A DNA stretch of 64,000 bases from Tenacibaculum larymnensis (GTDB lineage Bacteria > Bacteroidota > Bacteroidia > Flavobacteriales > Flavobacteriaceae). Location: the NCBI RefSeq assembly GCF_028829235.1, contig NZ_JAIWJY010000003.1, forward strand, positions 186,001 through 250,000, given 5' to 3'. A program made the translations under genes and the position numbers. The first letter of the stretch is position 1, and the number at the start of each line of letters is the position of its first letter. The notes beneath the pieces were generated by a model. The model did no database searches, was not told the origin of the DNA, and saw nothing but the letters and a program-made list of their open reading frames with translations. Positions 1 through 64,000 of the stretch are shown here, in pieces.

Positions 1-1912
1 ACCCATTTTTGTGTTGGGAATGTTCTATATGCAATGGGAACCAGGCAAATGGATTTCATTGGTATTGGCCTTTCCAATTCTTTTTTGGTTTGGGCGCAGT
101 TTTTTCATCAATGCCTTCAAGCAGGCCAAACACGGTAAAGCAAATATGGATACCTTGGTGGCGTTGAGTACCGGAATCGCCTTCCTCTTTAGTGTATTCA
201 ATACCTTTTTTCCTGAATTTTGGTTAAGTCGTGGCATCGAGCCTCACGTATATTACGAAGCGGCTACCGTGATTATCACCTTTATTTCCTTGGGGAAACT
301 ATTGGAAGAAAAGGCAAAATCAAATACATCTTCAGCCATTAAAAAACTAATGGGGCTTCAGCCTAAAACCCTTAAAATTATTGAGAATGGGCAAGAGAGG
401 GAAATCCCTATTTCATCCGTACAGGTTGGTCAGACCATTTTGGTGCGTCCCGGAGAAAAGATTCCCGTGGATGGAGAAGTTTCCAAGGGAAGCTCATATG
501 TAGATGAAAGTATGATTACTGGAGAACCCGTTCCAGTTCAGAAATCCCAAGGGGAAAAGGTATTCGCTGGTACCGTTAATCAAAAAGGAAGTTTTCAATT
601 TACCGCTGAAAAAGTAGGTGGAGAAACCCTGCTTTCCCAAATCATTAAAATGGTTCAGCAAGCGCAAGGGAGTAAGGCACCCGTTCAAAAACTGGTCGAT
701 AAGATTGCCGGTATTTTCGTTCCTGTGGTATTGGGTATTTCCATTGTAACCTTCATTGTCTGGATGTCTTTAGGAGGCGCTAATGCCTTTTCACAAGCCT
801 TATTGACCTCTGTAGCAGTATTGGTAATCGCCTGTCCTTGTGCTTTGGGATTGGCAACACCTACCGCCATTATGGTGGGAATTGGTAAAGGCGCAGAAAA
901 TAATATCCTTATAAAGGATGCCGAAAGTTTAGAACTCGGTCATAAAGTGAATGCGGTCATTCTTGATAAAACGGGCACCATTACAGAGGGAAAACCTTTA
1001 GTAACTGATATATTCTGGAAGGATAAGCTTGAAAATCAAAACCAATACAAACAAATTCTTTTGGCAATAGAAGCACAATCAGAACATCCTTTGGCAGAAG
1101 CGGTAGTCAACCATTTAAAGGATGAAAAAGTTGAGCAAGCTGAAATTGCTTCTTTTGAAAGTATTACAGGGATGGGTGTGAAAGCTCAAGCAAAAAATGG
1201 GTCGATATACTATGTGGGGAATCATAAACTAATGTTTGAGAGAAATATTCAAATCGATGCTTCCTTGATGCAAACAGCAGAAAGCCTCGAAGAGCAAGCG
1301 AAAACAGTCATTTTCTATGGAAATGATGAACAAGTGCTGGCGATACTCGCTATTGCAGACAAGATTAAGCAAACTTCAAAAAAGGCCATAGCAACGCTTC
1401 AAGAACGAGGCATTGATGTCTATATGCTTACAGGAGATAATAATAAAACTGCATCTGCTGTCGCAAAACAAGTAGGAATAACAAATTACCAAGGCGAAGT
1501 GATGCCTTCAGAGAAAGCAGCTTTTGTGGAAAAACTGCAAGCTGATGGTAAGATAGTAGCTATGGTTGGTGATGGCATCAATGATTCCCACGCTTTGGCA
1601 CAAGCCAATGTAAGTATCGCAATGGGTAAAGGTTCGGACATAGCAATGGACGTTGCGAAAATGACATTGATAACGTCTGATTTGCAATCTATTCCAAAAG
1701 CGTTGGAACTATCAAAAAGAACCGTATTGGGCATACGTCAGAATCTATTTTGGGCATTCATTTATAATCTCATTGGTATTCCAATTGCAGCAGGCGTTTT
1801 GTATCCCGTAAATGGATTCTTATTGGACCCAATGATAGCAGGAATGGCAATGGCATTCAGTAGCGTTTCTGTAGTCGCGAATAGCCTAAGATTGAAACGA
1901 GTAAAACTTTAA
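1..1912 (+). CDS. copA: Cu(I)-exporting P1B-1-type ATPase, 5' end cut by window
   Basis: Inner-membrane pump that uses ATP to export Cu(I) (or Ag(I)) from the cytoplasm. The reading frame is open to the left edge, so the N-terminus, with any metal-binding domain and the first membrane helices, is missing. Seen in order: the TGEPVP actuator loop, the ACPCAL metal-site motif in the sixth helix, the DKTGT phosphorylation motif, SEHPLAEA in the nucleotide-binding domain, and GDGIND. Near the C-terminus, YNLIGIP and [15 protein letters not shown] match the P1B-1 copper signatures in the last two helices (YN, and M..SS). A CopZ-like chaperone gene follows after 23 bases, as expected for a copper export operon. 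The class assignment is firm; silver transport is an alternative. Confidence 0.93.
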
Positions 1913-1935
1913 GATTAATAATAAATTCAATTACA

Positions 1936-2148
1936 ATGAAAACTTTAAAATTTAAAACAAATATCAATTGTGGTGGTTGCGTCTCTAAAGTAACCCCCTT
2001 TTTAAACAAGCAAGAAGGTATTGAAAGTTGGGAAGTGGATACCTCTAATCCTGATAAAATTTTAACCATTGAAAGCGATGGCGCTACCGAAGAAGATGTA
2101 AAGGCTACATTGCAAAAAGTAGGCTTTAAAGCGGAACCAGTAGATTAA
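1936..2148 (+). CDS. CopZ-like heavy-metal-associated (HMA) domain protein
   Basis: A 70-residue single-domain protein with the HMA fold pattern. The metal-binding CGGC lies near residues 13-16, after the first strand, and is followed by a helix with K at the usual place. Such proteins carry Cu(I) in the cytoplasm and hand it to CopA-type ATPases. The gene lies directly downstream of the copper ATPase gene on the same strand, so co-transcription is likely. It has no signal peptide, consistent with a cytoplasmic chaperone. The C-terminal part is acidic. The assignment rests on the CxxC motif, the length and the neighbour; the metal is inferred from the neighbour. Confidence 0.88.
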   Translation: MKTLKFKTNINCGGCVSKVTPFLNKQEGIESWEVDTSNPDKILTIESDGATEEDVKATLQKVGFKAEPVD

Positions 2149-2162
2149 TACCTCGGTATAAT

Positions 2163-2960
2163 ATGGTTTATATTTTAATTTTGGTTGTGATTCTTCTGTT
2201 TGCTATTCATTTTTATCGAAAAGCGAAGCGGCATAGCGTGAAGCCATTTCCAGAGCATTGGCACAAATTATTAATGGAGAATGTTCTTTATTATGAAAAT
2301 CTTTCTAAAGGCAGGCAACTTGTTTTTCAACAAAAAATGATGCAATTCTTAAGTGAGGTGTATATTGATGGTGTGCAGTTTGAATTGGAAGAATTGGACA
2401 AAATTTTAGTTGCGGCAAGTGCAGTTATTCCTGTTTTTGGCTTTAAAGAATGGCATTACACTAATTTAAGTGGCATTCTATTGTATCCAGATAATTTTAA
2501 TGAAGATATGCAATTTAGCAGTAAGGATAACTCACGCAATATTGGTGGTATCGTTGGGAATGGACGTTTTGAGAAGCAAATGATTTTATCTAAAAAAGCA
2601 TTGTACCACGGTTTTAAAAATACAACCGATAAAAGTAATACGGGCATACACGAGTTTGTGCACCTTATTGATAAGCTAGATGATAGTACGGATGGCGTTC
2701 CAGAACGATTATTAGAACATCAATATGCAATACCTTGGCTGAATTTAATCCATAAGGAGATGGAAGCGATAAATGATAATCATTCTGATATCCGAAAATA
2801 CGGAGGTACAAATCAGGCTGAATTTTTTGCAGTAGCTTCAGAATATTTTTTTGAGCGACCCGATTTACTTAAGAGTAAACATCCTGAGCTTTATGAGATG
2901 TTGGTGAAATGCTTCAATCAGAATTTGAGTTCTAGTGCTTCAATTAATAAAATAATGTGA
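2163..2960 (+). CDS. M90 (MtfA-like) zinc metallopeptidase, membrane-anchored
   Basis: A 265-residue protein with an N-terminal hydrophobic segment (residues 1-17) that probably anchors it in the inner membrane. The zinc-binding HExxH motif is seen as HEFVHLID (His163, Glu164, His167). This agrees with the MtfA/M90 family, in which a downstream Glu is the third ligand; a GGTNQAEFFA segment further on fits that region. In Escherichia coli, MtfA cleaves and modulates the regulator Mlc, but relatives in Bacteroidetes have no known substrate. The gene lies 14 bases after the chaperone gene and reads in the same direction, at the end of the copper group. A role in copper resistance is only suggested by position. 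Confidence 0.8.
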   Translation: MVYILILVVILLFAIHFYRKAKRHSVKPFPEHWHKLLMENVLYYENLSKGRQLVFQQKMMQFLSEVYIDGVQFELEELDKILVAASAVIPVFGFKEWHYTNLSGILLYPDNFNEDMQFSSKDNSRNIGGIVGNGRFEKQMILSKKALYHGFKNTTDKSNTGIHEFVHLIDKLDDSTDGVPERLLEHQYAIPWLNLIHKEMEAINDNHSDIRKYGGTNQAEFFAVASEYFFERPDLLKSKHPELYEMLVKCFNQNLSSSASINKIM

Positions 2961-2969
2961 TATTATTTT

Positions 2970-3005
2970 TTGCAACCCAGTTGCATAAAAATTCAGCTAT
3001 ATTTG
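2970..3005 (+). promoter_or_regulatory. Promoter with overlapping dyad TGCAAC-N3-GTTGCA
   Basis: A perfect inverted repeat at 2971-2985 (TGCAAC, 3-base spacer, GTTGCA) is followed, after 12 bases, by TATATTTG at 2998-3005, which matches the Bacteroidetes -7 consensus TAnnTTTG. The dyad begins at a TTG. The same arrangement with the same 12-base distance occurs before the next gene (3382-3417). This is a predicted regulated promoter; the regulator is unknown. Confidence 0.55.
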
Positions 3006-3009
3006 CAAT

Positions 3010-3351
3010 GTGAAATTCTTGGTAGTTATATTATCCTTTTACTTTTTGGCACTTAATGTTGTGCCTTGTAGCGATGCAGAAAAGATTAATGACGATTCCC
3101 AAGTTGTTACGGTAACCGATTTTGAAGGTGACCACGACCAAGACTGCGAATTATGTTCGCCTTTCTGCCAATGTCATTGTTGCCACGTTCACACCATAAA
3201 TTTCGGGCTTGCTGTATTCGAGCCATTACAACCTGCAATTCTACACGAATTTTTCGCCAATTTTGATAACCTCGGCAAAGATATCCCACATTCCATTTTA
3301 CTGCCAACGGTTATAATTCAGTTTCCTAGAAGAGGTTTTTTTGATTTTTAA
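3010..3351 (+). CDS. Small Cys/His-rich exported protein (DUF6660-like)
   Basis: A 113-residue protein with an N-terminal hydrophobic signal-like segment (about residues 1-18) and a dense metal-ligand cluster in the middle: CELCSPFCQCHCCHVH, near residues 46-61. It resembles the uncharacterised DUF6660 family, found next to metal pumps in Flavobacteria. The Cys/His cluster suggests a periplasmic metal-binding role, but no function is known. The start is GTG, preceded by a TAnnTTTG box ending only four bases upstream, so the message may be leaderless. An overlapping ATG two bases upstream is in another frame and stops at once. It is followed by a second small exported protein under a like promoter. 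Confidence 0.72.
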   Translation: MKFLVVILSFYFLALNVVPCSDAEKINDDSQVVTVTDFEGDHDQDCELCSPFCQCHCCHVHTINFGLAVFEPLQPAILHEFFANFDNLGKDIPHSILLPTVIIQFPRRGFFDF

Positions 3352-3381
3352 TAAACATACTCAAGGATTGTCAAAATTACT

Positions 3382-3417
3382 TTGCACAACCTGTGCATCG
3401 ATTAATTTGTATCTTTG
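3382..3417 (+). promoter_or_regulatory. Promoter with overlapping dyad TGCACA-N3-TGTGCA
   Basis: A perfect inverted repeat at 3383-3397 (TGCACA, 3-base spacer, TGTGCA) is followed 12 bases later by TATCTTTG at 3410-3417, a match to TAnnTTTG. Dyad, spacing and the overlapping TTG repeat the layout at 2970-3005, so both promoters probably answer to the same regulator. Confidence 0.55.
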
Positions 3418-3426
3418 TCAAACTTT

Positions 3427-3822
3427 ATGAAAATATTCTTTTCCATATCAATGTCAATTTTATTCTTTTTTCAGGGAATTAGCATTGATATGGACTTTTG
3501 TGGACCAATTAAAGAAATTTCAAGCATTATTACCCATTATCAAGACCATAAAGTTTATGGAGACTCTTTCCTTGAATATGTAGTTGAAGATTACATTGAC
3601 AATGATGCAAAAAATGAAGGGCATCATAATAACCCAGATAAGGAGAATACACCAGTCCATTCCCATCATCAATGTTGTCACCCTTTAGTATTAATTATTG
3701 CGAACAACAATTCGGCTTTAACCAATCGACTAAAGTTTGAAGAGAAAAAACAGTTTAACTTACATAAAGTAAACTTCACTTCCAGATATCTGGAATCGCT
3801 TTTCCAACCCCCTAAAGTATAA
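3427..3822 (+). CDS. Small His/Cys-containing exported protein, unknown function
   Basis: A 131-residue protein starting at ATG 3427. A TTG four codons earlier overlaps the predicted -7 box and is therefore unlikely. Residues 1-20 form a hydrophobic signal-like stretch. The mature part is acidic and holds a His/Cys cluster (HSHHQCCHP) and a C-terminal FQPPKV. Small proteins of this style, ending in a PP motif, are common directly upstream of RND metal pumps in Bacteroidetes, and this gene sits 117 bases before such a pump gene. I do not recognise a named family with certainty. Periplasmic binding of Cu or Zn, or sensing for the pump, would fit the residues seen, but this is inference. Confidence 0.65.
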   Translation: MKIFFSISMSILFFFQGISIDMDFCGPIKEISSIITHYQDHKVYGDSFLEYVVEDYIDNDAKNEGHHNNPDKENTPVHSHHQCCHPLVLIIANNNSALTNRLKFEEKKQFNLHKVNFTSRYLESLFQPPKV

Positions 3823-3927
3823 TTCAGTTTTTTTAGGATAGTTATATCCTACCGTGATGCTTTTCAAAGTAAGTATCGCATCATAAACGCATTGCATCTC
3901 TTTGCATTGCGATGTTTAAACTGAATT
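3821..3927. repeat. Structured intergenic leader with nested inverted repeats before the RND gene
   Basis: AATTCAGTTT at 3821-3830 and AAACTGAATT at 3918-3927 form a perfect 10-base inverted repeat that encloses almost the whole intergenic region. Inside it lie TGATGC/GCATCA (3855-3860 and 3878-3883) and two direct copies of GCATTGC (3889-3895, 3904-3910). It could fold as a long hairpin in RNA or hold binding sites. Its role is unknown. Confidence 0.5.
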
Positions 3928-3939
3928 AATACTTTTTCT

Positions 3940-6900
3940 ATGATTAACAAAATCATTTCATTTTCCATTAATAACAAGTTTATTATTGGGCTCTTTATAG
4001 TGGCACTTGTAGGTACGGGCATTTGGTCTATGGCCACTATAAATCTGGGTTCTGTACCCGATATTACCAACAACCAAGTACAGGTTATTACAGTTGCCCC
4101 AAATTTAGGTACTGAAGATATTGAGCAGTTTGTAACCTATCCGGTAGAATTGGCAATGGCAAATCTTCCTGATGTTATCGAACTGCGTTCGGTGTCTCGT
4201 TTTGGGTTGTCTGTAGTTACCATTGTTTTTAAGGACGAGGCAGGCACTTATCTTCCCCGGCAATTGGTGCAAGAGAAATTAACCGAAGTTGCTGGAGAAA
4301 TTCCTGAAGGCTTTGGTACGCCATTTATGGCACCAATAACTACAGGTCTGGGCGAAATTTACCAATACACCCTAAAACTAAAAGAGGGCTACGAAGATAA
4401 ATACGATGCAATGGAGCTTCGTACTATTCAAGATTGGATTGTAAAACGCCAAATGGCATTAGTTCCAGGAGTGGTCGAGGTCAATGCTTTTGGAGGGTAT
4501 GTGAAACAATATGAAGTGGCCATAAATCCTGATAAATTAAAAAGTTTTGGCATTACAATGAATCAGGTTTTTGAAGCCCTGAAAGTGAACAATGCCAATA
4601 CAGGTGGTGCTTATATCGAGAAAAACCACCAAGCAAATTTCATTCGCGGAGAAGGTTTGGCGCGTAGCATTGAAGATTTGGAAAACACCGTTGTAACCAC
4701 ACAAAACGGAAGCCCTGTTTTAGTGCGGGATGTCGCTGAAAAAGTGGGCTATGGGAATCAGGTGCGATATGGTGCGTTTACCCAAGATGGCCACGAATCT
4801 GTTGGTGGACAAATACTGATGCTGAAAGGCGAAAGTCCAAGTAACGTTATAGAAAATGTTGAAAAGCGCATTGTAGAAATCCAAAAATCCTTACCGGAAG
4901 GCGTTTATATTGATGCTTTTTTAAGTCGAAGTGAACTTATTGAGGCAACCACAAGTACCGTTAAAACAAATCTAATAGAAGGTGCCCTTATTGTCATATT
5001 TGTTTTGGTCTTGCTTTTAGGAAGCTTCCGTGGTGGCTTGATAGCAGCGTCGATAATCCCTTTATGCCTATTATTTGCATTTATTTTGATGAAACAATTT
5101 GGCATTTGGGCAAATTTAATGTCCTTGGGTGCGATCGATTTTGGGATTATTGTAGATGGTGCGGTGATTATCGTGGAAGGAGCGGTTTTCCACATTCATC
5201 AACGGATGAAAAAATCCACAACCGCCATTAACCAAGCTGAAATGGATGAAATCGCCTATGACTCTTCAAGTAAAATGATGAATTCTGCCTTCTTCGGTCA
5301 ACTAATTGTTCTTATAGTTTTTACACCTATTCTGTTTTTGACCGGTGTGGAAGGGAAAATGTTTCGACCAATGGCATTTACATTTGGTTTTGCCGTTTTA
5401 GGGGCAATTATTCTTTGCCTTACCTACGTACCAATGATGTCATCATTATTTTTAAAACCTGCTAAAAATCAAAATAGTTGGTTTGCCAAATTTGAAAACA
5501 AGATTGATAGGTTCAGTGATAAAATTATGGGGGTTCTGAATCGTATCTATCTGCCAATATTAAATTTTGCACTTCGCTTTAGGGCTGGTGTGGTTATAGG
5601 AGCGGTTTCATTGCTATTAATTGCAGGATTTGTATTTAGCAATATGGGAGCAGAATTTGTCCCGAAATTTGATGAAGGCGATATTGCCTTTCAAGCCTTG
5701 ATAAAACCAGGGAGCAGTCTTACAGAATCTATTGAGGCTTCAAAAAAACTTCAGAATTTAATCAATGAATTTCCAGAAGTAAAAACGGTAGTTTCAAGGA
5801 TTGGTGTGGCCGAAATACCAACAGACCCAATGCCTATGGATATTGCGGATAGTTATATTATTCTTGAAAAGGACAAGAGTAAATGGACATCCGCAGATAG
5901 TAAAGAAGAACTCATAGAAAAAATACAAGAAAAAATTTCAGTAGTGCCTGGTGTAAACTTTGTGTTTACACAACCTGTTGAACTTCGATTTAATGAATTG
6001 CTGACTGGCGTTCGTGAGGACGTAGCCATCAAATTATATGGAGAAGATTTAAACGTGTTGGCAGATAAGGTTCAGGAAATTGCTGCGGTCATACGGAAAG
6101 TTCCGGGTGCTGCAGACCTTAACGTAGAGGCTACAAGTGGTTTGCCCCAAATGACCGTGGTGTATAACCGCGCAAAAATGGCTCAATACGGAGTAACCGT
6201 TGACAAGCTGAATGATTATGTGAGTGCATCGTTTTCAGGAGAAGCCGCAGGTGTGATTTTTGAGGGCGAAAAACGCTTTGATGTGGTCATTCGTTTGGCG
6301 GAAGACTTTAGGCAAGACATCAACAGCCTTAAGAATTTGTATATCGATTTGCCAAACGGAGCGCAAGTGCCTTTAAAGGAAGTCGCGGACATCAGTTACA
6401 AACCAGGACCAATGCAGATTTCAAGGGACAATACCTCGCGGCGTATTTCGGTTGGTGTCAATGTTCGTGGGCGAGATGTAAAATCGATGGTTGAGGAGAT
6501 TCAGCAAAAACTGGAAACGGAAGTGAAACTGCCACCGGGATATTATGTTACTTACGGAGGGTCATTTGAAAACCTGCAACGTGCGTCAGACCGATTGATG
6601 ATCGTAGTCCCAATCGTTTTAATAACAATATTTGTTCTGCTTTACTTTGCTTTGAATTCATTTTCACAAGCCTTGATGATCTATATGGCGGTACCTTTGG
6701 CAGCCATAGGTGGCGTTTTCGTTTTGTGGATTCGTGGAATGCCTTTCAGTATTTCGGCGGGAGTCGGGTTTATCGTACTCTTCGGAGTTGCCGTATTAAA
6801 CGGCTTGATTCTTATAAACAAATTCAATGAACTAAAAGACAGTGGAATGACAGATATAAAAAAACGTATATACGAAGCTACGCACGAACGTTTACGTCCA

Positions 6901-8355
6901 ATTTTATTGACAGCCATTACAACAATTATGGGCTTTATCCCAATGGCGGTTTCCACCTCTGGTGGTGCCGAAGTACAACGACCATTGGCAACAGTAGTGA
7001 TTGGAGGAATGCTTACGGCAACCTTTCTGACCTTGGTGGTTATTCCTATTCTTTATTACTGGCTCGAATCGAGAAAAGAACGAAACAATAACGATGGAGC
7101 TATAAGCTATGTCAACAAATCAACTAACATTGTAACCGTATTATTGATGGTTGGCGGTTTGATGGCTTCTGGAACTGCTTTTGCCCAAGACACCAATGCA
7201 GATGGAACAATTCCAAAAACCTTGACCGTGGATGAGGCCATCGCTTTGGCAAAACAGAATTATCCTTCTCTTAAAGAAAGTCAAGCCTTTATAGAACGTG
7301 AACAGGCTATGAAAGGCACAAGTTTCGACTTGGGCAGTACGCAAGTTTTTACGGGAAAGGAAGAATATGGCAATAATCTTCCCGGAGTACAGACTACCAT
7401 TGGTGTGCAACAGGGCAACATTGATTTGCTTTCAGGATTTTCAAAATCGAAGTTTTACAAAGAGCGTATTGCCTTGGGAGAAAAGTTTTATGTGGCCAAT
7501 GAACAACAGTTGGTGCGCAATGTGATGCAAGCCTATGACCAAATTAATTATTACAAGGCACAGTTGCGTTTTGCAGAACAGCTGGATAGTGTTTATATTA
7601 ATTTTAGGGAGGCTGCTGAATTGCGTTATGAAACAGGGGAAACCGGGAAATTGGAATTTATTGCAGCATCTTCGGAATATCAGCAAATACAAGTATTAAA
7701 ACAACAAGCCTATGATGATATTGAAATTGCCAAACGTGCTTTAAAACAGTATTTGGGAACGGATGAAAGCATTGAAACGGTGAACGATTTTTACGAGCCA
7801 TTGGATTTTATGGCAAATTTGGATTCTACCTCGGTAGCAAACAACCCAATATTGCAATATGCGTTGCAGAACGCCGAAGTAAGTAAAGCAAATGTGGGCG
7901 TTGAAAAATCCCAATTCCTACCGAAATTTAATTTATCGTTCGGACGGCAAGTTGTGGATGATGTTTCAGGCTTTAATACCTATCAGGCAGGTATCAGTAT
8001 TCCGTTGTGGTTTTTTCCGCAGAAATCAAGGGTAAAGGCAGCCAAGGCAGATGCAATGGTCGCAGAAAATCAATATTTGGAGCAAAAGGCAACCACCGAA
8101 AGTAGGGTGTCGCAATTGTTCAAATCCCTTGAAAAAACGCGGAAAATATTGCAGTATTATGAAGAAGGCGCATTGCTTTTGGCGGAAGAACAAATAACCA
8201 CCGCAGAATTGGCATCCAAGGAAGGCGAAATAGATTATGTCAACTATATAACCATCCTTAACAGTGCCATCAGGATAAAGCAAACACATTTGGAATACAT
8301 CAATCAATACAACCAACAATCTATTGAGGTACAATATCAGTTGGGTAATCTATAA
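3940..8355 (+). CDS. CzcA/CusA-type heavy-metal RND pump fused to TolC-like outer-membrane factor
   Basis: A 1471-residue fusion. Residues 1 to about 1045 are an HME-family RND pump with 12 predicted membrane segments and two large periplasmic loops. Its fourth-helix motif DFGIIVDGAVIIVE carries the two Asp and one Glu typical of CzcA-like pumps for divalent Zn/Co/Cd; CusA lacks the first Asp. Residues from about 1083 to the end are an outer-membrane efflux protein (CzcC/TolC-like) rich in coiled-coil. Between them, residues 1068-1082 form a hydrophobic core ending GTAFA before QD, as in a type I signal peptide. Such fusions are known in Bacteroidetes; the internal signal could let signal peptidase release the TolC part in the periplasm. 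The adaptor gene follows after 17 bases. Confidence 0.92.
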   Translation: MINKIISFSINNKFIIGLFIVALVGTGIWSMATINLGSVPDITNNQVQVITVAPNLGTEDIEQFVTYPVELAMANLPDVIELRSVSRFGLSVVTIVFKDEAGTYLPRQLVQEKLTEVAGEIPEGFGTPFMAPITTGLGEIYQYTLKLKEGYEDKYDAMELRTIQDWIVKRQMALVPGVVEVNAFGGYVKQYEVAINPDKLKSFGITMNQVFEALKVNNANTGGAYIEKNHQANFIRGEGLARSIEDLENTVVTTQNGSPVLVRDVAEKVGYGNQVRYGAFTQDGHESVGGQILMLKGESPSNVIENVEKRIVEIQKSLPEGVYIDAFLSRSELIEATTSTVKTNLIEGALIVIFVLVLLLGSFRGGLIAASIIPLCLLFAFILMKQFGIWANLMSLGAIDFGIIVDGAVIIVEGAVFHIHQRMKKSTTAINQAEMDEIAYDSSSKMMNSAFFGQLIVLIVFTPILFLTGVEGKMFRPMAFTFGFAVLGAIILCLTYVPMMSSLFLKPAKNQNSWFAKFENKIDRFSDKIMGVLNRIYLPILNFALRFRAGVVIGAVSLLLIAGFVFSNMGAEFVPKFDEGDIAFQALIKPGSSLTESIEASKKLQNLINEFPEVKTVVSRIGVAEIPTDPMPMDIADSYIILEKDKSKWTSADSKEELIEKIQEKISVVPGVNFVFTQPVELRFNELLTGVREDVAIKLYGEDLNVLADKVQEIAAVIRKVPGAADLNVEATSGLPQMTVVYNRAKMAQYGVTVDKLNDYVSASFSGEAAGVIFEGEKRFDVVIRLAEDFRQDINSLKNLYIDLPNGAQVPLKEVADISYKPGPMQISRDNTSRRISVGVNVRGRDVKSMVEEIQQKLETEVKLPPGYYVTYGGSFENLQRASDRLMIVVPIVLITIFVLLYFALNSFSQALMIYMAVPLAAIGGVFVLWIRGMPFSISAGVGFIVLFGVAVLNGLILINKFNELKDSGMTDIKKRIYEATHERLRPILLTAITTIMGFIPMAVSTSGGAEVQRPLATVVIGGMLTATFLTLVVIPILYYWLESRKERNNNDGAISYVNKSTNIVTVLLMVGGLMASGTAFAQDTNADGTIPKTLTVDEAIALAKQNYPSLKESQAFIEREQAMKGTSFDLGSTQVFTGKEEYGNNLPGVQTTIGVQQGNIDLLSGFSKSKFYKERIALGEKFYVANEQQLVRNVMQAYDQINYYKAQLRFAEQLDSVYINFREAAELRYETGETGKLEFIAASSEYQQIQVLKQQAYDDIEIAKRALKQYLGTDESIETVNDFYEPLDFMANLDSTSVANNPILQYALQNAEVSKANVGVEKSQFLPKFNLSFGRQVVDDVSGFNTYQAGISIPLWFFPQKSRVKAAKADAMVAENQYLEQKATTESRVSQLFKSLEKTRKILQYYEEGALLLAEEQITTAELASKEGEIDYVNYITILNSAIRIKQTHLEYINQYNQQSIEVQYQLGNL

Positions 8356-8372
8356 TATAATAAAGAAGAAAA

Positions 8373-9626
8373 ATGAAGAATATACTATTAGTAAGTACCG
8401 TATTATTTACACTTATGTTTATGAGTTGTAACGATGGCCAAAAATCTGAACTTGGGCATAACGAAGCTGAAGGCGTATCAAAAACCGAAGCAGGTGGCGA
8501 AGATGCACACGGCGAAGAAGGTCACGACGAAGAAGAAGGAGGCCATAGTGAGGAAGAAGGCGTTGTAGAACTTACAAAGCAACAGGCTGAAACCATCGGT
8601 TTGGAAATGAAACCTCTGGAGGAACGGAATTTAGGGAACAACATTAAGGTAACGGGTACGCTGGAACTTTACCCACAGGACAAGGCGAACATCAGTCCGT
8701 TTGTTGGTGGAAATGTGAGTTCCATAAAAGTTGTACCTGGAGATAACGTAAGCAAAGGACAGGTGCTTGCGTATATTGAGCATCCAGATATCATTGCAAT
8801 TCAACAGGATTATCAGGAAAAAAATGATGAACTGGTCTTTTTGAAACAGGATTTTGAGCGTAAGCAGACTCTTTATGATAAAGGTGTTTCTTCTGGCAAG
8901 GAATTTCAGATGGCGCAGTCAAAATTTCGTTCCACAACATCCAGCGTCAATGGTTTGCGTTCCCAATTGAGACTGTTGGGCATCAACCCGGACAAGGTGG
9001 CTGAAGGCCAAATATATTCCGCAGTTCCCATTATCACGCCCATAAGTGGCTATGTGGATGAAGTAATGATTAGTCTGGGCGATTATGTGGCACAACAATC
9101 CAAAATGTTCTCAATAAGCGATAATTCAAAGATTTATGTCAACTTCAAAGTATATGAGAAGGACATAAAGCAAATCAAGAAAGGGCAACAGATATATTTT
9201 TCAACGGCTTCTCGTCCGGACGAACTGCTTAAGGCAACCGTTAGGTCTGTTGGCAAAACCTTCAATACTGACCCAAAAGCATTGGAAGTTTTGGCAGATA
9301 TTGAGAACAAGGATAAAAACCTGTTGCCGGGTATGTACGTGGAAGGACGCATAGTGCAGGGCGAGAAAAAAGGTTTTGCAGTACCGGAAGCTGCCATTAT
9401 AAAAGAAGGCGAGCAATCCTTTATTTTTATTTTGGATGAAGATGAAGCAATGGAAGCGAACAAAATGAAATTTAAAATGGTACCCGTAACGGTTGGACTA
9501 ACTGATTTGGGCTTTGTTGAAGTCAATCTTCCTGCCGAAGTTTCAACGGATGCCAAAGTGGTCATCAAAGGAGCTTATAACCTGTCTTCTGAAATGGTTA
9601 AAGGCGAACTGGAACACGACCATTAA
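8373..9626 (+). CDS. CzcB/CusB-type periplasmic adaptor lipoprotein
   Basis: A 417-residue membrane-fusion protein that links the RND pump to its outer-membrane channel. The N-terminus is a lipoprotein signal with lipobox FMSC (Cys19). It is followed by a His/Glu-rich segment (about residues 25-65, with AHGEEGHDEE and EEGGHSEEE) that could bind divalent metal. After this come the biotinyl-lipoyl half motifs around an alpha-helical hairpin, a beta-barrel, and a membrane-proximal domain. The length is normal for the family. The gene follows the fused pump gene closely and completes the tripartite exporter together with the TolC part encoded in the fusion. The His-rich tail fits Zn/Co/Cd better than copper, in line with the pump's CzcA-like motif. 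Confidence 0.92.
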   Translation: MKNILLVSTVLFTLMFMSCNDGQKSELGHNEAEGVSKTEAGGEDAHGEEGHDEEEGGHSEEEGVVELTKQQAETIGLEMKPLEERNLGNNIKVTGTLELYPQDKANISPFVGGNVSSIKVVPGDNVSKGQVLAYIEHPDIIAIQQDYQEKNDELVFLKQDFERKQTLYDKGVSSGKEFQMAQSKFRSTTSSVNGLRSQLRLLGINPDKVAEGQIYSAVPIITPISGYVDEVMISLGDYVAQQSKMFSISDNSKIYVNFKVYEKDIKQIKKGQQIYFSTASRPDELLKATVRSVGKTFNTDPKALEVLADIENKDKNLLPGMYVEGRIVQGEKKGFAVPEAAIIKEGEQSFIFILDEDEAMEANKMKFKMVPVTVGLTDLGFVEVNLPAEVSTDAKVVIKGAYNLSSEMVKGELEHDH

Positions 9627-9741
9627 TTCAAGAAAAACCAAAGGTTTTGATTCCGAGTTTGTTTATCGTCTTAATTAGTTTGTTAAAAATTAGAAAACAG
9701 GCTCGGTTCAAAATCGATTAAAAATTTAAAAAATTCATAAT

Positions 9742-10080
9742 ATGAAGGAAATAAAAGCATTTATAAAACCGAACCGAATCCAAAGAGTCATTGAAGCACT
9801 ATCTGATAATGGGTTCAAAAGTATGACCCTTTCACAAGCTGAAGGCACTGGTGCATTCAAATCAAAAGGTGCAAGACCGTCGCTGGATTTTCACGTTACA
9901 GACAGTCCAGTGGTTAAGCTGGAACTGGTCTGCCAAAATGAGGAAGCCCAAGCAGCCATTGAAACAATTTTAAAAAATGGTAAAACTGAAGAACCAGGAG
10001 ATGGTATCATATACATAGCCAATATAGAGAATGCCTTTCAGATTAAAACGGGAGATTCCTTAAAACGGTACGACCTATAA
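9742..10080 (+). CDS. PII-like signalling protein linked to the metal pump
   Basis: A 112-residue protein of the PII/GlnB superfamily. It has the opening strand MKEIKAFIKPNRIQRVIEAL, a T-loop region with GTGAFKSKG, and the signature-like GDGIIYIANIENAFQIKTGD near the C-terminus. The T-loop differs from GlnB around the uridylylated Tyr, so control by GlnD is unlikely. A divergent PII group (called PII-NG) is known to neighbour metal RND pump genes, and this gene fits that description. Binding of a nucleotide or metal ion as a signal for pump activity is an inference. It follows the adaptor gene after 115 bases with no gene between, and a Fur-like regulator comes next. Confidence 0.8.
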   Translation: MKEIKAFIKPNRIQRVIEALSDNGFKSMTLSQAEGTGAFKSKGARPSLDFHVTDSPVVKLELVCQNEEAQAAIETILKNGKTEEPGDGIIYIANIENAFQIKTGDSLKRYDL

Positions 10081-10095
10081 AACATTTTAGTGCAA

Positions 10096-10518
10096 ATGGA
10101 AAAAATAGTCCAACTTCTGGAAAGCAAAGGAATACGACCTACGGCAATGCGCCTAATGACCTACAAACGTTTGGCAGAATTAGAGGTGGCCATCAGTCTT
10201 GGCGATTTGGAAAAGGATTTTAAGGTCAGTGAAAGAAGCACCCTATTTAGGACTATGAAAGCGTTTGAGGAAAAAGGTATTGTACATCAAATTGAGGATG
10301 GGACAGGTGTTATAAAATACGCCCTTTGCGAAGAAAATTGTGAGTGCGAGGTTGGCAACGACCTTCATTTACACTTTCATTGCAACAATTGTAATGAAAC
10401 TGTCTGTTTAACAGAGCATAAAATCCCTCATATCAACTTACCTGATGGCTACATTACCGAGGACATTAACTTGGTGGTAAAGGGTATTTGCGAAAAATGC
10501 AGCGACAATCTGGATTAA
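10096..10518 (+). CDS. Fur-family transcriptional regulator (copy 1)
   Basis: A 140-residue DNA-binding metalloregulator. The N-terminal winged helix contains GIRPTAMRLMTYKRLAELE and the recognition region SERSTLFRTMKAFEEKG. The C-terminal part has HLHFHCNNCNETVCL and GICEKC, giving two CxxC pairs that probably hold a structural zinc, as in Fur/Zur proteins. Start chosen at ATG 10096; a GTG two codons earlier is possible. The position after the pump genes and before a P1B-4 ATPase suggests control of one or both groups by zinc or a related ion. It resembles a second Fur-like protein encoded at 13501, and both carry the HLHFHC signature. Which operators they bind is not visible. Confidence 0.88.
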   Translation: MEKIVQLLESKGIRPTAMRLMTYKRLAELEVAISLGDLEKDFKVSERSTLFRTMKAFEEKGIVHQIEDGTGVIKYALCEENCECEVGNDLHLHFHCNNCNETVCLTEHKIPHINLPDGYITEDINLVVKGICEKCSDNLD

Positions 10519-10562
10519 ACGTTTGGTTTTTAAATTCAATTATCATTTATAAATAGTGAGCA

Positions 10563-10925
10563 ATGATAACAATCTATAAAAAAGAGGCTACTGTATATAT
10601 GGTGGCAGAGAATAAGCTGGATGCCAAGGATTATGAAAACTTGATACCGGTCTTAATAGAACATATAACTGCATATCAGGAAGTTTCTTGGTACATCGAA
10701 ATGCATAATTTTGAAGGCTGGACGGCAAACGCATATTGGAAGGGCATTGAGTTAAATCTTCCGAATGAAACGCATTTAAAGCGTGTTGCTTTAGTGGGTA
10801 GCGTTAAATGGCAGGAGCAATTTACCGAGGCATTGCTTCCTTTTTCAGAAGCTCATATAAAATTTTATAAGCCAGAAGAAAAAGACGATGCCAAAGAATG
10901 GATAAAAAAAAATAGTAAAAAATGA
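10563..10925 (+). CDS. SpoIIAA-like (STAS) protein, copy 1
   Basis: A 120-residue soluble protein resembling the SpoIIAA-like family (STAS/SEC14 fold). It has the characteristic central WYIEMHNFEGW, then RVALVGSVKWQEQF, and FYKPEEKDDAKEWIKK at the C-terminus. Family members have structures resembling anti-sigma-factor antagonists, but their role is unknown. Its stop codon overlaps the start of the following P1B-4 ATPase gene (ATGA), so the two are translationally coupled and probably act together. A second, clearly related copy lies at 15547 in the same island. No phosphorylatable Ser like that of SpoIIAA is obvious at the usual site, which argues against a classic partner-switching role. Confidence 0.8.
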   Translation: MITIYKKEATVYMVAENKLDAKDYENLIPVLIEHITAYQEVSWYIEMHNFEGWTANAYWKGIELNLPNETHLKRVALVGSVKWQEQFTEALLPFSEAHIKFYKPEEKDDAKEWIKKNSKK

Positions 10926-13450
10926 AAAAAATACAACTAAAAATTCCAGTTATCCTTCCGCAAGTTCCAAACGAAAAAGATACTTGTGTTGAGCGGCTTA
11001 TAAAAGAATTACAGGCTAAAGAGGGCATCGAAAAAGTACACGTTGCCGATACAAAGGAAGATGACACACCACAGCTCTGTTTTCATTATGACCCCGATAT
11101 CATTTCTATAGACCGCATTCAATCTCTCGCAGAACAGACGGGTGCCGAGATTACCGAAAAATACGGGCATTTGCTCATAGAGGTTAAAGGAATCAGACAT
11201 ACAAGACAGGCACGTTCCATAGAGAAAAGTCTTTTGGCAATCAATGGGGTTTTGGAGGCTTCCGTTTCGGCCTCTGGAATGGTGCGCCTTGAGTTTGATA
11301 AAAAGCAAACAAATTTTGATGAAATAAGTAAACAGATTGAAAAGGAAGACCTTCAGGTTCAGCGGAGTTCTTCAAACGAAAATAATTACACCGAAGCATC
11401 CAAAAAAAAACAGGAACGTTCAAAGAAGGAAGATACTAAAGAGCAAACTTCCACAGAGGGCCACGAGCACAAGGAGGGCGAGACCCACGAGGAAGGAGAA
11501 GAGCACGCCCATGGTGGGGTTTTCGGTAAAAATACGGAGCTTATTTTTTCCATTATCTGTGGGGCACTTCTCGGGATAGGTTTCGGGCTTTCTTATGTGG
11601 AATCCATCCCAGATTGGGTCAGTCTTACTTTGTACATTGGCGCGTACTTTTTCGGTGGTTTCTTTACGGCCAAGGAAGCGGTTCAAACTGTGGCCAAGGG
11701 TGGTTTTGAAATTGATTTTTTAATGCTGGTCGCTGCCATTGGTGCCGCCATTCTGGGAGAATGGGCAGAAGGTGCACTGTTGTTGTTTTTATTTAGCCTT
11801 GGGCACGCCTTGGAACATTACGCAATGAACAAAGCAAGAAAAAGCATTGCTGCGCTTGCAGACCTTGCACCAAAAACAGCATTGCTTAAAAAAGATGGCA
11901 AGACCGAAGAAGTTGGAATTGAGCAATTGAGTATTGGCGATATTATAGTGGTCAAGCCCAATAGTAAAATATCCGCAGATGGCGTCGTGGTCAACGGAAA
12001 AAGCAGTGTAAACCAGGCCCCTATTACTGGGGAAAGTGTACCCGTGGATAAACTTCCCGTGGAAGATACAGGCAGGGACTATTCGGCAGACGATGATATT
12101 AAGGATGAAAATCGGGTATTTGCCGGAACTATCAACGGTAATAACACGCTGGAAATAAAGGTAATCAAAGAAGCCAAAGACTCTACCCTGTCCCGACTGG
12201 TCAAATTGGTCAACGAGGCACAGACCCAGAAGTCCCCCACGCAACTGCTGACCGATAAGTTCGAAAAATACTTTGTGCCATCCGTACTGATACTGGTTGG
12301 TATCCTACTCTTTGCCTTTCTGGTCATTGACGAACCGTTTAGTGCCAGCTTTTATCGTGCAATGGCGGTATTGGTAGCTGCAAGTCCCTGTGCACTGGCC
12401 ATTTCAACACCAAGTGCCGTATTGAGCGGTGTGGCAAGGGCAGCACGTGGCGGCGTGCTCATCAAAGGTGGGCGACCACTTGAGGATTTAGGGGTCATAA
12501 CCGCTTTGGCTTTTGATAAAACAGGCACGCTTACCGAAGGCAAGCCCAAACTTACCGAAGTAGTACCATTGGGGGATATTGAAGAAAATGAACTGTTAAA
12601 GATAGCCGTTGCCGTTGAAAACTTGAGCGACCACCCTTTGGCCAAAGCCGTCGTAAGGGATGGGAAAGAGCGTCTGAAAGGTACTGATATTATCGATGCG
12701 TCAGATTTGGAAGCAGTTCTCGGAAAAGGTATCAAAGCTTCTTTGGGCAAGGATAAAATCTATATTGGAAACCTTGACTTGTACGAAGACCTCGATGAAG
12801 CAAAACCATCCGAAGATATATCGAATAAAGTAAAAGAACTTGAAGGTGGTGGAAATACTACGATGCTCATAAGAAGGAACAAAGAATATATAGGTATCAT
12901 CGCCCTGATGGACACCCCACGGGAAGCGGCCAAGGAAACACTGAAAAAATTAAAGGAAATCGGTATCAAGCGGATGATAATGCTAACCGGGGATAATCAA
13001 AAGGTTGCCGATGCCGTTGCTAAAGAAATTGGGTTGACCGATGCCTGGGGAAGCCTGTTGCCAGAGGAAAAGGTAGATGCCATTAAAAAATTAAAAGAAC
13101 AGGAATCCAAAGTCGCAATGGTAGGCGACGGTGTGAACGATGCCCCTGCAATGGCAAACAGCACAGTAGGTATCGCAATGGGTGCAGCGGGCAGTGATGT
13201 GGCCTTGGAAACTGCAGACATTGCCCTAATGGCCGATAAATTGGAAACCCTGCCCTTTGCCATAGGCTTGAGCAGGAAGGCAAAGGCAATTATCAAGCAA
13301 AACCTTTGGGTAAGCCTCGGTATTGTGGCATTGCTTATCCCATCGACCATTATGGGTTGGGCCAATATCGGTATTGCAGTGGTCATCCACGAAGGCTCAA
13401 CATTACTTGTGGTTTTTAATGCGTTAAGGCTTTTGGCTTATAAGAAATAG
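10922..13450 (+). CDS. P1B-4-type metal-exporting ATPase with degenerate HMA domains and His-rich linker
   Basis: An 842-residue pump. Residues 1-150 look like two HMA-like folds without a CxxC motif, so they should not bind metal in the usual way. They are followed by a charged linker with His/Glu repeats (EGHEHKEGE, EEHAHGG; about residues 175-200). Catalytic motifs are TGESVP, DKTGTLTEG, SDHPLAKA and GDGVND. The metal-site motif is SPC rather than CPC (AASPCALAIS), and the last helix has HEGST; both are marks of the P1B-4 class, which exports Co, Zn, Cd or Fe. It is translationally coupled to the STAS protein upstream. Automatic annotation would probably call it ZntA/CadA; the SPC/HEGST pair argues for P1B-4. 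Confidence 0.9.
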   Translation: MKKIQLKIPVILPQVPNEKDTCVERLIKELQAKEGIEKVHVADTKEDDTPQLCFHYDPDIISIDRIQSLAEQTGAEITEKYGHLLIEVKGIRHTRQARSIEKSLLAINGVLEASVSASGMVRLEFDKKQTNFDEISKQIEKEDLQVQRSSSNENNYTEASKKKQERSKKEDTKEQTSTEGHEHKEGETHEEGEEHAHGGVFGKNTELIFSIICGALLGIGFGLSYVESIPDWVSLTLYIGAYFFGGFFTAKEAVQTVAKGGFEIDFLMLVAAIGAAILGEWAEGALLLFLFSLGHALEHYAMNKARKSIAALADLAPKTALLKKDGKTEEVGIEQLSIGDIIVVKPNSKISADGVVVNGKSSVNQAPITGESVPVDKLPVEDTGRDYSADDDIKDENRVFAGTINGNNTLEIKVIKEAKDSTLSRLVKLVNEAQTQKSPTQLLTDKFEKYFVPSVLILVGILLFAFLVIDEPFSASFYRAMAVLVAASPCALAISTPSAVLSGVARAARGGVLIKGGRPLEDLGVITALAFDKTGTLTEGKPKLTEVVPLGDIEENELLKIAVAVENLSDHPLAKAVVRDGKERLKGTDIIDASDLEAVLGKGIKASLGKDKIYIGNLDLYEDLDEAKPSEDISNKVKELEGGGNTTMLIRRNKEYIGIIALMDTPREAAKETLKKLKEIGIKRMIMLTGDNQKVADAVAKEIGLTDAWGSLLPEEKVDAIKKLKEQESKVAMVGDGVNDAPAMANSTVGIAMGAAGSDVALETADIALMADKLETLPFAIGLSRKAKAIIKQNLWVSLGIVALLIPSTIMGWANIGIAVVIHEGSTLLVVFNALRLLAYKK

Positions 13451-13500
13451 CATCAAATATATGTTTTGAAAAAAGGGTTTGCTTTTGAATTAATATTGCA

Positions 13501-13938
13501 ATGACTAAAACGGAAAAGATACTATTAAATCACGGTATTCGACCTACTCAAATGAGGTTGAAGATATACAAGTTCCTGAAAAGGAAGCAAAGTGCCGTGT
13601 CCTTTTCCGATTTGAAAAAGGCTTTTGTTCAAAAGAGCGAAACCAATAAAACAGCAAACAGAACGACATTTTATCGAAATCTCAAGATTTTCGAGGATAA
13701 AGGGCTGATTCATCAGATTAATGATGGGGTCGGAGTGGCAAAATATGCTATTTCTGATGAAAACGCCAAAGATAAATACGGTATAGATTTACATCTGCAT
13801 TTTCATTGTACCGATTGCAGAAGAACAATCTGTTTACCGAATAAGATATCGAAAGAAAGCTTGCCAGACGATTATGAAGTGAGAAATGTGAACCTGATAT
13901 TAAAGGGAATATGTGAAAAATGCAGGCAAAAATATTAG
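13501..13938 (+). CDS. Fur-family transcriptional regulator (copy 2)
   Basis: A 145-residue regulator with a winged helix at the N-terminus (GIRPTQMRLKIYKFLKRK, then NRTTFYRNLKIFEDKGL) and a zinc-binding C-terminus with HLHFHCTDCRRTICL and GICEKC. It is similar in layout to the product of 10096-10518, and both are shorter in the dimerisation domain than classic Fur. The gene comes 50 bases after the P1B-4 ATPase gene and 81 bases before an amino-acid-permease-like gene. The presence of two paralogues in one island suggests that two metals or two thresholds are sensed. No binding site can be assigned. Confidence 0.87.
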   Translation: MTKTEKILLNHGIRPTQMRLKIYKFLKRKQSAVSFSDLKKAFVQKSETNKTANRTTFYRNLKIFEDKGLIHQINDGVGVAKYAISDENAKDKYGIDLHLHFHCTDCRRTICLPNKISKESLPDDYEVRNVNLILKGICEKCRQKY

Positions 13939-14019
13939 ATGGAAGTTTCAGAATTCTGAACCCTTGGGTCCAATGGTCAGGTTCAGGTTTCTTCCACCTT
14001 CTCTAACTTAAAAAATATT

Positions 14020-15336
14020 ATGGCAGAATTAAAAAAATCATTGGGAACAATTCGTCTTACCTTTTATGGAGTAGGCACTATTGTGGGTGCAGGAATATAT
14101 ACTGTCATAGGCGCAGCAGCTGGACAAGCAGGTACCGACCTTTGGTTGAGTTTTGTTTTCGCTGCAATTGCTGCCAGCGTTTCGGCATTGTCTTATGCAG
14201 AGTTATCCTCTACCTATCCCAATGCAGGTGCCGAATTCATTTTTGTACGCAAAGCGTTTCCGAAAATTGACATTCCTTCCTTTCTCACTGGCTGGACAAT
14301 TGCCTTTCACAGTTCTGCCACGATAGCCGCTGTATTGCTGGCCTTTTCAGGTTATTTCAACACTTTTTTTAGTGTGCCTTCCCTATTGATAAGTTATGGC
14401 GTATTGATAATTCTTTCATTGATAAGCATTACGGGAATCAAGAAATCATCTCCTGCCAATATTATAATGGTTAGCATACAACTTTTGGGATTGTTCATTC
14501 TTATTGTGGTCGGGCTTGCAGAAACTGGCCCGCCAAAGGCTGAATTTTTTAAAGTTGAATCCTTTTCCGGTACTTTGGCGGCTACCGCAACCTTGTTTTT
14601 TGTCTATACAGGTTTTGAGCATATGGCTGCATTGGGTTCTGAAGTAAAAAACTCTGGCAAGACCATTCCTCGTGCCTTTCTACTGACAATGGTTTTTACA
14701 ACCGTTATCTATCTGCTCATAGCTTTTACGGTACTTAACATTGCCGACCCGTCAGAACTGGCAAAAGTAGATTCGCCACTTTCACTTGCGGCATCAAATC
14801 TCAACAGTTGGTTGCCCGTGACATTGGCGGTCGCAGCACTTTTTGCTACTGCCAATGCGGCCTTTAGCGGTATTATCTCTATCAGCAGGCTGCTGTTTGG
14901 AATGGCAAGCGTGGGCGAACTTCCGAAATTTATGACCAAAACCAATGCACATAAAGTGCCGTGGGTTACTACCATTGTGGTTATGGCGGCAGTTGCGGGT
15001 TTTATGCTATTGGGCGATATTAAAATCGTAGCGGGAATGTCGTCATTGGGTGCGTTGCTCGTCTTTGTCGCCGTGAACATTGCCCTTATCGTATTGCGTT
15101 TCAGAGCACCAGATAAAGACAGGCCCTTTAAAGTTCCTTTATCTGTTGGGAAAGTTCCGATACTGCCAATTTTGGCGATAATCATAAGCCTCTCTTTGGT
15201 CATACAATTTGATTGGAAAGTTTATGCCGCGTTTGTGGGAGCGATTGTAGTAGGTATCTTGCTGGATTATTTTTTGGATAAAAGAGAAAAAAAAGATATA
15301 GACCCCGAAAAGGAAAAGGAATTGTTTAACCACTAA
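14020..15336 (+). CDS. APC-superfamily amino acid permease
   Basis: A 438-residue inner-membrane protein with about 12 hydrophobic segments. The first helix carries GVGTIVGAGIYTVIGAAAG, the unwound substrate-binding motif of APC transporters. FVYTGFEHMAALGSEVKN in the sixth helix is also typical (GFE motif). Transport of an amino acid or polyamine is expected; the substrate is not visible. The protein is unusual inside a metal island, since no other gene here deals with amino acids; uptake of a metal-chelating or thiol amino acid would be one explanation. The C-terminal tail is charged. Two small genes follow closely. Confidence 0.85.
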   Translation: MAELKKSLGTIRLTFYGVGTIVGAGIYTVIGAAAGQAGTDLWLSFVFAAIAASVSALSYAELSSTYPNAGAEFIFVRKAFPKIDIPSFLTGWTIAFHSSATIAAVLLAFSGYFNTFFSVPSLLISYGVLIILSLISITGIKKSSPANIIMVSIQLLGLFILIVVGLAETGPPKAEFFKVESFSGTLAATATLFFVYTGFEHMAALGSEVKNSGKTIPRAFLLTMVFTTVIYLLIAFTVLNIADPSELAKVDSPLSLAASNLNSWLPVTLAVAALFATANAAFSGIISISRLLFGMASVGELPKFMTKTNAHKVPWVTTIVVMAAVAGFMLLGDIKIVAGMSSLGALLVFVAVNIALIVLRFRAPDKDRPFKVPLSVGKVPILPILAIIISLSLVIQFDWKVYAAFVGAIVVGILLDYFLDKREKKDIDPEKEKELFNH

Positions 15337-15346
15337 TATATTTTTT

Positions 15347-15523
15347 ATGGACTGGACATTTGAAGAATTTAGAGCAGAGCTTGACACCCTTAATCCATCG
15401 GTAAGAAAAAAGGCAATTGAAATTGCGAAAGAATTAATCGAAAAGGAAGACTTTTCAAAAGAAAAGGCCATCAAAAAAGCAATTGTAATGGCTGAAGAAT
15501 GGTTTTACGATTTAGAAGGATAA
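15347..15523 (+). CDS. Small charged helical protein, unknown function (58 aa)
   Basis: A 58-residue open frame from ATG 15347 to TAA 15521-15523, ten bases after the permease gene and 23 bases before the second STAS gene. The product begins MDWTFEEFRAELD, is rich in Lys and Glu, and ends EEWFYDLEG. It has no signal peptide or membrane segment and is probably almost all alpha-helix. Tight spacing on both sides and sensible codon use support a real gene. I recognise no family. Confidence 0.65.
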   Translation: MDWTFEEFRAELDTLNPSVRKKAIEIAKELIEKEDFSKEKAIKKAIVMAEEWFYDLEG

Positions 15524-15546
15524 TAATTAATTAAAAACTATATAAA

Positions 15547-15906
15547 ATGTTACAGATAATTGAGTTAAAGGAAAAAAATATTGTTGCAACAAAAGCTTCG
15601 GGCAAATTGAGAAAAGAAGACATCGAAAAAATCCATCCACTTATCCACGCTATACTGGACAAGGGGATGAAGGTTCGTTGGTATTTTGAGATGGACAATT
15701 TTACGGGTTGGGACTTGCCTAGTTTATGGGAAGACCTCAAAATGGATACGGCCCACGCCAGAGACTATGAAAAAATAGCAATGGTAGGAGATAAAAAATG
15801 GCAAGAATGGATAACCCAATTTATGAAGCCTTTTACCAACGCCGAAATTAAGTATTTCAATATAGACCAAAAGGAAGATGCCAAAAGTTGGATTGAGAGC
15901 CAGTAA
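15547..15906 (+). CDS. SpoIIAA-like (STAS) protein, copy 2
   Basis: A 119-residue paralogue of the product of 10563-10925. It shares the core WYFEMDNFTGW, IAMVGDKKWQEW and a C-terminal FNIDQKEDAKSWIES. The copies differ at many positions, so they are old duplicates or separately acquired. This one lies between the 58-residue protein and an 83-residue membrane protein, upstream of a CDF transporter and a P1B-2 ATPase. Each STAS copy thus precedes a metal exporter set on the same strand. The role of this family is unknown; the pairing with exporters is what the sequence shows. Confidence 0.8.
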   Translation: MLQIIELKEKNIVATKASGKLRKEDIEKIHPLIHAILDKGMKVRWYFEMDNFTGWDLPSLWEDLKMDTAHARDYEKIAMVGDKKWQEWITQFMKPFTNAEIKYFNIDQKEDAKSWIESQ

Positions 15907-15930
15907 GCTTACTTCCGTAAAAGACAGACG

Positions 15931-16182
15931 ATGAATAAAAAGAATATTCTTATTACCATACTAATTGGGTTTGCCATAGGTGTTTTTATCCTTCAACCTC
16001 TTGGGATAACAATTTTCACGTTTAGCAGCCAGAATTATGAAATTAATTGGTGGCAATATTTAATAAATAATTTCATTGAAATATTGAATATCAATGGGAG
16101 TCAAATTTTTGAGAATATTCTGTTTGGATTATTAGGTGCCAGTGTTGCACTGATTTATTTTGTAGGGATGAAAAGTAAATAG
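15931..16182 (+). CDS. Small membrane protein, unknown function (83 aa)
   Basis: An 83-residue protein with two predicted membrane helices, at about residues 6-31 and 58-78, joined by an aromatic segment (NYEINWWQYLINN). It has no recognised motif. It lies 24 bases after the STAS gene and 8 bases before the CDF gene, so it is most likely co-transcribed with them. It might be an accessory subunit of one of the exporters; this is only inferred from position. Confidence 0.6.
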   Translation: MNKKNILITILIGFAIGVFILQPLGITIFTFSSQNYEINWWQYLINNFIEILNINGSQIFENILFGLLGASVALIYFVGMKSK

Positions 16183-16190
16183 CTAAAGAA

Positions 16191-17087
16191 ATGTTTATGC
16201 AAAGAAACCCAAATGCTATATCGAAAAAAGGATTGAAAACTACGCTTGTAGGTATAATAATCAGCGCATTTTTGGCTATAATAAAAGGTCTTGGAGGTGT
16301 TTTTGGCCATTCTTATGCATTGATTGCCGATGCCATTGAATCTGCTTCAGATGTATTAACTTCTGCAATGCTTTGGGCAGGTTTAAAATGGTCTTCTAAA
16401 CCACCAGACGAAAACCATCCTTACGGTCACGGAAAGATTGAGGCACTGGTAGCGATAGGTATTGCGATAGCTTTGACGATTGCAGGAGGGATTATAGTGA
16501 GAGATAGCGTCATACACATTCTTGAGCCACATAAAAGTCCTGCACCCTATACATTGATTATTTTGGTTGTAGTGGTTGCTACGAAGGAACTCTTATACCG
16601 ATACGTTCTCAAAACAGGAGATGAAATAAATAGTTCCGCAGTAAAGGCAGATGCCTTTCATCACAGGAGCGATGCCATAACTTCAATCGCTGCTTTTATT
16701 GGTATATCCATTGCTCTAATTGGTGGAAAAGGTTTTGAGATTGCGGATGATTTTGCAGCCCTTATTGCTGCTGTATTTATTTTTTATAATGCGTATAAAA
16801 TTGGAAGGTCTTCCATAGGCGAATTATTGGACGAAGCCATAGAGCCAGAACTTTGCGAAAAAGTTACTGCGGTGGCTGAAGCATTTCCAGATGTTGTAAG
16901 AATAGAACGTTGCTATTCTCGAAAAATGGGGACAGCATTTCATATTGATATGCATATGTGGGTAGATGGCAATAAGACAGTAACGGAAGGTCACGCCATT
17001 GCTCACGAGGTTAAAAATAACTTATTTAAAAACTTTTCACAATTGATTGATGTCCATATCCACATAGAACCTGCCGAAGATAAATAA
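16191..17087 (+). CDS. Cation diffusion facilitator (CDF) metal exporter
   Basis: A 298-residue inner-membrane antiporter of the CDF family, which exports divalent metals in exchange for protons. Six membrane segments are followed by a cytoplasmic metal-binding domain. The second helix has DAIESASD, with Glu where Zn carriers often have His or Asp. The fifth has DAFHHRSD, giving the HxxxD half of the transport site. HPYGHGKIEAL follows the second helix, as usual. The Glu in the first half-site may shift selectivity, for example toward Fe, Co or Mn, but the metal cannot be fixed from sequence. Start taken at ATG 16191, eight bases after the previous gene. Confidence 0.9.
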   Translation: MFMQRNPNAISKKGLKTTLVGIIISAFLAIIKGLGGVFGHSYALIADAIESASDVLTSAMLWAGLKWSSKPPDENHPYGHGKIEALVAIGIAIALTIAGGIIVRDSVIHILEPHKSPAPYTLIILVVVVATKELLYRYVLKTGDEINSSAVKADAFHHRSDAITSIAAFIGISIALIGGKGFEIADDFAALIAAVFIFYNAYKIGRSSIGELLDEAIEPELCEKVTAVAEAFPDVVRIERCYSRKMGTAFHIDMHMWVDGNKTVTEGHAIAHEVKNNLFKNFSQLIDVHIHIEPAEDK

Positions 17088-17138
17088 TAGCACTTCCATT
17101 GTATTTTACGCCATATTTGAATTAAAGATTAGTAAAGA

Positions 17139-19097
17139 ATGAAAAAAAAGAAACTGAATTTAAGAGATTTGAATAAAACTTCATCAGATACTCACAAGCG
17201 CAATGATGGCCACAACCATAGCAGTCCAGAAAGCATAGGGAAATTTAAAATTTATGTACCAGCAATTTTCAGCTTTGTAATGCTGATTATTGGTATTGCG
17301 ATGGATTATTTTGACGTAGCATTTTTTAAAGATTGGATACGTATCGTCTGGTATGCAGTCGCATACCTTCCAGTAGGTTTTCCTGTAATAAAGGAAGGTT
17401 GGAAAAGCATCAAAAATGGCGATTTTTTTACCGAGTTTTTATTGATGTCCATCGCAACCATAGGAGCATTCGCCATTGGAGAATATCCCGAAGGTGTGGC
17501 AGTAATGCTATTTTATGCTGTGGGCGAATTGTTCCAGAACGCAGCTGTCAATAGAGCAAAAAGAAATATTAAAGCCTTACTCGATGTACGACCAAATGAA
17601 GCCTTGGTGTATCGCAATAACGATTATATATCCGTAAATCCAGAAACGGTTGAAATTGGCGAGAAAGTGCAAGTTCGTGTAGGCGAAAAAATTCCGCTCG
17701 ATGGTGTATTGCTATCGGAAAAAGGCTCGTTCAACACGGCAGCATTAACAGGCGAGAGCAAACCTGATACCATCACAAAAGGCGAAAAAGTATTTGCAGG
17801 AAGCATCAATTTGGATGGCGTTATTGAAATTGAAACCACCAAGGAATATAAGGACAGTTCCATTGCTCGAATCCTCGATATGGTTCAGAATGCCACGGCA
17901 CGTAAATCAAAAACCGAATTGTTCATTCGGAAATTTGCAAGAATCTATACGCCCATTGTGGTGTTCTTGGCGATTGGATTAACATTTTTGCCCTACTTTT
18001 TTGTGGATGATTATGTTTTTAGCGATTGGTTATACAGAGCATTGATATTCTTGGTTATTTCCTGTCCCTGTGCCTTGGTTATCTCTATTCCCTTGGGTTA
18101 TTTCGGTGGATTGGGAGCAGCTTCAAAAAATGGAATTCTCTTTAAGGGCGCATCCTTTTTGGACGAAATGACAAGGATTTCCACAGTGGTAATGGACAAA
18201 ACCGGAACTGTGACCAAAGGTGTTTTCAAAATCAAGGAAATAAAAGCCATTGGTTGGGAAGAACCCGAATTTATGAAATATCTAATGGCGATGGAAGAAC
18301 AATCCACCCATCCCATTGCCAAGGCCATAATGGAATATAAAGACGATGGCGAAGATTTTCAGGCAACAGAAGTAACAGAAGTCGCAGGAAAAGGATTAAA
18401 GGGAACGGTCAATGGCAAAACTGTTTTAGTTGGGAATAAGCCCTTGATGAATTCAAATAATATTGAAGTTCCATCTGAAACCGACAACATTGTAGAATCC
18501 ATTGTGATGGTTTCCATTGAAAACAAATTCGCTGGCTATGTCATCATTGCAGACGAATTGAAAGAAGATGCCCACGATGCCATCAAACAAATTCGTGAAT
18601 CTGGAATTTCCAAAATCATAATGCTTTCCGGCGACAAGGATTCCATTACGCAACAAGTCGCCAAAGAAATGGGTATACATACCGCAAAAGGTGGCTTACT
18701 TCCAGAGGATAAATTAGAAGAAGTTGAAAAACTGATGTCTGAAACCGACAACAAAGTGGCGTTTATTGGCGATGGAATCAACGATGCACCTGTCTTGGCA
18801 GCAAGTGATGTTGGTATTGCAATGGGGGGCTTAGGTAGTGATGTCGCCATAGAAACCGCTGATGTCATTATTCAAACGGACCAACCGAGCAAAATTGCAA
18901 GAGCTATTAAAATTGGTCGTTCCACTCGCAGTATCGTTTGGCAAAACATTGGACTGGCATTTGGCGTGAAAGCTGTGGTTTTAATTTTAGGTGCAGGTGG
19001 TCTGGCAACAATGTGGGAAGCGGTTTTTGCAGATGTGGGTGTGGCACTTTTGGCTATTTTCAATGCGGTACGTTTACAGAAAATGACGTGGAAGTGA
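17139..19097 (+). CDS. zntA: P1B-2-type Zn/Cd-exporting ATPase
   Basis: A 652-residue pump. It lacks an N-terminal HMA domain; instead it has a short tail with HKRNDGHNHS that could bind metal. Motifs seen are TGESKP, SCPCALVISIP in the sixth helix, DKTGTVTKG, STHPIAKA and GDGIND. The last helix reads FADVGVALLAIFNAVRL; its Asp in a D-x-G setting matches the P1B-2 (ZntA/CadA) metal site. Zn(II), Cd(II) and Pb(II) are the usual substrates. It is the last gene of the plus-strand metal cluster and is followed by the oppositely oriented integrase. With the copper P1B-1 and the P1B-4 pumps, the island encodes three P1B classes. Confidence 0.92.
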   Translation: MKKKKLNLRDLNKTSSDTHKRNDGHNHSSPESIGKFKIYVPAIFSFVMLIIGIAMDYFDVAFFKDWIRIVWYAVAYLPVGFPVIKEGWKSIKNGDFFTEFLLMSIATIGAFAIGEYPEGVAVMLFYAVGELFQNAAVNRAKRNIKALLDVRPNEALVYRNNDYISVNPETVEIGEKVQVRVGEKIPLDGVLLSEKGSFNTAALTGESKPDTITKGEKVFAGSINLDGVIEIETTKEYKDSSIARILDMVQNATARKSKTELFIRKFARIYTPIVVFLAIGLTFLPYFFVDDYVFSDWLYRALIFLVISCPCALVISIPLGYFGGLGAASKNGILFKGASFLDEMTRISTVVMDKTGTVTKGVFKIKEIKAIGWEEPEFMKYLMAMEEQSTHPIAKAIMEYKDDGEDFQATEVTEVAGKGLKGTVNGKTVLVGNKPLMNSNNIEVPSETDNIVESIVMVSIENKFAGYVIIADELKEDAHDAIKQIRESGISKIIMLSGDKDSITQQVAKEMGIHTAKGGLLPEDKLEEVEKLMSETDNKVAFIGDGINDAPVLAASDVGIAMGGLGSDVAIETADVIIQTDQPSKIARAIKIGRSTRSIVWQNIGLAFGVKAVVLILGAGGLATMWEAVFADVGVALLAIFNAVRLQKMTWK

Positions 19098-19166
19098 GCC
19101 GCAACCTAATTCTGCTGTAGTATTGACTAAAATCAATTTAATAACTCTTTCAAAAAAATTGAATTC

Positions 19167-20381
19167 TTAAAAATTCACAACGCTGTCCAAAGCATCATCA
19201 GCTTCTTTATGAATAAAATTAGCTTGATAATTAAGAGTTGTCTTTAAATCACTGTGACGGTATAGTTTTTGAAGCATCAATGGATGTATAGAATCACCAG
19301 CGATATTACCAAAAGTATGCCTTGCAATGTGCATAGTAACCTTCTTATCTATTTTTGCCTTTTTCGCAATGGATTTTAGGTTGTCATTGAATTTTTTGGT
19401 GGCTGTCTTTCTTTTGTTATAGATGTCTTTTGCATCATCAAGATTCGCTTTTTTTAATTCTGGGAAGACAAAATCCGTTGCATATCTCTTATCTTCTCTG
19501 TAATAATCCAAAATCTTTAAAACCTTATCGGGAATTTTCAAGGATAGTAACTTTGAGTTTTTGTTCATTCTATAATGCAATCTGTCGTCATATATGTCTG
19601 ACCACTTTATCCATAGCACATCAGTAACTCGCATTCCTGCAAAATTGAAGCTGAAAAGCCAAACGTTTCTTGTGTGCATTTCGGCTAACGTTAAATTATC
19701 AAGAGCCTCTATAGCTCTTACTTCAATAATACTCAACCCAATTTTATTTGTTTCCGGAAATTTAATTTTAATCTTATCACCACCAAAAGGGTACAATTCC
19801 CTACTAACAATTTTAAGCTTTATTGCCCTATTGAACAATAAGCGGATAAATACCAGTATATTCATTATTGACGTTTCGGCTAGAGAATGTTCAACTTTTA
19901 GATATATCATCAATTTCTTGAGGAAACGCTCGTCGATTTCCTGAAAAGAAAGTTGTTTGGATTTATTGAATTTTAAGATATAACTTACCAAAGCACTATC
20001 TGTGGATAGGCGGTTTAATTTTTCAGCAGCTTTCAATTCATCGAGATGCTCTTGGGCAAGTTCAAAAAAGGTAGAAGTATTACCCAATGCGTATAGCTCT
20101 TTTTTGATTTGGTTTGCAGAAGCATCTTTGTGTTCTGATTGCAAATCAATAAGTGCTTTATTGGCATCAGAAAGTTCTTGTGACAACAACTTGTTTAAAC
20201 TGTCCGCGTTTTGATTTGATTTTTTTACTCGAATGTTTTTTTCGTCCCAATCCTCTAAGTCGATATAATGACCGACATATTGATATGTTGAGCGACGATT
20301 TTTTGTGATACGAATAGCTAGTGGATATAGACCTTTACTGTTCGGTTTTTTGCGTAGTACTATTTTTGCATTTGATGACAT
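19167..20381 (-). CDS. Tyrosine recombinase (integrase) of the island
   Basis: A 404-residue site-specific recombinase. The N-terminus (residues 1-50) is an arm-type DNA-binding domain, followed by a SAM-like core-binding domain (about 105-200) and the catalytic domain. The catalytic residues are visible: Arg251 (AGMRVTDVLW), His351 and Arg354 (HIARHTF), His376 (YRHSDLKTT) and the nucleophile Tyr385 (TLNYQ). The full length and complete set of residues suggest an active enzyme. The start codon lies about 235 bases from the tRNA-Leu fragment, the usual place for an integrase near its att site. The family is typical of Bacteroidetes integrative elements. Confidence 0.93.
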   Translation of the reverse strand: MSSNAKIVLRKKPNSKGLYPLAIRITKNRRSTYQYVGHYIDLEDWDEKNIRVKKSNQNADSLNKLLSQELSDANKALIDLQSEHKDASANQIKKELYALGNTSTFFELAQEHLDELKAAEKLNRLSTDSALVSYILKFNKSKQLSFQEIDERFLKKLMIYLKVEHSLAETSIMNILVFIRLLFNRAIKLKIVSRELYPFGGDKIKIKFPETNKIGLSIIEVRAIEALDNLTLAEMHTRNVWLFSFNFAGMRVTDVLWIKWSDIYDDRLHYRMNKNSKLLSLKIPDKVLKILDYYREDKRYATDFVFPELKKANLDDAKDIYNKRKTATKKFNDNLKSIAKKAKIDKKVTMHIARHTFGNIAGDSIHPLMLQKLYRHSDLKTTLNYQANFIHKEADDALDSVVNF

Positions 20382-20413
20382 AATTGACCTGTTTTGAGTA
20401 CGAAAGTCAAATC

Positions 20414-20519
20414 AGGTACAACATAGGTACAACATTGTATTTTGAGCTCATTTTTTGTTGTACACTTTTGATAAAGGTACGAATTTATTGGGCTTTTTAG
20501 GTACAACATAGGTACAACA
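20414..20519. repeat. Direct repeats of AGGTACAACAT near attR (probable integrase arm sites)
   Basis: The 21-base sequence AGGTACAACATAGGTACAACA occurs identically at 20414-20434 and 20499-20519, and each copy is itself two AGGTACAACA units 11 bases apart. An inverted copy of the core, TGTTGTAC, lies between them at 20456-20463. The location, between the integrase start and the tRNA fragment, fits arm-type binding sites for the integrase N-terminal domain or a directionality factor. Autoregulation of the integrase gene is also possible. Confidence 0.65.
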
Positions 20520-20616
20520 AATGCTGAAATCAATTGATATTAGATGATATCAAAGAAAATGATGTTTTTTATAATCAATTGAAAATGAATGACTTTGGTG
20601 TTGTTTGGGCAAATGT

Positions 20617-20674
20617 ACGCTAGACTTAGGATCTAGTGCCGTGAGGTGTGAGAGTTCGAGTCTCTCCGCCCGTA
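20617..20674 (+). tRNA. 3' fragment of tRNA-Leu(UAG), attR core
   Basis: From ACGC at 20617 the sequence matches the 3' part of a leucine tRNA. The anticodon stem is CTAGA/TCTAG (20620-20624, 20632-20636) with loop CTTAGGA and anticodon TAG. A long variable arm follows, then the T-arm GAGAG-TTCGAGT-CTCTC (20650-20666), acceptor strand CGCCCGT and discriminator A (20674). The 5' acceptor strand and the D-arm are absent: the upstream sequence does not pair with the acceptor strand. It is therefore a non-functional duplicate left by integration into the tRNA gene. Confidence 0.88.
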
Positions 20675-20684
20675 CTGAAAAAAC

Positions 20685-20715
20685 AAAACCTTAATTCGTA
20701 AAGAGTTAAGGTTTT
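20685..20715 (+). terminator. Hairpin terminator after the tRNA-Leu fragment
   Basis: Stem AAAACCTTAA (20685-20694) pairs with TTAAGGTTTT (20706-20715) and is followed by more T residues. It is the original terminator of the tRNA gene, kept on the chromosomal side. Confidence 0.75.
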
Positions 20716-20756
20716 TTTTGGGTATTGAAATTTTGTTTTTTTTAGTTGATTGGTAA

Positions 20757-22118
20757 TTAGATTTTTAGCTCATCAAATAACTCGATTAATTTTTTGTCAG
20801 AAGGTCTAGGAGCGTAAGAACTTACAATTTTACCAGAAGGGTCGATTAGAATAAAATGAGGAATTCCTTGTACTCCATATTCAGTGATAAATTTTGAGTT
20901 CCAGTTATTGTCTGCCATTAATTGAACTCCCGTTAATTGTTTGTCTCTAATCATTTGTTTCCATGCATCATGATCTTTTTCTGCATCAATAGAAATACTC
21001 ACAAATTCAATATTCTTATCATGATATTTCTTTTCTACTTCTTTTAAAAAAGGAATTTCTGCTTTACATGGTTGGCACCAAGTGGCCCATATGTCAATAT
21101 ATACATATTTTCCTTTTAAGTCAGTTAAGGAGGTTGCTCCACCTGTATTGTTTTCATAGTCTACAAATATTGGAGATATTTTTCCTTTTGTTAATTTTTG
21201 AATTTTATTAAACTGTTTTGTTAATTGTTCTTTTAAAGTTTCATCTGTAGAAAGTTCTATGATTCCATTGTACAGTTCTTCTGCATTTGGATTGCTCACA
21301 GATACTTGACGAGATAAATTAGTAAGTAAATTATTGCTAATAATTTTACTTTTTGATTCTTTAATTAGTTGTAAAGCTGCGGTTTCAAATGAAATGTTTT
21401 CTTTTTCAGATTTTTCTTTAGCTGAAGTGGAAAAGTTATAGCCTACTATACCTTTGTAGGTATTGAATAATTTATAATGCTCTTCATTATTGAGGTCTAA
21501 ACCTTTTAGAACATTAGGAAAAGATTCAGAAACTTTAAAATCTTTATTTTTTGTAAAATAACCATGAGCAGGTTGGTACTTTATTACATGGTCAATATAT
21601 TCGTACTTTATATTTGCTTTTTCTTGTTCTACAAAATCAGGAGGTAAGTTTGCTAAAGATTTTTCTAAGGTGTTTTTTTGTTCGTCCATTTTAGCTAAGT
21701 AAGCCTCTTCATTTAAAGAATAAAGTTCTGGAGTTGTTCCTGTTTTTTCTTTAATTAAAAATTTTTGAGCTATAAAATTATTGACATCACTACCTTTACC
21801 AGTATATATAATACTTTCGTCAAACTCTTTTGCGTCCATATTTAGACGAAGGTCATAACCATCTTTTAAAAACATAGATGAAGATTCTTTTCCGTCACTA
21901 AATTTATAATATCCATTGGTGTTAAAAATAGTGTCGGAGAAAGTTCCATTCTCAGAAACTTTAATTTCTCGAACAATTTCATTGGAACTGTTTTTAATTG
22001 TTAAACTTTTACTATTAGCGTTTTTAATAGTTCCTGTAAACAATGTGTAGTTAACATGTTTTAATTTGTTACAAGATACAATAAGGGTAATTAAAATACC
22101 GAAAAGTAGTTTTTTCAT
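20757..22118 (-). CDS. TlpA-like thiol-disulfide oxidoreductase lipoprotein with DUF4369-like N-terminus
   Basis: A 453-residue envelope lipoprotein. The signal ends in the lipobox IVSC (Cys16). The N-terminal half resembles the DUF4369 beta-sandwich common in Bacteroidetes (GTIKNANSKSLTIKN and similar). A helical middle part follows, and the C-terminal 140 residues are a thioredoxin fold of the TlpA/AhpC class with active site WCQPC (Cys348, Cys351) and the cis-Pro region GIPHFILIDP. It should reduce or rearrange disulfides on the periplasmic side of a membrane. It is the first chromosomal gene beyond the island and shows the AT-rich codon use of the genes to its right. A short dyad AAAGTTT-T-AAACTTT lies at 22134-22148 upstream of its start. 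Confidence 0.9.
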   Translation of the reverse strand: MKKLLFGILITLIVSCNKLKHVNYTLFTGTIKNANSKSLTIKNSSNEIVREIKVSENGTFSDTIFNTNGYYKFSDGKESSSMFLKDGYDLRLNMDAKEFDESIIYTGKGSDVNNFIAQKFLIKEKTGTTPELYSLNEEAYLAKMDEQKNTLEKSLANLPPDFVEQEKANIKYEYIDHVIKYQPAHGYFTKNKDFKVSESFPNVLKGLDLNNEEHYKLFNTYKGIVGYNFSTSAKEKSEKENISFETAALQLIKESKSKIISNNLLTNLSRQVSVSNPNAEELYNGIIELSTDETLKEQLTKQFNKIQKLTKGKISPIFVDYENNTGGATSLTDLKGKYVYIDIWATWCQPCKAEIPFLKEVEKKYHDKNIEFVSISIDAEKDHDAWKQMIRDKQLTGVQLMADNNWNSKFITEYGVQGIPHFILIDPSGKIVSSYAPRPSDKKLIELFDELKI

Positions 22119-22235
22119 AGTGTAATTTTATTTAAAGTTTTAAACTTTTTTTCGTAATAAAAGTATAAAAAATATTTGATTGTCTCTTCGGTTGGTATTT
22201 GATAGTTAATATGTTAGTTTTTTTATGACTAAGTA

Positions 22236-22263
22236 TTGGATGTTAATATTTTAAATATCTTTA
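22236..22263 (+). promoter_or_regulatory. Predicted promoter of the cardiolipin synthase gene
   Basis: TTG at 22236-22238, a 17-base spacer, and TATCTTTA at 22256-22263 match the Bacteroidetes -33/-7 pattern (TTG, TAnnTTTG) except for the last base. It lies 22 bases before the TTG start codon. Confidence 0.5.
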
Positions 22264-22285
22264 GCATAAAAAAGATACTTTTATT

Positions 22286-23728
22286 TTGATAACTACACTA
22301 CTTATAATTTTATATATAACTATTATTGCTACAGTTGCTGTTATTATTATTAATACTTCAACACCACCTAAAGCGATAGCTTATTTGTTTTTGCTGATTC
22401 TGTTTCCTGTAGGGGGGATTATCATTTATTTAACAATAGGAATAAATCATAGAACTTATAAACTTTACAATAAAAAGCTTGAAGTAGATAAGAGTATTTT
22501 CTTTGAGCTTAAAGAAAAACTCAAAAACTATACTGAAACAACCTTGTCAACTTCTAAAAGTCATTTAGGGCATTTTTATAACCTAACTAAGTTTATACAC
22601 AAAGAAAATGTTTTAACAAATAATAATAAAGTTAGTTTACTTTTAAATGGAGAACGTAAATTTCCTGAAGTTATTGAAGCTTTAAAAGCTGCTAAAAACC
22701 ATATTCATATTGAGTATTATATTTATCAAAATGATACTATAGGAAATGAAATTGGAGAGGTATTAAAAGAGAAGGCTAAACAAGGAGTTAAAGTGCGTTT
22801 TATTTACGACGATTTTGGAAGTAAGGATATTCGAAAATCGTTTGTAAAATCATTGATTGATAGTGGAGTGGAGGCATATCCTTTTTACAAAATTAAATGG
22901 TTGTTGTTAGCTAATAGAATTAATTACCGAAATCATAGAAAAATTATTGTTATAGATGGTAAAGTTGGTTTTGTAGGAGGTGTTAATGTTTCTGAAAGAT
23001 ATATCAATCCTAATAAATTTAATTGTTACTGGAGAGATACACATATAAAAATTGAAGGGCTTGCTGTTTTAAACTTACAACGAGTTTTTTTAGCAGATTG
23101 GAATTTTTGTGCTGATCAAAACGTTATTGTCGAAGAAGAACTTTTTCCTGTAGGAAACCAAGAAAAAGAAAGTGAGGATAAACAATTGGTACAGGTAATT
23201 TCAAGCGGACCTGATTCTGATCACCCAGATATTATGTATGCACTTATTCAAGCAATATTGTTATCAAAAAAAGAAATATTAATTACTACTCCTTACTTTG
23301 TGCCTAGAGCTTCTTTTTTAGATGCTCTTAAAATAGCTAGTTTAAGTGGGGTTTCTATAAAGTTATTGGTACCAAGTATTTCAGATTCGAAATTAGTAAA
23401 CGGAGTATCAAATTCTTTTTATAAAGAAGTTTTAGATATAGGAGTGGAGGTGTATAGATATAAAAAAGGATTTGTACACGCAAAAACTATGGTATTTGAT
23501 GAGTTAGTTTGTTCTGTAGGGACAGCAAATTTAGATGAACGTAGCTTTGATTTAAACTTTGAAATTAACGCGTTGATTTATGACAAAGATTTTGCGAGTC
23601 AGTTGAAAAAAGCTTTCTTGGAAGACTTAAAGGATAGTGAAAAAATAGAATTAAATCAATGGAATAATAGACCTGTTTTAATACGTTTTACAGAAAGAGT
23701 AGCTCGATTGTTAGCTCCTATTTTATAG
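22286..23728 (+). CDS. cls: Cardiolipin synthase (phospholipase D family)
   Basis: A 480-residue membrane enzyme that joins two phosphatidylglycerol molecules, or a related substrate pair, into cardiolipin. Two N-terminal membrane helices (residues 1-22 and 30-50) are followed by two phospholipase D domains. These carry the HKD motifs HRKIIVID (His217) and HAKTMVFDE (His398), each followed by the expected GG/GTANLDERS segments. The start is TTG: no ATG exists before the first helix, and a promoter-like pair of boxes sits just upstream. The gene is monocistronic, with a hairpin downstream shared with the convergent operon. Confidence 0.93.
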   Translation: MITTLLIILYITIIATVAVIIINTSTPPKAIAYLFLLILFPVGGIIIYLTIGINHRTYKLYNKKLEVDKSIFFELKEKLKNYTETTLSTSKSHLGHFYNLTKFIHKENVLTNNNKVSLLLNGERKFPEVIEALKAAKNHIHIEYYIYQNDTIGNEIGEVLKEKAKQGVKVRFIYDDFGSKDIRKSFVKSLIDSGVEAYPFYKIKWLLLANRINYRNHRKIIVIDGKVGFVGGVNVSERYINPNKFNCYWRDTHIKIEGLAVLNLQRVFLADWNFCADQNVIVEEELFPVGNQEKESEDKQLVQVISSGPDSDHPDIMYALIQAILLSKKEILITTPYFVPRASFLDALKIASLSGVSIKLLVPSISDSKLVNGVSNSFYKEVLDIGVEVYRYKKGFVHAKTMVFDELVCSVGTANLDERSFDLNFEINALIYDKDFASQLKKAFLEDLKDSEKIELNQWNNRPVLIRFTERVARLLAPIL

Positions 23729-23745
23729 TAAAACTCAATAAAAAT

Positions 23746-23783
23746 AGCAGTAAAACTTCTTATCCTTGAGAAGTTTTACTGCT
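23746..23783 (-). terminator. Strong hairpin terminator of the adhesin-PorP-OmpA operon
   Basis: AGCAGTAAAACTTCT (23746-23760) and AGAAGTTTTACTGCT (23769-23783) form a perfect 15-base stem with an 8-base loop. On the minus strand the stem is followed by ATTTTTATT, so it mainly ends the minus-strand operon; it may also slow transcription from cls. Confidence 0.85.
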
Positions 23784-23817
23784 GTATATCCAACAAAAAG
23801 AGCTTTCTTAAATTATT

Positions 23818-25767
23818 TTATTCTTTAATTATAAACATGGATCTACGATTTAGCTGATGTTCGTCTTCACTACACGTAGTTTGGTTATTACATTTGTTAA
23901 TAAGTTCCGATTCTCCATATCCTTTTGCAGTGAGCCTTGTTATATCAATTCCTTTTTCAAGAAACCAGTCTAAAGTAGCTTGTGCTCTATTTTCAGATAA
24001 TCTTGAATTGTATAAATCATTACCTCTAGAGTCAGTATGCGATTCAATATGAATTTTTAAAGTAGGATACTCTTTTAATGCGGCCAGAATTTTAGCTAAT
24101 TCAATTTCTGCATCAGGACGAATATTAGATTTGTCATAATCAAAATAGATAGGTTGTAACGTTAATCTACAACCTAAATCATTTGGAGGACACGGGTCAG
24201 AGAGTTCTAAAGCTAAAGGCATGTTTAACTTAATAGGCATTTTTATAGTTTTAGGATTGTTAGGAGTTTCTATAACCTTTTCTTTTGGATGATACTTTTC
24301 TTTCTTTGCTCTCAAAGTATACTGTTCTTGACAGTCTAATAGAAAAGTAAAAGTAGCATCATTACCAACAGTAACTGTTTTTACTTCTTTATTGTTACTG
24401 TCAATTAAAGTAACTTCTGCATTTGGAATTAATTCGCCAGTATTTTTATCCATTACAGGTCCTTGAATTGTAATTTCACAACGTTCCCAAATTTGATAAA
24501 TATCGTCGCTCTTACTTCCTTCTTTACCGTCACGATTAGATGTAAAATATCCTATTCTATCTTCTTTTATAATGAAGCCAAAATCGTCTTTTGGACTGTT
24601 TATGGGGGCTCCAAAAGTAGAAACTTCTCCATGAGAGTTTTCTTCTAGTTTTGTTACAAAAATGTCTAAACCTCCCATACCTGAATGCCCATCACTTGAG
24701 AAATATAGGTTGTTTTCATCACTTACAAAAGGGAATGTTTCTCTTTCAGCTGTATTAATTTTGTTCCCAAGATTTACAGGACTTGTATAAATATCTTCAC
24801 CTAAGATTTTTACATACCAAATATCAGACATTCCCAAGCTACCGGGCATGTCAGAAGAAAAGTAGAGTTTATCTTCGTCAGGACTAAGAGTTGGGTGTCC
24901 AACAGAATAGTTATCACTATTAAAAGGAAGTTCCTGTATGTTTTCCCAAGAATTTCCATTTCTGGTAGCTTTGTATATTTTGAGTCTAACTACATGGTCT
25001 CTATCTCTCTTCTTTTTACCATTTAAGTAGTTGTTTCTAGTAAAATACATTGTATTTCCGTCTTTTGTAAAAACAGCAGTAGACTCATGGTAAGGAGAGT
25101 TAACATTTTTGTTAAAAGCTTTTACTTTTCCAAAATTCATGTCTTTATCTAATGATACCTGATATAAATTTAAGAAAGGTTGTTCATTCCATCCTGCAAG
25201 CTCATCGGTTTGTTCTTTTGATAAAGATGGATTTTTTCTACTTGAAGCAAAGACAATATTGTCACCATAAAAAGCTGGTCCAAAATCAGAATATTCTGTA
25301 TTAACAGGAATTTTTTCTATTTCAAAAAGTTTGTCATGTACCCCTTTTTTAAATAAAGTGTCAGCAACATTTTTATAAGAATCTAAAGAAGTAATTTTAC
25401 CTCCTTTAAATCTATATATTTCCATGAGTTTCTCAGCTTCTTCAGGTTGGTTAATACTTTTTAAACATTGTGCAGCTCTAAAATAATCAATAGTAAGGGC
25501 TTCGTTTGGAAACCTGTCTATTAAATTGTAATACCATTTTGCAGCTTTTGAATAATCACTGTTAAAATAGTATGTGTTTCCCAGTTTTCTGTAAATTTCG
25601 GCTGATCCGTAGTTTTTTTCAACAACTTTTAAATAGATTTTTCTAGCGTCTATAAAGTCGTAGGTGTTATACTTAGTGTTTGCCTTTTCAACCAGTGCTA
25701 TTTGAGCAAAAGTAGCAGAGCTTATAAAGGCAAATAAAAAGTAAAAAATTAAATAATGCTTTTTCAT
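23818..25767 (-). CDS. OmpA-family outer-membrane protein with TPR and PD40 repeats (T9SS-associated)
   Basis: A 649-residue secreted protein with a signal peptide (residues 1-21, ending TFAQ). TPR-like helices span about residues 25-120. A set of PD40/WD40-like strands follows (for example GHPTLSPDEDKLYFSSDMPG, YFSSDGHSGMGGLD, GYFTSNRDG), and then a carboxypeptidase-regulatory-like beta domain near 430-510. The C-terminal OmpA domain binds peptidoglycan (FDYDKSNIRPDAE, then HTDSRGNDLYNSRLSENRA). Proteins of this layout are encoded next to PorP/SprF in gliding/T9SS loci; PorE is the known example. It is third in a minus-strand operon after the adhesin and PorP genes, 12 bases behind the latter. 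Confidence 0.9.
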   Translation of the reverse strand: MKKHYLIFYFLFAFISSATFAQIALVEKANTKYNTYDFIDARKIYLKVVEKNYGSAEIYRKLGNTYYFNSDYSKAAKWYYNLIDRFPNEALTIDYFRAAQCLKSINQPEEAEKLMEIYRFKGGKITSLDSYKNVADTLFKKGVHDKLFEIEKIPVNTEYSDFGPAFYGDNIVFASSRKNPSLSKEQTDELAGWNEQPFLNLYQVSLDKDMNFGKVKAFNKNVNSPYHESTAVFTKDGNTMYFTRNNYLNGKKKRDRDHVVRLKIYKATRNGNSWENIQELPFNSDNYSVGHPTLSPDEDKLYFSSDMPGSLGMSDIWYVKILGEDIYTSPVNLGNKINTAERETFPFVSDENNLYFSSDGHSGMGGLDIFVTKLEENSHGEVSTFGAPINSPKDDFGFIIKEDRIGYFTSNRDGKEGSKSDDIYQIWERCEITIQGPVMDKNTGELIPNAEVTLIDSNNKEVKTVTVGNDATFTFLLDCQEQYTLRAKKEKYHPKEKVIETPNNPKTIKMPIKLNMPLALELSDPCPPNDLGCRLTLQPIYFDYDKSNIRPDAEIELAKILAALKEYPTLKIHIESHTDSRGNDLYNSRLSENRAQATLDWFLEKGIDITRLTAKGYGESELINKCNNQTTCSEDEHQLNRRSMFIIKE

Positions 25768-25779
25768 GATATTAAAATT

Positions 25780-26715
25780 TTAGAAGAATCTTGGTGTTAG
25801 TATGCGTTCAGGATTATTGAAAATATCAAACGTTAAGAAGAATTCGTATGAACCATTACTGTGATCTTCAATATCGGTAGTTTGAAAGTCATAACCCATT
25901 CCTAAGAATAACTGATTAGTTATTTGAAATCCTGCCATGGCGCTAATTGCAGCGTCCCATCGATAAGAGGCTCCAAGGGTAAATTTATTATTGAATAGAA
26001 AATTTGCAGATAAATCAGCTTGTAAAGGGGATCCATTAACCCATTTAAACATAGTTGCAGGTTTAAGTTTTAGGTTTTCACTAATATCAAAAACATAACC
26101 AGCTATTAAGAAGTAGTGTAAACGCTCTATAGCTATAGCATCTTCATTACTGTTATTAGCACTGTCTGAATTATAATGTTTGGAATTGAAAAAGTTAGGT
26201 ACTGATAATCCTAGGTAGAGCCTGTTATTATTATAGTAAATACCTGCGCCTATTTGAGGTTGCACTTTTTTATCAATATTTTCTGCAAATTGCCAATCGT
26301 TATCATCATATATGTTTAGTTTAGAGTAGTCTACATCAAGTATGCTTAGTCCTCCCTTAACCCCGAAAGATATTCTTGAGCGGCCTGATAAAATTAAGGA
26401 GTAGGCATAATCTATTGTAATACCTGTTTCGTTAGAAGGACCTATTTCATCATTAATAATAGAAAGTCCTATTGCGTTTCGTTTTAAGGTACCTAAAGGC
26501 ATATTAAAAGTAAAAGTCCCTGTATTTGGAGCACCTTCAAATCCAGCCCATTGTGTTCTGTATAGTAAACCTAAACCAAGAGCATTTTTTGAACCAATAT
26601 AACCTGGGTTTACAACTTGAGTGTTATACATGTATTGTGTGTACTGTGGGTCTTGCTGAGAAAAACACACATTTACACTAATAATTATTAATAGTAATAT
26701 AGAATAATGTTTCAT
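25780..26715 (-). CDS. PorP/SprF family outer-membrane protein (copy 1)
   Basis: A 311-residue protein with a signal peptide (MKHYSILLLIIISVNVCFSQ) and the family opening QQDPQYTQYMYNTQVVNPGYIGSK. The rest is an outer-membrane beta-barrel ending in FDIFNNP and a terminal aromatic. In Flavobacterium johnsoniae, SprF is required for secretion of the adhesin SprB through T9SS. By analogy this copy should serve the giant adhesin encoded 15 bases upstream in the same operon. It resembles in family, though not closely in sequence, the PorP-like protein encoded at 49832. Confidence 0.93.
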   Translation of the reverse strand: MKHYSILLLIIISVNVCFSQQDPQYTQYMYNTQVVNPGYIGSKNALGLGLLYRTQWAGFEGAPNTGTFTFNMPLGTLKRNAIGLSIINDEIGPSNETGITIDYAYSLILSGRSRISFGVKGGLSILDVDYSKLNIYDDNDWQFAENIDKKVQPQIGAGIYYNNNRLYLGLSVPNFFNSKHYNSDSANNSNEDAIAIERLHYFLIAGYVFDISENLKLKPATMFKWVNGSPLQADLSANFLFNNKFTLGASYRWDAAISAMAGFQITNQLFLGMGYDFQTTDIEDHSNGSYEFFLTFDIFNNPERILTPRFF

Positions 26716-26730
26716 TAGGTTTAGTGGTTT

Positions 26731-29700
26731 TTAGTTTCTTTTTAGATATAAATATCCTTTGTTAGTCATAGCTTCTTGGTCAGAGTTCCATCGTGTTAGT
26801 ATATAGAAATAAGTACCTGTAGGTAGTTTTTGGTCTTTACTAACTGTTGCACGCCCTTCAGAAATTCCTCTAAATAAGTTTCCGTTAATTCCATAAGCAT
26901 CAGTTTGATAAACTAAAACTCCCCATCTATTAAAAACCTTCAGGTTGTTGTTAGGGTAATTTTCAATACCATTAATACGGAAGAAATCATTGGCTCCGTC
27001 ATCATCAGGAGAAACAGCATTAAAAATTTCAAAAGCAATTTCTTCAACAGGTAAATCCGTTATTGTAGGGTCGTCAGGATCACCATCATTGTCAATATCA
27101 ATATCATCTAAATTATTTGGGTCGTCAGAAGTATCAGTTACAGAGCCTCCTGAAGAATCTTCTGCTGTAACCAACGCTTGATTAGTAACGGATTCGTTTG
27201 TTAAGTCTTGTTCAGTTATAACATAAATGGCAGTAAAGGTTGTGTTATTTACTTCACCAGGCAATAGTTGAGAGATGGTGCTACCGTTAATTGTAATTCC
27301 AGGTAAGTTATCTTGTAAAGTAATATTATATAAAACTGAATCTCCGGTATTGTATATGATAAAACTATATGTTATGGTTTCTCCAACATCAGCATATCCA
27401 TTTCCATTAGCATCATTAAAAGTGCTTACTTTTTCAAGAGAAATACTATTATTAGGTTGACACAATGTAGTTTGGGTTTGATCATCTTCAAGAATACTGT
27501 TGTCGTCAGATAAATCACTTACATTGTTACCACCAACACTTGTACCTGTAGCACTAGCTTGGTTGTTTACAGAACCGTTATCAATGTTAGCTTGAGTAAT
27601 GGTGTAACTAGCAGAATAATTCCAAGTTTCATTAATATCAAGTTGATTGTCATTGTTAGTGTCACCAGATGCAAGAACAATTGTACCACCTAGCATTGGA
27701 TCAGTAAGAACAACATTGGTAATAGTGGTATTACCAGTGTTTGTAAGCGTAAAATTGTAAGTTATTGTTTCTCCTACGTCGCTACAACCATCGGTATCTT
27801 CATCATTGAAAGTAGCAGTTTTAATAAGAGCAATACCATCTGATTGGCACAATGTAGTTTGTGTTTGATCGTCTTCAAGTATACTATCATTATCAGATAA
27901 GTCACTTACATTATTACCACTGATACTTGTACCTGTAGCAGTTGCTTGGTTGTTTACAGAACCATTATCAATATTAGATTGAGTAATGGTGTAACTAGCA
28001 GAATAATTCCAAGTTTCATTAATATCAAGTTGATTGTCATTGTCAGTGTCACCAGATGCAAGAGTAATTGTACCACCAAGCATTGGGTCAGTAAGAACGA
28101 CATTCGTAATAGTGGTATTACCAGTGTTTGTAAGCGTAAAACTGTAAGTTATTGTTTCTCCTGCATCACTACAACCATCAGTATCTTCATCATTGAAAGT
28201 AGCAGTTTTAATAAGCGCAATATTATCGGATTGACACAATGTAGTTTGTGTTTGATCGTCTTCAAGAATACTGTTGTCGTCAGATAAGTCACTTACATTA
28301 TTCCCGCTAATACTTGTACCTGTAACAGTTGCTTGGTTGTTTACAGAACCATTATCAATGTTAGATTGTGTAATAGTATAACTAGCAGAATAATTCCAAG
28401 TTTCATTAATGTCAAGTTGATTGTCATTGTCAGTGTCACCAGATACAAGAGCAATTGTACCACCAAGCATTGGGTCAGTAAGAACGACATTCGTAATAGT
28501 GGTATTACCAGTGTTTGTAAGCGTAAAATTGTAAGTTATTGTTTCTCCTATGTTACTACAACCATCTGTATTTTCGTCATTAAAAGTAGCAGTTTTAATA
28601 AGTGCAATACTATCGGATTGGCATAGAGTGGTTTGTGTTTGGTCGTCTTCAAGTACACTATTGTCATCAGATAAATCTGTAACAATTACACCTAGTGATG
28701 ATTCTCCTCTAGCTGTAGCTTGATTAGTAATTGACCCAGTATCAATATTTACTTGTGTTAAGGTGTAATCAGCAGTATAAATCCAAATTTCACCTACATC
28801 AAGTGTATTGTTGGTGTTTAAATCTCCTGAATCTAGAGCAATAGCTCCGCCTAGTAGAGGGTCATTTACAGTTACATTTACTAAACCGGTATTACCTTGG
28901 TTGGTAACTGTCATTGTATATGTTATAGTTTCGCCAACATTACTACATCCATCTAAATTTTCATCGTTAAAAGTAGCTGTCTTAACAATTGCGATGTCCG
29001 GTGCTTGACATAAATCAATAGATGTTATGTCATCCTCTAGAACACTATTATCGTCTGATACATCAGTTACTGTACCTCCTGAAACAGTACTTGCTTGTAC
29101 GGTAGCTTGGTTTTCGACAGATGTATTTGCTATATCAGGTGGGGTAATAATGTAAGATCCTGTGTATATCCATACTTCACCAACATCTAATTCATTATCT
29201 GAGTCAGTGTCTCCCGAGCTGTAAGAAACTGATATTAAAGGATCGATTACGACTACTGAATTTAGTGTTGTGTTTCCTGTGTTTATTACAGAAAGAATGA
29301 AAGTTATAGTTTCTCCATCATCGCTACAGCCATCACCATTTTCATCATTAATTGTTCCTTGTTTAATCAGTGCTATATCTTCGGTTTGACATAAACTAAC
29401 TACAGTTGGATCGTCTTCTAGTGTGCTGTTGTCATCAGATAAATCACTCACATTGGTTCCTCCTGTACTCAATCCTGTAACAGTAGCTTGACCAGTAACA
29501 GAACCATTGTCAATATCGTCTTGAGTAATAATATAGTCTAGCGAATATATCCATGTTTCGTCAACATCTAGTTCATTATCACCATCAGTATCACCAGAGT
29601 CTAATGTTAAAGGAGAAGGAGAAATAGGGTCTGTTAATTCAACGTTTGTAATACTAACATTCCCTGTATTGGTCACGGTATAAGTATATGTAATTGTTTC

Positions 29701-32700
29701 GCCTGGATTTGCACATCCATCACTGTCTATGTCATTAAAAATACCTTCTTTTAATAAAGCAATACCAGCTTGTTGACAAAAAGTTGAGTTAGTAGCATCT
29801 ATATATCCACCATAAACTTCAATTGAGTTTACTGCTGCAACTAAAGAGTTTACAGTTAATTGAATTTCATCAAAACTAGTACTAGTATCAAAAGCTATAA
29901 CATAAAAACTATCTGTGCTAGTTGGAGTAATATTTACTAACCCTAGAGCTTCAAGAGCGAGTAGGTTGTTTGCTGTTTGTTGCTCTTGTTGAACGCCATC
30001 AAGATAAGTTGTGATGGTGAGTGTATTTAATAAGTCTGCTTGAAGTAAATCATTTGTATCTCTAATAACAAAACCAGCTTGTGTACCAGCAGGGTAATCA
30101 ACAAGTACGTCTTGAACTGAAATTGAAGCACTTCCTGCTACACCAGCTACAATGTTTATAAGAGCATAATCAGAATTGTCCTCAGATATAACATTTACGG
30201 CATTGTCAACTTCGCAAGCGATACAAGCAACACCGTCGGTTCCTGTATTTTCGTTGTTAATAATAACCGAACTACTAGGATTTGATATTACGTAAGGTTC
30301 ATCACAATTAATTATTCCTGGGCAGAAAGATTGAAGTACCATTCCGTAAATTCGGGTACTACCTAAATCTAAAGAAAGAGTTTGTGTTATAGAAAGTTGT
30401 ACTTCGTCAAAAGGTGCTGTGGTTATGAACCCTAATCGTACAGATTCACTTCCTGTTAATAATAAACCAGAATATACAGGAAGTAACTCAGTTGTGCCTG
30501 TTTTTGACTCAACAAGTACTCCGTCTAAATATGTGGTAATGGTAATGGCATCAAATAATTGAGTGTTTAAAAGAGTAGTGTTTTCAATATCAAAACCAGC
30601 AAAAGTATTAGCGGTATAATCGGTAATTTCATTTTTGTAGGCTATAGATGCTGTGCCTGCTACACCTACTAATAAGTTTATAGAAGCATAATTTGAAGTG
30701 TCAGAATCGATAGCATTGTTAATGTTGTTAACGCTTCCCAGTGTTAAAAGACCTCCATTTCCTGTGTGTTCCTCTACAGCTCTTACAGGAAAGTTTGGTT
30801 TGGTAAGTTGGGTGGCTGTATTACATGCTAACTCAGGTCCTTCACAAAATCTATTAGTTACAGCAGCATAAATATTAGTTGTTGAAGCAACTCCTGCTAA
30901 ACTTGAAATAGAGATTTCAACAGCATCATAATTCATAGAAGTATAAAAGCCAACATAAAATTGATCATCTCCTAAAATAGGGCTGTCTAAAGCTAGTAAT
31001 GAAGTACTTGTATTGGTTTCCTGTTGTACTCCATCAAGGTAAGTTGTTATGGTAATTGCACCTAAAAGGTCAGCTTGAATTACAGAAGTATTTTCTATTA
31101 AAAAACCTGCGTAACCACCTGACTCAAGAAATTCATCAGCTGTATTGTCGGTTACTGTTAAAGTATGTGTTACTCCAAGACCAACAAGCGTTGATACAGA
31201 AGCAAAGCTAGAAGGGTCGGTATCTATAATATTATTAGCGTCTGAAATTCCACAGCCTACTACACAGAGTCCAGAAGTATTTTCAGCTACTGTTAAGTCT
31301 GTAAAATTATCATTTGTTATAGCTACAGGATTTTCTGTATTACAAGGAATAGGATATTGTACACCATCAGTAAAAATAATATATTCTGCTGTAGATTGAC
31401 ATCCGTTAGCATCTGTTACTGTTACGTTGTAGCTTCCTTGAGTTAAACCAGAAATAGAAGAAGATGTTTGGCCTCCAGGATTCCATAGATAGGTGTAGGG
31501 AGGTGCTCCTCCAGATACAGATAAAGAAATGCTTCCATCTGAAGCTCCTATAGAGGTTTCTTTTATTGTACTTCCAGATATTTCAATCGAATTGTCTACG
31601 TAGCTACCATAAACCTCAATACTATTAATAGTAGCAGCGAGTGAGCTGACTGTAAGCTGAATTTCATCGCATTGAAGTGAAGTAGAAAACCCTACTAAAT
31701 AAAAACCATTAGTTGTAGATGGAGTTATATTTATTAGACCTAAAGCTTCAAGAGCTAGTAAATTATTTCCAGATTGTGTTTCTTGTATTGAACCATCTAA
31801 ATACGTTGTTATAGTTAGAGAATTTAATAAATCTAATTGTAAAAGATCATTTGTATCCCTAATAACAAAACCAGCAGAGCTTCCAGAAGGAAAATTACTT
31901 AGAACATTTTCAACTGAAATAGAAGCTGTACTTGCAACACCAGCAGTTACATTTATCATAGCAAAGTCAGATTCACTTTCGCTAATAACATTTGTTGCGT
32001 TATCTACTTCACAAGCTACACAAGCTACTCCATTTACACCAGTGTTTGTGTTATTAATTATTACAGGTTGAGAAGGATTGTTTAATAACGTAGCTGTGTC
32101 ACAGTTTAAATCACCCTCACTAAAAGCTTCTAATATGAGACCATAAACTCTAGTGCTTCCTAAATCTAAAGAAAGAGTCTGTTGAATGGATAATTGAACT
32201 TCATCAAAAGGTAATGAAGTAACAAAACCTACTTGAGAGCGTTCGGTTCCTGTAAATAACAAACCGCTGTCTACGGATAGTAGTTCAGAGCTTCCTGTTT
32301 TAACTTCTTGTTGAACACCATCTAAATAAGTTGTTATGGTAATCCCATCAAGTAGTTCTAGATTTAAAACAGATGCATTTTCAATATCAAAACCTACATA
32401 AGTTTGTGCAGGATAATTTGTTAATTCATCTTTTATTGAAATACTACCAGTAGCTATAACTCCTAGGGTAAAATCAATACTAGCGTATGTGTTACTGTTT
32501 GAATCAATTGCTGAATTGGTGTTTGTAACAGTACCAACATTTAAAAGACCTCCCATTCCAGTACGTTCATCAACAATACGAGCAGGAAAATCAGGTTTGT
32601 TTAGTATAGTAGGAGTATTGGACTCTAAAGTAGGACCAACGCAAAAACTGTTAGTAACAGGATAATAAATATTAGTGCTTGATGCAATACCAGCTAAACT

Positions 32701-33297
32701 AGTAGCGGAAATTTCAATACTATCATAATCTAAAGTCGTATAAAACCCCACATAAAACTGATCATTATTCAGTAGAGAGCTGTCTAATGTTATTAATGAA
32801 TTTCCAGAATTTGTTTCTTGTTCGGTACCATTTAGATAAGTTCTTATGGTGATTGAGCCTAGTAAATCTATTTGAGCTACAGAACCGTTTTCTATTAAAA
32901 AACCAGCGTAACTTCCAGCTTCAAAATATTCATCGGTTGTTTCATCGGTTACTGTGATTGTATGGGTTACTCCCAATCCTAATAATGTGGATACAGTAGC
33001 ATAGTTTGTAAGGTCAGAATCTGTTAAATTGTTGAGATTAGAAATTCCACACCCTAACAAACAAAGACCGTCAGTATCTTCATTTACAGTTAAATCAGTA
33101 AAGTTAGATGAAATAATAGCAACAGGAGAATCGGTGTTACAGGGCACAGTTATTGGCGGAGAGAAATTAATATTGTCATTTAAATTTCTTTTTTCAGAAA
33201 AAGATGTAAGAATCAAGAACAAGAAAAATAATGAAGTGAATTTGAACTGTATGCAAGTTTTTTGCAACGTTAAGTACGTTTGGGTAATTCTTTTCAT
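26731..33297 (-). CDS. Giant T9SS-secreted repeat adhesin with gliding-type C-terminal domain
   Basis: About 2188 residues. ATG 33297 is chosen because a normal signal peptide follows (MKRITQTY to LTSFSEKRN); ATG 33318 and GTG 33360 are also in frame. The first 1170 residues hold a long module of three related beta domains (each with TITTYLDG, GFxI and surrounding strands) that occurs twice, 599 residues apart. They are separated by one SprB-type repeat (SGGAPPYTYLWNPGG). Seven DUF11-like repeats follow (27030-29778), then a CHU_C type B sorting domain (PDDDGANDFFRINGIENYP, FNRWGVLVY). It is exported by T9SS and displayed on the surface. PorP and OmpA partners follow in the operon. Adhesion or gliding is the expected role. 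Confidence 0.9.
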   Translation of the reverse strand: MKRITQTYLTLQKTCIQFKFTSLFFLFLILTSFSEKRNLNDNINFSPPITVPCNTDSPVAIISSNFTDLTVNEDTDGLCLLGCGISNLNNLTDSDLTNYATVSTLLGLGVTHTITVTDETTDEYFEAGSYAGFLIENGSVAQIDLLGSITIRTYLNGTEQETNSGNSLITLDSSLLNNDQFYVGFYTTLDYDSIEISATSLAGIASSTNIYYPVTNSFCVGPTLESNTPTILNKPDFPARIVDERTGMGGLLNVGTVTNTNSAIDSNSNTYASIDFTLGVIATGSISIKDELTNYPAQTYVGFDIENASVLNLELLDGITITTYLDGVQQEVKTGSSELLSVDSGLLFTGTERSQVGFVTSLPFDEVQLSIQQTLSLDLGSTRVYGLILEAFSEGDLNCDTATLLNNPSQPVIINNTNTGVNGVACVACEVDNATNVISESESDFAMINVTAGVASTASISVENVLSNFPSGSSAGFVIRDTNDLLQLDLLNSLTITTYLDGSIQETQSGNNLLALEALGLINITPSTTNGFYLVGFSTSLQCDEIQLTVSSLAATINSIEVYGSYVDNSIEISGSTIKETSIGASDGSISLSVSGGAPPYTYLWNPGGQTSSSISGLTQGSYNVTVTDANGCQSTAEYIIFTDGVQYPIPCNTENPVAITNDNFTDLTVAENTSGLCVVGCGISDANNIIDTDPSSFASVSTLVGLGVTHTLTVTDNTADEFLESGGYAGFLIENTSVIQADLLGAITITTYLDGVQQETNTSTSLLALDSPILGDDQFYVGFYTSMNYDAVEISISSLAGVASTTNIYAAVTNRFCEGPELACNTATQLTKPNFPVRAVEEHTGNGGLLTLGSVNNINNAIDSDTSNYASINLLVGVAGTASIAYKNEITDYTANTFAGFDIENTTLLNTQLFDAITITTYLDGVLVESKTGTTELLPVYSGLLLTGSESVRLGFITTAPFDEVQLSITQTLSLDLGSTRIYGMVLQSFCPGIINCDEPYVISNPSSSVIINNENTGTDGVACIACEVDNAVNVISEDNSDYALINIVAGVAGSASISVQDVLVDYPAGTQAGFVIRDTNDLLQADLLNTLTITTYLDGVQQEQQTANNLLALEALGLVNITPTSTDSFYVIAFDTSTSFDEIQLTVNSLVAAVNSIEVYGGYIDATNSTFCQQAGIALLKEGIFNDIDSDGCANPGETITYTYTVTNTGNVSITNVELTDPISPSPLTLDSGDTDGDNELDVDETWIYSLDYIITQDDIDNGSVTGQATVTGLSTGGTNVSDLSDDNSTLEDDPTVVSLCQTEDIALIKQGTINDENGDGCSDDGETITFILSVINTGNTTLNSVVVIDPLISVSYSSGDTDSDNELDVGEVWIYTGSYIITPPDIANTSVENQATVQASTVSGGTVTDVSDDNSVLEDDITSIDLCQAPDIAIVKTATFNDENLDGCSNVGETITYTMTVTNQGNTGLVNVTVNDPLLGGAIALDSGDLNTNNTLDVGEIWIYTADYTLTQVNIDTGSITNQATARGESSLGVIVTDLSDDNSVLEDDQTQTTLCQSDSIALIKTATFNDENTDGCSNIGETITYNFTLTNTGNTTITNVVLTDPMLGGTIALVSGDTDNDNQLDINETWNYSASYTITQSNIDNGSVNNQATVTGTSISGNNVSDLSDDNSILEDDQTQTTLCQSDNIALIKTATFNDEDTDGCSDAGETITYSFTLTNTGNTTITNVVLTDPMLGGTITLASGDTDNDNQLDINETWNYSASYTITQSNIDNGSVNNQATATGTSISGNNVSDLSDNDSILEDDQTQTTLCQSDGIALIKTATFNDEDTDGCSDVGETITYNFTLTNTGNTTITNVVLTDPMLGGTIVLASGDTNNDNQLDINETWNYSASYTITQANIDNGSVNNQASATGTSVGGNNVSDLSDDNSILEDDQTQTTLCQPNNSISLEKVSTFNDANGNGYADVGETITYSFIIYNTGDSVLYNITLQDNLPGITINGSTISQLLPGEVNNTTFTAIYVITEQDLTNESVTNQALVTAEDSSGGSVTDTSDDPNNLDDIDIDNDGDPDDPTITDLPVEEIAFEIFNAVSPDDDGANDFFRINGIENYPNNNLKVFNRWGVLVYQTDAYGINGNLFRGISEGRATVSKDQKLPTGTYFYILTRWNSDQEAMTNKGYLYLKRN
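27030..29778 (-). repeat. Seven DUF11-like tandem repeats, mostly 387 bp, inside the adhesin
   Basis: The conserved Cys-Gln that opens each unit is encoded at 29778, 29391, 29010, 28623, 28236, 27849 and 27462 (top coordinate of the Cys codon). Five of the six intervals are exactly 387 bases, one is 381. Units 4, 5 and 6 are nearly identical. Each of the first six carries two 12-residue EF-hand-like acidic loops, for example DTDNDNQLDINE and DENTDGCSNIGE; the seventh lacks the second. Confidence 0.85.
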
Positions 33298-34064
33298 AAT
33301 AGTTGATTGGTTAGACATTGTAAAGAACCCGTCAAGTCCTAGATAGTGGTTTACGGACACAGACAGTCATTACATTAGTTTAATAATGTTGAAAATAGCT
33401 TCTAAATAGTAAGATGTAATAGCTAATTTTTTAACAAAGCAATAATTCAGAGTTCATTTTACGGGGGTATAATTAGTTACTGAGTATTAGATATAAGTTA
33501 TAAAACTTCCAAAAAAAAATGGGAGTTTAAAAAGCAACAGCATTGTTGTTGAAGTAGCAGTAGGCCGATTTAAAATTTTCGTGAGAAATAATAGTTAATT
33601 ACAGCTAACCTTTTTGGTAAGGTAAGAGATAAGTAATCATAATGATAGATCTTAAATTAAAAAAACTTAAAATGTGTTCCAGTAAAACCAAATAAGGAAT
33701 TACTTAGTTTCCAACAGTCAATAAATATTGACAGTAAATAGTATTTTAACTTTAAGGGTACTTTTTTTTAAAAAAAACATTGATTGATTGTGATAAAATC
33801 AATATTTAAATCATTAATTCTTTGTGAATATAATAAAAAAAATTCTAAAACAAAACATATTAATTGATGGAATTTGATTTTTATTGTGTTTTTGTCTGTG
33901 TTGATTGGTGCTTTTAGTTAGGGTTGATTTTAGATTATAATTTGAGTTGAGGGGTTAAAGGATAGTTATTTAATATCGTTTGTTAAGAATGTATTAACAA
34001 TTTTTTAACTTCGTTTAGTTCGGTTTGTTCCGAACTAAACTTATTTTTGCAGTGTAAATTTTTA
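33298..34064. other. Long AT-rich divergent intergenic region
   Basis: About 770 bases lie between the divergently transcribed adhesin operon and the efflux operon. No convincing gene is seen. A short hairpin with a run of A in its loop lies at 33503-33528 (AAACTTCC/GGGAGTTT, one G-U pair). The right end carries the palindrome and -7 box of the efflux operon. No clear -7 box was found for the adhesin side. Confidence 0.6.
34013..34049 (+). promoter_or_regulatory. Perfect palindrome operator over the efflux-operon promoter
   Basis: GTTTAGTTCGG (34013-34023) and CCGAACTAAAC (34030-34040) form a perfect inverted repeat with 11-base arms and a 6-base spacer. It is followed directly by TATTTTTG (34042-34049), a TAnnTTTG -7 box. 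The palindrome covers where the -33 element should be, so a bound repressor would block transcription. The first gene downstream is a GbsR/MarR-like regulator, the probable ligand-sensing repressor of its own operon. Confidence 0.72.
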
Positions 34065-34544
34065 ATGATGATGAATCAAGCAGAAAAGAGAAAATGTGAA
34101 TTAGTTGAGAAGCTAGGTATTTTTTTGGAAAAAAAAGAACAGTTAGCTCCAGTGGCGGCAAGGATATTTTCACACATTATTTTAACAGGAAAGCAAGGAA
34201 CAACTTTTGAAGACTTGGTGTCTGGTCTGTGTGCTAGTAAGAGTACGATTTCAACACATCTTAATCACCTACAAGGATTAAAGAAGGTAAGTTATTTTAC
34301 AAAAACAGGTGACAGGAAAAAATACTTTATCCTAAATAGTGATACTATGCTACAAGGAATAAGCAATATGGTAGAAGAGTGGGAAGGAGAAAAGGAGCTA
34401 CATATAGAAGTTAAAGAATATAAAGAAGGTATTAATAAAACATTGAAAGAAGAAGATAAGTTTGATCTTGATTTTCATGATAGTTTTATTGAGTTTTTAA
34501 ATGGAGCTATAGAATCTATTACTAAACTGAAAGAAAAATTATAA
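34065..34544 (+). CDS. GbsR/MarR-family transcriptional regulator of the efflux operon
   Basis: A 159-residue winged-helix protein beginning MMMNQAEKRKCELVEKLG. The HTH region is TFEDLVSGLCASKSTISTHL with the wing VSYFTKTGDRKKYF, both typical of the GbsR subgroup. The C-terminal helices (about 95-159) probably form the dimer. It is the first gene of an operon encoding a tripartite drug pump, and a perfect palindrome lies over the promoter. Repression of the operon relieved by a pump substrate is the simplest model. Start taken at the first of three ATGs (34065); a TTG at 34047 overlaps the -7 box and is unlikely. Confidence 0.87.
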   Translation: MMMNQAEKRKCELVEKLGIFLEKKEQLAPVAARIFSHIILTGKQGTTFEDLVSGLCASKSTISTHLNHLQGLKKVSYFTKTGDRKKYFILNSDTMLQGISNMVEEWEGEKELHIEVKEYKEGINKTLKEEDKFDLDFHDSFIEFLNGAIESITKLKEKL

Positions 34545-34574
34545 ACCACAAACACTAATTATTATATACATAAA

Positions 34575-35699
34575 ATGAAATATCAACATATATACGGTAT
34601 TGCTATTCTTAGCATTGTTGCATTATTTTTTACAAGCTGTGGAAAACAACAACAACAAAACCAACAGAAGCCAACAGCGCTGCCTTTTCCAGTAGTTAAA
34701 GTAGCAAAAAAAACAATAACAAATTACCAAAGTTATCCTGTAACTATTGAAGGAGAAGTAAATAGTGAAATAAGACCAAAAGTTTCTGGATACGTAAAGA
34801 ACGTTTTGGTAAAAGAAGGACAGAAAGTTAAACAAGGGCAACTATTGTTTAAGTTAGAAACCCAATCATTAAGTCAAGATGCTGAGGCAGCAAAAGCAGC
34901 TGTAAATACAGCGCAGGTTGAAGTTAATAAATTAAAACCATTAGTAGAAAAGAACATTATTAGTCCAGTTCAATTAGAAACAGCAAAAGCAAGTTTAGCA
35001 CAAGCTAAAAGTAGTTATAACAGTATTGTAGCTAATATTAATTACGCTAATATAAAAAGTCCTGTGAACGGATTTGTAGGTTCAATTAATTATAGAAAAG
35101 GAGCTTTAGTAAGTGCACAAAGTGCAATGCCTCTAACAAAAGTAGCTTCTATAAAAAATGTATATGCATACTTTTCTATGAATGAAAAAGAGTTTTTAAA
35201 CTTCATTGCTTCAGCAGAGGGTGATACAATGGATGAAAAAATTAAAAAATTACCACCAGTAAAGTTATTGTTAGCTAATGGAAAAGAGTATGAACAAACT
35301 GGAATTATTGAAACCATTGCAGGAGATATTAACCAGCAAACAGGAACTATTAGCTTTAGAGCAAAGTTTGATAATAAAGCAGGCTTGTTACGTAACGGAA
35401 GTAGTGGTACAATCTTAATACCTAAAGTACATAACGATGCATTAATTATACCTTCAGAATCTACATTTGAACGTCAAGGTAAGGTATATGTTTATACAGT
35501 AAATAATGACTCTTTGGCTGAAAAAACTATTGAAGTAGAAGCACAAGTAGGAAAGCTTTATGTGGTAAAGTCAGGATTAACAATAGAACAAACCATTTTA
35601 GCTAAAGGCTTAAATAAAGTTCGTTCTGGAGCAAAAATTAAACCAGTTCCAACACCTTTAGACAGTATAGTTAACTCATTCGATACGGTATTTAAATAA
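34575..35699 (+). CDS. AcrA-type periplasmic adaptor lipoprotein
   Basis: A 374-residue membrane-fusion protein of an HAE1 RND pump. The signal ends with lipobox FTSC (Cys22), followed by a Gln-rich linker (GKQQQQNQQK). Visible features are the lipoyl half motif (GYVKNVLVKEGQKVKQGQ), a short helical hairpin, the second lipoyl half (ANIKSPVNGFVGSINYRKG) and a beta-barrel with GTISFRAKFDN and LLRNGSSGTILIP. It joins the pump encoded next to the outer-membrane channel encoded third. It lies 30 bases after the regulator gene and 11 before the pump gene. Confidence 0.93.
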   Translation: MKYQHIYGIAILSIVALFFTSCGKQQQQNQQKPTALPFPVVKVAKKTITNYQSYPVTIEGEVNSEIRPKVSGYVKNVLVKEGQKVKQGQLLFKLETQSLSQDAEAAKAAVNTAQVEVNKLKPLVEKNIISPVQLETAKASLAQAKSSYNSIVANINYANIKSPVNGFVGSINYRKGALVSAQSAMPLTKVASIKNVYAYFSMNEKEFLNFIASAEGDTMDEKIKKLPPVKLLLANGKEYEQTGIIETIAGDINQQTGTISFRAKFDNKAGLLRNGSSGTILIPKVHNDALIIPSESTFERQGKVYVYTVNNDSLAEKTIEVEAQVGKLYVVKSGLTIEQTILAKGLNKVRSGAKIKPVPTPLDSIVNSFDTVFK

Positions 35700-35710
35700 T
35701 AAAGAAAATC

Positions 35711-38700
35711 ATGTTACAAAAATTTATAGAGCGTCCGGTACTCTCTACAGTAATTTCTATTATCATAGTAATATTAGGAGTACTGTCATTAACACAATTA
35801 CCGGTAACGCAATATCCTGATATAGCACCACCAACGGTGCAGGTTACAGCTTCATATCCAGGAGCTAGTGCCGAAACAATTTTAGAAAGTGTTATTGTTC
35901 CTATAGAAGAACAAATAAACGGGGTAGAAGGAATGACTTACATGACTTCTACAGCAAGTAATACAGGTACAGCAAGTATTCAAGTTTTCTTTGAACAAGG
36001 TTACGACCCTGATATTGCTGCGGTGAACGTACAGAACAGAGTTGCTAGAGCTAATGCTTTATTACCATCTGAGGTTACAAGAGCAGGAGTTATTACAGCA
36101 AAACAACAAAACTCGGCACTTTTGTATGCCGCTATATTTTCAACAAACCCTGAATATGATGATGTTTTTATTCAGAATTATCTGAATATAAATGTGAAAC
36201 CAGAATTGCAACGTGTTTCTGGAGTAGGGGCTGTAAATGTATTTGGAGCAAAAGATTATTCGATGCGTGTATGGTTAGATCCAGCAAAAATGGCATCATA
36301 TAAGTTAGAACCTAGAGAAGTAATAGCTGCAATTAATGAACAAAGTTTAGAAGCAGCAGCTGGATCTTTAGGGCAAAACACAGGAGAATCTTTTGAATAT
36401 GTAATCAAATATAAAGGACGATATAAAACGGCAAAAGAATATGAAAATGTTGTTGTAAAAGCTTTGGGGAATGGACAGTTTTTACGTGTTAAAGACGTAG
36501 CAAAAGTAGAGTTAGATGCATTTTCTTATTCATCACTTTCACGTACAAATGGAAATCCAGCACTTAACTTTGGAGTTTTTCAAACACCAGGATCTAATGC
36601 ACAGGAAATTATTGAGAATATTTATGTAAAGCTGGAAGATTTAAAGAAAGATTTCCCAGAAGGATTAGATTATATCATTAACTACGACACAAACAAATTC
36701 TTAACAGCGTCTGTAGACAAAGTAAAAAGTACCTTGATTGAAGCCTTTTTATTAGTATTTATTGTAGTGTTCATTTTCTTGCAAGATTTTAAATCTACCT
36801 TAATACCAGCCATAGCAGTTCCAGTATCAATTATTGGTACGTTCTTTTTCTTAAACCTGTTTGGATATTCGATCAACCTGCTAACATTATTCGCTTTAAT
36901 CTTAGCAATTGGAATTGTGGTAGATGATGCCATTGTGGTAGTAGAAGCAGTACATGCTAAACTGGAAGATGGAGCAGAGAGTGCGAAAAAAGCATCAATT
37001 TCTGCCATGAGTGAAATTAGTGGAGCTATTGTGTCTATTACTTTAGTAATGATGGCAGTATTTGTGCCAATTACTTTTATACAAGGACCATCAGGAGTAT
37101 TTTATGAGCAATTTGGTGTAACATTAATGGTTGCCATCTTAATTTCAGCAGTAAATGCATTAACATTAACACCTGCCTTAAGTGCGTTGTTATTAAAACC
37201 GCATAACGACGATCATAAGAAAAAAGGATTGTTACAGCGATTTTATGATGCTTTTAACGCAGGGTTCAACGCGGTAACAAATAAATATACCAAGTCTTTA
37301 GGCTTTTTAGTAAAGCATAAATGGGTAACAGCAGGTATTTTAGGGGTAAGTGTTTTAGCTATTGTATGGGCAAGTAATACAATACCTACAGGTTTCGTAC
37401 CATCAGAAGATAGAGGGGTGGTATTTATGAATGCTGAATTACCAGCAGGTTCCTCATTAGATAGATCATATAAAGTAACAGAAAAGCTATATGAAAGTAT
37501 TAAAGGAATTGAAGGAATAAAAGGAGCATCATTTATTAGTGGAAGAAACTTTTTCTCTGGAGAAGGAAGTTCGTATGCTATGGGCTTTATTATTTTAGAA
37601 GATTGGAGTGAAAGAGAAAGTGATGCGGAATCAGTTCAAAGCATAGTAGGTCAATTGTTTGGTAAAGCAGCGATGATACCAGATGCGAATATTATTTTCT
37701 TTACCCCACCAAGTGTGCCAGGTTTTGGTAGTGCAGATGGTTTTGAAATGAGGTTATTAGACCGTTCAGCTAAGCCATTAACAGAAATGGATGCAACAGC
37801 AAAAGAATTTGTAGGTCTTTTAAATCAACAACCAGAAATAGCATTTGCTTCTAACTCTTTTGATACTGGTTTCCCTCAGTTGGAATTAGATATCAATGTA
37901 GAAAGAGCTAAAGAGGCAGGAGTGTCAACAAGTGCTATCCTTTCAGCTTTACAAGGATATATTGGAGGTAATTATGCAGCTGACTTTAGTAGATTTGGAA
38001 AACAGTTTAGAGTTTTTGTACAATCATTACCTGAAGACAGAGTAAATGAAGAAAGCTTAAATAGTATGTTTATAAAAACTCCAAGTGGAGAAATGACACC
38101 AATATCTCAATTTGTAAGCTTAAAACGTGTATATGGTCCTCAAACGGTAAATCGTTTCAACTTGTTTAACTCTGTAACAGTAAACGGAGGTGTAACACCA
38201 GGATTTAGTACAGGAGATGCAATTACTAAAATAAACACATTAGCAGAAAATAATTTACCAGAAGGATATAGTGTTGCTTATTCAGGAATTACTAGAGAAG
38301 AAATAGCATCATCAGGACAATCTACCATTATTTTTATGATTAGTATTTTGTTTGTTTATTTCTTATTAGCAGCACAATACGAGAGTTACCTATTACCACT
38401 ATCAGTAATTTTCTCATTACCAATTGGTGTAGCAGGAGCATATTACACAACATATTTAGCTGGGTTAGAAAATAACATCTATTTCCAAATAGCCTTAATT
38501 ATGTTATTAGGTCTGTTAGCTAAAAATGCGATTCTTATTGTAGAATTTGCAATACAACGTCGTAAACAAGGAAAAAGCTTATACGATGCGGCTATTGAAG
38601 GAGCAAAAGTACGTTTAAGACCTATTTTAATGACCTCGTTTGCATTTATCCTAGGGTTAATGCCGTTAGTATTAGCAAAAGGAGTAGGGGCTGAAGGAAA

Positions 38701-38848
38701 TAACTCTATCGGAACTGGTGCTGCAGGAGGATTGTTAATAGGTACTTTAATAGGGGTATTCGTTATTCCTGTATTATTTGTGGTATTTCAATGGTTGCAA
38801 GAAAAAGTATCAAGCAAACCAGTTGTTATTGAAACTAAAGAAGATTAA
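35711..38848 (+). CDS. AcrB-type (HAE1) RND multidrug efflux pump
   Basis: A 1045-residue inner-membrane pump of normal length for the family. It begins MLQKFIERPVLSTVISIIIV and has 12 predicted membrane helices with two large periplasmic loops. The fourth helix carries the proton-relay Asp pair in ALILAIGIVVDDAIVVVEAV, which distinguishes it from the metal pump at 3940, whose motif has a single Asp followed by Gly at this place. The PxxLxP-like signature after the sixth helix (LTPALSALLLKP) is present. Drugs, dyes, bile salts or fatty acids are typical substrates; none can be inferred here. Confidence 0.95.
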   Translation: MLQKFIERPVLSTVISIIIVILGVLSLTQLPVTQYPDIAPPTVQVTASYPGASAETILESVIVPIEEQINGVEGMTYMTSTASNTGTASIQVFFEQGYDPDIAAVNVQNRVARANALLPSEVTRAGVITAKQQNSALLYAAIFSTNPEYDDVFIQNYLNINVKPELQRVSGVGAVNVFGAKDYSMRVWLDPAKMASYKLEPREVIAAINEQSLEAAAGSLGQNTGESFEYVIKYKGRYKTAKEYENVVVKALGNGQFLRVKDVAKVELDAFSYSSLSRTNGNPALNFGVFQTPGSNAQEIIENIYVKLEDLKKDFPEGLDYIINYDTNKFLTASVDKVKSTLIEAFLLVFIVVFIFLQDFKSTLIPAIAVPVSIIGTFFFLNLFGYSINLLTLFALILAIGIVVDDAIVVVEAVHAKLEDGAESAKKASISAMSEISGAIVSITLVMMAVFVPITFIQGPSGVFYEQFGVTLMVAILISAVNALTLTPALSALLLKPHNDDHKKKGLLQRFYDAFNAGFNAVTNKYTKSLGFLVKHKWVTAGILGVSVLAIVWASNTIPTGFVPSEDRGVVFMNAELPAGSSLDRSYKVTEKLYESIKGIEGIKGASFISGRNFFSGEGSSYAMGFIILEDWSERESDAESVQSIVGQLFGKAAMIPDANIIFFTPPSVPGFGSADGFEMRLLDRSAKPLTEMDATAKEFVGLLNQQPEIAFASNSFDTGFPQLELDINVERAKEAGVSTSAILSALQGYIGGNYAADFSRFGKQFRVFVQSLPEDRVNEESLNSMFIKTPSGEMTPISQFVSLKRVYGPQTVNRFNLFNSVTVNGGVTPGFSTGDAITKINTLAENNLPEGYSVAYSGITREEIASSGQSTIIFMISILFVYFLLAAQYESYLLPLSVIFSLPIGVAGAYYTTYLAGLENNIYFQIALIMLLGLLAKNAILIVEFAIQRRKQGKSLYDAAIEGAKVRLRPILMTSFAFILGLMPLVLAKGVGAEGNNSIGTGAAGGLLIGTLIGVFVIPVLFVVFQWLQEKVSSKPVVIETKED

Positions 38849-38850
38849 TT

Positions 38851-40251
38851 ATGAAACGTATACTAAATAAAACCTTGGTTGTAGCCGTAATGGCTACAAC
38901 CTTACAAAGTTGTTTTGTTGCTAAGGATTATGCACGTCCTGAGTTAAAAGAAACAGAACATTTGTATAGAACAGATAATTTACCAAAAGATAGTATCTCA
39001 ATGGCAGATGTATCATGGAAAGATATGTTTACTGATGCCCACTTGAAGCAATATGTTGATGAAGGGCTTCAAAATAACTTAGATATCCGTGTAGCAATAC
39101 AACAAATGGCAGCTGCTGAGGCTTATATGAAACAAGGCAAGGCAGGATATTTTCCTACTTTAAGTGTAGGAACAAAAGCTACTCACCAAGAATTAGCAAA
39201 AAACAGCCAGTTTGGATCTTTTTTTAACGGTAGTATCGACCAGTATGATATAACAGGAAATCTTTCATGGGAAGCCGATATTTGGGGTAAAATACGAAGC
39301 AATAAACGAGCAGGAAAAGCAGGTTATTTACAAAGTGTAGCAGCTCATCAAGCAGTAAAAACACAATTAGTTTCAGCAATAGCAACTACCTATTATCAGT
39401 TAGTAGCTTTAGATGCTCAGTTAGAAATTACTGAACAAACTATTGAAACGAGAGAGAGTAGTGTAAATACTATCAAAGCTCTTAAAGATGCAGGTCAGGT
39501 AAATCAGGTAGCAGTAGATCAAAATATTGCACAGTATAACAATGCAAAAGCACTAAAAGTAGATTTAGAAGCATCTATCTTTAAAATTGAGAATACACTA
39601 AATCTATTATTAGGAAGAACATCTGTAGTTATTGAAAGAAGTAAACTTTCAGAACAACAACTAAATGCCGCTATTAAAGTAGGCGTTCCAGCAACTTTAT
39701 TAAGAAATAGACCAGATGTTATGGCAGCTGAATATGGTTTAATAAACGCTTTTGAAATGACTAATGTTGCCAAAAGTAATTTTTACCCATCGTTAACAGT
39801 AACGGCAAGTGGAGGATTTCAAAGTTTAGAGTTAGATGAATTATTAAGCACAAACTCTTTGTTTGCAAATATTATAGGAGGTTTAACACAGCCTATTTTT
39901 AATCAAAGAAAGATTAAAACACAACATGAGGTAGCTAAAGCACAACAAGAACAAGCATTGTTAACTTTTAAAAAGACTTTGTTAACTGCTGGAAATGAGG
40001 TTTCAAATGCACTTTTTGATTATAAAGCAGAAACCGAAAAGTTTGATTACAGAAAAAATGAAGTTGAAGCTTTACGAAGAGCAGAAGTAAACTCTGAAGA
40101 GTTGTTAAAAAATGGATATGCTAATTATTTAGATTTATTAACAGCAAGAGAAAGAGCTTTAAATGCTGAGTTAAATGTTATCAATAACAAGTTAAATCAG
40201 TTGTTAAGTGTTGTTAATTTATATGAAGCACTTGGAGGCGGTTGGAAGTAA
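38851..40251 (+). CDS. NodT/OprM-type outer-membrane efflux lipoprotein
   Basis: A 466-residue outer-membrane channel with a lipoprotein signal (lipobox LQSC, Cys21). It has the family's two repeated coiled-coil halves, for example LKQYVDEGLQNNLDIRVAIQ in the first half and VPATLLRNRPDVMAAEYGL opening the second. It forms the exit duct of the tripartite pump with the two preceding gene products. Its start lies two bases after the stop of the pump gene, so translation is probably coupled. Length and motifs are complete. Confidence 0.93.
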   Translation: MKRILNKTLVVAVMATTLQSCFVAKDYARPELKETEHLYRTDNLPKDSISMADVSWKDMFTDAHLKQYVDEGLQNNLDIRVAIQQMAAAEAYMKQGKAGYFPTLSVGTKATHQELAKNSQFGSFFNGSIDQYDITGNLSWEADIWGKIRSNKRAGKAGYLQSVAAHQAVKTQLVSAIATTYYQLVALDAQLEITEQTIETRESSVNTIKALKDAGQVNQVAVDQNIAQYNNAKALKVDLEASIFKIENTLNLLLGRTSVVIERSKLSEQQLNAAIKVGVPATLLRNRPDVMAAEYGLINAFEMTNVAKSNFYPSLTVTASGGFQSLELDELLSTNSLFANIIGGLTQPIFNQRKIKTQHEVAKAQQEQALLTFKKTLLTAGNEVSNALFDYKAETEKFDYRKNEVEALRRAEVNSEELLKNGYANYLDLLTARERALNAELNVINNKLNQLLSVVNLYEALGGGWK

Positions 40252-40261
40252 ATAGGTTATA

Positions 40262-40831
40262 ATGGGTAATAGGTCAAAACTTATTAAGGTAGCCAAAGAA
40301 AAGTTTATAGCATTTGGCAGTAAGCATACCACAATGGATGAAATAGCTGAGCTACTCGGAATTTCAAAAAAAACTATTTATGCTTGCTTTTCTTCAAAAG
40401 AGGAATTGATAATTGAAAGTATTAAAGAATTAATAAATGAATTCAAAATTGATACTGAGCCTATTTTAAAATCTGATAAAACAGCATTAAGTAAAGTAAT
40501 AGAGATATATAAAGTAATTTTTAAGTACGTAGAAAAGTTTAAACCTTCATTTATTTTTGGGTTAAAAAAATACTACCCTAATGCTTACGATGCTTATAAA
40601 GAGATTACTACAGATGTTGTTTCAACAGATATAATGAATTTACTAGAAGAAGCCAAAACACAGGGAGAAATAAGATCTGATGTAGATCTTGAGTTATTTA
40701 GTAAGTTATATTTAAGCGGGCTTGAGAGTCGTTTGTTTGATGCAGATAATTTGTTTGACGATTACTCAAAAGAAGTACTATTAGAGTATATGATTATTAA
40801 TAACTTAAACTCTCTAAAACCCGCTAAATAA
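40262..40831 (+). CDS. TetR/AcrR-family transcriptional regulator
   Basis: A 189-residue regulator with an N-terminal TetR HTH domain (AKEKFIAFGSKHTTMDEIAE, then ISKKTIYACFSSKEEL) and a helical ligand-binding C-terminus. It is encoded 10 bases after the channel gene and is the last gene of the efflux operon, which therefore has a regulator at each end. The palindrome over the operon promoter could belong to this protein instead of the GbsR-like one; both types bind palindromes. A hairpin terminator follows at 40861. Confidence 0.9.
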   Translation: MGNRSKLIKVAKEKFIAFGSKHTTMDEIAELLGISKKTIYACFSSKEELIIESIKELINEFKIDTEPILKSDKTALSKVIEIYKVIFKYVEKFKPSFIFGLKKYYPNAYDAYKEITTDVVSTDIMNLLEEAKTQGEIRSDVDLELFSKLYLSGLESRLFDADNLFDDYSKEVLLEYMIINNLNSLKPAK

Positions 40832-40860
40832 GTACACAAGTTTTTGTGGTTTTTGATAAG

Positions 40861-40904
40861 AAGTGTCATGTAGTATGTTATCATATCTGCAAGACACTTT
40901 TTTT
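40861..40904 (+). terminator. Terminator of the efflux operon
   Basis: AAGTGTC (40861-40867) pairs with GACACTT (40893-40899); further partial pairing lies inside the loop, and the stem is followed by a run of T to 40904. It is 30 bases after the TetR gene. Confidence 0.75.
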
Positions 40905-40982
40905 GTGTTTGAAGATCAGGTAGTTATTAAAAAGGATTAAGGGAAAGTATTTTGATGTATTTTTGTGGGAAATAAATAAAAT

Positions 40983-42533
40983 TTGCTAAAAAAAATAACC
41001 ATATATCTATTACTTAGTCTTGTAACCCAGTTGTATAGTCAGAATAAAGTAGATTCACAGTTTGCTGAAGTTCAGAAAAAAGCAGAGAGTTATTTAGAAA
41101 AACTACAAGAAAACTATAAGGAAGGAAACTACAAACTTCATAAGATTTATAGTGATTCTCTTTATAATATTTCTAAAGAGAATAACCTAAAAGATCTACA
41201 AGTAAAAGCAATGGTTAATCAAGCAATAAGCTTGAACATGCAAACAAAGTATGTAGAAGGTATAGCATTATATAAAGAAGCATTAGTCGTAGCAAAAACA
41301 ATACAAGAAAGTAAACAAGCTGAAACTGTAGTGCTGGTTAATTTAGGAAACACATATAATAATGTTGAGCTTTATGAAAAAAGTATAGAAACCATGAAGA
41401 AGGTTTTAAAGCAAACTACCTATATGAAGAAACCTAACTTAATAAAAATGGCTGCGTTGAATGGTTTATCAACAAGCTACTCAGCTTTAAATAATGAGGA
41501 AAAATCACTGTTTTATGCGCAGCAAGTAAAAAAAATAGGAGAAGAAACAGGAAATGAAAGTATTGTTTTAACATCATTAAACCATATCAGTAGTTCGTAT
41601 TATAAGTTAGGAGAATATGAAAAATCAGTTGAAATAGCTAATAGAGCTAGAAAGTATAAGGCTTTTGAAAAAAATACTAGAGTAAAAGCATGGATTTTTG
41701 TCAATTTAGGAGTCGCAAATTTAAAGTTAGAACATTACAATAAAGCGGAAGAAAATTTAAAACAAGCATTAAGCATAGCTTCTGAAAGGAATATAGAAGA
41801 AATAGAAATGATATGTTATAAAAATCTAGCTATAATATATCAAAAGCTAAACAAAACAACAGCTTATTTAAATGCAGAAAAGAAACATAACAAAAGCCGA
41901 ATAAGTTTTCTAAAGAATCAAAAGAAAGCTATTACAGAGGAGCTAAAAGCAGAAATTGGAGCAAGAGAAAAAACAGTTTTAGCACAAGAAAACACAAAAG
42001 CGCTACTTTCAGAACAACAAAAAAGTTTGTTGTGGTTTGGTGTGTTTTGTGTAATTGGTTTAGGAGGTGTGTTTTGGATTTACATAAAAAAGAATGAAGA
42101 GAAAAGTGATATAAAAGAAACAAATAAAATAACAGAAAAGATAAAAGAAGCTTCTGAAAAGTATAAAAATTCCTCATTGTCAAAAGAAGATAGAGTTTCT
42201 TACCAGCAAAAAATATTAAAAGCAATAGAAGAAGAAAAGATATACTTAAATCACGATTTAACTCAAGCAAACTTTGCAAAAAAACTATCGTTAAGTAGTC
42301 ATCATTTATCTGAAGTATTTTCGTTTGAATTTGATAAAAACTTCTACCAACTTATCAATTCATATCGAATAAAAGAAGCTAAAAAAATATTAGAACAACC
42401 TACTAATAAAGATTACAAAATAATTGCTGTAGCCTACGATGCTGGTTTTAAAAGTAAAACAACATTCAACCGTGTGTTTAAAGAACAAACAGGTTATACA
42501 CCTACAGAGTACCGAAAAAAACTAATAAAATAG
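40983..42533 (+). CDS. Membrane-bound TPR-AraC hybrid transcriptional regulator
   Basis: A 516-residue protein. A signal peptide (MLKKITIYLLLSLVTQLYSQ) leads into periplasmic TPR repeats (about residues 50-310). One membrane helix follows (about 345-365, LLWFGVFCVIGLGGVFWIYI), then a linker and a C-terminal AraC-type double HTH (FAKKLSLSSHHLSEVFSFEF, then IAVAYDAGFKSKTTFNRVFK and TGYTPTEYRK). This one-component design senses outside or envelope signals and acts on DNA directly; it is common in Bacteroidetes. The start is TTG with TATTTTTG (40958-40965) as a likely -7 box. It stands between the efflux operon and the second giant surface protein gene, either of which it may control. Confidence 0.87.
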   Translation: MLKKITIYLLLSLVTQLYSQNKVDSQFAEVQKKAESYLEKLQENYKEGNYKLHKIYSDSLYNISKENNLKDLQVKAMVNQAISLNMQTKYVEGIALYKEALVVAKTIQESKQAETVVLVNLGNTYNNVELYEKSIETMKKVLKQTTYMKKPNLIKMAALNGLSTSYSALNNEEKSLFYAQQVKKIGEETGNESIVLTSLNHISSSYYKLGEYEKSVEIANRARKYKAFEKNTRVKAWIFVNLGVANLKLEHYNKAEENLKQALSIASERNIEEIEMICYKNLAIIYQKLNKTTAYLNAEKKHNKSRISFLKNQKKAITEELKAEIGAREKTVLAQENTKALLSEQQKSLLWFGVFCVIGLGGVFWIYIKKNEEKSDIKETNKITEKIKEASEKYKNSSLSKEDRVSYQQKILKAIEEEKIYLNHDLTQANFAKKLSLSSHHLSEVFSFEFDKNFYQLINSYRIKEAKKILEQPTNKDYKIIAVAYDAGFKSKTTFNRVFKEQTGYTPTEYRKKLIK

Positions 42534-42711
42534 GTTCCACTCTATAGAATGATACTTCTATAACAACCAGCGGTTATATCTTGCGCCTTATTATTTAATA
42601 GTACAATCAAACAAAAAACATCTATGATTATTTAGGTGGTTTTACATCATGTGTTATGTTGTAAAATTAAAATGGTTAGTTAAGAAGAAGTTTAAAATTA
42701 GATTAAAAAGA

Positions 42712-45700
42712 ATGAGGAAATTTATTAGTAAGTTTTTAAAGAATAGTTTTACAGTACTTTTTTTTATTGTAAGCAGTCAATTGTTTTCACAGTCATTTAC
42801 ATCTTTATGGAATACTACAAATGTTAGTACTGATTCTTCAGCAGATAATGAAATAACCATACCAACCAATTCAGCTTATACTTATTCTTATACCGTTGAC
42901 TGGGGTGACGGAAATATAGACTCAAATGTAACGGGAGATATTACACATACCTATGCTACACAAGGAACTTACACAATTAAGATAGATGGTACGTTTCCTG
43001 CAATCTATTTTAACAATGCTGGAGACGTTGACAAGATTATTGAAATATTGTCTTGGGGTACAATTCAATGGCAAAGTATGGAAAATGCGTTCTACGGATG
43101 TTCAAACCTGAATTTTGATGCCATTGCTCCACCAGATTTAAGTCAAGTTACTAGTTTACAAAATGCTTTTAGAGATTGTTCATTATTTAATGGTATTATG
43201 AATAATTGGAATATGAGCACCATAACTAATATATCAGGATTATTTATGGATTGTGAAATTTTCAATAGACCTTTAGATCAGTGGGATACATCTAATGTAA
43301 CAGATATGTCTTACACTTTTTACGATGCAAGCAATTTCAATGAACCATTAGATAATTGGAATACATCAGCAGTAACTACTTTAGAAAACTTTTTATATAG
43401 GGCTCGTAAATTCAATCAAAATATTAATAGCTGGAATGTAGCTAATGTTGTTAATATGGAAGGAGCTTTTTACGATACAAGTGCATATAATCAACCAATG
43501 AATAATTGGAATGTTGGTAATGTTACCAATACGAATAACACATTTAAAGGTTCTAGCTTTAATAATCCAATAGATAACTGGGATGTAAGTAGCGTTACAA
43601 CAATGGCGGGAATGTTTAGTCAATCTAAATTCAATCAACCCTTAAATAGTTGGAATGTTAGTAATGTTATTAATATGTCCAAGCTATTTTTTAGAAACAG
43701 AACCTTTAATCAACCTTTAAACAGTTGGAATGTAAGTAATGTTACAAATATGTCAGGTATGTTTGATGGATGGGCTTGGGGAGCAGTTTTTAATCAATCT
43801 ATAGGTAACTGGGATGTTAGTAATGTTACTGATATGAGTTACATGTTTCGAGATAACTCTGGTTTTAATCAGCTCATAGGTAATTGGGATGTGAGTAATG
43901 TAATTACTATGAGTGGAATGTTTGAAGGAGCTATTGCTTTTAATCGGGATATAAGCTTGTGGAATATTAGTAAGGTTACCGATGTAGAAAGTATGTTTGA
44001 AAGAACAGAAGCTTTCAATCAGCCATTGAATAGTTGGGACGTAAGCAATATTACTAATATGCGTAACATGTTTCAACAAGCAGAAGCTTTTAATCAACCT
44101 TTGAATAGCTGGGATGTAAGTAATATTACGAGCTTTCAATATATGTTTGATAGAGCTATATCCTTTAATCAAGATATAACCGGTTGGGAAACCGGAAATG
44201 TTAGAAACATGTCTTATATGTTCAATCAGGCTACTTCATTTAATCAAAATATAGGAGTCTGGAACATATTTAGTGTTACAAACATGACAAATATGTTGTC
44301 AAGTAGTGGTATTTCTCAAGAAAATTATGATAATATTCTTATAGCCTGGAGTGCTCAAACAGTTCAAAACAACATTAACTTAGGAGCGACGAACCTTAAT
44401 TACTGTGATGCATTAAACCAAAGACAAAGTCTAATTGATAATAATGGTTGGACTATATCAGGAGATATTGTAAACTGTTCTTATGTATTATGTACTCAAA
44501 TAACAATGCCGCAAGCAGGTGACACACAAGTACCTGCAAACAGTGATATTCGTTGGAATCCAGCACCTAATGCTACAGGGTATAGAATTAGTGTAAGAAG
44601 AGAAAACGGAGCGACTTCACAGGTTATATATAATAATGAAGATGTAGGAAATGTAGTAGGAGTAGACTTTACCAATGAATTTATAGCAGGAGATACTGTA
44701 TATGTAACAGTTGTTCCTTATAATGATGAAGGACCAGCTACAGGTTGCCAGGAAATTAGTTTTACAGTAATAGAAAGTTGGGTAAATAGTCCAGATGCAT
44801 TTAAACTTACCTATGATACAAGTATACAATCTTCATTCACTACACCAACAAATCAGTTAAGAATAGAAACAAATTCAGGTTATCCAAAATACCTTACGTA
44901 TAACTATTCAATAGATTGGGGAGATGGACAATACAATCATAATGTTACGGGTGATATTACACACACATATCTTGCACCAGGAATCTATACAGTAAGTATT
45001 ATTGGTGTTTTTCCTTCTCCAAAGCATGAAACTATTGGAGACTCTGACAAATTATTATCTATAGATCAATGGGGAACACAAGTCTGGGAAAGTATGTACG
45101 AAGCTTTTTATAGTTGTGCAAATATGGAGTACAATGCCACAGATATTCCTAATCTAAGCAATGTAATGGATATGGAAAGAATGTTTAGTTCATGCAGGAA
45201 ATTTAATGGAAACATAAATAATTGGAATGTTAGCAATGTAACGAACATGCGTAGTATGTTTAGTGGAACTTCAGTTTATGACCAACCACTTAATAACTGG
45301 AATGTAAGTAATGTTACTAATATGAACTATATGTTTGGTAGTGCTGTAAAGTTTAATCAAGATATAGGGAACTGGAATACCGGAAATGTAATAAATATGG
45401 GAGGTATGTTTCAGAATGCAGAAGTATTTGATCAGAATCTTAATAATTGGAATGTAAGTAATGTTACAGATATGAGTAGTATGTTTGAAAGAGCAGAAGC
45501 ATTTAACCAGCCACTTGATAACTGGGATGTAAGCAATGTTACTAATATGTCTGAAATGTTTAATGGTTTTATTTCAAATATGGCTTTTAACCAAAATATA
45601 GATAATTGGGATGTAAGTAATGTTACAGATATGTCTGAAATGTTCCAGAGATGTGTTGATTTTAACCAACCTTTAAACTCTTGGAATGTAGGTGCTGTTA

Positions 45701-48700
45701 CAAATATGACTTCGATGTTTGAAAGTGCATATGTATTTGATCAACCATTAGGTAATTGGAACGTATCTAGGGTTACTAGCATGGAGAGCATGTTTCAAAG
45801 CGCTAGCGACTTTAATCAAAATATAAATAGTTGGAATGTAACCAATGTAACGAACATGAGTTTAATGTTTTACAATGCTCAAATGTATAACCAACCGTTA
45901 AATTCTTGGGATGTAGACTCAGTAGTTAATATGTCAGGGATGTTCCGAAGAGCAGAGGTGTTTAATCAACCATTAAATAATTGGGATGTAAGTGCTGTTG
46001 CTAATATGAGCCAAATGTTTCAACAAGCCACAGTTTTCAATCAACCATTAAATTCTTGGAATGTAAGCTCAGTAACATTAATGCCTTCAATGTTTGAAGA
46101 AGCTATTGCTTTTGATAACCCGTTGGAAAACTGGAATGTTTCAGTAGTTACAAACTTTGAAGCAATGTTTAAAGATGCAGAAATATTTAACCAACCTTTA
46201 GGGAATTGGAATACAGGCGAAGCACAAACGATGGCTGAAATGTTTTATGGAGCGTCTAAATTTAATCAAGATATTAATAACTGGAATGTATCTTTTGTAA
46301 CCACCATGCAAGAAATGTTTCGGGGAGCAACATCTTTTAATAGATCGTTAGATTCTTGGAATGTAGCATCAGTAACAAATATGCAAGGTATGTTTCAATC
46401 AGCAGAGGTCTTTGATGGTGCTATTGGAAGTTGGAATATCAGGAGAGTAACCACCATGCAAGATATGTTTAATGGTGCAATAAACTTTAATCAACCTATT
46501 AATAATTGGAGACCAACAGCAGTGACAAACATGGATAGAATGTTTCAAGGTGCAAGTTTGTTTAATCAATCTTTAAACCAATGGTTATTAAATACGGTAT
46601 CTATGAACGCTATGTTTAATAACGCTACAGTTTTTAATCAAGATTTAGGTGATTGGAATATTAGTGGTGTAACTAACATGCAAAATATGCTAGATAATAC
46701 AGCTCTTACCAGAGTAAATTATGACAATACTCTTATTGCATGGTCAGAACAAGCACTAACATCAGGAATAAATCTAGGAGCTAACACTCTTATATATTGC
46801 GATGCTGTAGAAGAAAGGCAATCAATGATTGATGATTTTGGATGGTCTTTTACAGGTGATGTCTTAGATTGTCCTATTCCAGAGTGCACACAGTTAATAG
46901 CTCCTTTAAATGGAGCAACAGATGTTCCTGTAAATACCAATTTAACTTGGGAATCTGTTTTGTATGCACGTGAATATGCTTTAACAATTAGAATTGAACC
47001 ATCTGGAACCATAATAAATGAAACTGTTGTAAATGCCACCACTTATGAATTTGCTACAGATTTTTCAGGAGGAGAAACAGTTCATGTTACTATTGTACCT
47101 TCAAACGAAAATGGAGATGCGGTAGGACCTTGTTCAGAAGAAAGTTTTACCCTGTCTACAACTCCATCAACAGTACCAAATTGTACCAATTTAACCCTAC
47201 CACTTGCTGGCGGTACAGATATACCTGTAAGTACAAATTTAGAATGGAATGTTATAAGCAATGCAGATGGGTATAGGCTTACAGTAGGAACTACTTCTGG
47301 AGGGTCAGATATTCTTAATAGTATTGATGTAGGTAACAGTACAACATATGATTTACCTGTAGATTTACCAGAAGATACCGATATTTTTGTAACTATAACT
47401 CCTTATAACGATGAAGGAGATGCAATAAGTTGTGGAGAAGAATCTTTTAAAACAGAGTTTATTCCAGTAGTACCTAGTTGTACAAGTTTAATAAATCCTA
47501 TAAATGGTTCAACGAATGTTCCGTTGAATACTGACATTTCTTGGAATGAAATTTCAGAAGCAACAGGGTATTTAGTAAGTGTAGGAACTACTCAAGGAGG
47601 AATAGAAGTTGTGAATAGTATTGATGTAGGAAACACTACTTCGTATAGTTTTACCCAAGATCTACAAGAAAATAGAATACATTATGTTCGTATAATTCCA
47701 TACAATGATGTAGGTGACGCTACAGGTTGTGTAGAAGAAAGTTTTACTACAGGAGATGCAGTTGTAAATGTGCCAAATTGTACAACAATCACAGTTCCAA
47801 GTAACGGAGCAACGAATGTTAGTGTTAGTACAGGAATTAGTTGGGACGCAGTAGCTGATGCAGATGGATATTACCTGTCAATCGGAACAACTTCAGGTGG
47901 AACTGATATTGTAAATAATGAATCAGTAACAGGGACGAGTTACACACTAGCAAGTGATTTACCAGAAACGACCACAATTTATGTTTCTGTAATTCCGTAC
48001 AATTCGGTAGGAAGCGCTACAGGATGTTCGGAAATTAGTTTTACAACCGAAGCATTGCCAACAGCACCGAATTGTACAACAATCACAGTTCCAAGTAACG
48101 GAGCAACGAATGTTAGTGTTAGTACCGGAATTAGTTGGGACACAGTAGCAGATGCTGACGGATATTACCTATTAATTGGAACAACTTCAGGCGGAACTGA
48201 TATTGTAAATACTGAATCAGTAACAGGGACGAGTTACACACTAGCAAGTGATTTACCAGAAACAACAACAATTTATGTCTCGGTGACTCCTTATAATTCT
48301 ATAGGAAGTGCTACAGGATGTTCAGAGATAAGTTTTACAACCGAAGCATTACCAACAGCACCGAATTGTACAACAATCACAGTTCCAAGTAACGGAGCAA
48401 CGGATGTTAGTGTTAGTACAGGGATTAGTTGGGATGCAGTAGCTGATACGGATGGATATTATCTGTCAATCGGAACAACTTCAGGTGGAACTGATATTGT
48501 AAATACTGAATCAGTAACAGGGACGAGTTATAATACACTAGCTAGTGATTTACCAGAAACAACAACAATTTATGTCTCGGTGACTCCTTATAATTCTGTA
48601 GGAAGTGCCACAGGTTGTTCAGAAATTAGTTTCATTACAGAAACATTGCCAACAGCCCCAAATTGTACAACAATCACAGTTCCTACCAGTGGAGCAACGG

Positions 48701-49830
48701 ATGTTAGTGTTAGTACCGGAATTAGTTGGGACGCAGTAGCTGATGCAGATGGATATTACCTGTCAATTGGAACAACTTTAGGCGGAACTGATATTGTAAA
48801 TAATGAATCAATAAGAGGAACGAGTTACACACTAGCAAGTGATTTACCAGAAACGACCACAATTTATGTCTCGGTGACTCCTTATAATTCTGTAGGAAGT
48901 GCCACAGGTTGTTCAGAAATTAGTTTCACTACAGAAACATTGGCAACAGCCCCAAATTGTACAACGATTACATTTCCAACCAATGGAGGAACTAATGTAG
49001 CTGTCGATACAAATATTAGTTGGGATGCAGTAGCAGATGCTGACGGATATTACCTGTCAATTGGAACAACTTCAGGAGGAACAGATATTATAAATAATGA
49101 AGTAGTAACAGGAACGAGTTACACACTAGCTAGTGATTTACCAGAGATGACCACAATTTATGTCTCGGTGACTCCTTATAATTCTGTAGGAAGTGCTACA
49201 GGTTGTTCAGAAATTAGTTTCACTACAGAAACATTGCCAACAGCCCCAAATTGTACAACGATTACATTTCCTACCAGTGGAGCAACGGATGTTAGTGTTA
49301 GTACCGGAATTAGTTGGGACGCAGTAGCTGATGCAGATGGATATTACCTGTCAATTGGAACAACTTCAGGCGGAACTGATATTGTAAATAATGGAGTAGT
49401 AACAGGAACGAGTTACACACTAGCAAGTGATTTACCAGAAACGACCACAATTTATGTCTCGGTGACTCCATATAATTCTATAGGAAGTGCTACAGGTTGT
49501 TCAGAAATTAGTTTTAGAACAGAAGAAGGTTTAGTAGGAGAAACTAAATATGGTTTTTCTCCGAATGGTGATGGAGTAAATGACTTTTGGGAAATAAAAG
49601 GAATTGAAGAATATCCTAACAATTCAGTAACTGTTTTTAATAGGTGGGGAGATATGGTGTTCCAGATAAAAGGATATGATAACCAGTTTAATGTTTTTAG
49701 AGGTGTTGCCAATAAGCTAACAAGTATGGGAGGTGATAAGTTGCCAGCAGGAACATACTTTTTCAATATAAAAATTTCAAAAGGGGGAAATTCAACAGAA
49801 AAGAAAGGGTTTTTAGTTTTAAAAAGATAA
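42712..49830 (+). CDS. Giant BspA-like (DUF285) T9SS surface protein with fibronectin-like repeats
   Basis: About 2372 residues. ATG 42712 is chosen because a signal peptide follows (MRKFISKFLKNSFTVLFF to FSQ); an in-frame ATG at 42649 would add a basic tail. The protein contains, twice, a PKD-like domain (SYTVDWGDGN; YSIDWGDGQY), a block of 25-residue DUF285 leucine-rich repeats (FNQPLNSWNVSNVTNMSGMF type) and a fibronectin-like domain. Two more fibronectin-like domains and six nearly identical 98-residue ones come next. A CHU_C type B sorting domain closes it (SPNGDGVNDFWEIKGIEEYP, FNRWGDMVF). DUF285/BspA proteins bind host or matrix proteins in other bacteria; here the ligand is unknown. 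Its PorP/SprF partner starts one base after the stop codon. Confidence 0.92.
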   Translation: MRKFISKFLKNSFTVLFFIVSSQLFSQSFTSLWNTTNVSTDSSADNEITIPTNSAYTYSYTVDWGDGNIDSNVTGDITHTYATQGTYTIKIDGTFPAIYFNNAGDVDKIIEILSWGTIQWQSMENAFYGCSNLNFDAIAPPDLSQVTSLQNAFRDCSLFNGIMNNWNMSTITNISGLFMDCEIFNRPLDQWDTSNVTDMSYTFYDASNFNEPLDNWNTSAVTTLENFLYRARKFNQNINSWNVANVVNMEGAFYDTSAYNQPMNNWNVGNVTNTNNTFKGSSFNNPIDNWDVSSVTTMAGMFSQSKFNQPLNSWNVSNVINMSKLFFRNRTFNQPLNSWNVSNVTNMSGMFDGWAWGAVFNQSIGNWDVSNVTDMSYMFRDNSGFNQLIGNWDVSNVITMSGMFEGAIAFNRDISLWNISKVTDVESMFERTEAFNQPLNSWDVSNITNMRNMFQQAEAFNQPLNSWDVSNITSFQYMFDRAISFNQDITGWETGNVRNMSYMFNQATSFNQNIGVWNIFSVTNMTNMLSSSGISQENYDNILIAWSAQTVQNNINLGATNLNYCDALNQRQSLIDNNGWTISGDIVNCSYVLCTQITMPQAGDTQVPANSDIRWNPAPNATGYRISVRRENGATSQVIYNNEDVGNVVGVDFTNEFIAGDTVYVTVVPYNDEGPATGCQEISFTVIESWVNSPDAFKLTYDTSIQSSFTTPTNQLRIETNSGYPKYLTYNYSIDWGDGQYNHNVTGDITHTYLAPGIYTVSIIGVFPSPKHETIGDSDKLLSIDQWGTQVWESMYEAFYSCANMEYNATDIPNLSNVMDMERMFSSCRKFNGNINNWNVSNVTNMRSMFSGTSVYDQPLNNWNVSNVTNMNYMFGSAVKFNQDIGNWNTGNVINMGGMFQNAEVFDQNLNNWNVSNVTDMSSMFERAEAFNQPLDNWDVSNVTNMSEMFNGFISNMAFNQNIDNWDVSNVTDMSEMFQRCVDFNQPLNSWNVGAVTNMTSMFESAYVFDQPLGNWNVSRVTSMESMFQSASDFNQNINSWNVTNVTNMSLMFYNAQMYNQPLNSWDVDSVVNMSGMFRRAEVFNQPLNNWDVSAVANMSQMFQQATVFNQPLNSWNVSSVTLMPSMFEEAIAFDNPLENWNVSVVTNFEAMFKDAEIFNQPLGNWNTGEAQTMAEMFYGASKFNQDINNWNVSFVTTMQEMFRGATSFNRSLDSWNVASVTNMQGMFQSAEVFDGAIGSWNIRRVTTMQDMFNGAINFNQPINNWRPTAVTNMDRMFQGASLFNQSLNQWLLNTVSMNAMFNNATVFNQDLGDWNISGVTNMQNMLDNTALTRVNYDNTLIAWSEQALTSGINLGANTLIYCDAVEERQSMIDDFGWSFTGDVLDCPIPECTQLIAPLNGATDVPVNTNLTWESVLYAREYALTIRIEPSGTIINETVVNATTYEFATDFSGGETVHVTIVPSNENGDAVGPCSEESFTLSTTPSTVPNCTNLTLPLAGGTDIPVSTNLEWNVISNADGYRLTVGTTSGGSDILNSIDVGNSTTYDLPVDLPEDTDIFVTITPYNDEGDAISCGEESFKTEFIPVVPSCTSLINPINGSTNVPLNTDISWNEISEATGYLVSVGTTQGGIEVVNSIDVGNTTSYSFTQDLQENRIHYVRIIPYNDVGDATGCVEESFTTGDAVVNVPNCTTITVPSNGATNVSVSTGISWDAVADADGYYLSIGTTSGGTDIVNNESVTGTSYTLASDLPETTTIYVSVIPYNSVGSATGCSEISFTTEALPTAPNCTTITVPSNGATNVSVSTGISWDTVADADGYYLLIGTTSGGTDIVNTESVTGTSYTLASDLPETTTIYVSVTPYNSIGSATGCSEISFTTEALPTAPNCTTITVPSNGATDVSVSTGISWDAVADTDGYYLSIGTTSGGTDIVNTESVTGTSYNTLASDLPETTTIYVSVTPYNSVGSATGCSEISFITETLPTAPNCTTITVPTSGATDVSVSTGISWDAVADADGYYLSIGTTLGGTDIVNNESIRGTSYTLASDLPETTTIYVSVTPYNSVGSATGCSEISFTTETLATAPNCTTITFPTNGGTNVAVDTNISWDAVADADGYYLSIGTTSGGTDIINNEVVTGTSYTLASDLPEMTTIYVSVTPYNSVGSATGCSEISFTTETLPTAPNCTTITFPTSGATDVSVSTGISWDAVADADGYYLSIGTTSGGTDIVNNGVVTGTSYTLASDLPETTTIYVSVTPYNSIGSATGCSEISFRTEEGLVGETKYGFSPNGDGVNDFWEIKGIEEYPNNSVTVFNRWGDMVFQIKGYDNQFNVFRGVANKLTSMGGDKLPAGTYFFNIKISKGGNSTEKKGFLVLKR
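43080..46700 (+). repeat. Two blocks of 75-bp DUF285 leucine-rich repeats
   Basis: Repeats of about 25 residues (F-N-x-x-L-x-x-W-x-V-S-x-V-x-x-M-x-x-M-F) fill about 43080-44330 and 45090-46700. A fibronectin-like and a PKD-like domain separate the blocks. Near-identical units, for example with SWNVSNVTNM, invite slippage or recombination. Confidence 0.85.
47770..49540 (+). repeat. Six near-identical 294-bp tandem repeats (fibronectin-like)
   Basis: The landmark TACAAC that opens each unit is at 47781, 48075, 48369, 48666, 48960 and 49254. The intervals are 294, 294, 297, 294 and 294 bases; the odd one has one extra codon. Units share almost all bases over long stretches, which points to recent expansion or ongoing gene conversion. 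Confidence 0.9.
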
Positions 49831-49831
49831 G

Positions 49832-50749
49832 ATGAAAGAGATAAGAAACTATATTTTACCATTAATTTTTATAATGGTATTTCAGAATAATTGGGGGCAA
49901 CAAACGGCTTTGTATCCAGAGTATAATTATAATCCGTTTATTATAAATTCGGCTTATACAGGAATGTCAGATGGAGCAGAAATTACACTTAGTAATTACG
50001 GTTATATAAATAGTATTGAAGGAAGCCCTAGAACATTATCATTAAGTTTTCATTCTCCTATAGCTAGGAAGAAAATGGGAATAGGTGGGGCTATTGTAAG
50101 AGACAAAATAGGTGTGAGCACTTATACAAATGCATATGCTGCATATTCGTATAAAATATTTTTTGATACTGAGATTGATAGACCTTATTGGCAGCATTAT
50201 AATGAACATGTAATATCGTTTGGACTAACAGCAGGAGTGCAGCAGTTTCATGAAAATCTGTTAGAGCTAGGAATTACTGACGATATAGAGTTTTCAGAAA
50301 ATATAAATGTAACCGTGCCAACTGTTGGGATTGGATTTTTGTACAATCATGCAGATTTTTATGCAGGAATTTCACTACCAAACCTTTTAGGAGATAAACT
50401 AGCATCAAGAGATGATTTAGATATATCAAATCCTGTTTATGGTTATTTTGGGTATCGTTTTTTTACCAATAGATTTGAGGAAGTAATGATTAAGCCTAGT
50501 GTTTTCTTAAAGTATGAAGGTGGAGCACCTATGCAGATTGATGCAAATGTTGCAGTTAACTATAAAAACAAATTCGAAATAGGTACAGGTTATCGAAGTA
50601 GCTCTTCAATTAATTTTATGGCAGGTATTTATGCTCTAAAAAACTTAAAGTTTGTGTATTTCTACAATGCTGCGTTTAGCGATTCAGTGTTAGGAAATAG
50701 CCATGGAGTTGTTCTATCGTATGCTTTTGAGAAAAAACGTAGGTACTAA
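49832..50749 (+). CDS. PorP/SprF family outer-membrane protein (copy 2)
   Basis: A 305-residue protein with a signal peptide (ending NNWGQ) and the PorP/SprF opening TALYPEYNYNPFIINSAYTG. An outer-membrane beta-barrel follows. It starts one base after the stop of the giant BspA-like protein gene, so the two are co-translated and this copy is probably the dedicated secretion or surface partner of that protein, as SprF is for SprB. It lacks an OmpA/PD40 neighbour, unlike the locus at 23.8-33.3 kb. Confidence 0.92.
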   Translation: MKEIRNYILPLIFIMVFQNNWGQQTALYPEYNYNPFIINSAYTGMSDGAEITLSNYGYINSIEGSPRTLSLSFHSPIARKKMGIGGAIVRDKIGVSTYTNAYAAYSYKIFFDTEIDRPYWQHYNEHVISFGLTAGVQQFHENLLELGITDDIEFSENINVTVPTVGIGFLYNHADFYAGISLPNLLGDKLASRDDLDISNPVYGYFGYRFFTNRFEEVMIKPSVFLKYEGGAPMQIDANVAVNYKNKFEIGTGYRSSSSINFMAGIYALKNLKFVYFYNAAFSDSVLGNSHGVVLSYAFEKKRRY

Positions 50750-50768
50750 AAGGAGTATTATAGAATTG

Positions 50769-51578
50769 TTACCTAAAACTCCAATTTTTATAATTAGCAG
50801 AAGCCTCTAGTTGATTTTCAATAGTATCAGGTAATTCAGGGAAGAAATCAATACCTGTTTTTTGTTCTAATTCATCAATAGAAACCACAAAATCAGATAG
50901 AGGTTTGTTACTTTCCTTATGTGGAAGTAAAAAAGCGATGGCTTTAATTTCAGGCTGAGTATAATCTAATAAAACTTTATAAAAATAATTAGGAACACTT
51001 ACTTTTTCCTTTCCTATAGTTTTTAAGTTAGGTTCTAAAATACCACCAGTAACAACATACAAGCGATTATACTTTTTTGCCCAATAACGAGTTTTTTGTT
51101 CTAATTTATTCCAAATACCAGCGTTAAATTCATGGTTTTGAGGAGAAATGTTAGAGGTGTAAAAAGTTTCATCATGAGCACTTTTAGAAGCACGTCTATC
51201 ACCAGCAGGACATAAGTGTCCTTTGTCATAACCAGACCTTTTATAATTTCTCCAATCCGCAGACTTTGTCTTCACCTTAGGGTCTAAAATAAAAAACGGA
51301 CGTTTACGATTGGTATAAACAATATCACTTTTATCTAAAGGATAAGCAACCCATTCGGCTTGCTCGTGTTTTTCGCTATATGATAACTGGTAGCCATTAT
51401 GTTTTATAATGACACCAGTTGTTGAGGTAGGAAAGTAATTGAAGTTATTAGTTTTATTGCTAGTTGTTTCTGTTGTAGATTGAGAAGAACCATTAGCCTC
51501 TTCTTTTTGTTGTAACCAATAACCTACAAGCAAAGCAACAATGGTAATAACAACCTTTATTTTCCTTGAAGTACTCAT
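50769..51578 (-). CDS. Membrane-anchored DNA/RNA non-specific endonuclease
   Basis: A 269-residue nuclease of the NUC1 (beta-beta-alpha metal) family. An N-terminal hydrophobic segment (about residues 8-21) anchors or exports it. The catalytic motif is DKGHLCPAGDR, where His is the general base, followed by the metal-site Asn region NISPQNHEFNAGIWNKLE. It should cut nucleic acids outside the cytoplasm with Mg. It is the last gene of a minus-strand operon, its start directly abutting the stop of the thioesterase gene. Confidence 0.9.
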   Translation of the reverse strand: MSTSRKIKVVITIVALLVGYWLQQKEEANGSSQSTTETTSNKTNNFNYFPTSTTGVIIKHNGYQLSYSEKHEQAEWVAYPLDKSDIVYTNRKRPFFILDPKVKTKSADWRNYKRSGYDKGHLCPAGDRRASKSAHDETFYTSNISPQNHEFNAGIWNKLEQKTRYWAKKYNRLYVVTGGILEPNLKTIGKEKVSVPNYFYKVLLDYTQPEIKAIAFLLPHKESNKPLSDFVVSIDELEQKTGIDFFPELPDTIENQLEASANYKNWSFR

Positions 51579-52022
51579 TTAATTACCTAACAAAATTTCT
51601 TTAAAATCTTCAGTTTTTTCAACTTCATTAAAAATTTCTTGAAACTTAATAGGAGGTACTGTTAATTTACGCTTAACCAAATCTAACCAAGCACCATAAA
51701 CAGTTATAACTGCAGAGAGCTTACCTGCTTGATTAAAAACTTCATGCTGAATTTTCCAACGCTCACCTTTTCCAGATAAACCAGTAACCTTTAAGTTAAC
51801 GGTTATGTCTTCTCCCATGTGTATTTCACGTAAAAACTTGGTGTTTTCTTCAAATAAAATAGGACCAACGTTTTCTTTTGTGAAATCTTGAACAGTTACA
51901 TTATGCTCTTTAAAAAAACGTAAACGTAATTCAGCAGCATAGTCATTATATGCGGTATGACGCATGTGTATATTGGCATCAAAATCTGCCCATCGTGTTT
52001 TAAACTCAACACTAAAACTCAT
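51579..52022 (-). CDS. Acyl-CoA thioesterase, 4HBT (hot-dog) family
   Basis: A 147-residue hot-dog-fold enzyme. The family motif is seen as RWADFDANIHMRHTAYNDY, corresponding to the D-x-x-x-H-(V/M)-N/R segment with the catalytic Asp. It should hydrolyse an acyl-CoA; the chain length is unknown. It lies 34 bases downstream of the permease gene and directly before the endonuclease gene. Confidence 0.85.
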   Translation of the reverse strand: MSFSVEFKTRWADFDANIHMRHTAYNDYAAELRLRFFKEHNVTVQDFTKENVGPILFEENTKFLREIHMGEDITVNLKVTGLSGKGERWKIQHEVFNQAGKLSAVITVYGAWLDLVKRKLTVPPIKFQEIFNEVEKTEDFKEILLGN

Positions 52023-52056
52023 ATCAAAAAAATTTAAGAAAGCGAATTTACAAATT

Positions 52057-53124
52057 TTATGCTTTCACATCCAAAGCATCACGAAGTGTATTTCCAATTA
52101 ACATAAAAGCCATTACTAAACTCATAATTGCTAATCCAGGAATCAATGCTAAAAATGGTTTGCCCAAAATGATATAATTATAATGGTTTTTAATCATAGC
52201 TCCCCAAGAAGGAGTAGGAGGTTGGGCTCCAATACCTAAAAAACTCAGTCCGCTTTCAATTAAAATAGCAGCTGCAAAATTTGCGGCAGAAATTACAATG
52301 ATAGGAGCTAAAATATTAGGTAAAATATGTTTGAAAATAATTCTAAAATCAGAAAAACCTAAAGCTTTGGCAGCTTCTACATATTGCTGCTGTTTGGTAG
52401 TAATTACTTGACCACGAACTACACGGGCAACTTCTACCCACATGGTTAGCCCTACAGCAATAAAAACCTGCCAAAAACCTTTTCCTAAAGCTAAAGTAAT
52501 AGCGATTACCAATAAAAGTGTTGGAATGGACCAAGTGATATTAATAATCCACATAATAAAATCATCTATCTTCCCTCCAAAATAACCTGCAATAGCGCCA
52601 ATAGGAATTCCTATTAAGAGTGAAATAAACACAGCTATAAACCCAATAAAAAATGAAATTCTAGCACCAATTAATAACCTGCTTAATAAGTCACGACCAT
52701 ATTTATCAGTTCCTAAATAAAACGTTTTTTGCTGAATGTACTTTTCGTAGGAAGCAGGAAACTCTTTAGGTAAACCATCGGAGTATTTAATAACTTCTAA
52801 CTGATTATTTTTAACAGAAAATGATTTAATAGGTATTTCTGTTGATGAATTTTGCTTTCCTTCCATAAAAACAGAAAACCACGATTGTTGATTTTTTACT
52901 TCTGAAGGAATACTTAATAGTTGCACAGAAAATCCAGGAGGTTTCGAGTGAATTTCTAAATGCATTTGATTGGCAGAGTTACTGTTATCAGGAGCTAAAA
53001 CATAGCAAAAAACAGCAATAAACCCGCAAAAAACAATATACCAAAAACTAAACATACCTGTTTTACTACGTTTAAATTTTTGGATGGCTATTTGCCATAA
53101 AGATGTACCTGTATGATTATTCAC
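52057..53124 (-). CDS. ABC transporter permease, OppC/DppC type
   Basis: A 355-residue inner-membrane subunit of a peptide or nickel-type importer. After one N-terminal helix and a large loop, TDKYGRDLLSRLLIGARIS marks the start of the permease domain. The EAA loop that contacts the ATPase is YVEAAKALGFSDFRIIFKHI, ending in LPN. No partner permease, ATPase or binding protein is in the window, so these must be encoded elsewhere. Its start overlaps the stop of the mechanosensitive channel gene by 8 bases, so translation is probably coupled. Confidence 0.9.
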   Translation of the reverse strand: MNNHTGTSLWQIAIQKFKRSKTGMFSFWYIVFCGFIAVFCYVLAPDNSNSANQMHLEIHSKPPGFSVQLLSIPSEVKNQQSWFSVFMEGKQNSSTEIPIKSFSVKNNQLEVIKYSDGLPKEFPASYEKYIQQKTFYLGTDKYGRDLLSRLLIGARISFFIGFIAVFISLLIGIPIGAIAGYFGGKIDDFIMWIINITWSIPTLLLVIAITLALGKGFWQVFIAVGLTMWVEVARVVRGQVITTKQQQYVEAAKALGFSDFRIIFKHILPNILAPIIVISAANFAAAILIESGLSFLGIGAQPPTPSWGAMIKNHYNYIILGKPFLALIPGLAIMSLVMAFMLIGNTLRDALDVKA

Positions 53125-54382
53125 TCTTTTGTATTTCTTTCAAGTTATTGATATCAATACTTGATGGATTTTGAAAAACTTCCAAGTCAAAATATTTTAC
53201 AGAAGCTAAAATATGATCAAAAATGTTCGCCATAACACGTTCATAATCTACCCAATTTTTTTCTCTACTGAAGGCATAAATCTCTAGCGGAATTCCATTA
53301 GGAGTTGGCTCTAACTGACGAGACATTAATAACATGTCTTGATTAATTTTTGGATGATTCTCAATGTATTTATCTAAATAAATTCTGAAAGACCCAAAAT
53401 TGGTAAGGTTTCTACCATTTAGAATAACCGATTTATCTACGTTATTCTCTTCATTATATTTTTTTACTTCCTTGCTACTTTCTTCTATGTAATCAGAAAT
53501 TAATTCAATCTTTTTAAAACGTTCAATATCTTCATCGGTAAGAAAGTGGATGCTATTTATTTTAATTAAAATTGATCGCTTTATACGTCTACCACCTGAG
53601 GTGTTCATTGTTCTCCAGTTCTTAAAAGAATCGGATGTTAAGTAATACGTAGGAATACTGGATATTGTATTGTCAAAATTTCTAATAATTACCGAAGTAA
53701 GATTAATTTCAACTACATCACCATCGGCACCATATTTTTCCATAGTAATCCAATCTCCAATTCTAACAGTATCATTTACTGCTACTTGGATACTTGATAC
53801 GAAACCAAGAATGGTGTCTTTAAAGATTAATAATAATACAGCTGAAAAAGCTCCTAAAGCAGTTAAAAATCTAATTAAAGGTTTACCTGTTAATACTGAA
53901 AAAGATGAAATAGCAGCAATTAACCACAATATGACCATAAAGATTTGTACATAACTTTCTAAAGGTTTGTCTTTGAAAGCATTTGTAGTACGAAGAAAAT
54001 CTTTAACACTCAGTAAAATACTGCGTATAAACCAAACAATAGCAAAAATAATGGCAATAGTTGCAATACGTTCAGCATAAGTAAACAAGTGAGGGAAATC
54101 AACTAAAATATCTTTTAAAAAATTAAAAACAATAGTAAGAATAACAATTCTAGAAAGGTTTAAAAAAGCTTTGTTTTTAATAAGCATGTCATCAAAACTA
54201 GTTGATGTTTTTGCAGCCATTTTATTCACCGTTCTTTTACCAACATACCTAAAAATTTTGAATAAGATATAACCTAAAATTCCAAATATAATTAGGTTTG
54301 TAAATAAATTTAGATAAATGGCAAGCGTTTCCGAGAGTGAAAAATGCTCTTTAAAAATTCTGTAAAAAAACTTGTTCAACAT
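53117..54382 (-). CDS. MscS-family mechanosensitive ion channel
   Basis: A 421-residue membrane protein. Several helices at the N-terminus are followed by the MscS core with the pore region (LTALGAFSAVLLLIFKDTIL) and the beta-domain signature VNDTVRIGDWITMEKYGADG. It resembles the larger YbdG/MscM-like group in length and in the C-terminal domain. It opens on membrane tension to relieve osmotic downshock. It is the second gene of a five-gene minus-strand operon, 12 bases after the YhhQ gene. Confidence 0.92.
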   Translation of the reverse strand: MLNKFFYRIFKEHFSLSETLAIYLNLFTNLIIFGILGYILFKIFRYVGKRTVNKMAAKTSTSFDDMLIKNKAFLNLSRIVILTIVFNFLKDILVDFPHLFTYAERIATIAIIFAIVWFIRSILLSVKDFLRTTNAFKDKPLESYVQIFMVILWLIAAISSFSVLTGKPLIRFLTALGAFSAVLLLIFKDTILGFVSSIQVAVNDTVRIGDWITMEKYGADGDVVEINLTSVIIRNFDNTISSIPTYYLTSDSFKNWRTMNTSGGRRIKRSILIKINSIHFLTDEDIERFKKIELISDYIEESSKEVKKYNEENNVDKSVILNGRNLTNFGSFRIYLDKYIENHPKINQDMLLMSRQLEPTPNGIPLEIYAFSREKNWVDYERVMANIFDHILASVKYFDLEVFQNPSSIDINNLKEIQKSE

Positions 54383-54394
54383 AGTAGTGTTAAG

Positions 54395-55084
54395 TTAAAA
54401 TTCTGTGATTTCTTCTCCCATTTTTAAGCCGAACTTTTTTCTAAACCAATATACAACAGCGTACAAAATAGGAGTGTCCAGAGCTGCTATAATGACTTTA
54501 AATAAAAAACCGCTAAGTAAAAGGCTACCAAAAATACTCCAAGGAAGTATTTTAAAAGAACTCAATAAAAATAATACGGTAAAAGTATCTATAAATTGTG
54601 ACAAAAAGGTAGAAAAATTATTTCGAAGCCATAAATGCTTTCCTTTAGTTAGCCTTTTCCAAAAATGAAAAATACGAATATCTATAAACTGAGCAGCTAA
54701 GTAAGCTAACATAGAAGCTAATACTGCTAATGGAGAAAGTCCAAAAACCTTTGTGAAAGTTTCATTTCCTATAGGAGAGTTATCAATTGCAGGAGCATAA
54801 TCAGCTACTAAAATAATTAACATTGAAAAAAAGGAGGCAAAAATACCTGCTACAACAACTTGATTGGCTTTTTTTTTACCATAAATTTCAGAAAGAATAT
54901 CAGTAATTAAAAAAGTAATAGGATAAGGAAGTATTCCAACAGACACTTCAAAACGAAATAAATTAAAAGGTTCCCAATAAAAAAACTTCTGAAAAATTAG
55001 GTTTGAAGTTACAAGAGAGGCTATAAATAACGAAGCTAAAACTAGGTAAATAAGTTGTGCTTGAGATTTTTGTTGTACAGTCAT
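54395..55084 (-). CDS. yhhQ: Queuosine precursor transporter (YhhQ/VUT family)
   Basis: A 229-residue inner-membrane protein with six or seven helices. The motif LPYPITFLITDILSEIYGKK is characteristic of the YhhQ family, which imports 7-cyano-7-deazaguanine or related queuosine precursors. Other conserved parts are DIRIFHFWKRLT and NNFSTFLSQFIDTFTV. It is the first gene of the minus-strand operon and diverges from fabD. The specific ligand is taken from the family. Confidence 0.92.
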   Translation of the reverse strand: MTVQQKSQAQLIYLVLASLFIASLVTSNLIFQKFFYWEPFNLFRFEVSVGILPYPITFLITDILSEIYGKKKANQVVVAGIFASFFSMLIILVADYAPAIDNSPIGNETFTKVFGLSPLAVLASMLAYLAAQFIDIRIFHFWKRLTKGKHLWLRNNFSTFLSQFIDTFTVLFLLSSFKILPWSIFGSLLLSGFLFKVIIAALDTPILYAVVYWFRKKFGLKMGEEITEF

Positions 55085-55112
55085 AAAACGAAGATAGTAA
55101 TTTTAAAAGTTG

Positions 55113-55120
55113 TATGTTTG
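55113..55120 (+). promoter_or_regulatory. Predicted -7 box of fabD
   Basis: TATGTTTG matches TAnnTTTG and lies 29 bases before ATG 55150. Its position over an upstream in-frame ATG (55114) supports the downstream ATG as the true start of fabD. Confidence 0.5.
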
Positions 55121-55149
55121 CAAGGTTAAATAAACAACAAAACAAACAA

Positions 55150-56034
55150 ATGAAAGCGTATATTTTTCCAGGTCAAGGAGCACAATTTACAGGAATGGGG
55201 TTAGATTTATATGAAAACTCTCCATTAGCTCAAGAACTTTTTGAAAAAGCAAATAATATATTAGGTTTTAGTATTACCGACGTAATGTTTGAAGGTACTG
55301 CTGAAGAATTAAAACAAACTAAAGTAACACAACCTGCTATCTTTTTACATTCAGTAATTTTAGCAAAAGTTTTAGGGGATGATTTTAAACCAGAAATGGT
55401 TGCAGGTCACTCTTTAGGAGAATTATCAGCATTAGTAGCTAATGGTGTATTGTCTTTTGAAGACGGATTAAAATTAGTTTCTAAACGTGCTTTAGCAATG
55501 CAAAAAGCATGTGAAATTCAACCATCTACTATGGCAGCTGTGTTAGGATTAGAAGATGCTGTAGTTGAAGAAGTTTGTGCTTCGATTGATGGAGTAGTGG
55601 TTGCAGCAAATTATAACTGTCCTGGACAATTAGTAATTTCTGGAGAAGTTGAAGCAGTTGAAAAAGCTTGTGAAGTATTGAAAGAAAAAGGCGCGAAAAG
55701 AGCGTTACTTTTACCAGTAGGAGGAGCATTTCATTCACCAATGATGGAGCCAGCTCGTGAAGAATTAGCAGCAGCTATTGAAGAAACTACATTTAACGAA
55801 CCTATTTGCCCAGTATACCAAAATGTGGTAGCGAAAGCAGTAACAAATCCTGCTGAAATTAAAGAAAATTTGATAGCACAATTAACAGCGCCAGTAAGAT
55901 GGACGCAATGTGTGCAAGCAATGATTGCTGATGGTGGTGCTGAGTTTGTTGAAGTTGGTCCTGGTAAAGTATTACAAGGATTAATGCGTAAAATTGATAG
56001 AAGTGTAGCTGCTAGTGGAGCTTCTTTAGCATAA
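55150..56034 (+). CDS. fabD: Malonyl-CoA:ACP transacylase
   Basis: A 294-residue cytoplasmic enzyme that moves the malonyl group from CoA to acyl carrier protein for fatty acid synthesis. It begins MKAYIFPGQGAQFTGMG, as FabD proteins do, with catalytic Ser88 in GHSLGE. The conserved Arg follows in SKRALAMQ, with the catalytic-His segment GGAFHSPMM after it and EVGPGKVLQGL near the end. The length is normal. Start chosen at ATG 55150 for the homologous N-terminus and because a -7 box covers the earlier ATG. It is monocistronic, ended by a strong hairpin. Confidence 0.95.
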   Translation: MKAYIFPGQGAQFTGMGLDLYENSPLAQELFEKANNILGFSITDVMFEGTAEELKQTKVTQPAIFLHSVILAKVLGDDFKPEMVAGHSLGELSALVANGVLSFEDGLKLVSKRALAMQKACEIQPSTMAAVLGLEDAVVEEVCASIDGVVVAANYNCPGQLVISGEVEAVEKACEVLKEKGAKRALLLPVGGAFHSPMMEPAREELAAAIEETTFNEPICPVYQNVVAKAVTNPAEIKENLIAQLTAPVRWTQCVQAMIADGGAEFVEVGPGKVLQGLMRKIDRSVAASGASLA

Positions 56035-56057
56035 ATAGTAAAAGCATATAGTATAGA

Positions 56058-56087
56058 AAAATCCCGTTCCAAAAGAACGGGATTTTT
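56058..56087. terminator. Bidirectional terminator between fabD and a small minus-strand gene
   Basis: AAAATCCCGTTC (56058-56069) and GAACGGGATTTTT (56075-56087) form a 12-base stem with a 5-base loop. T runs on both strands let it end fabD and the 64-residue protein gene. Confidence 0.88.
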
Positions 56088-56109
56088 GTTTTTGTGAAAA
56101 AGAAAGTTG

Positions 56110-56304
56110 TTATTTAGCTAAGACACAGTCTTCGCAATCTTTAACTTCACCATAATAGGTTTCTCTGTATTTGTGTACCGTTTCAAGCGGTATAATATTT
56201 AAAAACATTTTTTTAATGTAGGTAACATTAGTATGAAGTTTACCCATTTTTCTTGAAAATCGTTTTTCTAAACGTGTTTCTCTTTTAATTTTAATCAATT
56301 TCAT
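56110..56304 (-). CDS. Small basic protein, unknown function (64 aa)
   Basis: A 64-residue protein, strongly basic in the first 30 residues (MKLIKIKRETRLEKRFSRKM) and ending in an acidic part with a Cys pair (DCEDCVLAK). A clear promoter (TTG, 20 bases, TAGTTTTG on the minus strand) lies upstream and a terminator downstream, which supports a real gene. Similar small proteins occur in Flavobacteria, but I know of no function. Confidence 0.72.
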   Translation of the reverse strand: MKLIKIKRETRLEKRFSRKMGKLHTNVTYIKKMFLNIIPLETVHKYRETYYGEVKDCEDCVLAK

Positions 56305-56330
56305 TATTCTAGTATCATTTAATTAGGGTA

Positions 56331-56361
56331 CAAAACTAAAAAGCTTAAAGCGTGATGTCAA
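56331..56361 (-). promoter_or_regulatory. Promoter of the 64-residue protein gene
   Basis: On the minus strand, TTG (56361-56359), a 20-base spacer and TAGTTTTG (56338-56331) match the Bacteroidetes -33/-7 pattern, 26 bases before the start codon. Confidence 0.6.
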
Positions 56362-56506
56362 TTAATAAACGTTAAAACATTAAAAATCAGCTAATAAATA
56401 TGTGTTCTTGAATTAGGAGTATACTATTTTAAGAATATGATAATAGGAAGTGGAAACAATTCACAAATTAGAGGTGTAAAAAAGCTGTTTTTTATTAAAA
56501 TGAATA

Positions 56507-56554
56507 AAAAATCACTCAAAATTGATTGAAAATAATCAAAAATGAGTGGTTTTT
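56507..56554 (-). terminator. Probable terminator of the DegT/membrane-protein operon
   Basis: AAAAAATCACTCA and TGAGTGGTTTTTT (56543-56554 side) pair with one G-U, flanked by A and T runs. It lies about 20 bases beyond the stop codon of the membrane protein gene. Confidence 0.6.
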
Positions 56555-56575
56555 TGTCTTTTTGTATAAGAAATC

Positions 56576-56977
56576 TTAGTTTCTGATATCTAAGGTTTGG
56601 AATATTTGTGCTTTTTTAGGAGCTAAAAGAATTAAATAAATTAATAAGATTACTCCTAAAAGCAAAAAGTCTGGTTTTAAAATTAAAATCAAAAAACAAG
56701 CACCTTCAATAATAGCCCATCTTACTATAGAAGCAGTTTGATAAATCGCAAATTTCTCCTCATTACTAGCATCTTTTTGTATTTTGCTTAACATGTTTTT
56801 AAACATGAAGTTACTAGCAACATAAGCTATTGCAGGAATAAAAGCATAGAATAAAGAAGAGTTATCAATCACCATGTCGAACATAATCTTAAAATTACCT
56901 AAAATGGTAAAAGCAAGAGTAATGCCGGCAACTAAAGCAAGGTGGATAATTTTTAAAGTTTTAATTTTTTGATCCAT
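56576..56977 (-). CDS. Small integral membrane protein, unknown function (133 aa)
   Basis: A 133-residue protein with four predicted membrane helices (about residues 10-28, 40-58, 84-100, 103-120) and a charged loop with KIQKDASNEEKF. Related proteins occur in many Flavobacteria without a known role. It lies 16 bases after the DegT aminotransferase gene and is probably co-transcribed with it. No catalytic motif is seen. Confidence 0.75.
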   Translation of the reverse strand: MDQKIKTLKIIHLALVAGITLAFTILGNFKIMFDMVIDNSSLFYAFIPAIAYVASNFMFKNMLSKIQKDASNEEKFAIYQTASIVRWAIIEGACFLILILKPDFLLLGVILLIYLILLAPKKAQIFQTLDIRN

Positions 56978-56993
56978 AAGGTTTCAGTCCAAA

Positions 56994-58121
56994 TTATTGA
57001 ATAAAATCATTTATAGTTTTAGTAATAAATGCTAATTGTTCTTCATCTAATTCGGTATGCATTGGTAATGAAATAACTTCATCAATTAATTGATTAGTTA
57101 CTGTAAAGTCACCTTCATTATATCGGTCGTCTTGATATGCTTTTTGAGCATGTAACGGAACAGGATAATAAATAGCATTTGGAATACCGTTATCTAATAA
57201 ATGTTGGTGTAGTTCATTGCGTTTTCCGTTGGTAATTCTTAATGTATATTGATGGAAAACATGCGTAGTAAAATCACTAATAGTTGGTGTAGTAATATTT
57301 GGGTTGTTAGTAAAAGCGTTTGAATAATATTCAGCGGCTTTTCTACGGGCATCGCAATAACTATCTAATAAAGGTAACTTAGCTTTTAATACAGCTGCTT
57401 GAATAGAATCTAAACGAGAATTTACTCCAACTACATCATGGTAGTAGCGTTTGTACATTCCATGGTTAACCATTCCTCTAAGCGTATGCGCTAATTCATC
57501 ATTATTGGTAAAGATTGCACCACCATCTCCATAGCAACCTAAGTTTTTAGAAGGGAAGAAAGAGGTAGTACCAACATCACCCATAGTTCCTGCTTTCTTC
57601 TTCGTTCCGTTAGAAAAAGTATAATCTGCTCCAATGGCTTGGGCATTATCTTCTATTACAAATAAGTTATGTTCTTTAGCAATTTCTAAAACAGCTTCCA
57701 TATTTGCACACTGGCCAAATAAATGAACAGGAACAATAGCTTTTGTTTTAGGAGTAATTGCCTTTTTTAAAGCTTCAATGTCAATATTAAAAGTATCTGG
57801 TTCAACATCAACTAAAACAGGTGTTAATTTTAATAAACCAATTACTTCAACTGTTGCAGCAAATGTAAAGTCAGCGGTAATTACTTCATCACCTTGTTCT
57901 AAACCTAAGCCCATCATCGCGATTTGCAAAGCATCGGTACCATTAGCACATGGAATTACATGCTTAACGCCTAGATAGTTTTCTAAATCAGCTTGAAATT
58001 CATGAACGTACGGTCCGTTAATATATGCTGAAGAATTTAGAATTTCTTGAATTGAAGTATCAACTGTATCTTTTATTTTTTGATATTGACTTTGTAAGTC
58101 AACCATTTGAATTTTTCTCAT
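56994..58121 (-). CDS. DegT/DnrJ/EryC1/StrS-family sugar aminotransferase
   Basis: A 375-residue PLP enzyme that puts an amino group on a nucleotide-linked keto sugar, used for surface polysaccharides or LPS. Visible parts are the opening MVDLQSQYQKIKDTVD, CANGTDALQIAMMGLG around the cofactor, PVHLFGQCANM, EDNAQAIGADY with the cofactor-binding Asp, and the Schiff-base Lys in SFFPSKNLGCYGDGG. Other polysaccharide genes are not adjacent, so the pathway is unknown. A TATTTTTG box on the minus strand (58151-58144) stands 22 bases upstream. Confidence 0.93.
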   Translation of the reverse strand: MRKIQMVDLQSQYQKIKDTVDTSIQEILNSSAYINGPYVHEFQADLENYLGVKHVIPCANGTDALQIAMMGLGLEQGDEVITADFTFAATVEVIGLLKLTPVLVDVEPDTFNIDIEALKKAITPKTKAIVPVHLFGQCANMEAVLEIAKEHNLFVIEDNAQAIGADYTFSNGTKKKAGTMGDVGTTSFFPSKNLGCYGDGGAIFTNNDELAHTLRGMVNHGMYKRYYHDVVGVNSRLDSIQAAVLKAKLPLLDSYCDARRKAAEYYSNAFTNNPNITTPTISDFTTHVFHQYTLRITNGKRNELHQHLLDNGIPNAIYYPVPLHAQKAYQDDRYNEGDFTVTNQLIDEVISLPMHTELDEEQLAFITKTINDFIQ

Positions 58122-58143
58122 TTTGACATGATTTTATAGACAT

Positions 58144-58151
58144 CAAAAATA
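58144..58151 (-). promoter_or_regulatory. Predicted -7 box of the DegT operon
   Basis: The minus strand reads TATTTTTG, a match to TAnnTTTG, 22 bases before the start codon of the aminotransferase gene. No TTG at the right distance was found. Confidence 0.4.
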
Positions 58152-58316
58152 CAAACTATCTTTCATTGTTAAAGGGTCTTTGTAGAAAATAATAAGAGCA
58201 ATAAGCGTATGTTTTGTATCAGTATTATACAATATGTTTAATAAATGAATTATTAAGCAACAAAGGTTGAGTATTGTCGTTTTGTAAAAAGAGAAAATAA
58301 GGTTACGTGTTACTTA

Positions 58317-60740
58317 ATGAAAACATCTAAACGTAAAATAGCATTTAAGGTTTTAATAGGTTATGCCACTTTGGCGGTTTTAGCGGTTGTTTCAGGAATT
58401 TTGTTATTTTCTGAAATTAAAACATATATAGAAATCCAAAAGCAAGGTGTTTCTGATAGAAATAATATTATACAAACAGGAGGTTTAATTGCTGATATAT
58501 ATGAAAATGAAAATCTAGGAAGAGCTGCTATTCAGTTGAATTCTTATAAACGATATAATGAGTATGTAACAGAAAATAAATCATTATTAAAAAAGATTGA
58601 TTCACTTAATTTCTTAGCAAAAGATGTATCAAAAAAATCAATACTAGATAGTGTTAAGTTAGTTCTAAATAAAAAACGAAAAAACATAACGAGTTTAAGA
58701 AGGTTAAACCAAAGAAATGCTTCCGAGAAATCTATTAATGAAGCCATAGATAAGCTAGGGTCTATAGATTCACTACTTGGAAAGGGTTCAGTAAAAGATC
58801 TTGTTGATAATCCTGATGTTTTTAGTAAAAAAACAGGACTAAGTTTAGAAAGATACTTAAAGTTATTTGATAGAGAGGATGAAGAAAAACCCGTTAATGC
58901 TGAAGAGCAAAAACAAATAGATTCTTTAGTTTCAGCTTCTAAAGAAATACTTCAAAAAGCTCAAAGAGAAACAACCATTAAGCGGAGGTTTTTGCGAATA
59001 AAAGAAAGGGAGTTAATAGAAAACGATATCACAATATCAAGAAAATTACGGGAGGTTTTAAGTGTGCTTGAAAGAGATGTTATTTTCAATGCAAATCAAG
59101 CTCATAAAAAACATGAAGAAACGCTTGGGCGTAGCAAGAATATAATTCTTTTAGCTACGGGAGTAGGTTTTGTTATCATTGTGCTTTTTTCAATAATAAT
59201 TTTAAATGATTTCTGGAGAAGTCAGCATTATAGGCAAGAATTAGAAAGTGCGAATGCAATTACCTCGTCGCTTTTAAAAAGTAGAGAGCAGTTAATATCT
59301 ATGGTTAGTCACGATTTGAGGACTCCGCTTAGTACAATTACTGGTTTTAGCGAATTGTTGCAAAAATCAATAGCTAATACTAAAGAGAAAAACTATGTGG
59401 TGCATATACAAAATGCATCGGTTTACATGGGACAACTTGTAGGGGATCTTTTAGAGTTTTCCAAATTAGAAAACGGTAAAATAACTATTGAAGCTATTCC
59501 TTTTGATTTAAAGAGAAATATAGAAGAGGTGGCAAATAGTGCTAAAAATCTTGTTCAAAACAAGCCTGTTTCAGTGAATGTAAAACATGATGAAAAAATA
59601 AACTCACTAATTGTTAGTGACCCTTTTAGAATAAAACAAATACTATATAATTTAGTAACCAATGCCTGTAAGTTTACAAAAGAAGGTTCAATTACAATAC
59701 AGAGTAAATTAAGAAGTGTAAAGGAAAAAAAATACATAGAGATTGCGGTAATCGATACAGGAGTAGGAATAGGTAAAGACAAACAAGAAAAAGTATTTAA
59801 AGAATTTACACAAGTGCACGAAAAAGAGAATGGTCAAAATGGATTTGGATTAGGTTTAACTATTTCCAAAAGACTAGCGGAACTTTTGGGAGGTTCTTTA
59901 ACTCTACAAAGTAGCTTGGGGAAAGGAAGCAGGTTTTCACTATTTGTACCAGTTACATTTGCTGAAGGAAAACCAAAAGAAAATGAAGCAAACTCTCAAA
60001 AAGAAATACTTAATATTCACGCTATAGTGGTAGAAGATGATACCTCTTTGAGATCATTGTTAAAGAATGTTTTAAAAGGATTTGGAGTTACAGTAACTTC
60101 TTTTAGTAATGCACAAGAAGCACTGAATGAAATAGATAATGTTGCTTATGATTTGGTTTTGACTGATATTCAGCTTCCTAAAATGAATGGTATCCATTTT
60201 ATGGAGACTTTAAAGAAGCATAATTCCTATAAAGGTCAGCCCATCGTAGCAATGACTGGAAGGGCGAATTTATCAGAAAGTGAATATATTAAAAACGGCT
60301 TTTCAGATGCGTTAATTAAACCTTTTCACTCTAAAAGATTAAAAGAAATTTTACAACAATTTTTTGATTTTAAAATCCAAGATAATGATGTAATCAATAG
60401 TTACATTGATAACAAGAAAACAAATAGTTTTGATATTACTTCCTTGAAAATATTTTTAAATAATGATAAGGTAGAGATAAATAAAACTTTAGAATCCTTT
60501 TTAAAAGATACAGAACAGAATTTGTTATTATTAAAGAAGTTTGTGAAAGAAAATGACTTACAGGGATTTAATAATGTTAGTCATAAAATGTTAGGAATGT
60601 CAAAGCAACTAAAAGCGACTAAATTAATCGCTTTCTTAGAAGAATTTGAGGTTAGTGATGAGATAAACAAAACTTCATGGAGAAATTTTGAAAAAGAGTT
60701 AAAAATCTTTTTAAAAGAAGTAAAAAATTACCTTAACTAA
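58317..60740 (+). CDS. Hybrid sensor histidine kinase with receiver and HPt domains
   Basis: An 807-residue signalling protein. Two membrane helices (about residues 12-30 and 274-298) flank a helical, charged sensor domain. HisKA follows with phospho-acceptor His332 (SHDLRTPLSTI), then the ATPase domain (NLVTNACKFT; DTGVGIGKD; GFGLGLTISKRL). A receiver domain carries Asp617 (LTDIQLPKMNG) and a C-terminal HPt domain carries His756 (SHKMLGM). All stations of a phosphorelay are present in one chain. The gene is convergent with an NtrC-type regulator gene, which overlaps it by 8 bases and is a likely partner. The signal is unknown. Confidence 0.93.
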   Translation: MKTSKRKIAFKVLIGYATLAVLAVVSGILLFSEIKTYIEIQKQGVSDRNNIIQTGGLIADIYENENLGRAAIQLNSYKRYNEYVTENKSLLKKIDSLNFLAKDVSKKSILDSVKLVLNKKRKNITSLRRLNQRNASEKSINEAIDKLGSIDSLLGKGSVKDLVDNPDVFSKKTGLSLERYLKLFDREDEEKPVNAEEQKQIDSLVSASKEILQKAQRETTIKRRFLRIKERELIENDITISRKLREVLSVLERDVIFNANQAHKKHEETLGRSKNIILLATGVGFVIIVLFSIIILNDFWRSQHYRQELESANAITSSLLKSREQLISMVSHDLRTPLSTITGFSELLQKSIANTKEKNYVVHIQNASVYMGQLVGDLLEFSKLENGKITIEAIPFDLKRNIEEVANSAKNLVQNKPVSVNVKHDEKINSLIVSDPFRIKQILYNLVTNACKFTKEGSITIQSKLRSVKEKKYIEIAVIDTGVGIGKDKQEKVFKEFTQVHEKENGQNGFGLGLTISKRLAELLGGSLTLQSSLGKGSRFSLFVPVTFAEGKPKENEANSQKEILNIHAIVVEDDTSLRSLLKNVLKGFGVTVTSFSNAQEALNEIDNVAYDLVLTDIQLPKMNGIHFMETLKKHNSYKGQPIVAMTGRANLSESEYIKNGFSDALIKPFHSKRLKEILQQFFDFKIQDNDVINSYIDNKKTNSFDITSLKIFLNNDKVEINKTLESFLKDTEQNLLLLKKFVKENDLQGFNNVSHKMLGMSKQLKATKLIAFLEEFEVSDEINKTSWRNFEKELKIFLKEVKNYLN

Positions 60741-62070
60741 TATTGTACTCTTTCAATTTATTATACAGGGTTTTTCTGGTAATATTTAAAAGTTTTGCAG
60801 CCTTAGTTTTGTTATTTCCAGCCTCATGTAAAGCTCTAATAATAAGGTTTTTTTCATTTTCTTTGGTAGAGAAATCATTAGGTAAACTGTATTGACTTTC
60901 GGTGTTTTTTAATTCTTCAGGTAAAACTTCTTTTTCTATAATTTCAGTTTGAGATAAAAGCGTAGCTCTTTTAATAACATTAGATAATTCTCGTAAGTTT
61001 CCAGGCCAATTATATTGTTGAAATAAAGCTAGAACTTCTTGAGAAAATCCAGCAATTGATTTGTTGAGTTGTTTGTTAGCCTTTTCTAAGAAGAAATCAG
61101 CGTATAGAATTAAATCATCTTTTCTATCTTTTAAACTAGGAACCTTGATAGAAAATTCATTTAAGCGATGGTATAAATCTTCTCTAAAATTACCTTTTTC
61201 AACAGCTAACAATAAATCTTCATTGGTAGCTGTAATCAAACGAATGTCTACCATAATTTCTTTACTACTTCCAACAGGTTTAATCTTCCTTTCTTGTAAA
61301 GCACGTAATAATTGTACCTGACTTTCATAGTTCAAATTTCCAACTTCGTCTAAAAAAAGAGTTCCTCCGTTTGCAGCTTCAAAATGTCCTATTTTATCAT
61401 TTATAGCTCCTGTAAAAGATCCTTTTTGATGTCCAAAGAACTCACTTGAAGCTATTTCTTTAGGTATAGCTCCGCAATCTACAGCAATAAATGGTTTGTC
61501 TTTACGTAAACTTTGGGTATGAATTGTGTTTGCAACCACCTCTTTACCTGTACCACTTTCACCTGTAATAAGAACAGACATGTCGGTTGGAGCTACTAAG
61601 TGAATATGTTCGTGTAAACTTTTAGAAGCTGAACTTATGCCTGAAACAATATTAGAATTTGAGTTTGAAACTTTTTTGTCTTCTTTTTTACTCTCGACAA
61701 TTTGTTCAGTTTTAACCTCAAGAGCATTACTAATTACTTCTAAAACTTCTTCAGGGTTAAAAGGCTTAGAAATATAATCAAAAGCACCTTGTTTCATAGC
61801 CTGTACTGCTGTTGAAACTTCTGCATAACTCGTCATTAAAACAACAGGAATTTTACTATCGGTATTTTTACTTTGTTTCAATAAATCAATACCATTTCCA
61901 TCAGGAAGACGTAAATCAGTAAAAATTAAATTATAGGAATGTTTTTTTAAGAGAGTGAAAGCATTTTTAATAGTATAACTAACCTCTACAGTGTACTGAT
62001 GTCGCTCTAAGAAATGTTTTAACATATTAGAAAAAGTAACATCATCCTCTACTAGTAAAATCTTTTTCAT
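60733..62070 (-). CDS. NtrC-family sigma-54-dependent response regulator
   Basis: A 445-residue activator. The receiver domain has phosphorylation site Asp52 (FTDLRLPDGNG) and the KP motif (YISKPFNPEE). The AAA+ domain has Walker A GESGTGKE and a sigma-54-contact loop GSFTGA (Ser in place of the usual Ala). Walker B is GGTLFLDEVGNL, and RLNEFSIKVPSL follows. A Fis-type HTH closes the protein (NNKTKAAKLLNITRKTLYNKL). It drives transcription from sigma-54 promoters after phosphorylation. The hybrid kinase gene ends inside its 3' end on the other strand, so the two may form a pair, although they are not in one operon. Confidence 0.94.
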   Translation of the reverse strand: MKKILLVEDDVTFSNMLKHFLERHQYTVEVSYTIKNAFTLLKKHSYNLIFTDLRLPDGNGIDLLKQSKNTDSKIPVVLMTSYAEVSTAVQAMKQGAFDYISKPFNPEEVLEVISNALEVKTEQIVESKKEDKKVSNSNSNIVSGISSASKSLHEHIHLVAPTDMSVLITGESGTGKEVVANTIHTQSLRKDKPFIAVDCGAIPKEIASSEFFGHQKGSFTGAINDKIGHFEAANGGTLFLDEVGNLNYESQVQLLRALQERKIKPVGSSKEIMVDIRLITATNEDLLLAVEKGNFREDLYHRLNEFSIKVPSLKDRKDDLILYADFFLEKANKQLNKSIAGFSQEVLALFQQYNWPGNLRELSNVIKRATLLSQTEIIEKEVLPEELKNTESQYSLPNDFSTKENEKNLIIRALHEAGNNKTKAAKLLNITRKTLYNKLKEYNIS

Positions 62071-62124
62071 AAAAAATGTTTATTCTAAATTGTTTGTATA
62101 GTATAAGCTCTTTGTAAAAAACAA

Positions 62125-62153
62125 AAAGAGCGTTTTACATGAAAACGCTCTTT
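62125..62153 (-). terminator. Terminator after the small secreted protein pair
   Basis: AAAGAGCGTTTT (62125-62136) and AAAACGCTCTTT (62142-62153) form a perfect 12-base stem with a 5-base loop. On the minus strand a TTTTTGTTTTTT run follows. Confidence 0.88.
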
Positions 62154-62185
62154 CGTCAATAAAATTGAGGAGGGAAATAAAAAAA

Positions 62186-62506
62186 TTACTTTTTTGAATT
62201 GCTAACTTCTTTTTCGTCTAATAAGTTACCTTCTTTGTCAGTATAAATAGTTTTGGTTGTGCTATTTACACTAATCTCTAATTTGTACTGCTCTTTTTCG
62301 TTAACAAAAGCTTTACTTAAGTTAGCTTTAGGGAAGCTTTCCTTAATAGAGTTTACTAATGTTGCTGGTAACTTGTCTAAAGAGATTTCTTGGAATCCAT
62401 CTGCTACAACTGTATGAACTGGAGTAATAGGGGAAATAGTATTGTTTACTGTTGCATAAGTTGAAACACCTGCTAAGATTGCTACTGCTAAGATTAATTT
62501 TTTCAT
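62186..62506 (-). CDS. Small secreted PepSY-like protein (copy B)
   Basis: A 106-residue protein with a signal peptide (MKKLILAVAILAGVSTYATV). The mature part has LDKLPATLVNSIKESFPKANLSKA and YKLEISVNSTTKTIYTDKEGN, a pattern like the PepSY-like/DUF2874 small periplasmic proteins of Bacteroidetes. It is a close paralogue of the product encoded just upstream at 62567-62875, so a tandem duplication is evident. Function is unknown. It ends in a strong terminator. Confidence 0.8.
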   Translation of the reverse strand: MKKLILAVAILAGVSTYATVNNTISPITPVHTVVADGFQEISLDKLPATLVNSIKESFPKANLSKAFVNEKEQYKLEISVNSTTKTIYTDKEGNLLDEKEVSNSKK

Positions 62507-62566
62507 GACATTAAGTTTTAAGTTATAATTATTTAATATTGTAATACAACAAGGGGAATATGTGTG

Positions 62567-62875
62567 TTATTTTACGTCTTTAGCGTCTAACCAATTTCCG
62601 TCTTTGTCAGCAAAAAGAGTTTTGCTTTCGTTTTCTAAGCTAATCTCTAATTTATATTGCTCGTTTTCGTTAACAAAAGCTTTGCTTAATTTACCTTTAG
62701 GAAAACTTTCTTTTACAGATTTTACTACTGCTGCTGGTAATTTATCTAAAGAAACTTCTTTAAAACCTTTTTCTACAACCGTGTGAACTGGAGTAATAGG
62801 AGAAATAGTGTTGTTAGTTGTTGCGTAAGTTGAAGCTCCTGCTAAAATAGCTGCTGCTAAGATTAAATTTTTCAT
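62567..62875 (-). CDS. Small secreted PepSY-like protein (copy A)
   Basis: A 102-residue protein with a signal peptide (MKNLILAAAILAGASTYATT) and the same layout as copy B: TPVHTVVEKGFKEVSLDKL, AAVVKSVKESFPKGKLSKAF, YKLEISLENESKTLFADKDG. The copies are strongly alike throughout, differing mainly near the C-terminus (LDAKDVK against LDEKEVSNSKK). The two genes are separated by 60 bases and read in the same direction, with no terminator between them. The role is unknown. Confidence 0.8.
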   Translation of the reverse strand: MKNLILAAAILAGASTYATTNNTISPITPVHTVVEKGFKEVSLDKLPAAVVKSVKESFPKGKLSKAFVNENEQYKLEISLENESKTLFADKDGNWLDAKDVK

Positions 62876-63104
62876 GATATTAAGTTTTTAAGTTATTTAC
62901 TGTTTGCTTGTTATATTGAAATAAATATGCCATCAACTTTAATAAAACAACAAAAGGTGGTAACGTATTGTTTTTTAGATGTTTATTGTTTTTTTTAAGT
63001 TTTAAGAGGGATATTTTTTATGTGTAAAAAGTGTGTAAACAATTAATTAATACTGTGTAAAAGTTACACGATTTACTCAGAAGATAAACAATAAATATTT
63101 CTGT

Positions 63105-63112
63105 TATCTTTG
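63105..63112 (+). promoter_or_regulatory. Predicted -7 box of the penicillin acylase family gene
   Basis: TATCTTTG matches TAnnTTTG, 16 bases before ATG 63129. No TTG is seen at the usual distance upstream. Confidence 0.45.
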
Positions 63113-63128
63113 AAGAAAATCATCCCTA

Positions 63129-64000
63129 ATGAAGTTATTTAAAAAGTCTTTAAAAATTGTTCTGTTATTATTAGTGTTAGTAAGTGTTGGAGTTTGGTTA
63201 TTTACAAAAACCTTACATCCTACGTATAAAGGAGAGTTAGCATTAGCTAATATTTCAGATAAAGTTACGGTGTATTATGATGAGGTTGGAGTGCCGCATA
63301 TCAATGCGCAAAATCAACTAGACGCTTATACTGTTTTAGGGTATGTGCATGCTCAAGATCGATTGTGGCAAATGGAACTAATTAGAAGAATTGCAGCTGG
63401 AAGATTAGCAGAAGTTTTTGGAAAAGATTTGGTAAGAGTAGATAAGTTTTTTTCTGGGTTAGGAATTGAAGAAGCTGCCGAAAAAACGATTCAAGAATTA
63501 GATAAAAATTCAGAAACTTATAAATTAACGGAAGCTTACTTAAACGGAGTTAATCAGTTTATTGAAGAAGGAGCAACACCATTAGAGTTTTATTTAGTAG
63601 GATTAGATAAAGAAAACTATACAGTTAAAGATATATATAATGTTTTTGGTTACATGGCATTTAGTTTTGCGATTGCACATAAAACGGATCCGTTGTTAAC
63701 TGAAGTTAAAGAAAAGTTAGGTGAGTCTTATGTAAATGAGTTGTTGAACTCTTTCAATAAGAATTTAACACTGAATAAGACAACGAATAAAAAAGCGATT
63801 AAAGCAGAAATGTCTGTTGCTGTTAATGAGATTATAGAGCAATTACCAGTTGCACCTTTTATAGGAAGTAATTCTTGGGTAATTGCACCCCCTAAAACCA
63901 AAAACGGTAAAGTGATTTTTGCTAATGACCCGCATATTACATTTTCTCAACCATCGGTTTGGTATCAAAACCATATAAAAACTCCTGATTTTGAAATTTA
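63129..64000 (+). CDS. Penicillin acylase family Ntn-hydrolase, 3' end cut by window
   Basis: The frame is open from ATG 63129 to the end of the window (290 codons). A hydrophobic N-terminal segment (residues 8-25) directs export or anchors the precursor. The alpha-chain motifs are YDEVGVPHINA and LGYVHAQDRLWQMELIRRIA. The autocleavage site is seen in FIGSNSWVIAPPKTKNGK, where the Ser after Gly becomes the N-terminal nucleophile of the beta chain, and ANDPH follows. Members hydrolyse amides such as acyl-homoserine lactones, beta-lactam side chains or other acylated amines; the substrate is not predictable. Most of the beta chain lies outside. Confidence 0.92.
   Translation, partial: MKLFKKSLKIVLLLLVLVSVGVWLFTKTLHPTYKGELALANISDKVTVYYDEVGVPHINAQNQLDAYTVLGYVHAQDRLWQMELIRRIAAGRLAEVFGKDLVRVDKFFSGLGIEEAAEKTIQELDKNSETYKLTEAYLNGVNQFIEEGATPLEFYLVGLDKENYTVKDIYNVFGYMAFSFAIAHKTDPLLTEVKEKLGESYVNELLNSFNKNLTLNKTTNKKAIKAEMSVAVNEIIEQLPVAPFIGSNSWVIAPPKTKNGKVIFANDPHITFSQPSVWYQNHIKTPDFEI

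Follow-up and report, generated by a model that had tools for sequence, protein, structure and literature searches.

We have analyzed a stretch of 64,000 nucleotides from the genome of Tenacibaculum larymnensis, a member of the Flavobacteriaceae (hereafter the window, 34% G+C), the left 20 kb of which are a metal-resistance island. From the left edge the island carries genes for a Cu-type P-type ATPase, an HMA protein, an M90-type peptidase, a DUF6660 protein and a His/Cys-rich exported protein, followed by a CzcA-type RND pump with a TolC-like part, a CzcB protein, a P-II-like protein, a Fur-family protein and a SpoIIAA-like protein. The right part holds a second ATPase, a second Fur-family gene, a permease, a second SpoIIAA-like gene, a CDF gene, a third ATPase and an integrase-like gene (19167-20381, labeled by eye). 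The DUF6660 gene (3010..3351, plus strand) codes for a Cys/His-rich exported protein of 113 aa (PF20365, E 2.5e-53) and has a GTG start at the predicted +1; no literature on this family was found among open-access papers. The next gene (3428..3822, plus strand), whose start was taken as the ATG at 3428 and not the TTG at 3415, is the first of the pump operon and codes for an exported His/Cys protein of 131 aa that resembles NCBIfam HYC_CC_PP, with a score (18.4 bits) below the cut-off of 28 bits.

The pump itself (3940..8355, plus strand, 1471 aa) belongs to the CzcA/CusA family (TIGR00914, residues 1-1052) and is fused to a TolC-like outer-membrane part (TIGR01844, residues 1154-1409, below the cut-off of that model); comparable lengths of this in-frame fusion (1444-1477 aa) recur among related loci. 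Behind it lie a CzcB-like RND periplasmic adaptor (8373..9626, plus strand, TIGR01730), a P-II-like gene (9742-10080, PF00543) that belongs to the metal-efflux operon and separates the pump genes from the Fur gene, and the Fur-family regulator (10090..10518, plus strand, PF01475). Further along the plus strand are a heavy-metal P-type ATPase with an SPC motif (10922..13450, assigned by motif and profile match), the second Fur-family gene (13501..13938, PF01475), 50% identical to the first, the CDF cation efflux protein (16191..17087, PF01545) and a heavy-metal P-type ATPase with a CPC motif (17139..19097). The RND pump contains DFGIIVDG, a DFG-x3-DG motif, which we take to mark divalent-metal pumps rather than Cu(I) pumps, and we assume that the SPC and CPC motifs of the ATPases favor a divalent metal as well. 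Because of these motifs, a divalent metal (Zn, Cd, Co or Ni) seems likelier than Cu as the effector of the island.

Two dyads of 15 bp, which we call operator 1 and operator 2, precede the DUF6660 gene and the 131-aa gene on the plus strand. Operator 1, TGCAACCCAGTTGCA (TGCAAC-CCA-GTTGCA), occupies 2971-2985 and operator 2, TGCACAACCTGTGCA (TGCACA-ACC-TGTGCA), 3383-3397. Each is separated by 12 nt from a TAnnTTTG box on the same strand, TATATTTG at 2998-3005 in promoter 1 and TATCTTTG at 3410-3417 in promoter 2. A first-pass annotation made from the letters of the window had described both dyads, their length and this distance, and all of it was confirmed. The box of promoter 1 matches the -7 consensus TANNTTTG reported for Bacteroidota (PMC6847099; PMC9723704). 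Set against the Bacteroidota sigma-A promoters as they are described (TTTG / TANNTTTG), the two promoters share the -7 box and have a dyad in place of the TTG. The same annotation had both dyads begin at a TTG. This was right as to the letters, the T ahead of each dyad giving TTG at 2970-2972 and 3382-3384, but that TTG sits 25 nt from TAnnTTTG and therefore outside the usual position of the -33 element. Among 55 collected dyad promoters the TTG was found at N25 in 48, because it belongs to the dyad, and at N17-21 in just four, so that a canonical -33 TTG within the dyad was rejected; in the other 51 the dyad fills that position. The missing -33 element was also dropped as proof of an activator, the -33 motif of F. 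johnsoniae being described as weak (PMC6847099).

At 29 of 30 DUF6660 loci (L016-L045; 2998-3012 in the window) the start codon comes 4 nt past the -7 box, and 5 nt in the remaining one; it is GTG in 27 and ATG in three. These distances were read by eye; a regular expression took TATTTTTA first at 7 loci (10 nt) and missed 3. Transcription in F. johnsoniae starts 4-5 nt past the box (PMC6847099). The sequences thus have TAnnTTTG a few nt before the predicted transcription start, as in Bacteroidota sigma-A promoters, and the start codon falls at or near the predicted +1. The DUF6660 mRNA is therefore predicted to be leaderless, and transcription from promoter 1 would begin at 3010, at the GTG itself, which would put operator 1 at -39 to -25. 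For promoter 2 the predicted start is at about 3422. Leaderless messages make up 5.5% of the mapped mRNAs of F. psychrophilum (PMC9723704).

TGCA-N7-TGCA without the box says little, with three matches in the window against 1.25 expected. It was rejected as a genome-wide marker, having 31 places in the genome of T. larymnensis as against 24 for the reversed control, and hence only the pattern that contains the box is informative. In 400 dinucleotide shuffles the combination of dyad, 12-nt spacing and TAnnTTTG gave three matches in total and never two together. The pattern found in the window is beyond chance, and chance was ruled out for its two sites.

Dyad promoters across the Flavobacteriaceae

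The relatives of the window organism were searched for the same combination, as the first-pass annotation had proposed. Of 299 Flavobacteriaceae genomes, 155 contain TGCA-N7-TGCA-N(11-13)-TAnnTTTG, as against 11 of 299 with the reversed pattern. That annotation had made its idea depend on the dyads being conserved before homologous genes, and they are. DUF6660 is found in 111 of the 299 genomes, and TGCA-N7-TGCA or a one-base variant lies 12-13 nt ahead of the box at 26 of the 30 DUF6660 loci retrieved, while a homologue of the 131-aa protein stands downstream of the site in 23 of 40 loci (L076-L115) chosen from the site list. In a profile that did not require the dyad, 17 mutually dissimilar DUF6660 promoters aligned by the box alone had low information upstream of the dyad and high information across the dyad and at the box.

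TGCACA-N3-TGTGCA, the word of operator 2, is found in identical form and at the same 12 nt from the box ahead of homologues of the 131-aa and pump genes, including some that lie away from DUF6660. TGCAAC..ATTGCA is found ahead of the 131-aa gene too (L094, L108-L110), and a hybrid, TGCACA..ATTGCA, lies before DUF6660 in L115 and before the 131-aa gene in L095 and L111. Since both types and their hybrids occur at orthologous promoters, the two arm types are interchangeable and a single system probably reads both, which supports the shared regulator suggested at the outset. Other genes led by a site code for TonB receptors (L096-L100), P-type ATPases (L102, L103), CDF proteins (L104, L107) and Fur-type proteins (L101, L106, L112); homologues of the CPC ATPase of the island are behind the operator in L102, L103 and L112. 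Overall, the targets are CzcA/RND, P-type ATPase, CDF, TonB-receptor and DUF6660 genes, that is, metal exporters and their neighbors. The Fur-type gene of L101 and L106 is a divergent one; ahead of it stands the dyad TGCAATTGAGTTGCA or TGCAACTAAGTTGCA, which suggests that this gene may be self-controlled through a related box.

We also scored sites with a PWM trained on 46 pattern-selected words. As the training sites had been selected by pattern, the scores on the training loci are circular, and the fairer tests are 80 named loci, which share species with the first set, and the class-level loci described below. A score of 15 bits was reached by four null matches per 1.08 Mb. The operator 2 type TGCACA-ACC-TGTGCA was the commonest among the PWM sites of the named loci (37 of 151). 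Two groups of these matches were rejected as operators, namely 19 on the minus strand, with no convincing gene behind them at the 7 loci inspected, and 30 to TGCACTTTCATTGCA, which by their offsets are codons of HLHFHC in Fur genes. In L207-L235 these codons, at +274 to +280, spell a coding look-alike of the operator. The site of L240 has its first box match at 4 nt, and the L082 site of the same species also has a box at 12 nt.

Chance or codon coincidence is a practically negligible explanation for the sites as a whole. It could appeal to the near-chance frequency of the bare TGCA-N7-TGCA in the window and to the TGCACTTTCATTGCA codons, but it is contradicted by the excess over the reversed pattern in the family, by the shuffles and by the results at the named and class-level loci. 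Judged from these comparisons of sequence, the two dyads are conserved operators.

Fur-family proteins and their linkage to the sites

Four Fur-family genes are present in the genome of T. larymnensis, namely one of PerR/Fur-like type on contig C34, the two of the island and one on contig C11. Directly behind the last of these, a third metal-cluster Fur gene (L013, C11:1690-3892), come TGCAATCGAGTTGCA-N12-TACATTTG and a gene for a TonB receptor, which makes a further cassette of regulator and operator outside the window. The protein encoded at 10090-10518 has a Fur domain (PF01475, 30.5 bits for a curated cut-off of 23.1), and its AlphaFold2 model (mean pLDDT 87) has the Fur fold, a winged helix plus a dimerization domain, with PerR, Fur and Zur as the best Foldseek matches (E down to 9e-09). 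By sequence, its second-best match in the PDB (E 0.0016) was entry 3eyy, which we take to be Nur. Across 31 aligned sequences C98, C101, C134, C137, H93 and H95 are invariant and H97 nearly so. The protein thus has the four cysteines (CxxC ... CxxC) and the His-rich strand of the family, presumably a structural Cys4 metal site (C98/C101/C134/C137) and the metal positions of the sensor strand (H93/H95/H97). A CxxxCxC-like motif before the sensor strand (C80, C84 and C86 of the island protein), possibly an extra set of metal ligands, occurs in 79 of 88 sequences of its clade. None of 36 sequences related to the second island Fur has it, and that Fur (13501-13938) is itself without the motif.

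Relatives of the 10090-10518 protein with a best match of E <= 5.2e-45 and at least 54% identity, hereafter the Fur clade, were found in 120 of the 299 Flavobacteriaceae genomes. The site pattern occurs in 112 of the 120, compared with 43 of the 179 genomes that lack the clade (odds ratio 44, p 1e-35, on per-genome counts that ignore kinship). Among the eight exceptions, five have a PWM match (15-25 bits) no further than about 125 nt behind the Fur gene and two have one-base variants before DUF6660; the eighth, G202, in which the contig starts within DUF6660, was left out of the examination. Proximity gave the same picture. In genomes with the clade, 84 of the 115 sites among those listed lie less than 10 kb from the Fur gene, where about 0.7% would be expected, and 83 of the 84 are on its strand. 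The other 31 lie away from the clade gene, some beside other Fur-type genes and others chance-like. Conversely, of the 85 Fur genes from genomes that have listed sites, 80 lie no more than 10 kb from one. A closer scan of five Fur genes that lacked a listed site found one at four of them, L174 having none. At 79 of the 80 named loci, which come from species of Aequorivita, Gelidibacter, Winogradskyella, Bizionia, Gillisia and others, a same-strand site precedes the Fur gene, and the exception has just 743 bp of upstream sequence. Many of these islands are near-identical, with Fur 95-100% identical across genera, and as recent transfers they do not count as independent origins; besides, the co-occurrence may partly reflect co-inheritance, since the Fur gene often lies within the operon itself. 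The site pattern tracks and neighbors the Fur clade of 10090-10518, which favors the early guess of a metal sensor encoded in the island. Many clusters (L170, L175, L262-L276) have in addition a second operator, of the TGCACTTCCATTGCA type, which lies immediately or a short distance downstream of the Fur gene and has no clear TAnnTTTG box; it is missing in the window.

The DUF6660 promoters follow the clade too. Among the genomes that have DUF6660, the pattern is present in 79 of 82 with the Fur clade versus 9 of 29 without it (p 2e-12, again from per-genome counts with kinship ignored), and among the retrieved loci the dyad is found in 25 of 25 from genomes with the clade versus one of five from genomes without it. 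Where the clade is absent most DUF6660 promoters retain the box a few nt before the start, and a score of at least 15 bits was reached by one of 24 (L195). DUF6660 genes therefore persist under promoters that do not always need the Fur clade, a point against the 10090-10518 protein as the regulator. Two loci from genomes without the clade, L187 and L196, have apparently decayed operators ahead of an intact box before DUF6660, one with altered outer bases and the other apparently shortened. The DUF6660 promoter of L031/L155, also without the clade, has a different dyad of 17 bp, AATGTTATTATAACATT, where the TGCA dyad would be; it resembles an enterobacterial Zur box.

At the level of the class, Fur relatives (E <= 1e-30) were found in 30 of 295 genomes. 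The strict pattern occurs in 17 of these 30 as against 10 of the 265 others (p 4e-13, per-genome counts, kinship ignored), and the reversed control in none. Leaving out the genome of T. larymnensis, 16 of 20 sites in the Fur-bearing genomes lie at most 10 kb from the Fur gene, each of the 16 on the same strand as the gene and 12 of them within 50 nt. When no spacing was imposed, 14 of 19 class-level loci had the dyad at most 10 nt from where the Fur gene ends, with the box at 12-13 nt in 11 of the 14; L290, where the dyad is present at the edge of the scanned stretch, is outside this count. The genes next after the dyad vary and code for P-type ATPases, CDF proteins, TonB receptors, DUF6660, an OprB porin, DUF3703 and weak DUF matches.

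This arrangement bears on the idea that a regulator of some other family binds the dyads and that Fur genes merely share operons with them. Co-inheritance of operons is common in islands, but the dyad stays within 10 nt of the Fur stop codon despite the differing next gene, it follows the presence of the Fur clade among DUF6660 genomes, and its half-site and spacing match a published Fur-family box (PMC3919588); we find this idea highly improbable. A reading mainly by another Fur-family protein, that of 13501 or C11, is unlikely, though it has more in its favor. Both could read the same sites, the recognition-helix pattern R-[ST]-[ST]-x-[FY]-R being common to the 10090, 13501 and C11 types; in the genome of T. 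larymnensis a site with its box lies just behind the C11 Fur gene and ahead of a TonB receptor, and in L101 and L106 the divergent Fur type is behind a similar site. Against it, the 10090 clade alone is found in 112 of the 155 site-bearing genomes and inside the operons, and relatives of 13501 are in fewer genomes, among the matches listed.

Proposed mode of action and relation to known systems

We consider it likely that both dyads are operators for a dimeric Fur-family metalloregulator encoded at 10090-10518, which would control the pump genes. This protein is put forward as the reader of both operators for its co-occurrence, its proximity and its Fur fold. Its gene lies in the same island, downstream of the pump genes and about 7 kb from the operators. 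The best operator form is TTTGCAAC-N3-GTTGCA within TGCA-N7-TGCA, and a Fur dimer would sit on it at about -39 to -25, centered near -32 and at a fixed 12-13 nt from the -7 box. The metal to which it responds would be divalent (Zn, Cd, Co or Ni). Some observations fit less well: TonB receptors as targets would suit the control of uptake better than that of efflux, L174 has a Fur gene without a site, and 31 of the 115 listed sites are not near a clade gene.

As to the sign of this control, and given that Fur is the regulator, we put activation at slightly better than an even chance, with the remainder mainly on an apo-repressor released by metal. Metal-bound Fur would turn efflux on from a class-II-like position; we prefer this because the targets are exporters and because the spacing to the -7 box hardly varies before unrelated genes. 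The same Fur acting as a repressor is a possible but more doubtful reading, in which apo-Fur (or holo-Fur for another metal) would cover the -33 region until metal releases it and the pump is induced. A repressor has no need of the near-constant 12-13 nt, seen before unrelated genes at all 82 box-bearing sites of the named loci. Most Fur-family proteins bind DNA in the metal-bound state, and repression in that state would close efflux under metal excess. Repression would nevertheless agree with a dyad that overlies the -33 region, and the genomes without the Fur clade, which keep the gene and the box, and the apparently decayed operators of L187 and L196 would be easier to understand if the regulator repressed. 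There is also precedent, since the Zur of Corynebacterium glutamicum, while its sensor sites are unfilled, keeps efflux genes repressed by binding over the -35 (PMC6103462) and the Nur box overlaps the sodF promoter (PMC3919588).

The proposed Fur-family system can be set beside several described ones. The kind of operator, a Fur-family one, is known, because the half-site and spacing of operator 1 equal those of the box tTGCaa-N5-ttGCAA of Nur, the nickel-responsive Fur-family regulator of Streptomyces coelicolor (PMC3919588). Operator 1 fits the Nur box except for the last outer base; operator 2 (TGCACA) keeps TGCA..TGCA and departs at the next, fifth, base. The targets of Nur are SOD and nickel genes, nickel serving as corepressor, whereas the system of the window targets metal exporters, and RND, P-type ATPase, CDF, TonB-receptor and DUF6660 genes take the place of nickel and SOD targets. 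Zur as activator of zitB in S. coelicolor is likewise a Fur-family protein beside a metal-exporter promoter; however, as given in PMC5472717 its box, taaTGaNAANNNTTNtCANta, lies 8 nt upstream of the -35 hexamer, while the window dyad covers the -33 region and has another sequence. The Zur of C. glutamicum likewise controls efflux over the -35 region, but from a 10-1-10 direct repeat (PMC6103462), the window dyads being 6-3-6 inverted repeats. The 6-3-6 TGCA-N7-TGCA also differs from Zur-type operators (7-1-7 or related), as far as the Zur motifs presented in PMC6103462 and PMC5472717 are concerned, and among the annotated first genes behind the sites there was no ABC or ZIP zinc-uptake gene. 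The targets, the position in the promoter and the host lineage thus differ from those of Nur and Zur, and in open-access titles and abstracts we found no earlier description of the operator for Fur-family control of metal efflux in Flavobacteria/Bacteroidetes.

Zinc surplus is sensed in most bacteria by regulators other than Zur (PMC5472717). We tentatively propose, at somewhat less than an even chance, that bacteria of this class use a distinct branch of the Fur family, with CxxxCxC, as a sensor of metal excess that would activate exporters through a Nur-type box from a fixed class-II-like position replacing the -33 element. Regulator and operator would travel together as a self-contained cassette in mobile islands of metal resistance. 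For exporters, the genomes suggest regulation by a Fur-family protein throughout a bacterial class whose metal regulation is little described in the open-access literature. From them an operator, a regulator and a regulon (RND, ATPase, CDF, TonB receptor and DUF6660) can be predicted, and the motif is usable to annotate metal-resistance islands in Flavobacteriia and their relatives.

Follow-up and report, generated by a model that had tools for sequence, protein, structure and literature searches.

A predicted signal peptide at the junction of an RND pump and a TolC/CusC-type channel encoded by one gene in Tenacibaculum larymnensis and other Bacteroidota

A single gene in the window, which is the whole 64,000-nucleotide stretch of Tenacibaculum larymnensis DNA that was analysed, encodes both a heavy-metal RND pump and a TolC/CusC-type channel (OMF), and the segment that joins the two has the features of a signal peptide. 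This junction signal peptide is kept in over 200 relatives. The fusion is very probably a polyprotein from which pump and channel are made 1:1 and then separated by signal peptidase I, although cleavage in the cell is what we infer. A cut by signal peptidase I at this junction had been proposed in the initial annotation of the window, and it is supported here by the conservation of the site, by split homologues, by RND proteins that end without the segment, and by the start of TolC.

The czcA/cusA-OMF fusion gene occupies positions 3940..8355 of the + strand as a single open frame of 1471 aa. Its RND pump part, residues 1-1052 (3940..7095, +), belongs to the CusA/CzcA family, for which 12 TM helices are expected. 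On these residues the full TIGR00914 model scores 1164 bits, compared with its curated cut-off of 701. The PF00873 match of a Pfam profile search spans residues 5-1042 of the fusion protein, and the RND profile stops only a few residues short of where solved CusA ends. The RND half is thus predicted to be a complete CusA/CzcA-type heavy-metal pump, with metal transport as its predicted function. The last ~390 residues are matched by PF02321 with 155 bits, which identifies them as OMF. The mature TolC/CusC-type OMF would comprise residues 1083-1471 (7186..8352, +), and its first OMF helix starts at L1095 (7222). The periplasmic adaptor of the same pump (CusB/HlyD type, PF16576) has its own gene at 8373..9626 on the + strand. 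Two further RND-OMF fusions, of 1441 and 1463 aa, are encoded in the T. larymnensis genome, as is a signal peptidase I.

In the window protein, L1068-A1082 (LLMVGGLMASGTAFA, bases 7141-7185) is followed directly by Q1083-D1084, and the predicted cut, GTAFA/QD (a slash marks the cut here and below), falls between bases 7185 and 7186. The initial annotation had described a hydrophobic core at residues 1068-1082 ending in GTAFA before QD; these residues and their placement are correct, and the reading frame is open over 3940-8355. The segment can be divided into an n-region or cytoplasmic linker, which is K-rich in the family (residues 1045-1063, RKERNNNDGAISYVNKSTN, 7072..7128, +), an h-region (residues 1064-1076, IVTVLLMVGGLMA, 7129..7167, +; family core at -16..-7), and a c-region, SGTAFA, with A at -3 and -1 (residues 1077-1082, 7168..7185, +). 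Q1083 (7186..7188, +) would be the +1 residue of the cut A1082/Q1083, in keeping with the Q-rule of this phylum (PMC5837995). The basic residues that had been noted before the core are indeed there (R1045, K1046, R1048, and K1060), but E1047 and D1052 dilute them and leave the n-region only weakly positive. For this reason, the window junction is missed by a strict rule that demands a net charge of +1 or more immediately ahead of the core, and the weakly basic n-region of the window protein counts against the cleavage reading. Judged across the family, the junction possesses the sequence features of a signal peptidase I substrate, namely n-, h-, and c-regions and the +1 Gln. Two mature proteins in one frame with a signal sequence between them correspond to a polyprotein of the FbcH type.

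The conservation of the site was examined in a survey that covered 296 genomes sampled from the phylum and 97 relatives and that yielded 127 distinct fusions and 27 unfused OMFs. The dipeptide [A/G/S/T]-Q is found at the site in 124 of the 127 fusions. The longer motif small-x-[AGS]-Q lies directly after the core in 119, and a further five combine [A/T]Q with a bulky residue at -3. Because only 0.06-0.18 occurrences of the four-residue motif per 20 residues are expected elsewhere in the same proteins, the conservation at the junction is beyond chance. The +1 Gln is absent in three fusions, L167 (AEA/C), L174 (AHA/D), and L138 (LYG/K), which are counted against the cleavage reading. In an alignment of 70 sequences, consisting of the window protein and 69 named fusions chosen on RND peptide patterns and therefore without regard to the site, all 70 have the +1 Gln, which is one of only five invariant columns, and -1 is A, G, S, or T in every one of them. 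A looser pattern is matched by 80/80 fusions in a separate scan of named genomes. The check set beforehand, which concerned conservation of the site among fusions, thus found it nearly universal throughout the phylum, also in classes other than Bacteroidia; one other class, sampled as a possible low-Q-rule control, also has Gln in 18 of its 21 fusions. The strict rule with the +1 Gln picks out the junction in 107/127 fusions and gives 32 matches elsewhere in 114,149 aa, and it becomes unspecific once the +1 Gln requirement is dropped. A home-made cleavage-site weight matrix, built from 36 poorly chosen N-termini, did not single out the junction, that of the window ranking 11th; its training set was too contaminated for the matrix to be informative, and it is given no weight here.

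A column profile anchored on the site was calculated from 64 representatives with less than 60% identity. The fraction of K/R in the n-region is about 0.2-0.4 at positions -28 to -19, while D/E are missing from -21 to -8 and make up at most 2% of any column down to -1. Mean hydropathy in the core exceeds 1.5 only at -15 to -7, and the Leu-rich family core at -16..-7 makes a strongly hydrophobic stretch of only about 10 columns. It is followed by Ser/Pro at -6, A/V/S/G at -3, and A (53), S (8), or G (3) at -1, and then by Q. Between the window protein and its relative L020, identity is 477/499 in the RND part and 310/389 in the OMF, compared with 12/34 in the junction. In 64 independent pairs, mean identity is 92% at the RND end, 48% in the signal-peptide body, and 75% in the OMF; the identity of 1.00 for the +1 Gln in these pairs follows from how the comparison was constructed and is given no weight. 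A fast-drifting core next to a fixed cleavage motif points to a signal peptide, since A-x-A/Q would be purposeless in a structural tether.

The junction had also been likened to the start of a free OMF, and split homologues bear this out by carrying the same element N-terminally. In 14 unfused cases, the OMF gene lies directly downstream of a stand-alone RND gene of about 1050 aa, and the gene order at split loci, RND-OMF-adaptor (MFP), is the same as in the fused operon. The split OMFs open with Met and the same kind of signal peptide as the fused junction. The same element can be recognised in fused L065 (MKFSKKTNYKKLSVFLLLISFGTYQAQ) and split L105 (MKFSNYHKKFTAILFLIISGILSAQ), and in split L097 (MKTSISTIFLLLISSFSLAQ) and fused L044 (MKTPIITVIILLISAFSFAQ); the pair of fused L083 and split L097 behaves likewise, with the RND stop codon in frame. 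Stand-alone CzcA-type RND proteins end about 0-16 residues past the last helix and have no hydrophobic tail, which assigns the junction segment to the OMF. A 98-row tree of the OMFs requires 11 changes of the fused label, and the strongly supported (starred) branches alone force at least seven changes for split and at least eight for fused; the tree is a quick one with SH-aLRT support only and some long branches, and it gives no direction of change. The fused and split states accordingly interchange at least seven times on this tree, and for many of these changes the junction element is, on one of the two sides, by its sequence an ordinary predicted signal peptide.

From these data a sequence of events can be proposed. 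The RND half would insert into the inner membrane and leave its C-terminus on the cytoplasmic side, and the junction would then restart Sec translocation, oriented N in and C out like an N-terminal signal peptide, and would bring the OMF half across to the periplasm. A cut by signal peptidase I would follow after A1082, and glutaminyl cyclase would probably cap Q1083 to give pyroglutamate. The freed OMF would trimerise and proceed to the outer membrane, and on the pump the signal peptide would remain as a short hydrophobic stub, the 13th such segment, unless this is trimmed. A single translation event would deliver pump and channel 1:1, the ratio for 3:6:3 assembly, and the adaptor, needed 2:1, would remain a separate gene. 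The fixed ratio is plausible as a consequence of one gene, because 3:6:3 pumps need RND and OMF 1:1, and a stoichiometric benefit could follow. It is unlikely that cleavage serves beyond this as an assembly switch, in which the uncut junction would hold the nascent OMF by its own pump, release would come only after pump insertion, pump and channel would be matched in cis, and the stub would be kept as a 13th helix with a periplasmic C-terminus.

A different fate of the same segment would be that of a signal anchor, an uncut 13th transmembrane helix by which the OMF stays tethered to the pump. The segment is hydrophobic, its orientation is right, the gene is fused, and the computed data contain no observed cut. 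Nevertheless, a tether needs no A-x-A/Q, yet the +1 Gln is found in 70/70 fusions while the body of the helix drifts, the strongly hydrophobic core covers no more than about 10 columns, and the same element heads the split OMFs. The geometry of the pump also weighs heavily here. An AlphaFold model of residues 1049-1471, made with the 70-row alignment, has a pLDDT of 89, which falls below about 55 in the junction helix and linker. Compared with the PDB, it gives Z 26.8 to CusC (3pik) and Z 25.8 to TolC (1ek9), and with values of Z 25-27 to TolC, CusC, and OprM it has the two-repeat beta-hairpin/long-helix fold of OMFs. Residue 47 of the model, L1095, is aligned with residue 1 in mature E. coli TolC, so that the predicted cut lies 12 residues ahead of the start of free TolC. 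In assembled pumps, the periplasmic part of the RND protein measures 7 nm, the adaptor-filled gap 6 nm, and the periplasmic part of the OMF 10 nm, and RND and OMF make no mutual contact (PMC4754349); the first OMF helix lies in the equatorial domain, mid-barrel (PMC8277102, PMC3017539). An uncut tether would have to span 7 nm, 6 nm, and half of the 10-nm OMF, or about 18 nm from the inner membrane to the equatorial domain. Across the family, the linker from the site to the first OMF helix has a median of 6 and a minimum of 2 residues, the median corresponding to about 2 nm. In most members, then, the protein must either be cleaved or adopt a wholly different architecture, and the signal anchor is a very improbable explanation.

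Still less probable is partial or regulated cleavage with roles for both the fused and the free form, for example an uncut form that keeps the OMF close to the pump while the complex assembles. Cutting of internal signal peptides can be slow and is sometimes inefficient, which counts against full cleavage, and the fused state is widespread and recurrent. On the other hand, the computed data hold no evidence for a function of the uncut form, and the geometry excludes it from the canonical assembled pump. The least credible explanation, that the OMF is made from an internal start codon within the fused gene and the fusion product is a by-product, can draw on an in-frame Met at the split-OMF start position in some fusions (L065, L083), but Met occurs in the n-region of 27/71 representatives (38%) as against 31% in arbitrary 19-residue windows, the n-region of the window protein has no in-frame start, the only in-frame ATGs nearby, at 7147 and 7162, fall within the core and a start at either would lack an n-region, and the absence of a stop codon is conserved in most lineages.

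The reading as a polyprotein cut by signal peptidase I has a precedent in FbcH of Bradyrhizobium japonicum, a cytochrome b/c1 polyprotein that is cut at an internal signal sequence. In both systems, one bacterial gene would encode an inner-membrane protein and a translocated protein, with an internal signal sequence after the last helix and proteolytic separation. They differ in that both FbcH products remain in one inner-membrane complex, whereas the RND-OMF channel must reach the outer membrane; here, moreover, an RND pump is paired with an OMF, in an arrangement that is phylum-wide and recurrent. What is new is therefore this phylum-wide reach and the destination of the products in two membranes, the principle being already known from cytochrome b/c1. 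The fusion resembles CusCBA/CzcCBA in its RND half of the CusA/CzcA family, its OMF half of CusC/TolC fold, and its adjacent adaptor gene. CusC of E. coli is a protein of its own whose N-terminal Cys is lipidated (PMC3017539), and thus a product of signal peptidase II, whereas in the fusion the OMF extends CusA at its C-terminus and has a signal-peptidase-I site. The junction of L167 / L260 (G168:C2), ...SYSAEA/C, might be of the lipoprotein type (signal peptidase II) like CusC/OprM, although its -3 Ala is untypical of a lipobox. Under the Bacteroidetes Q-rule, Gln follows an A-x-A signal-peptidase-I site at +1 and is capped to pyroglutamate, with a mean Q-value of 71% (PMC5837995); signal-peptidase-I substrates with +1 Gln have also been described in PMC10653852. 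The RND-OMF site shares A-x-A/Q with these substrates, but the described ones are N-terminal, and this site has its Gln at residue 1083 of a polytopic protein.

The 80 fusions in named genomes come from Flavobacteriia, Bacteroidia, Cytophagia, Sphingobacteriia, and Chitinophagia, and from single Chlorobiota and Ignavibacteriota assemblies. Among the plasmid matches listed, those in which a single place covers at least 80% of the protein belong to Bacteroidota only, and the matches from other phyla stop near residue 1048-1099, which is the pump end. RND-OMF fusion genes are already visible in databases, and nearly all are annotated whole as 'CusA/CzcA family heavy metal efflux RND transporter'. 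The OMF half is left unnamed by standard annotation on NZ_CP021236.1, NC_015511.1, NC_015704.1, and others, so that genomes with CzcA pumps may seem to lack a channel. A literature search, for which most subscription journals were out of reach, found no paper on RND-OMF fusions or on processing at their junction. Two RND-type frames of 1257 and 1280 aa, L005 and L006 (G000:C12:273696 and G000:C23:166120), carry long extra sequence between the matched blocks and not at the C-terminus.

Heavy-metal RND pumps occur widely in Bacteroidota. Among the surveyed ones that have a channel attached to them or next to them, most appear to be synthesised as precursors of proteins for two different membranes, of which annotation names the pump only. 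If the processing is true, missing-channel puzzles in these genomes would be solved, the enforced 1:1 synthesis of pump and channel would offer a natural testable system, and internal signal peptides would become a recognised bacterial route to polyproteins. Signal-peptide prediction limited to N-termini misses exported domains of this kind.

The surroundings of the pump operon were also inspected. Upstream, at 3010-3822, lie two small Cys/His-rich predicted secreted proteins that could be periplasmic metal binders; the first is DUF6660 and the second has no Pfam match. Two P-type metal ATPases, recognised by eye, flank the operon at 11-1912 and 10922-13450, and together with the pump and two Fur-like regulators at 10090-10518 and 13501-13938 (also by eye) they would form a metal-resistance island. 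Directly after the operon and before the Fur-like regulators, positions 9742-10080 encode what appears by eye to be a small PII-like signalling protein, and PII-like proteins adjoining metal-efflux operons may merit attention.
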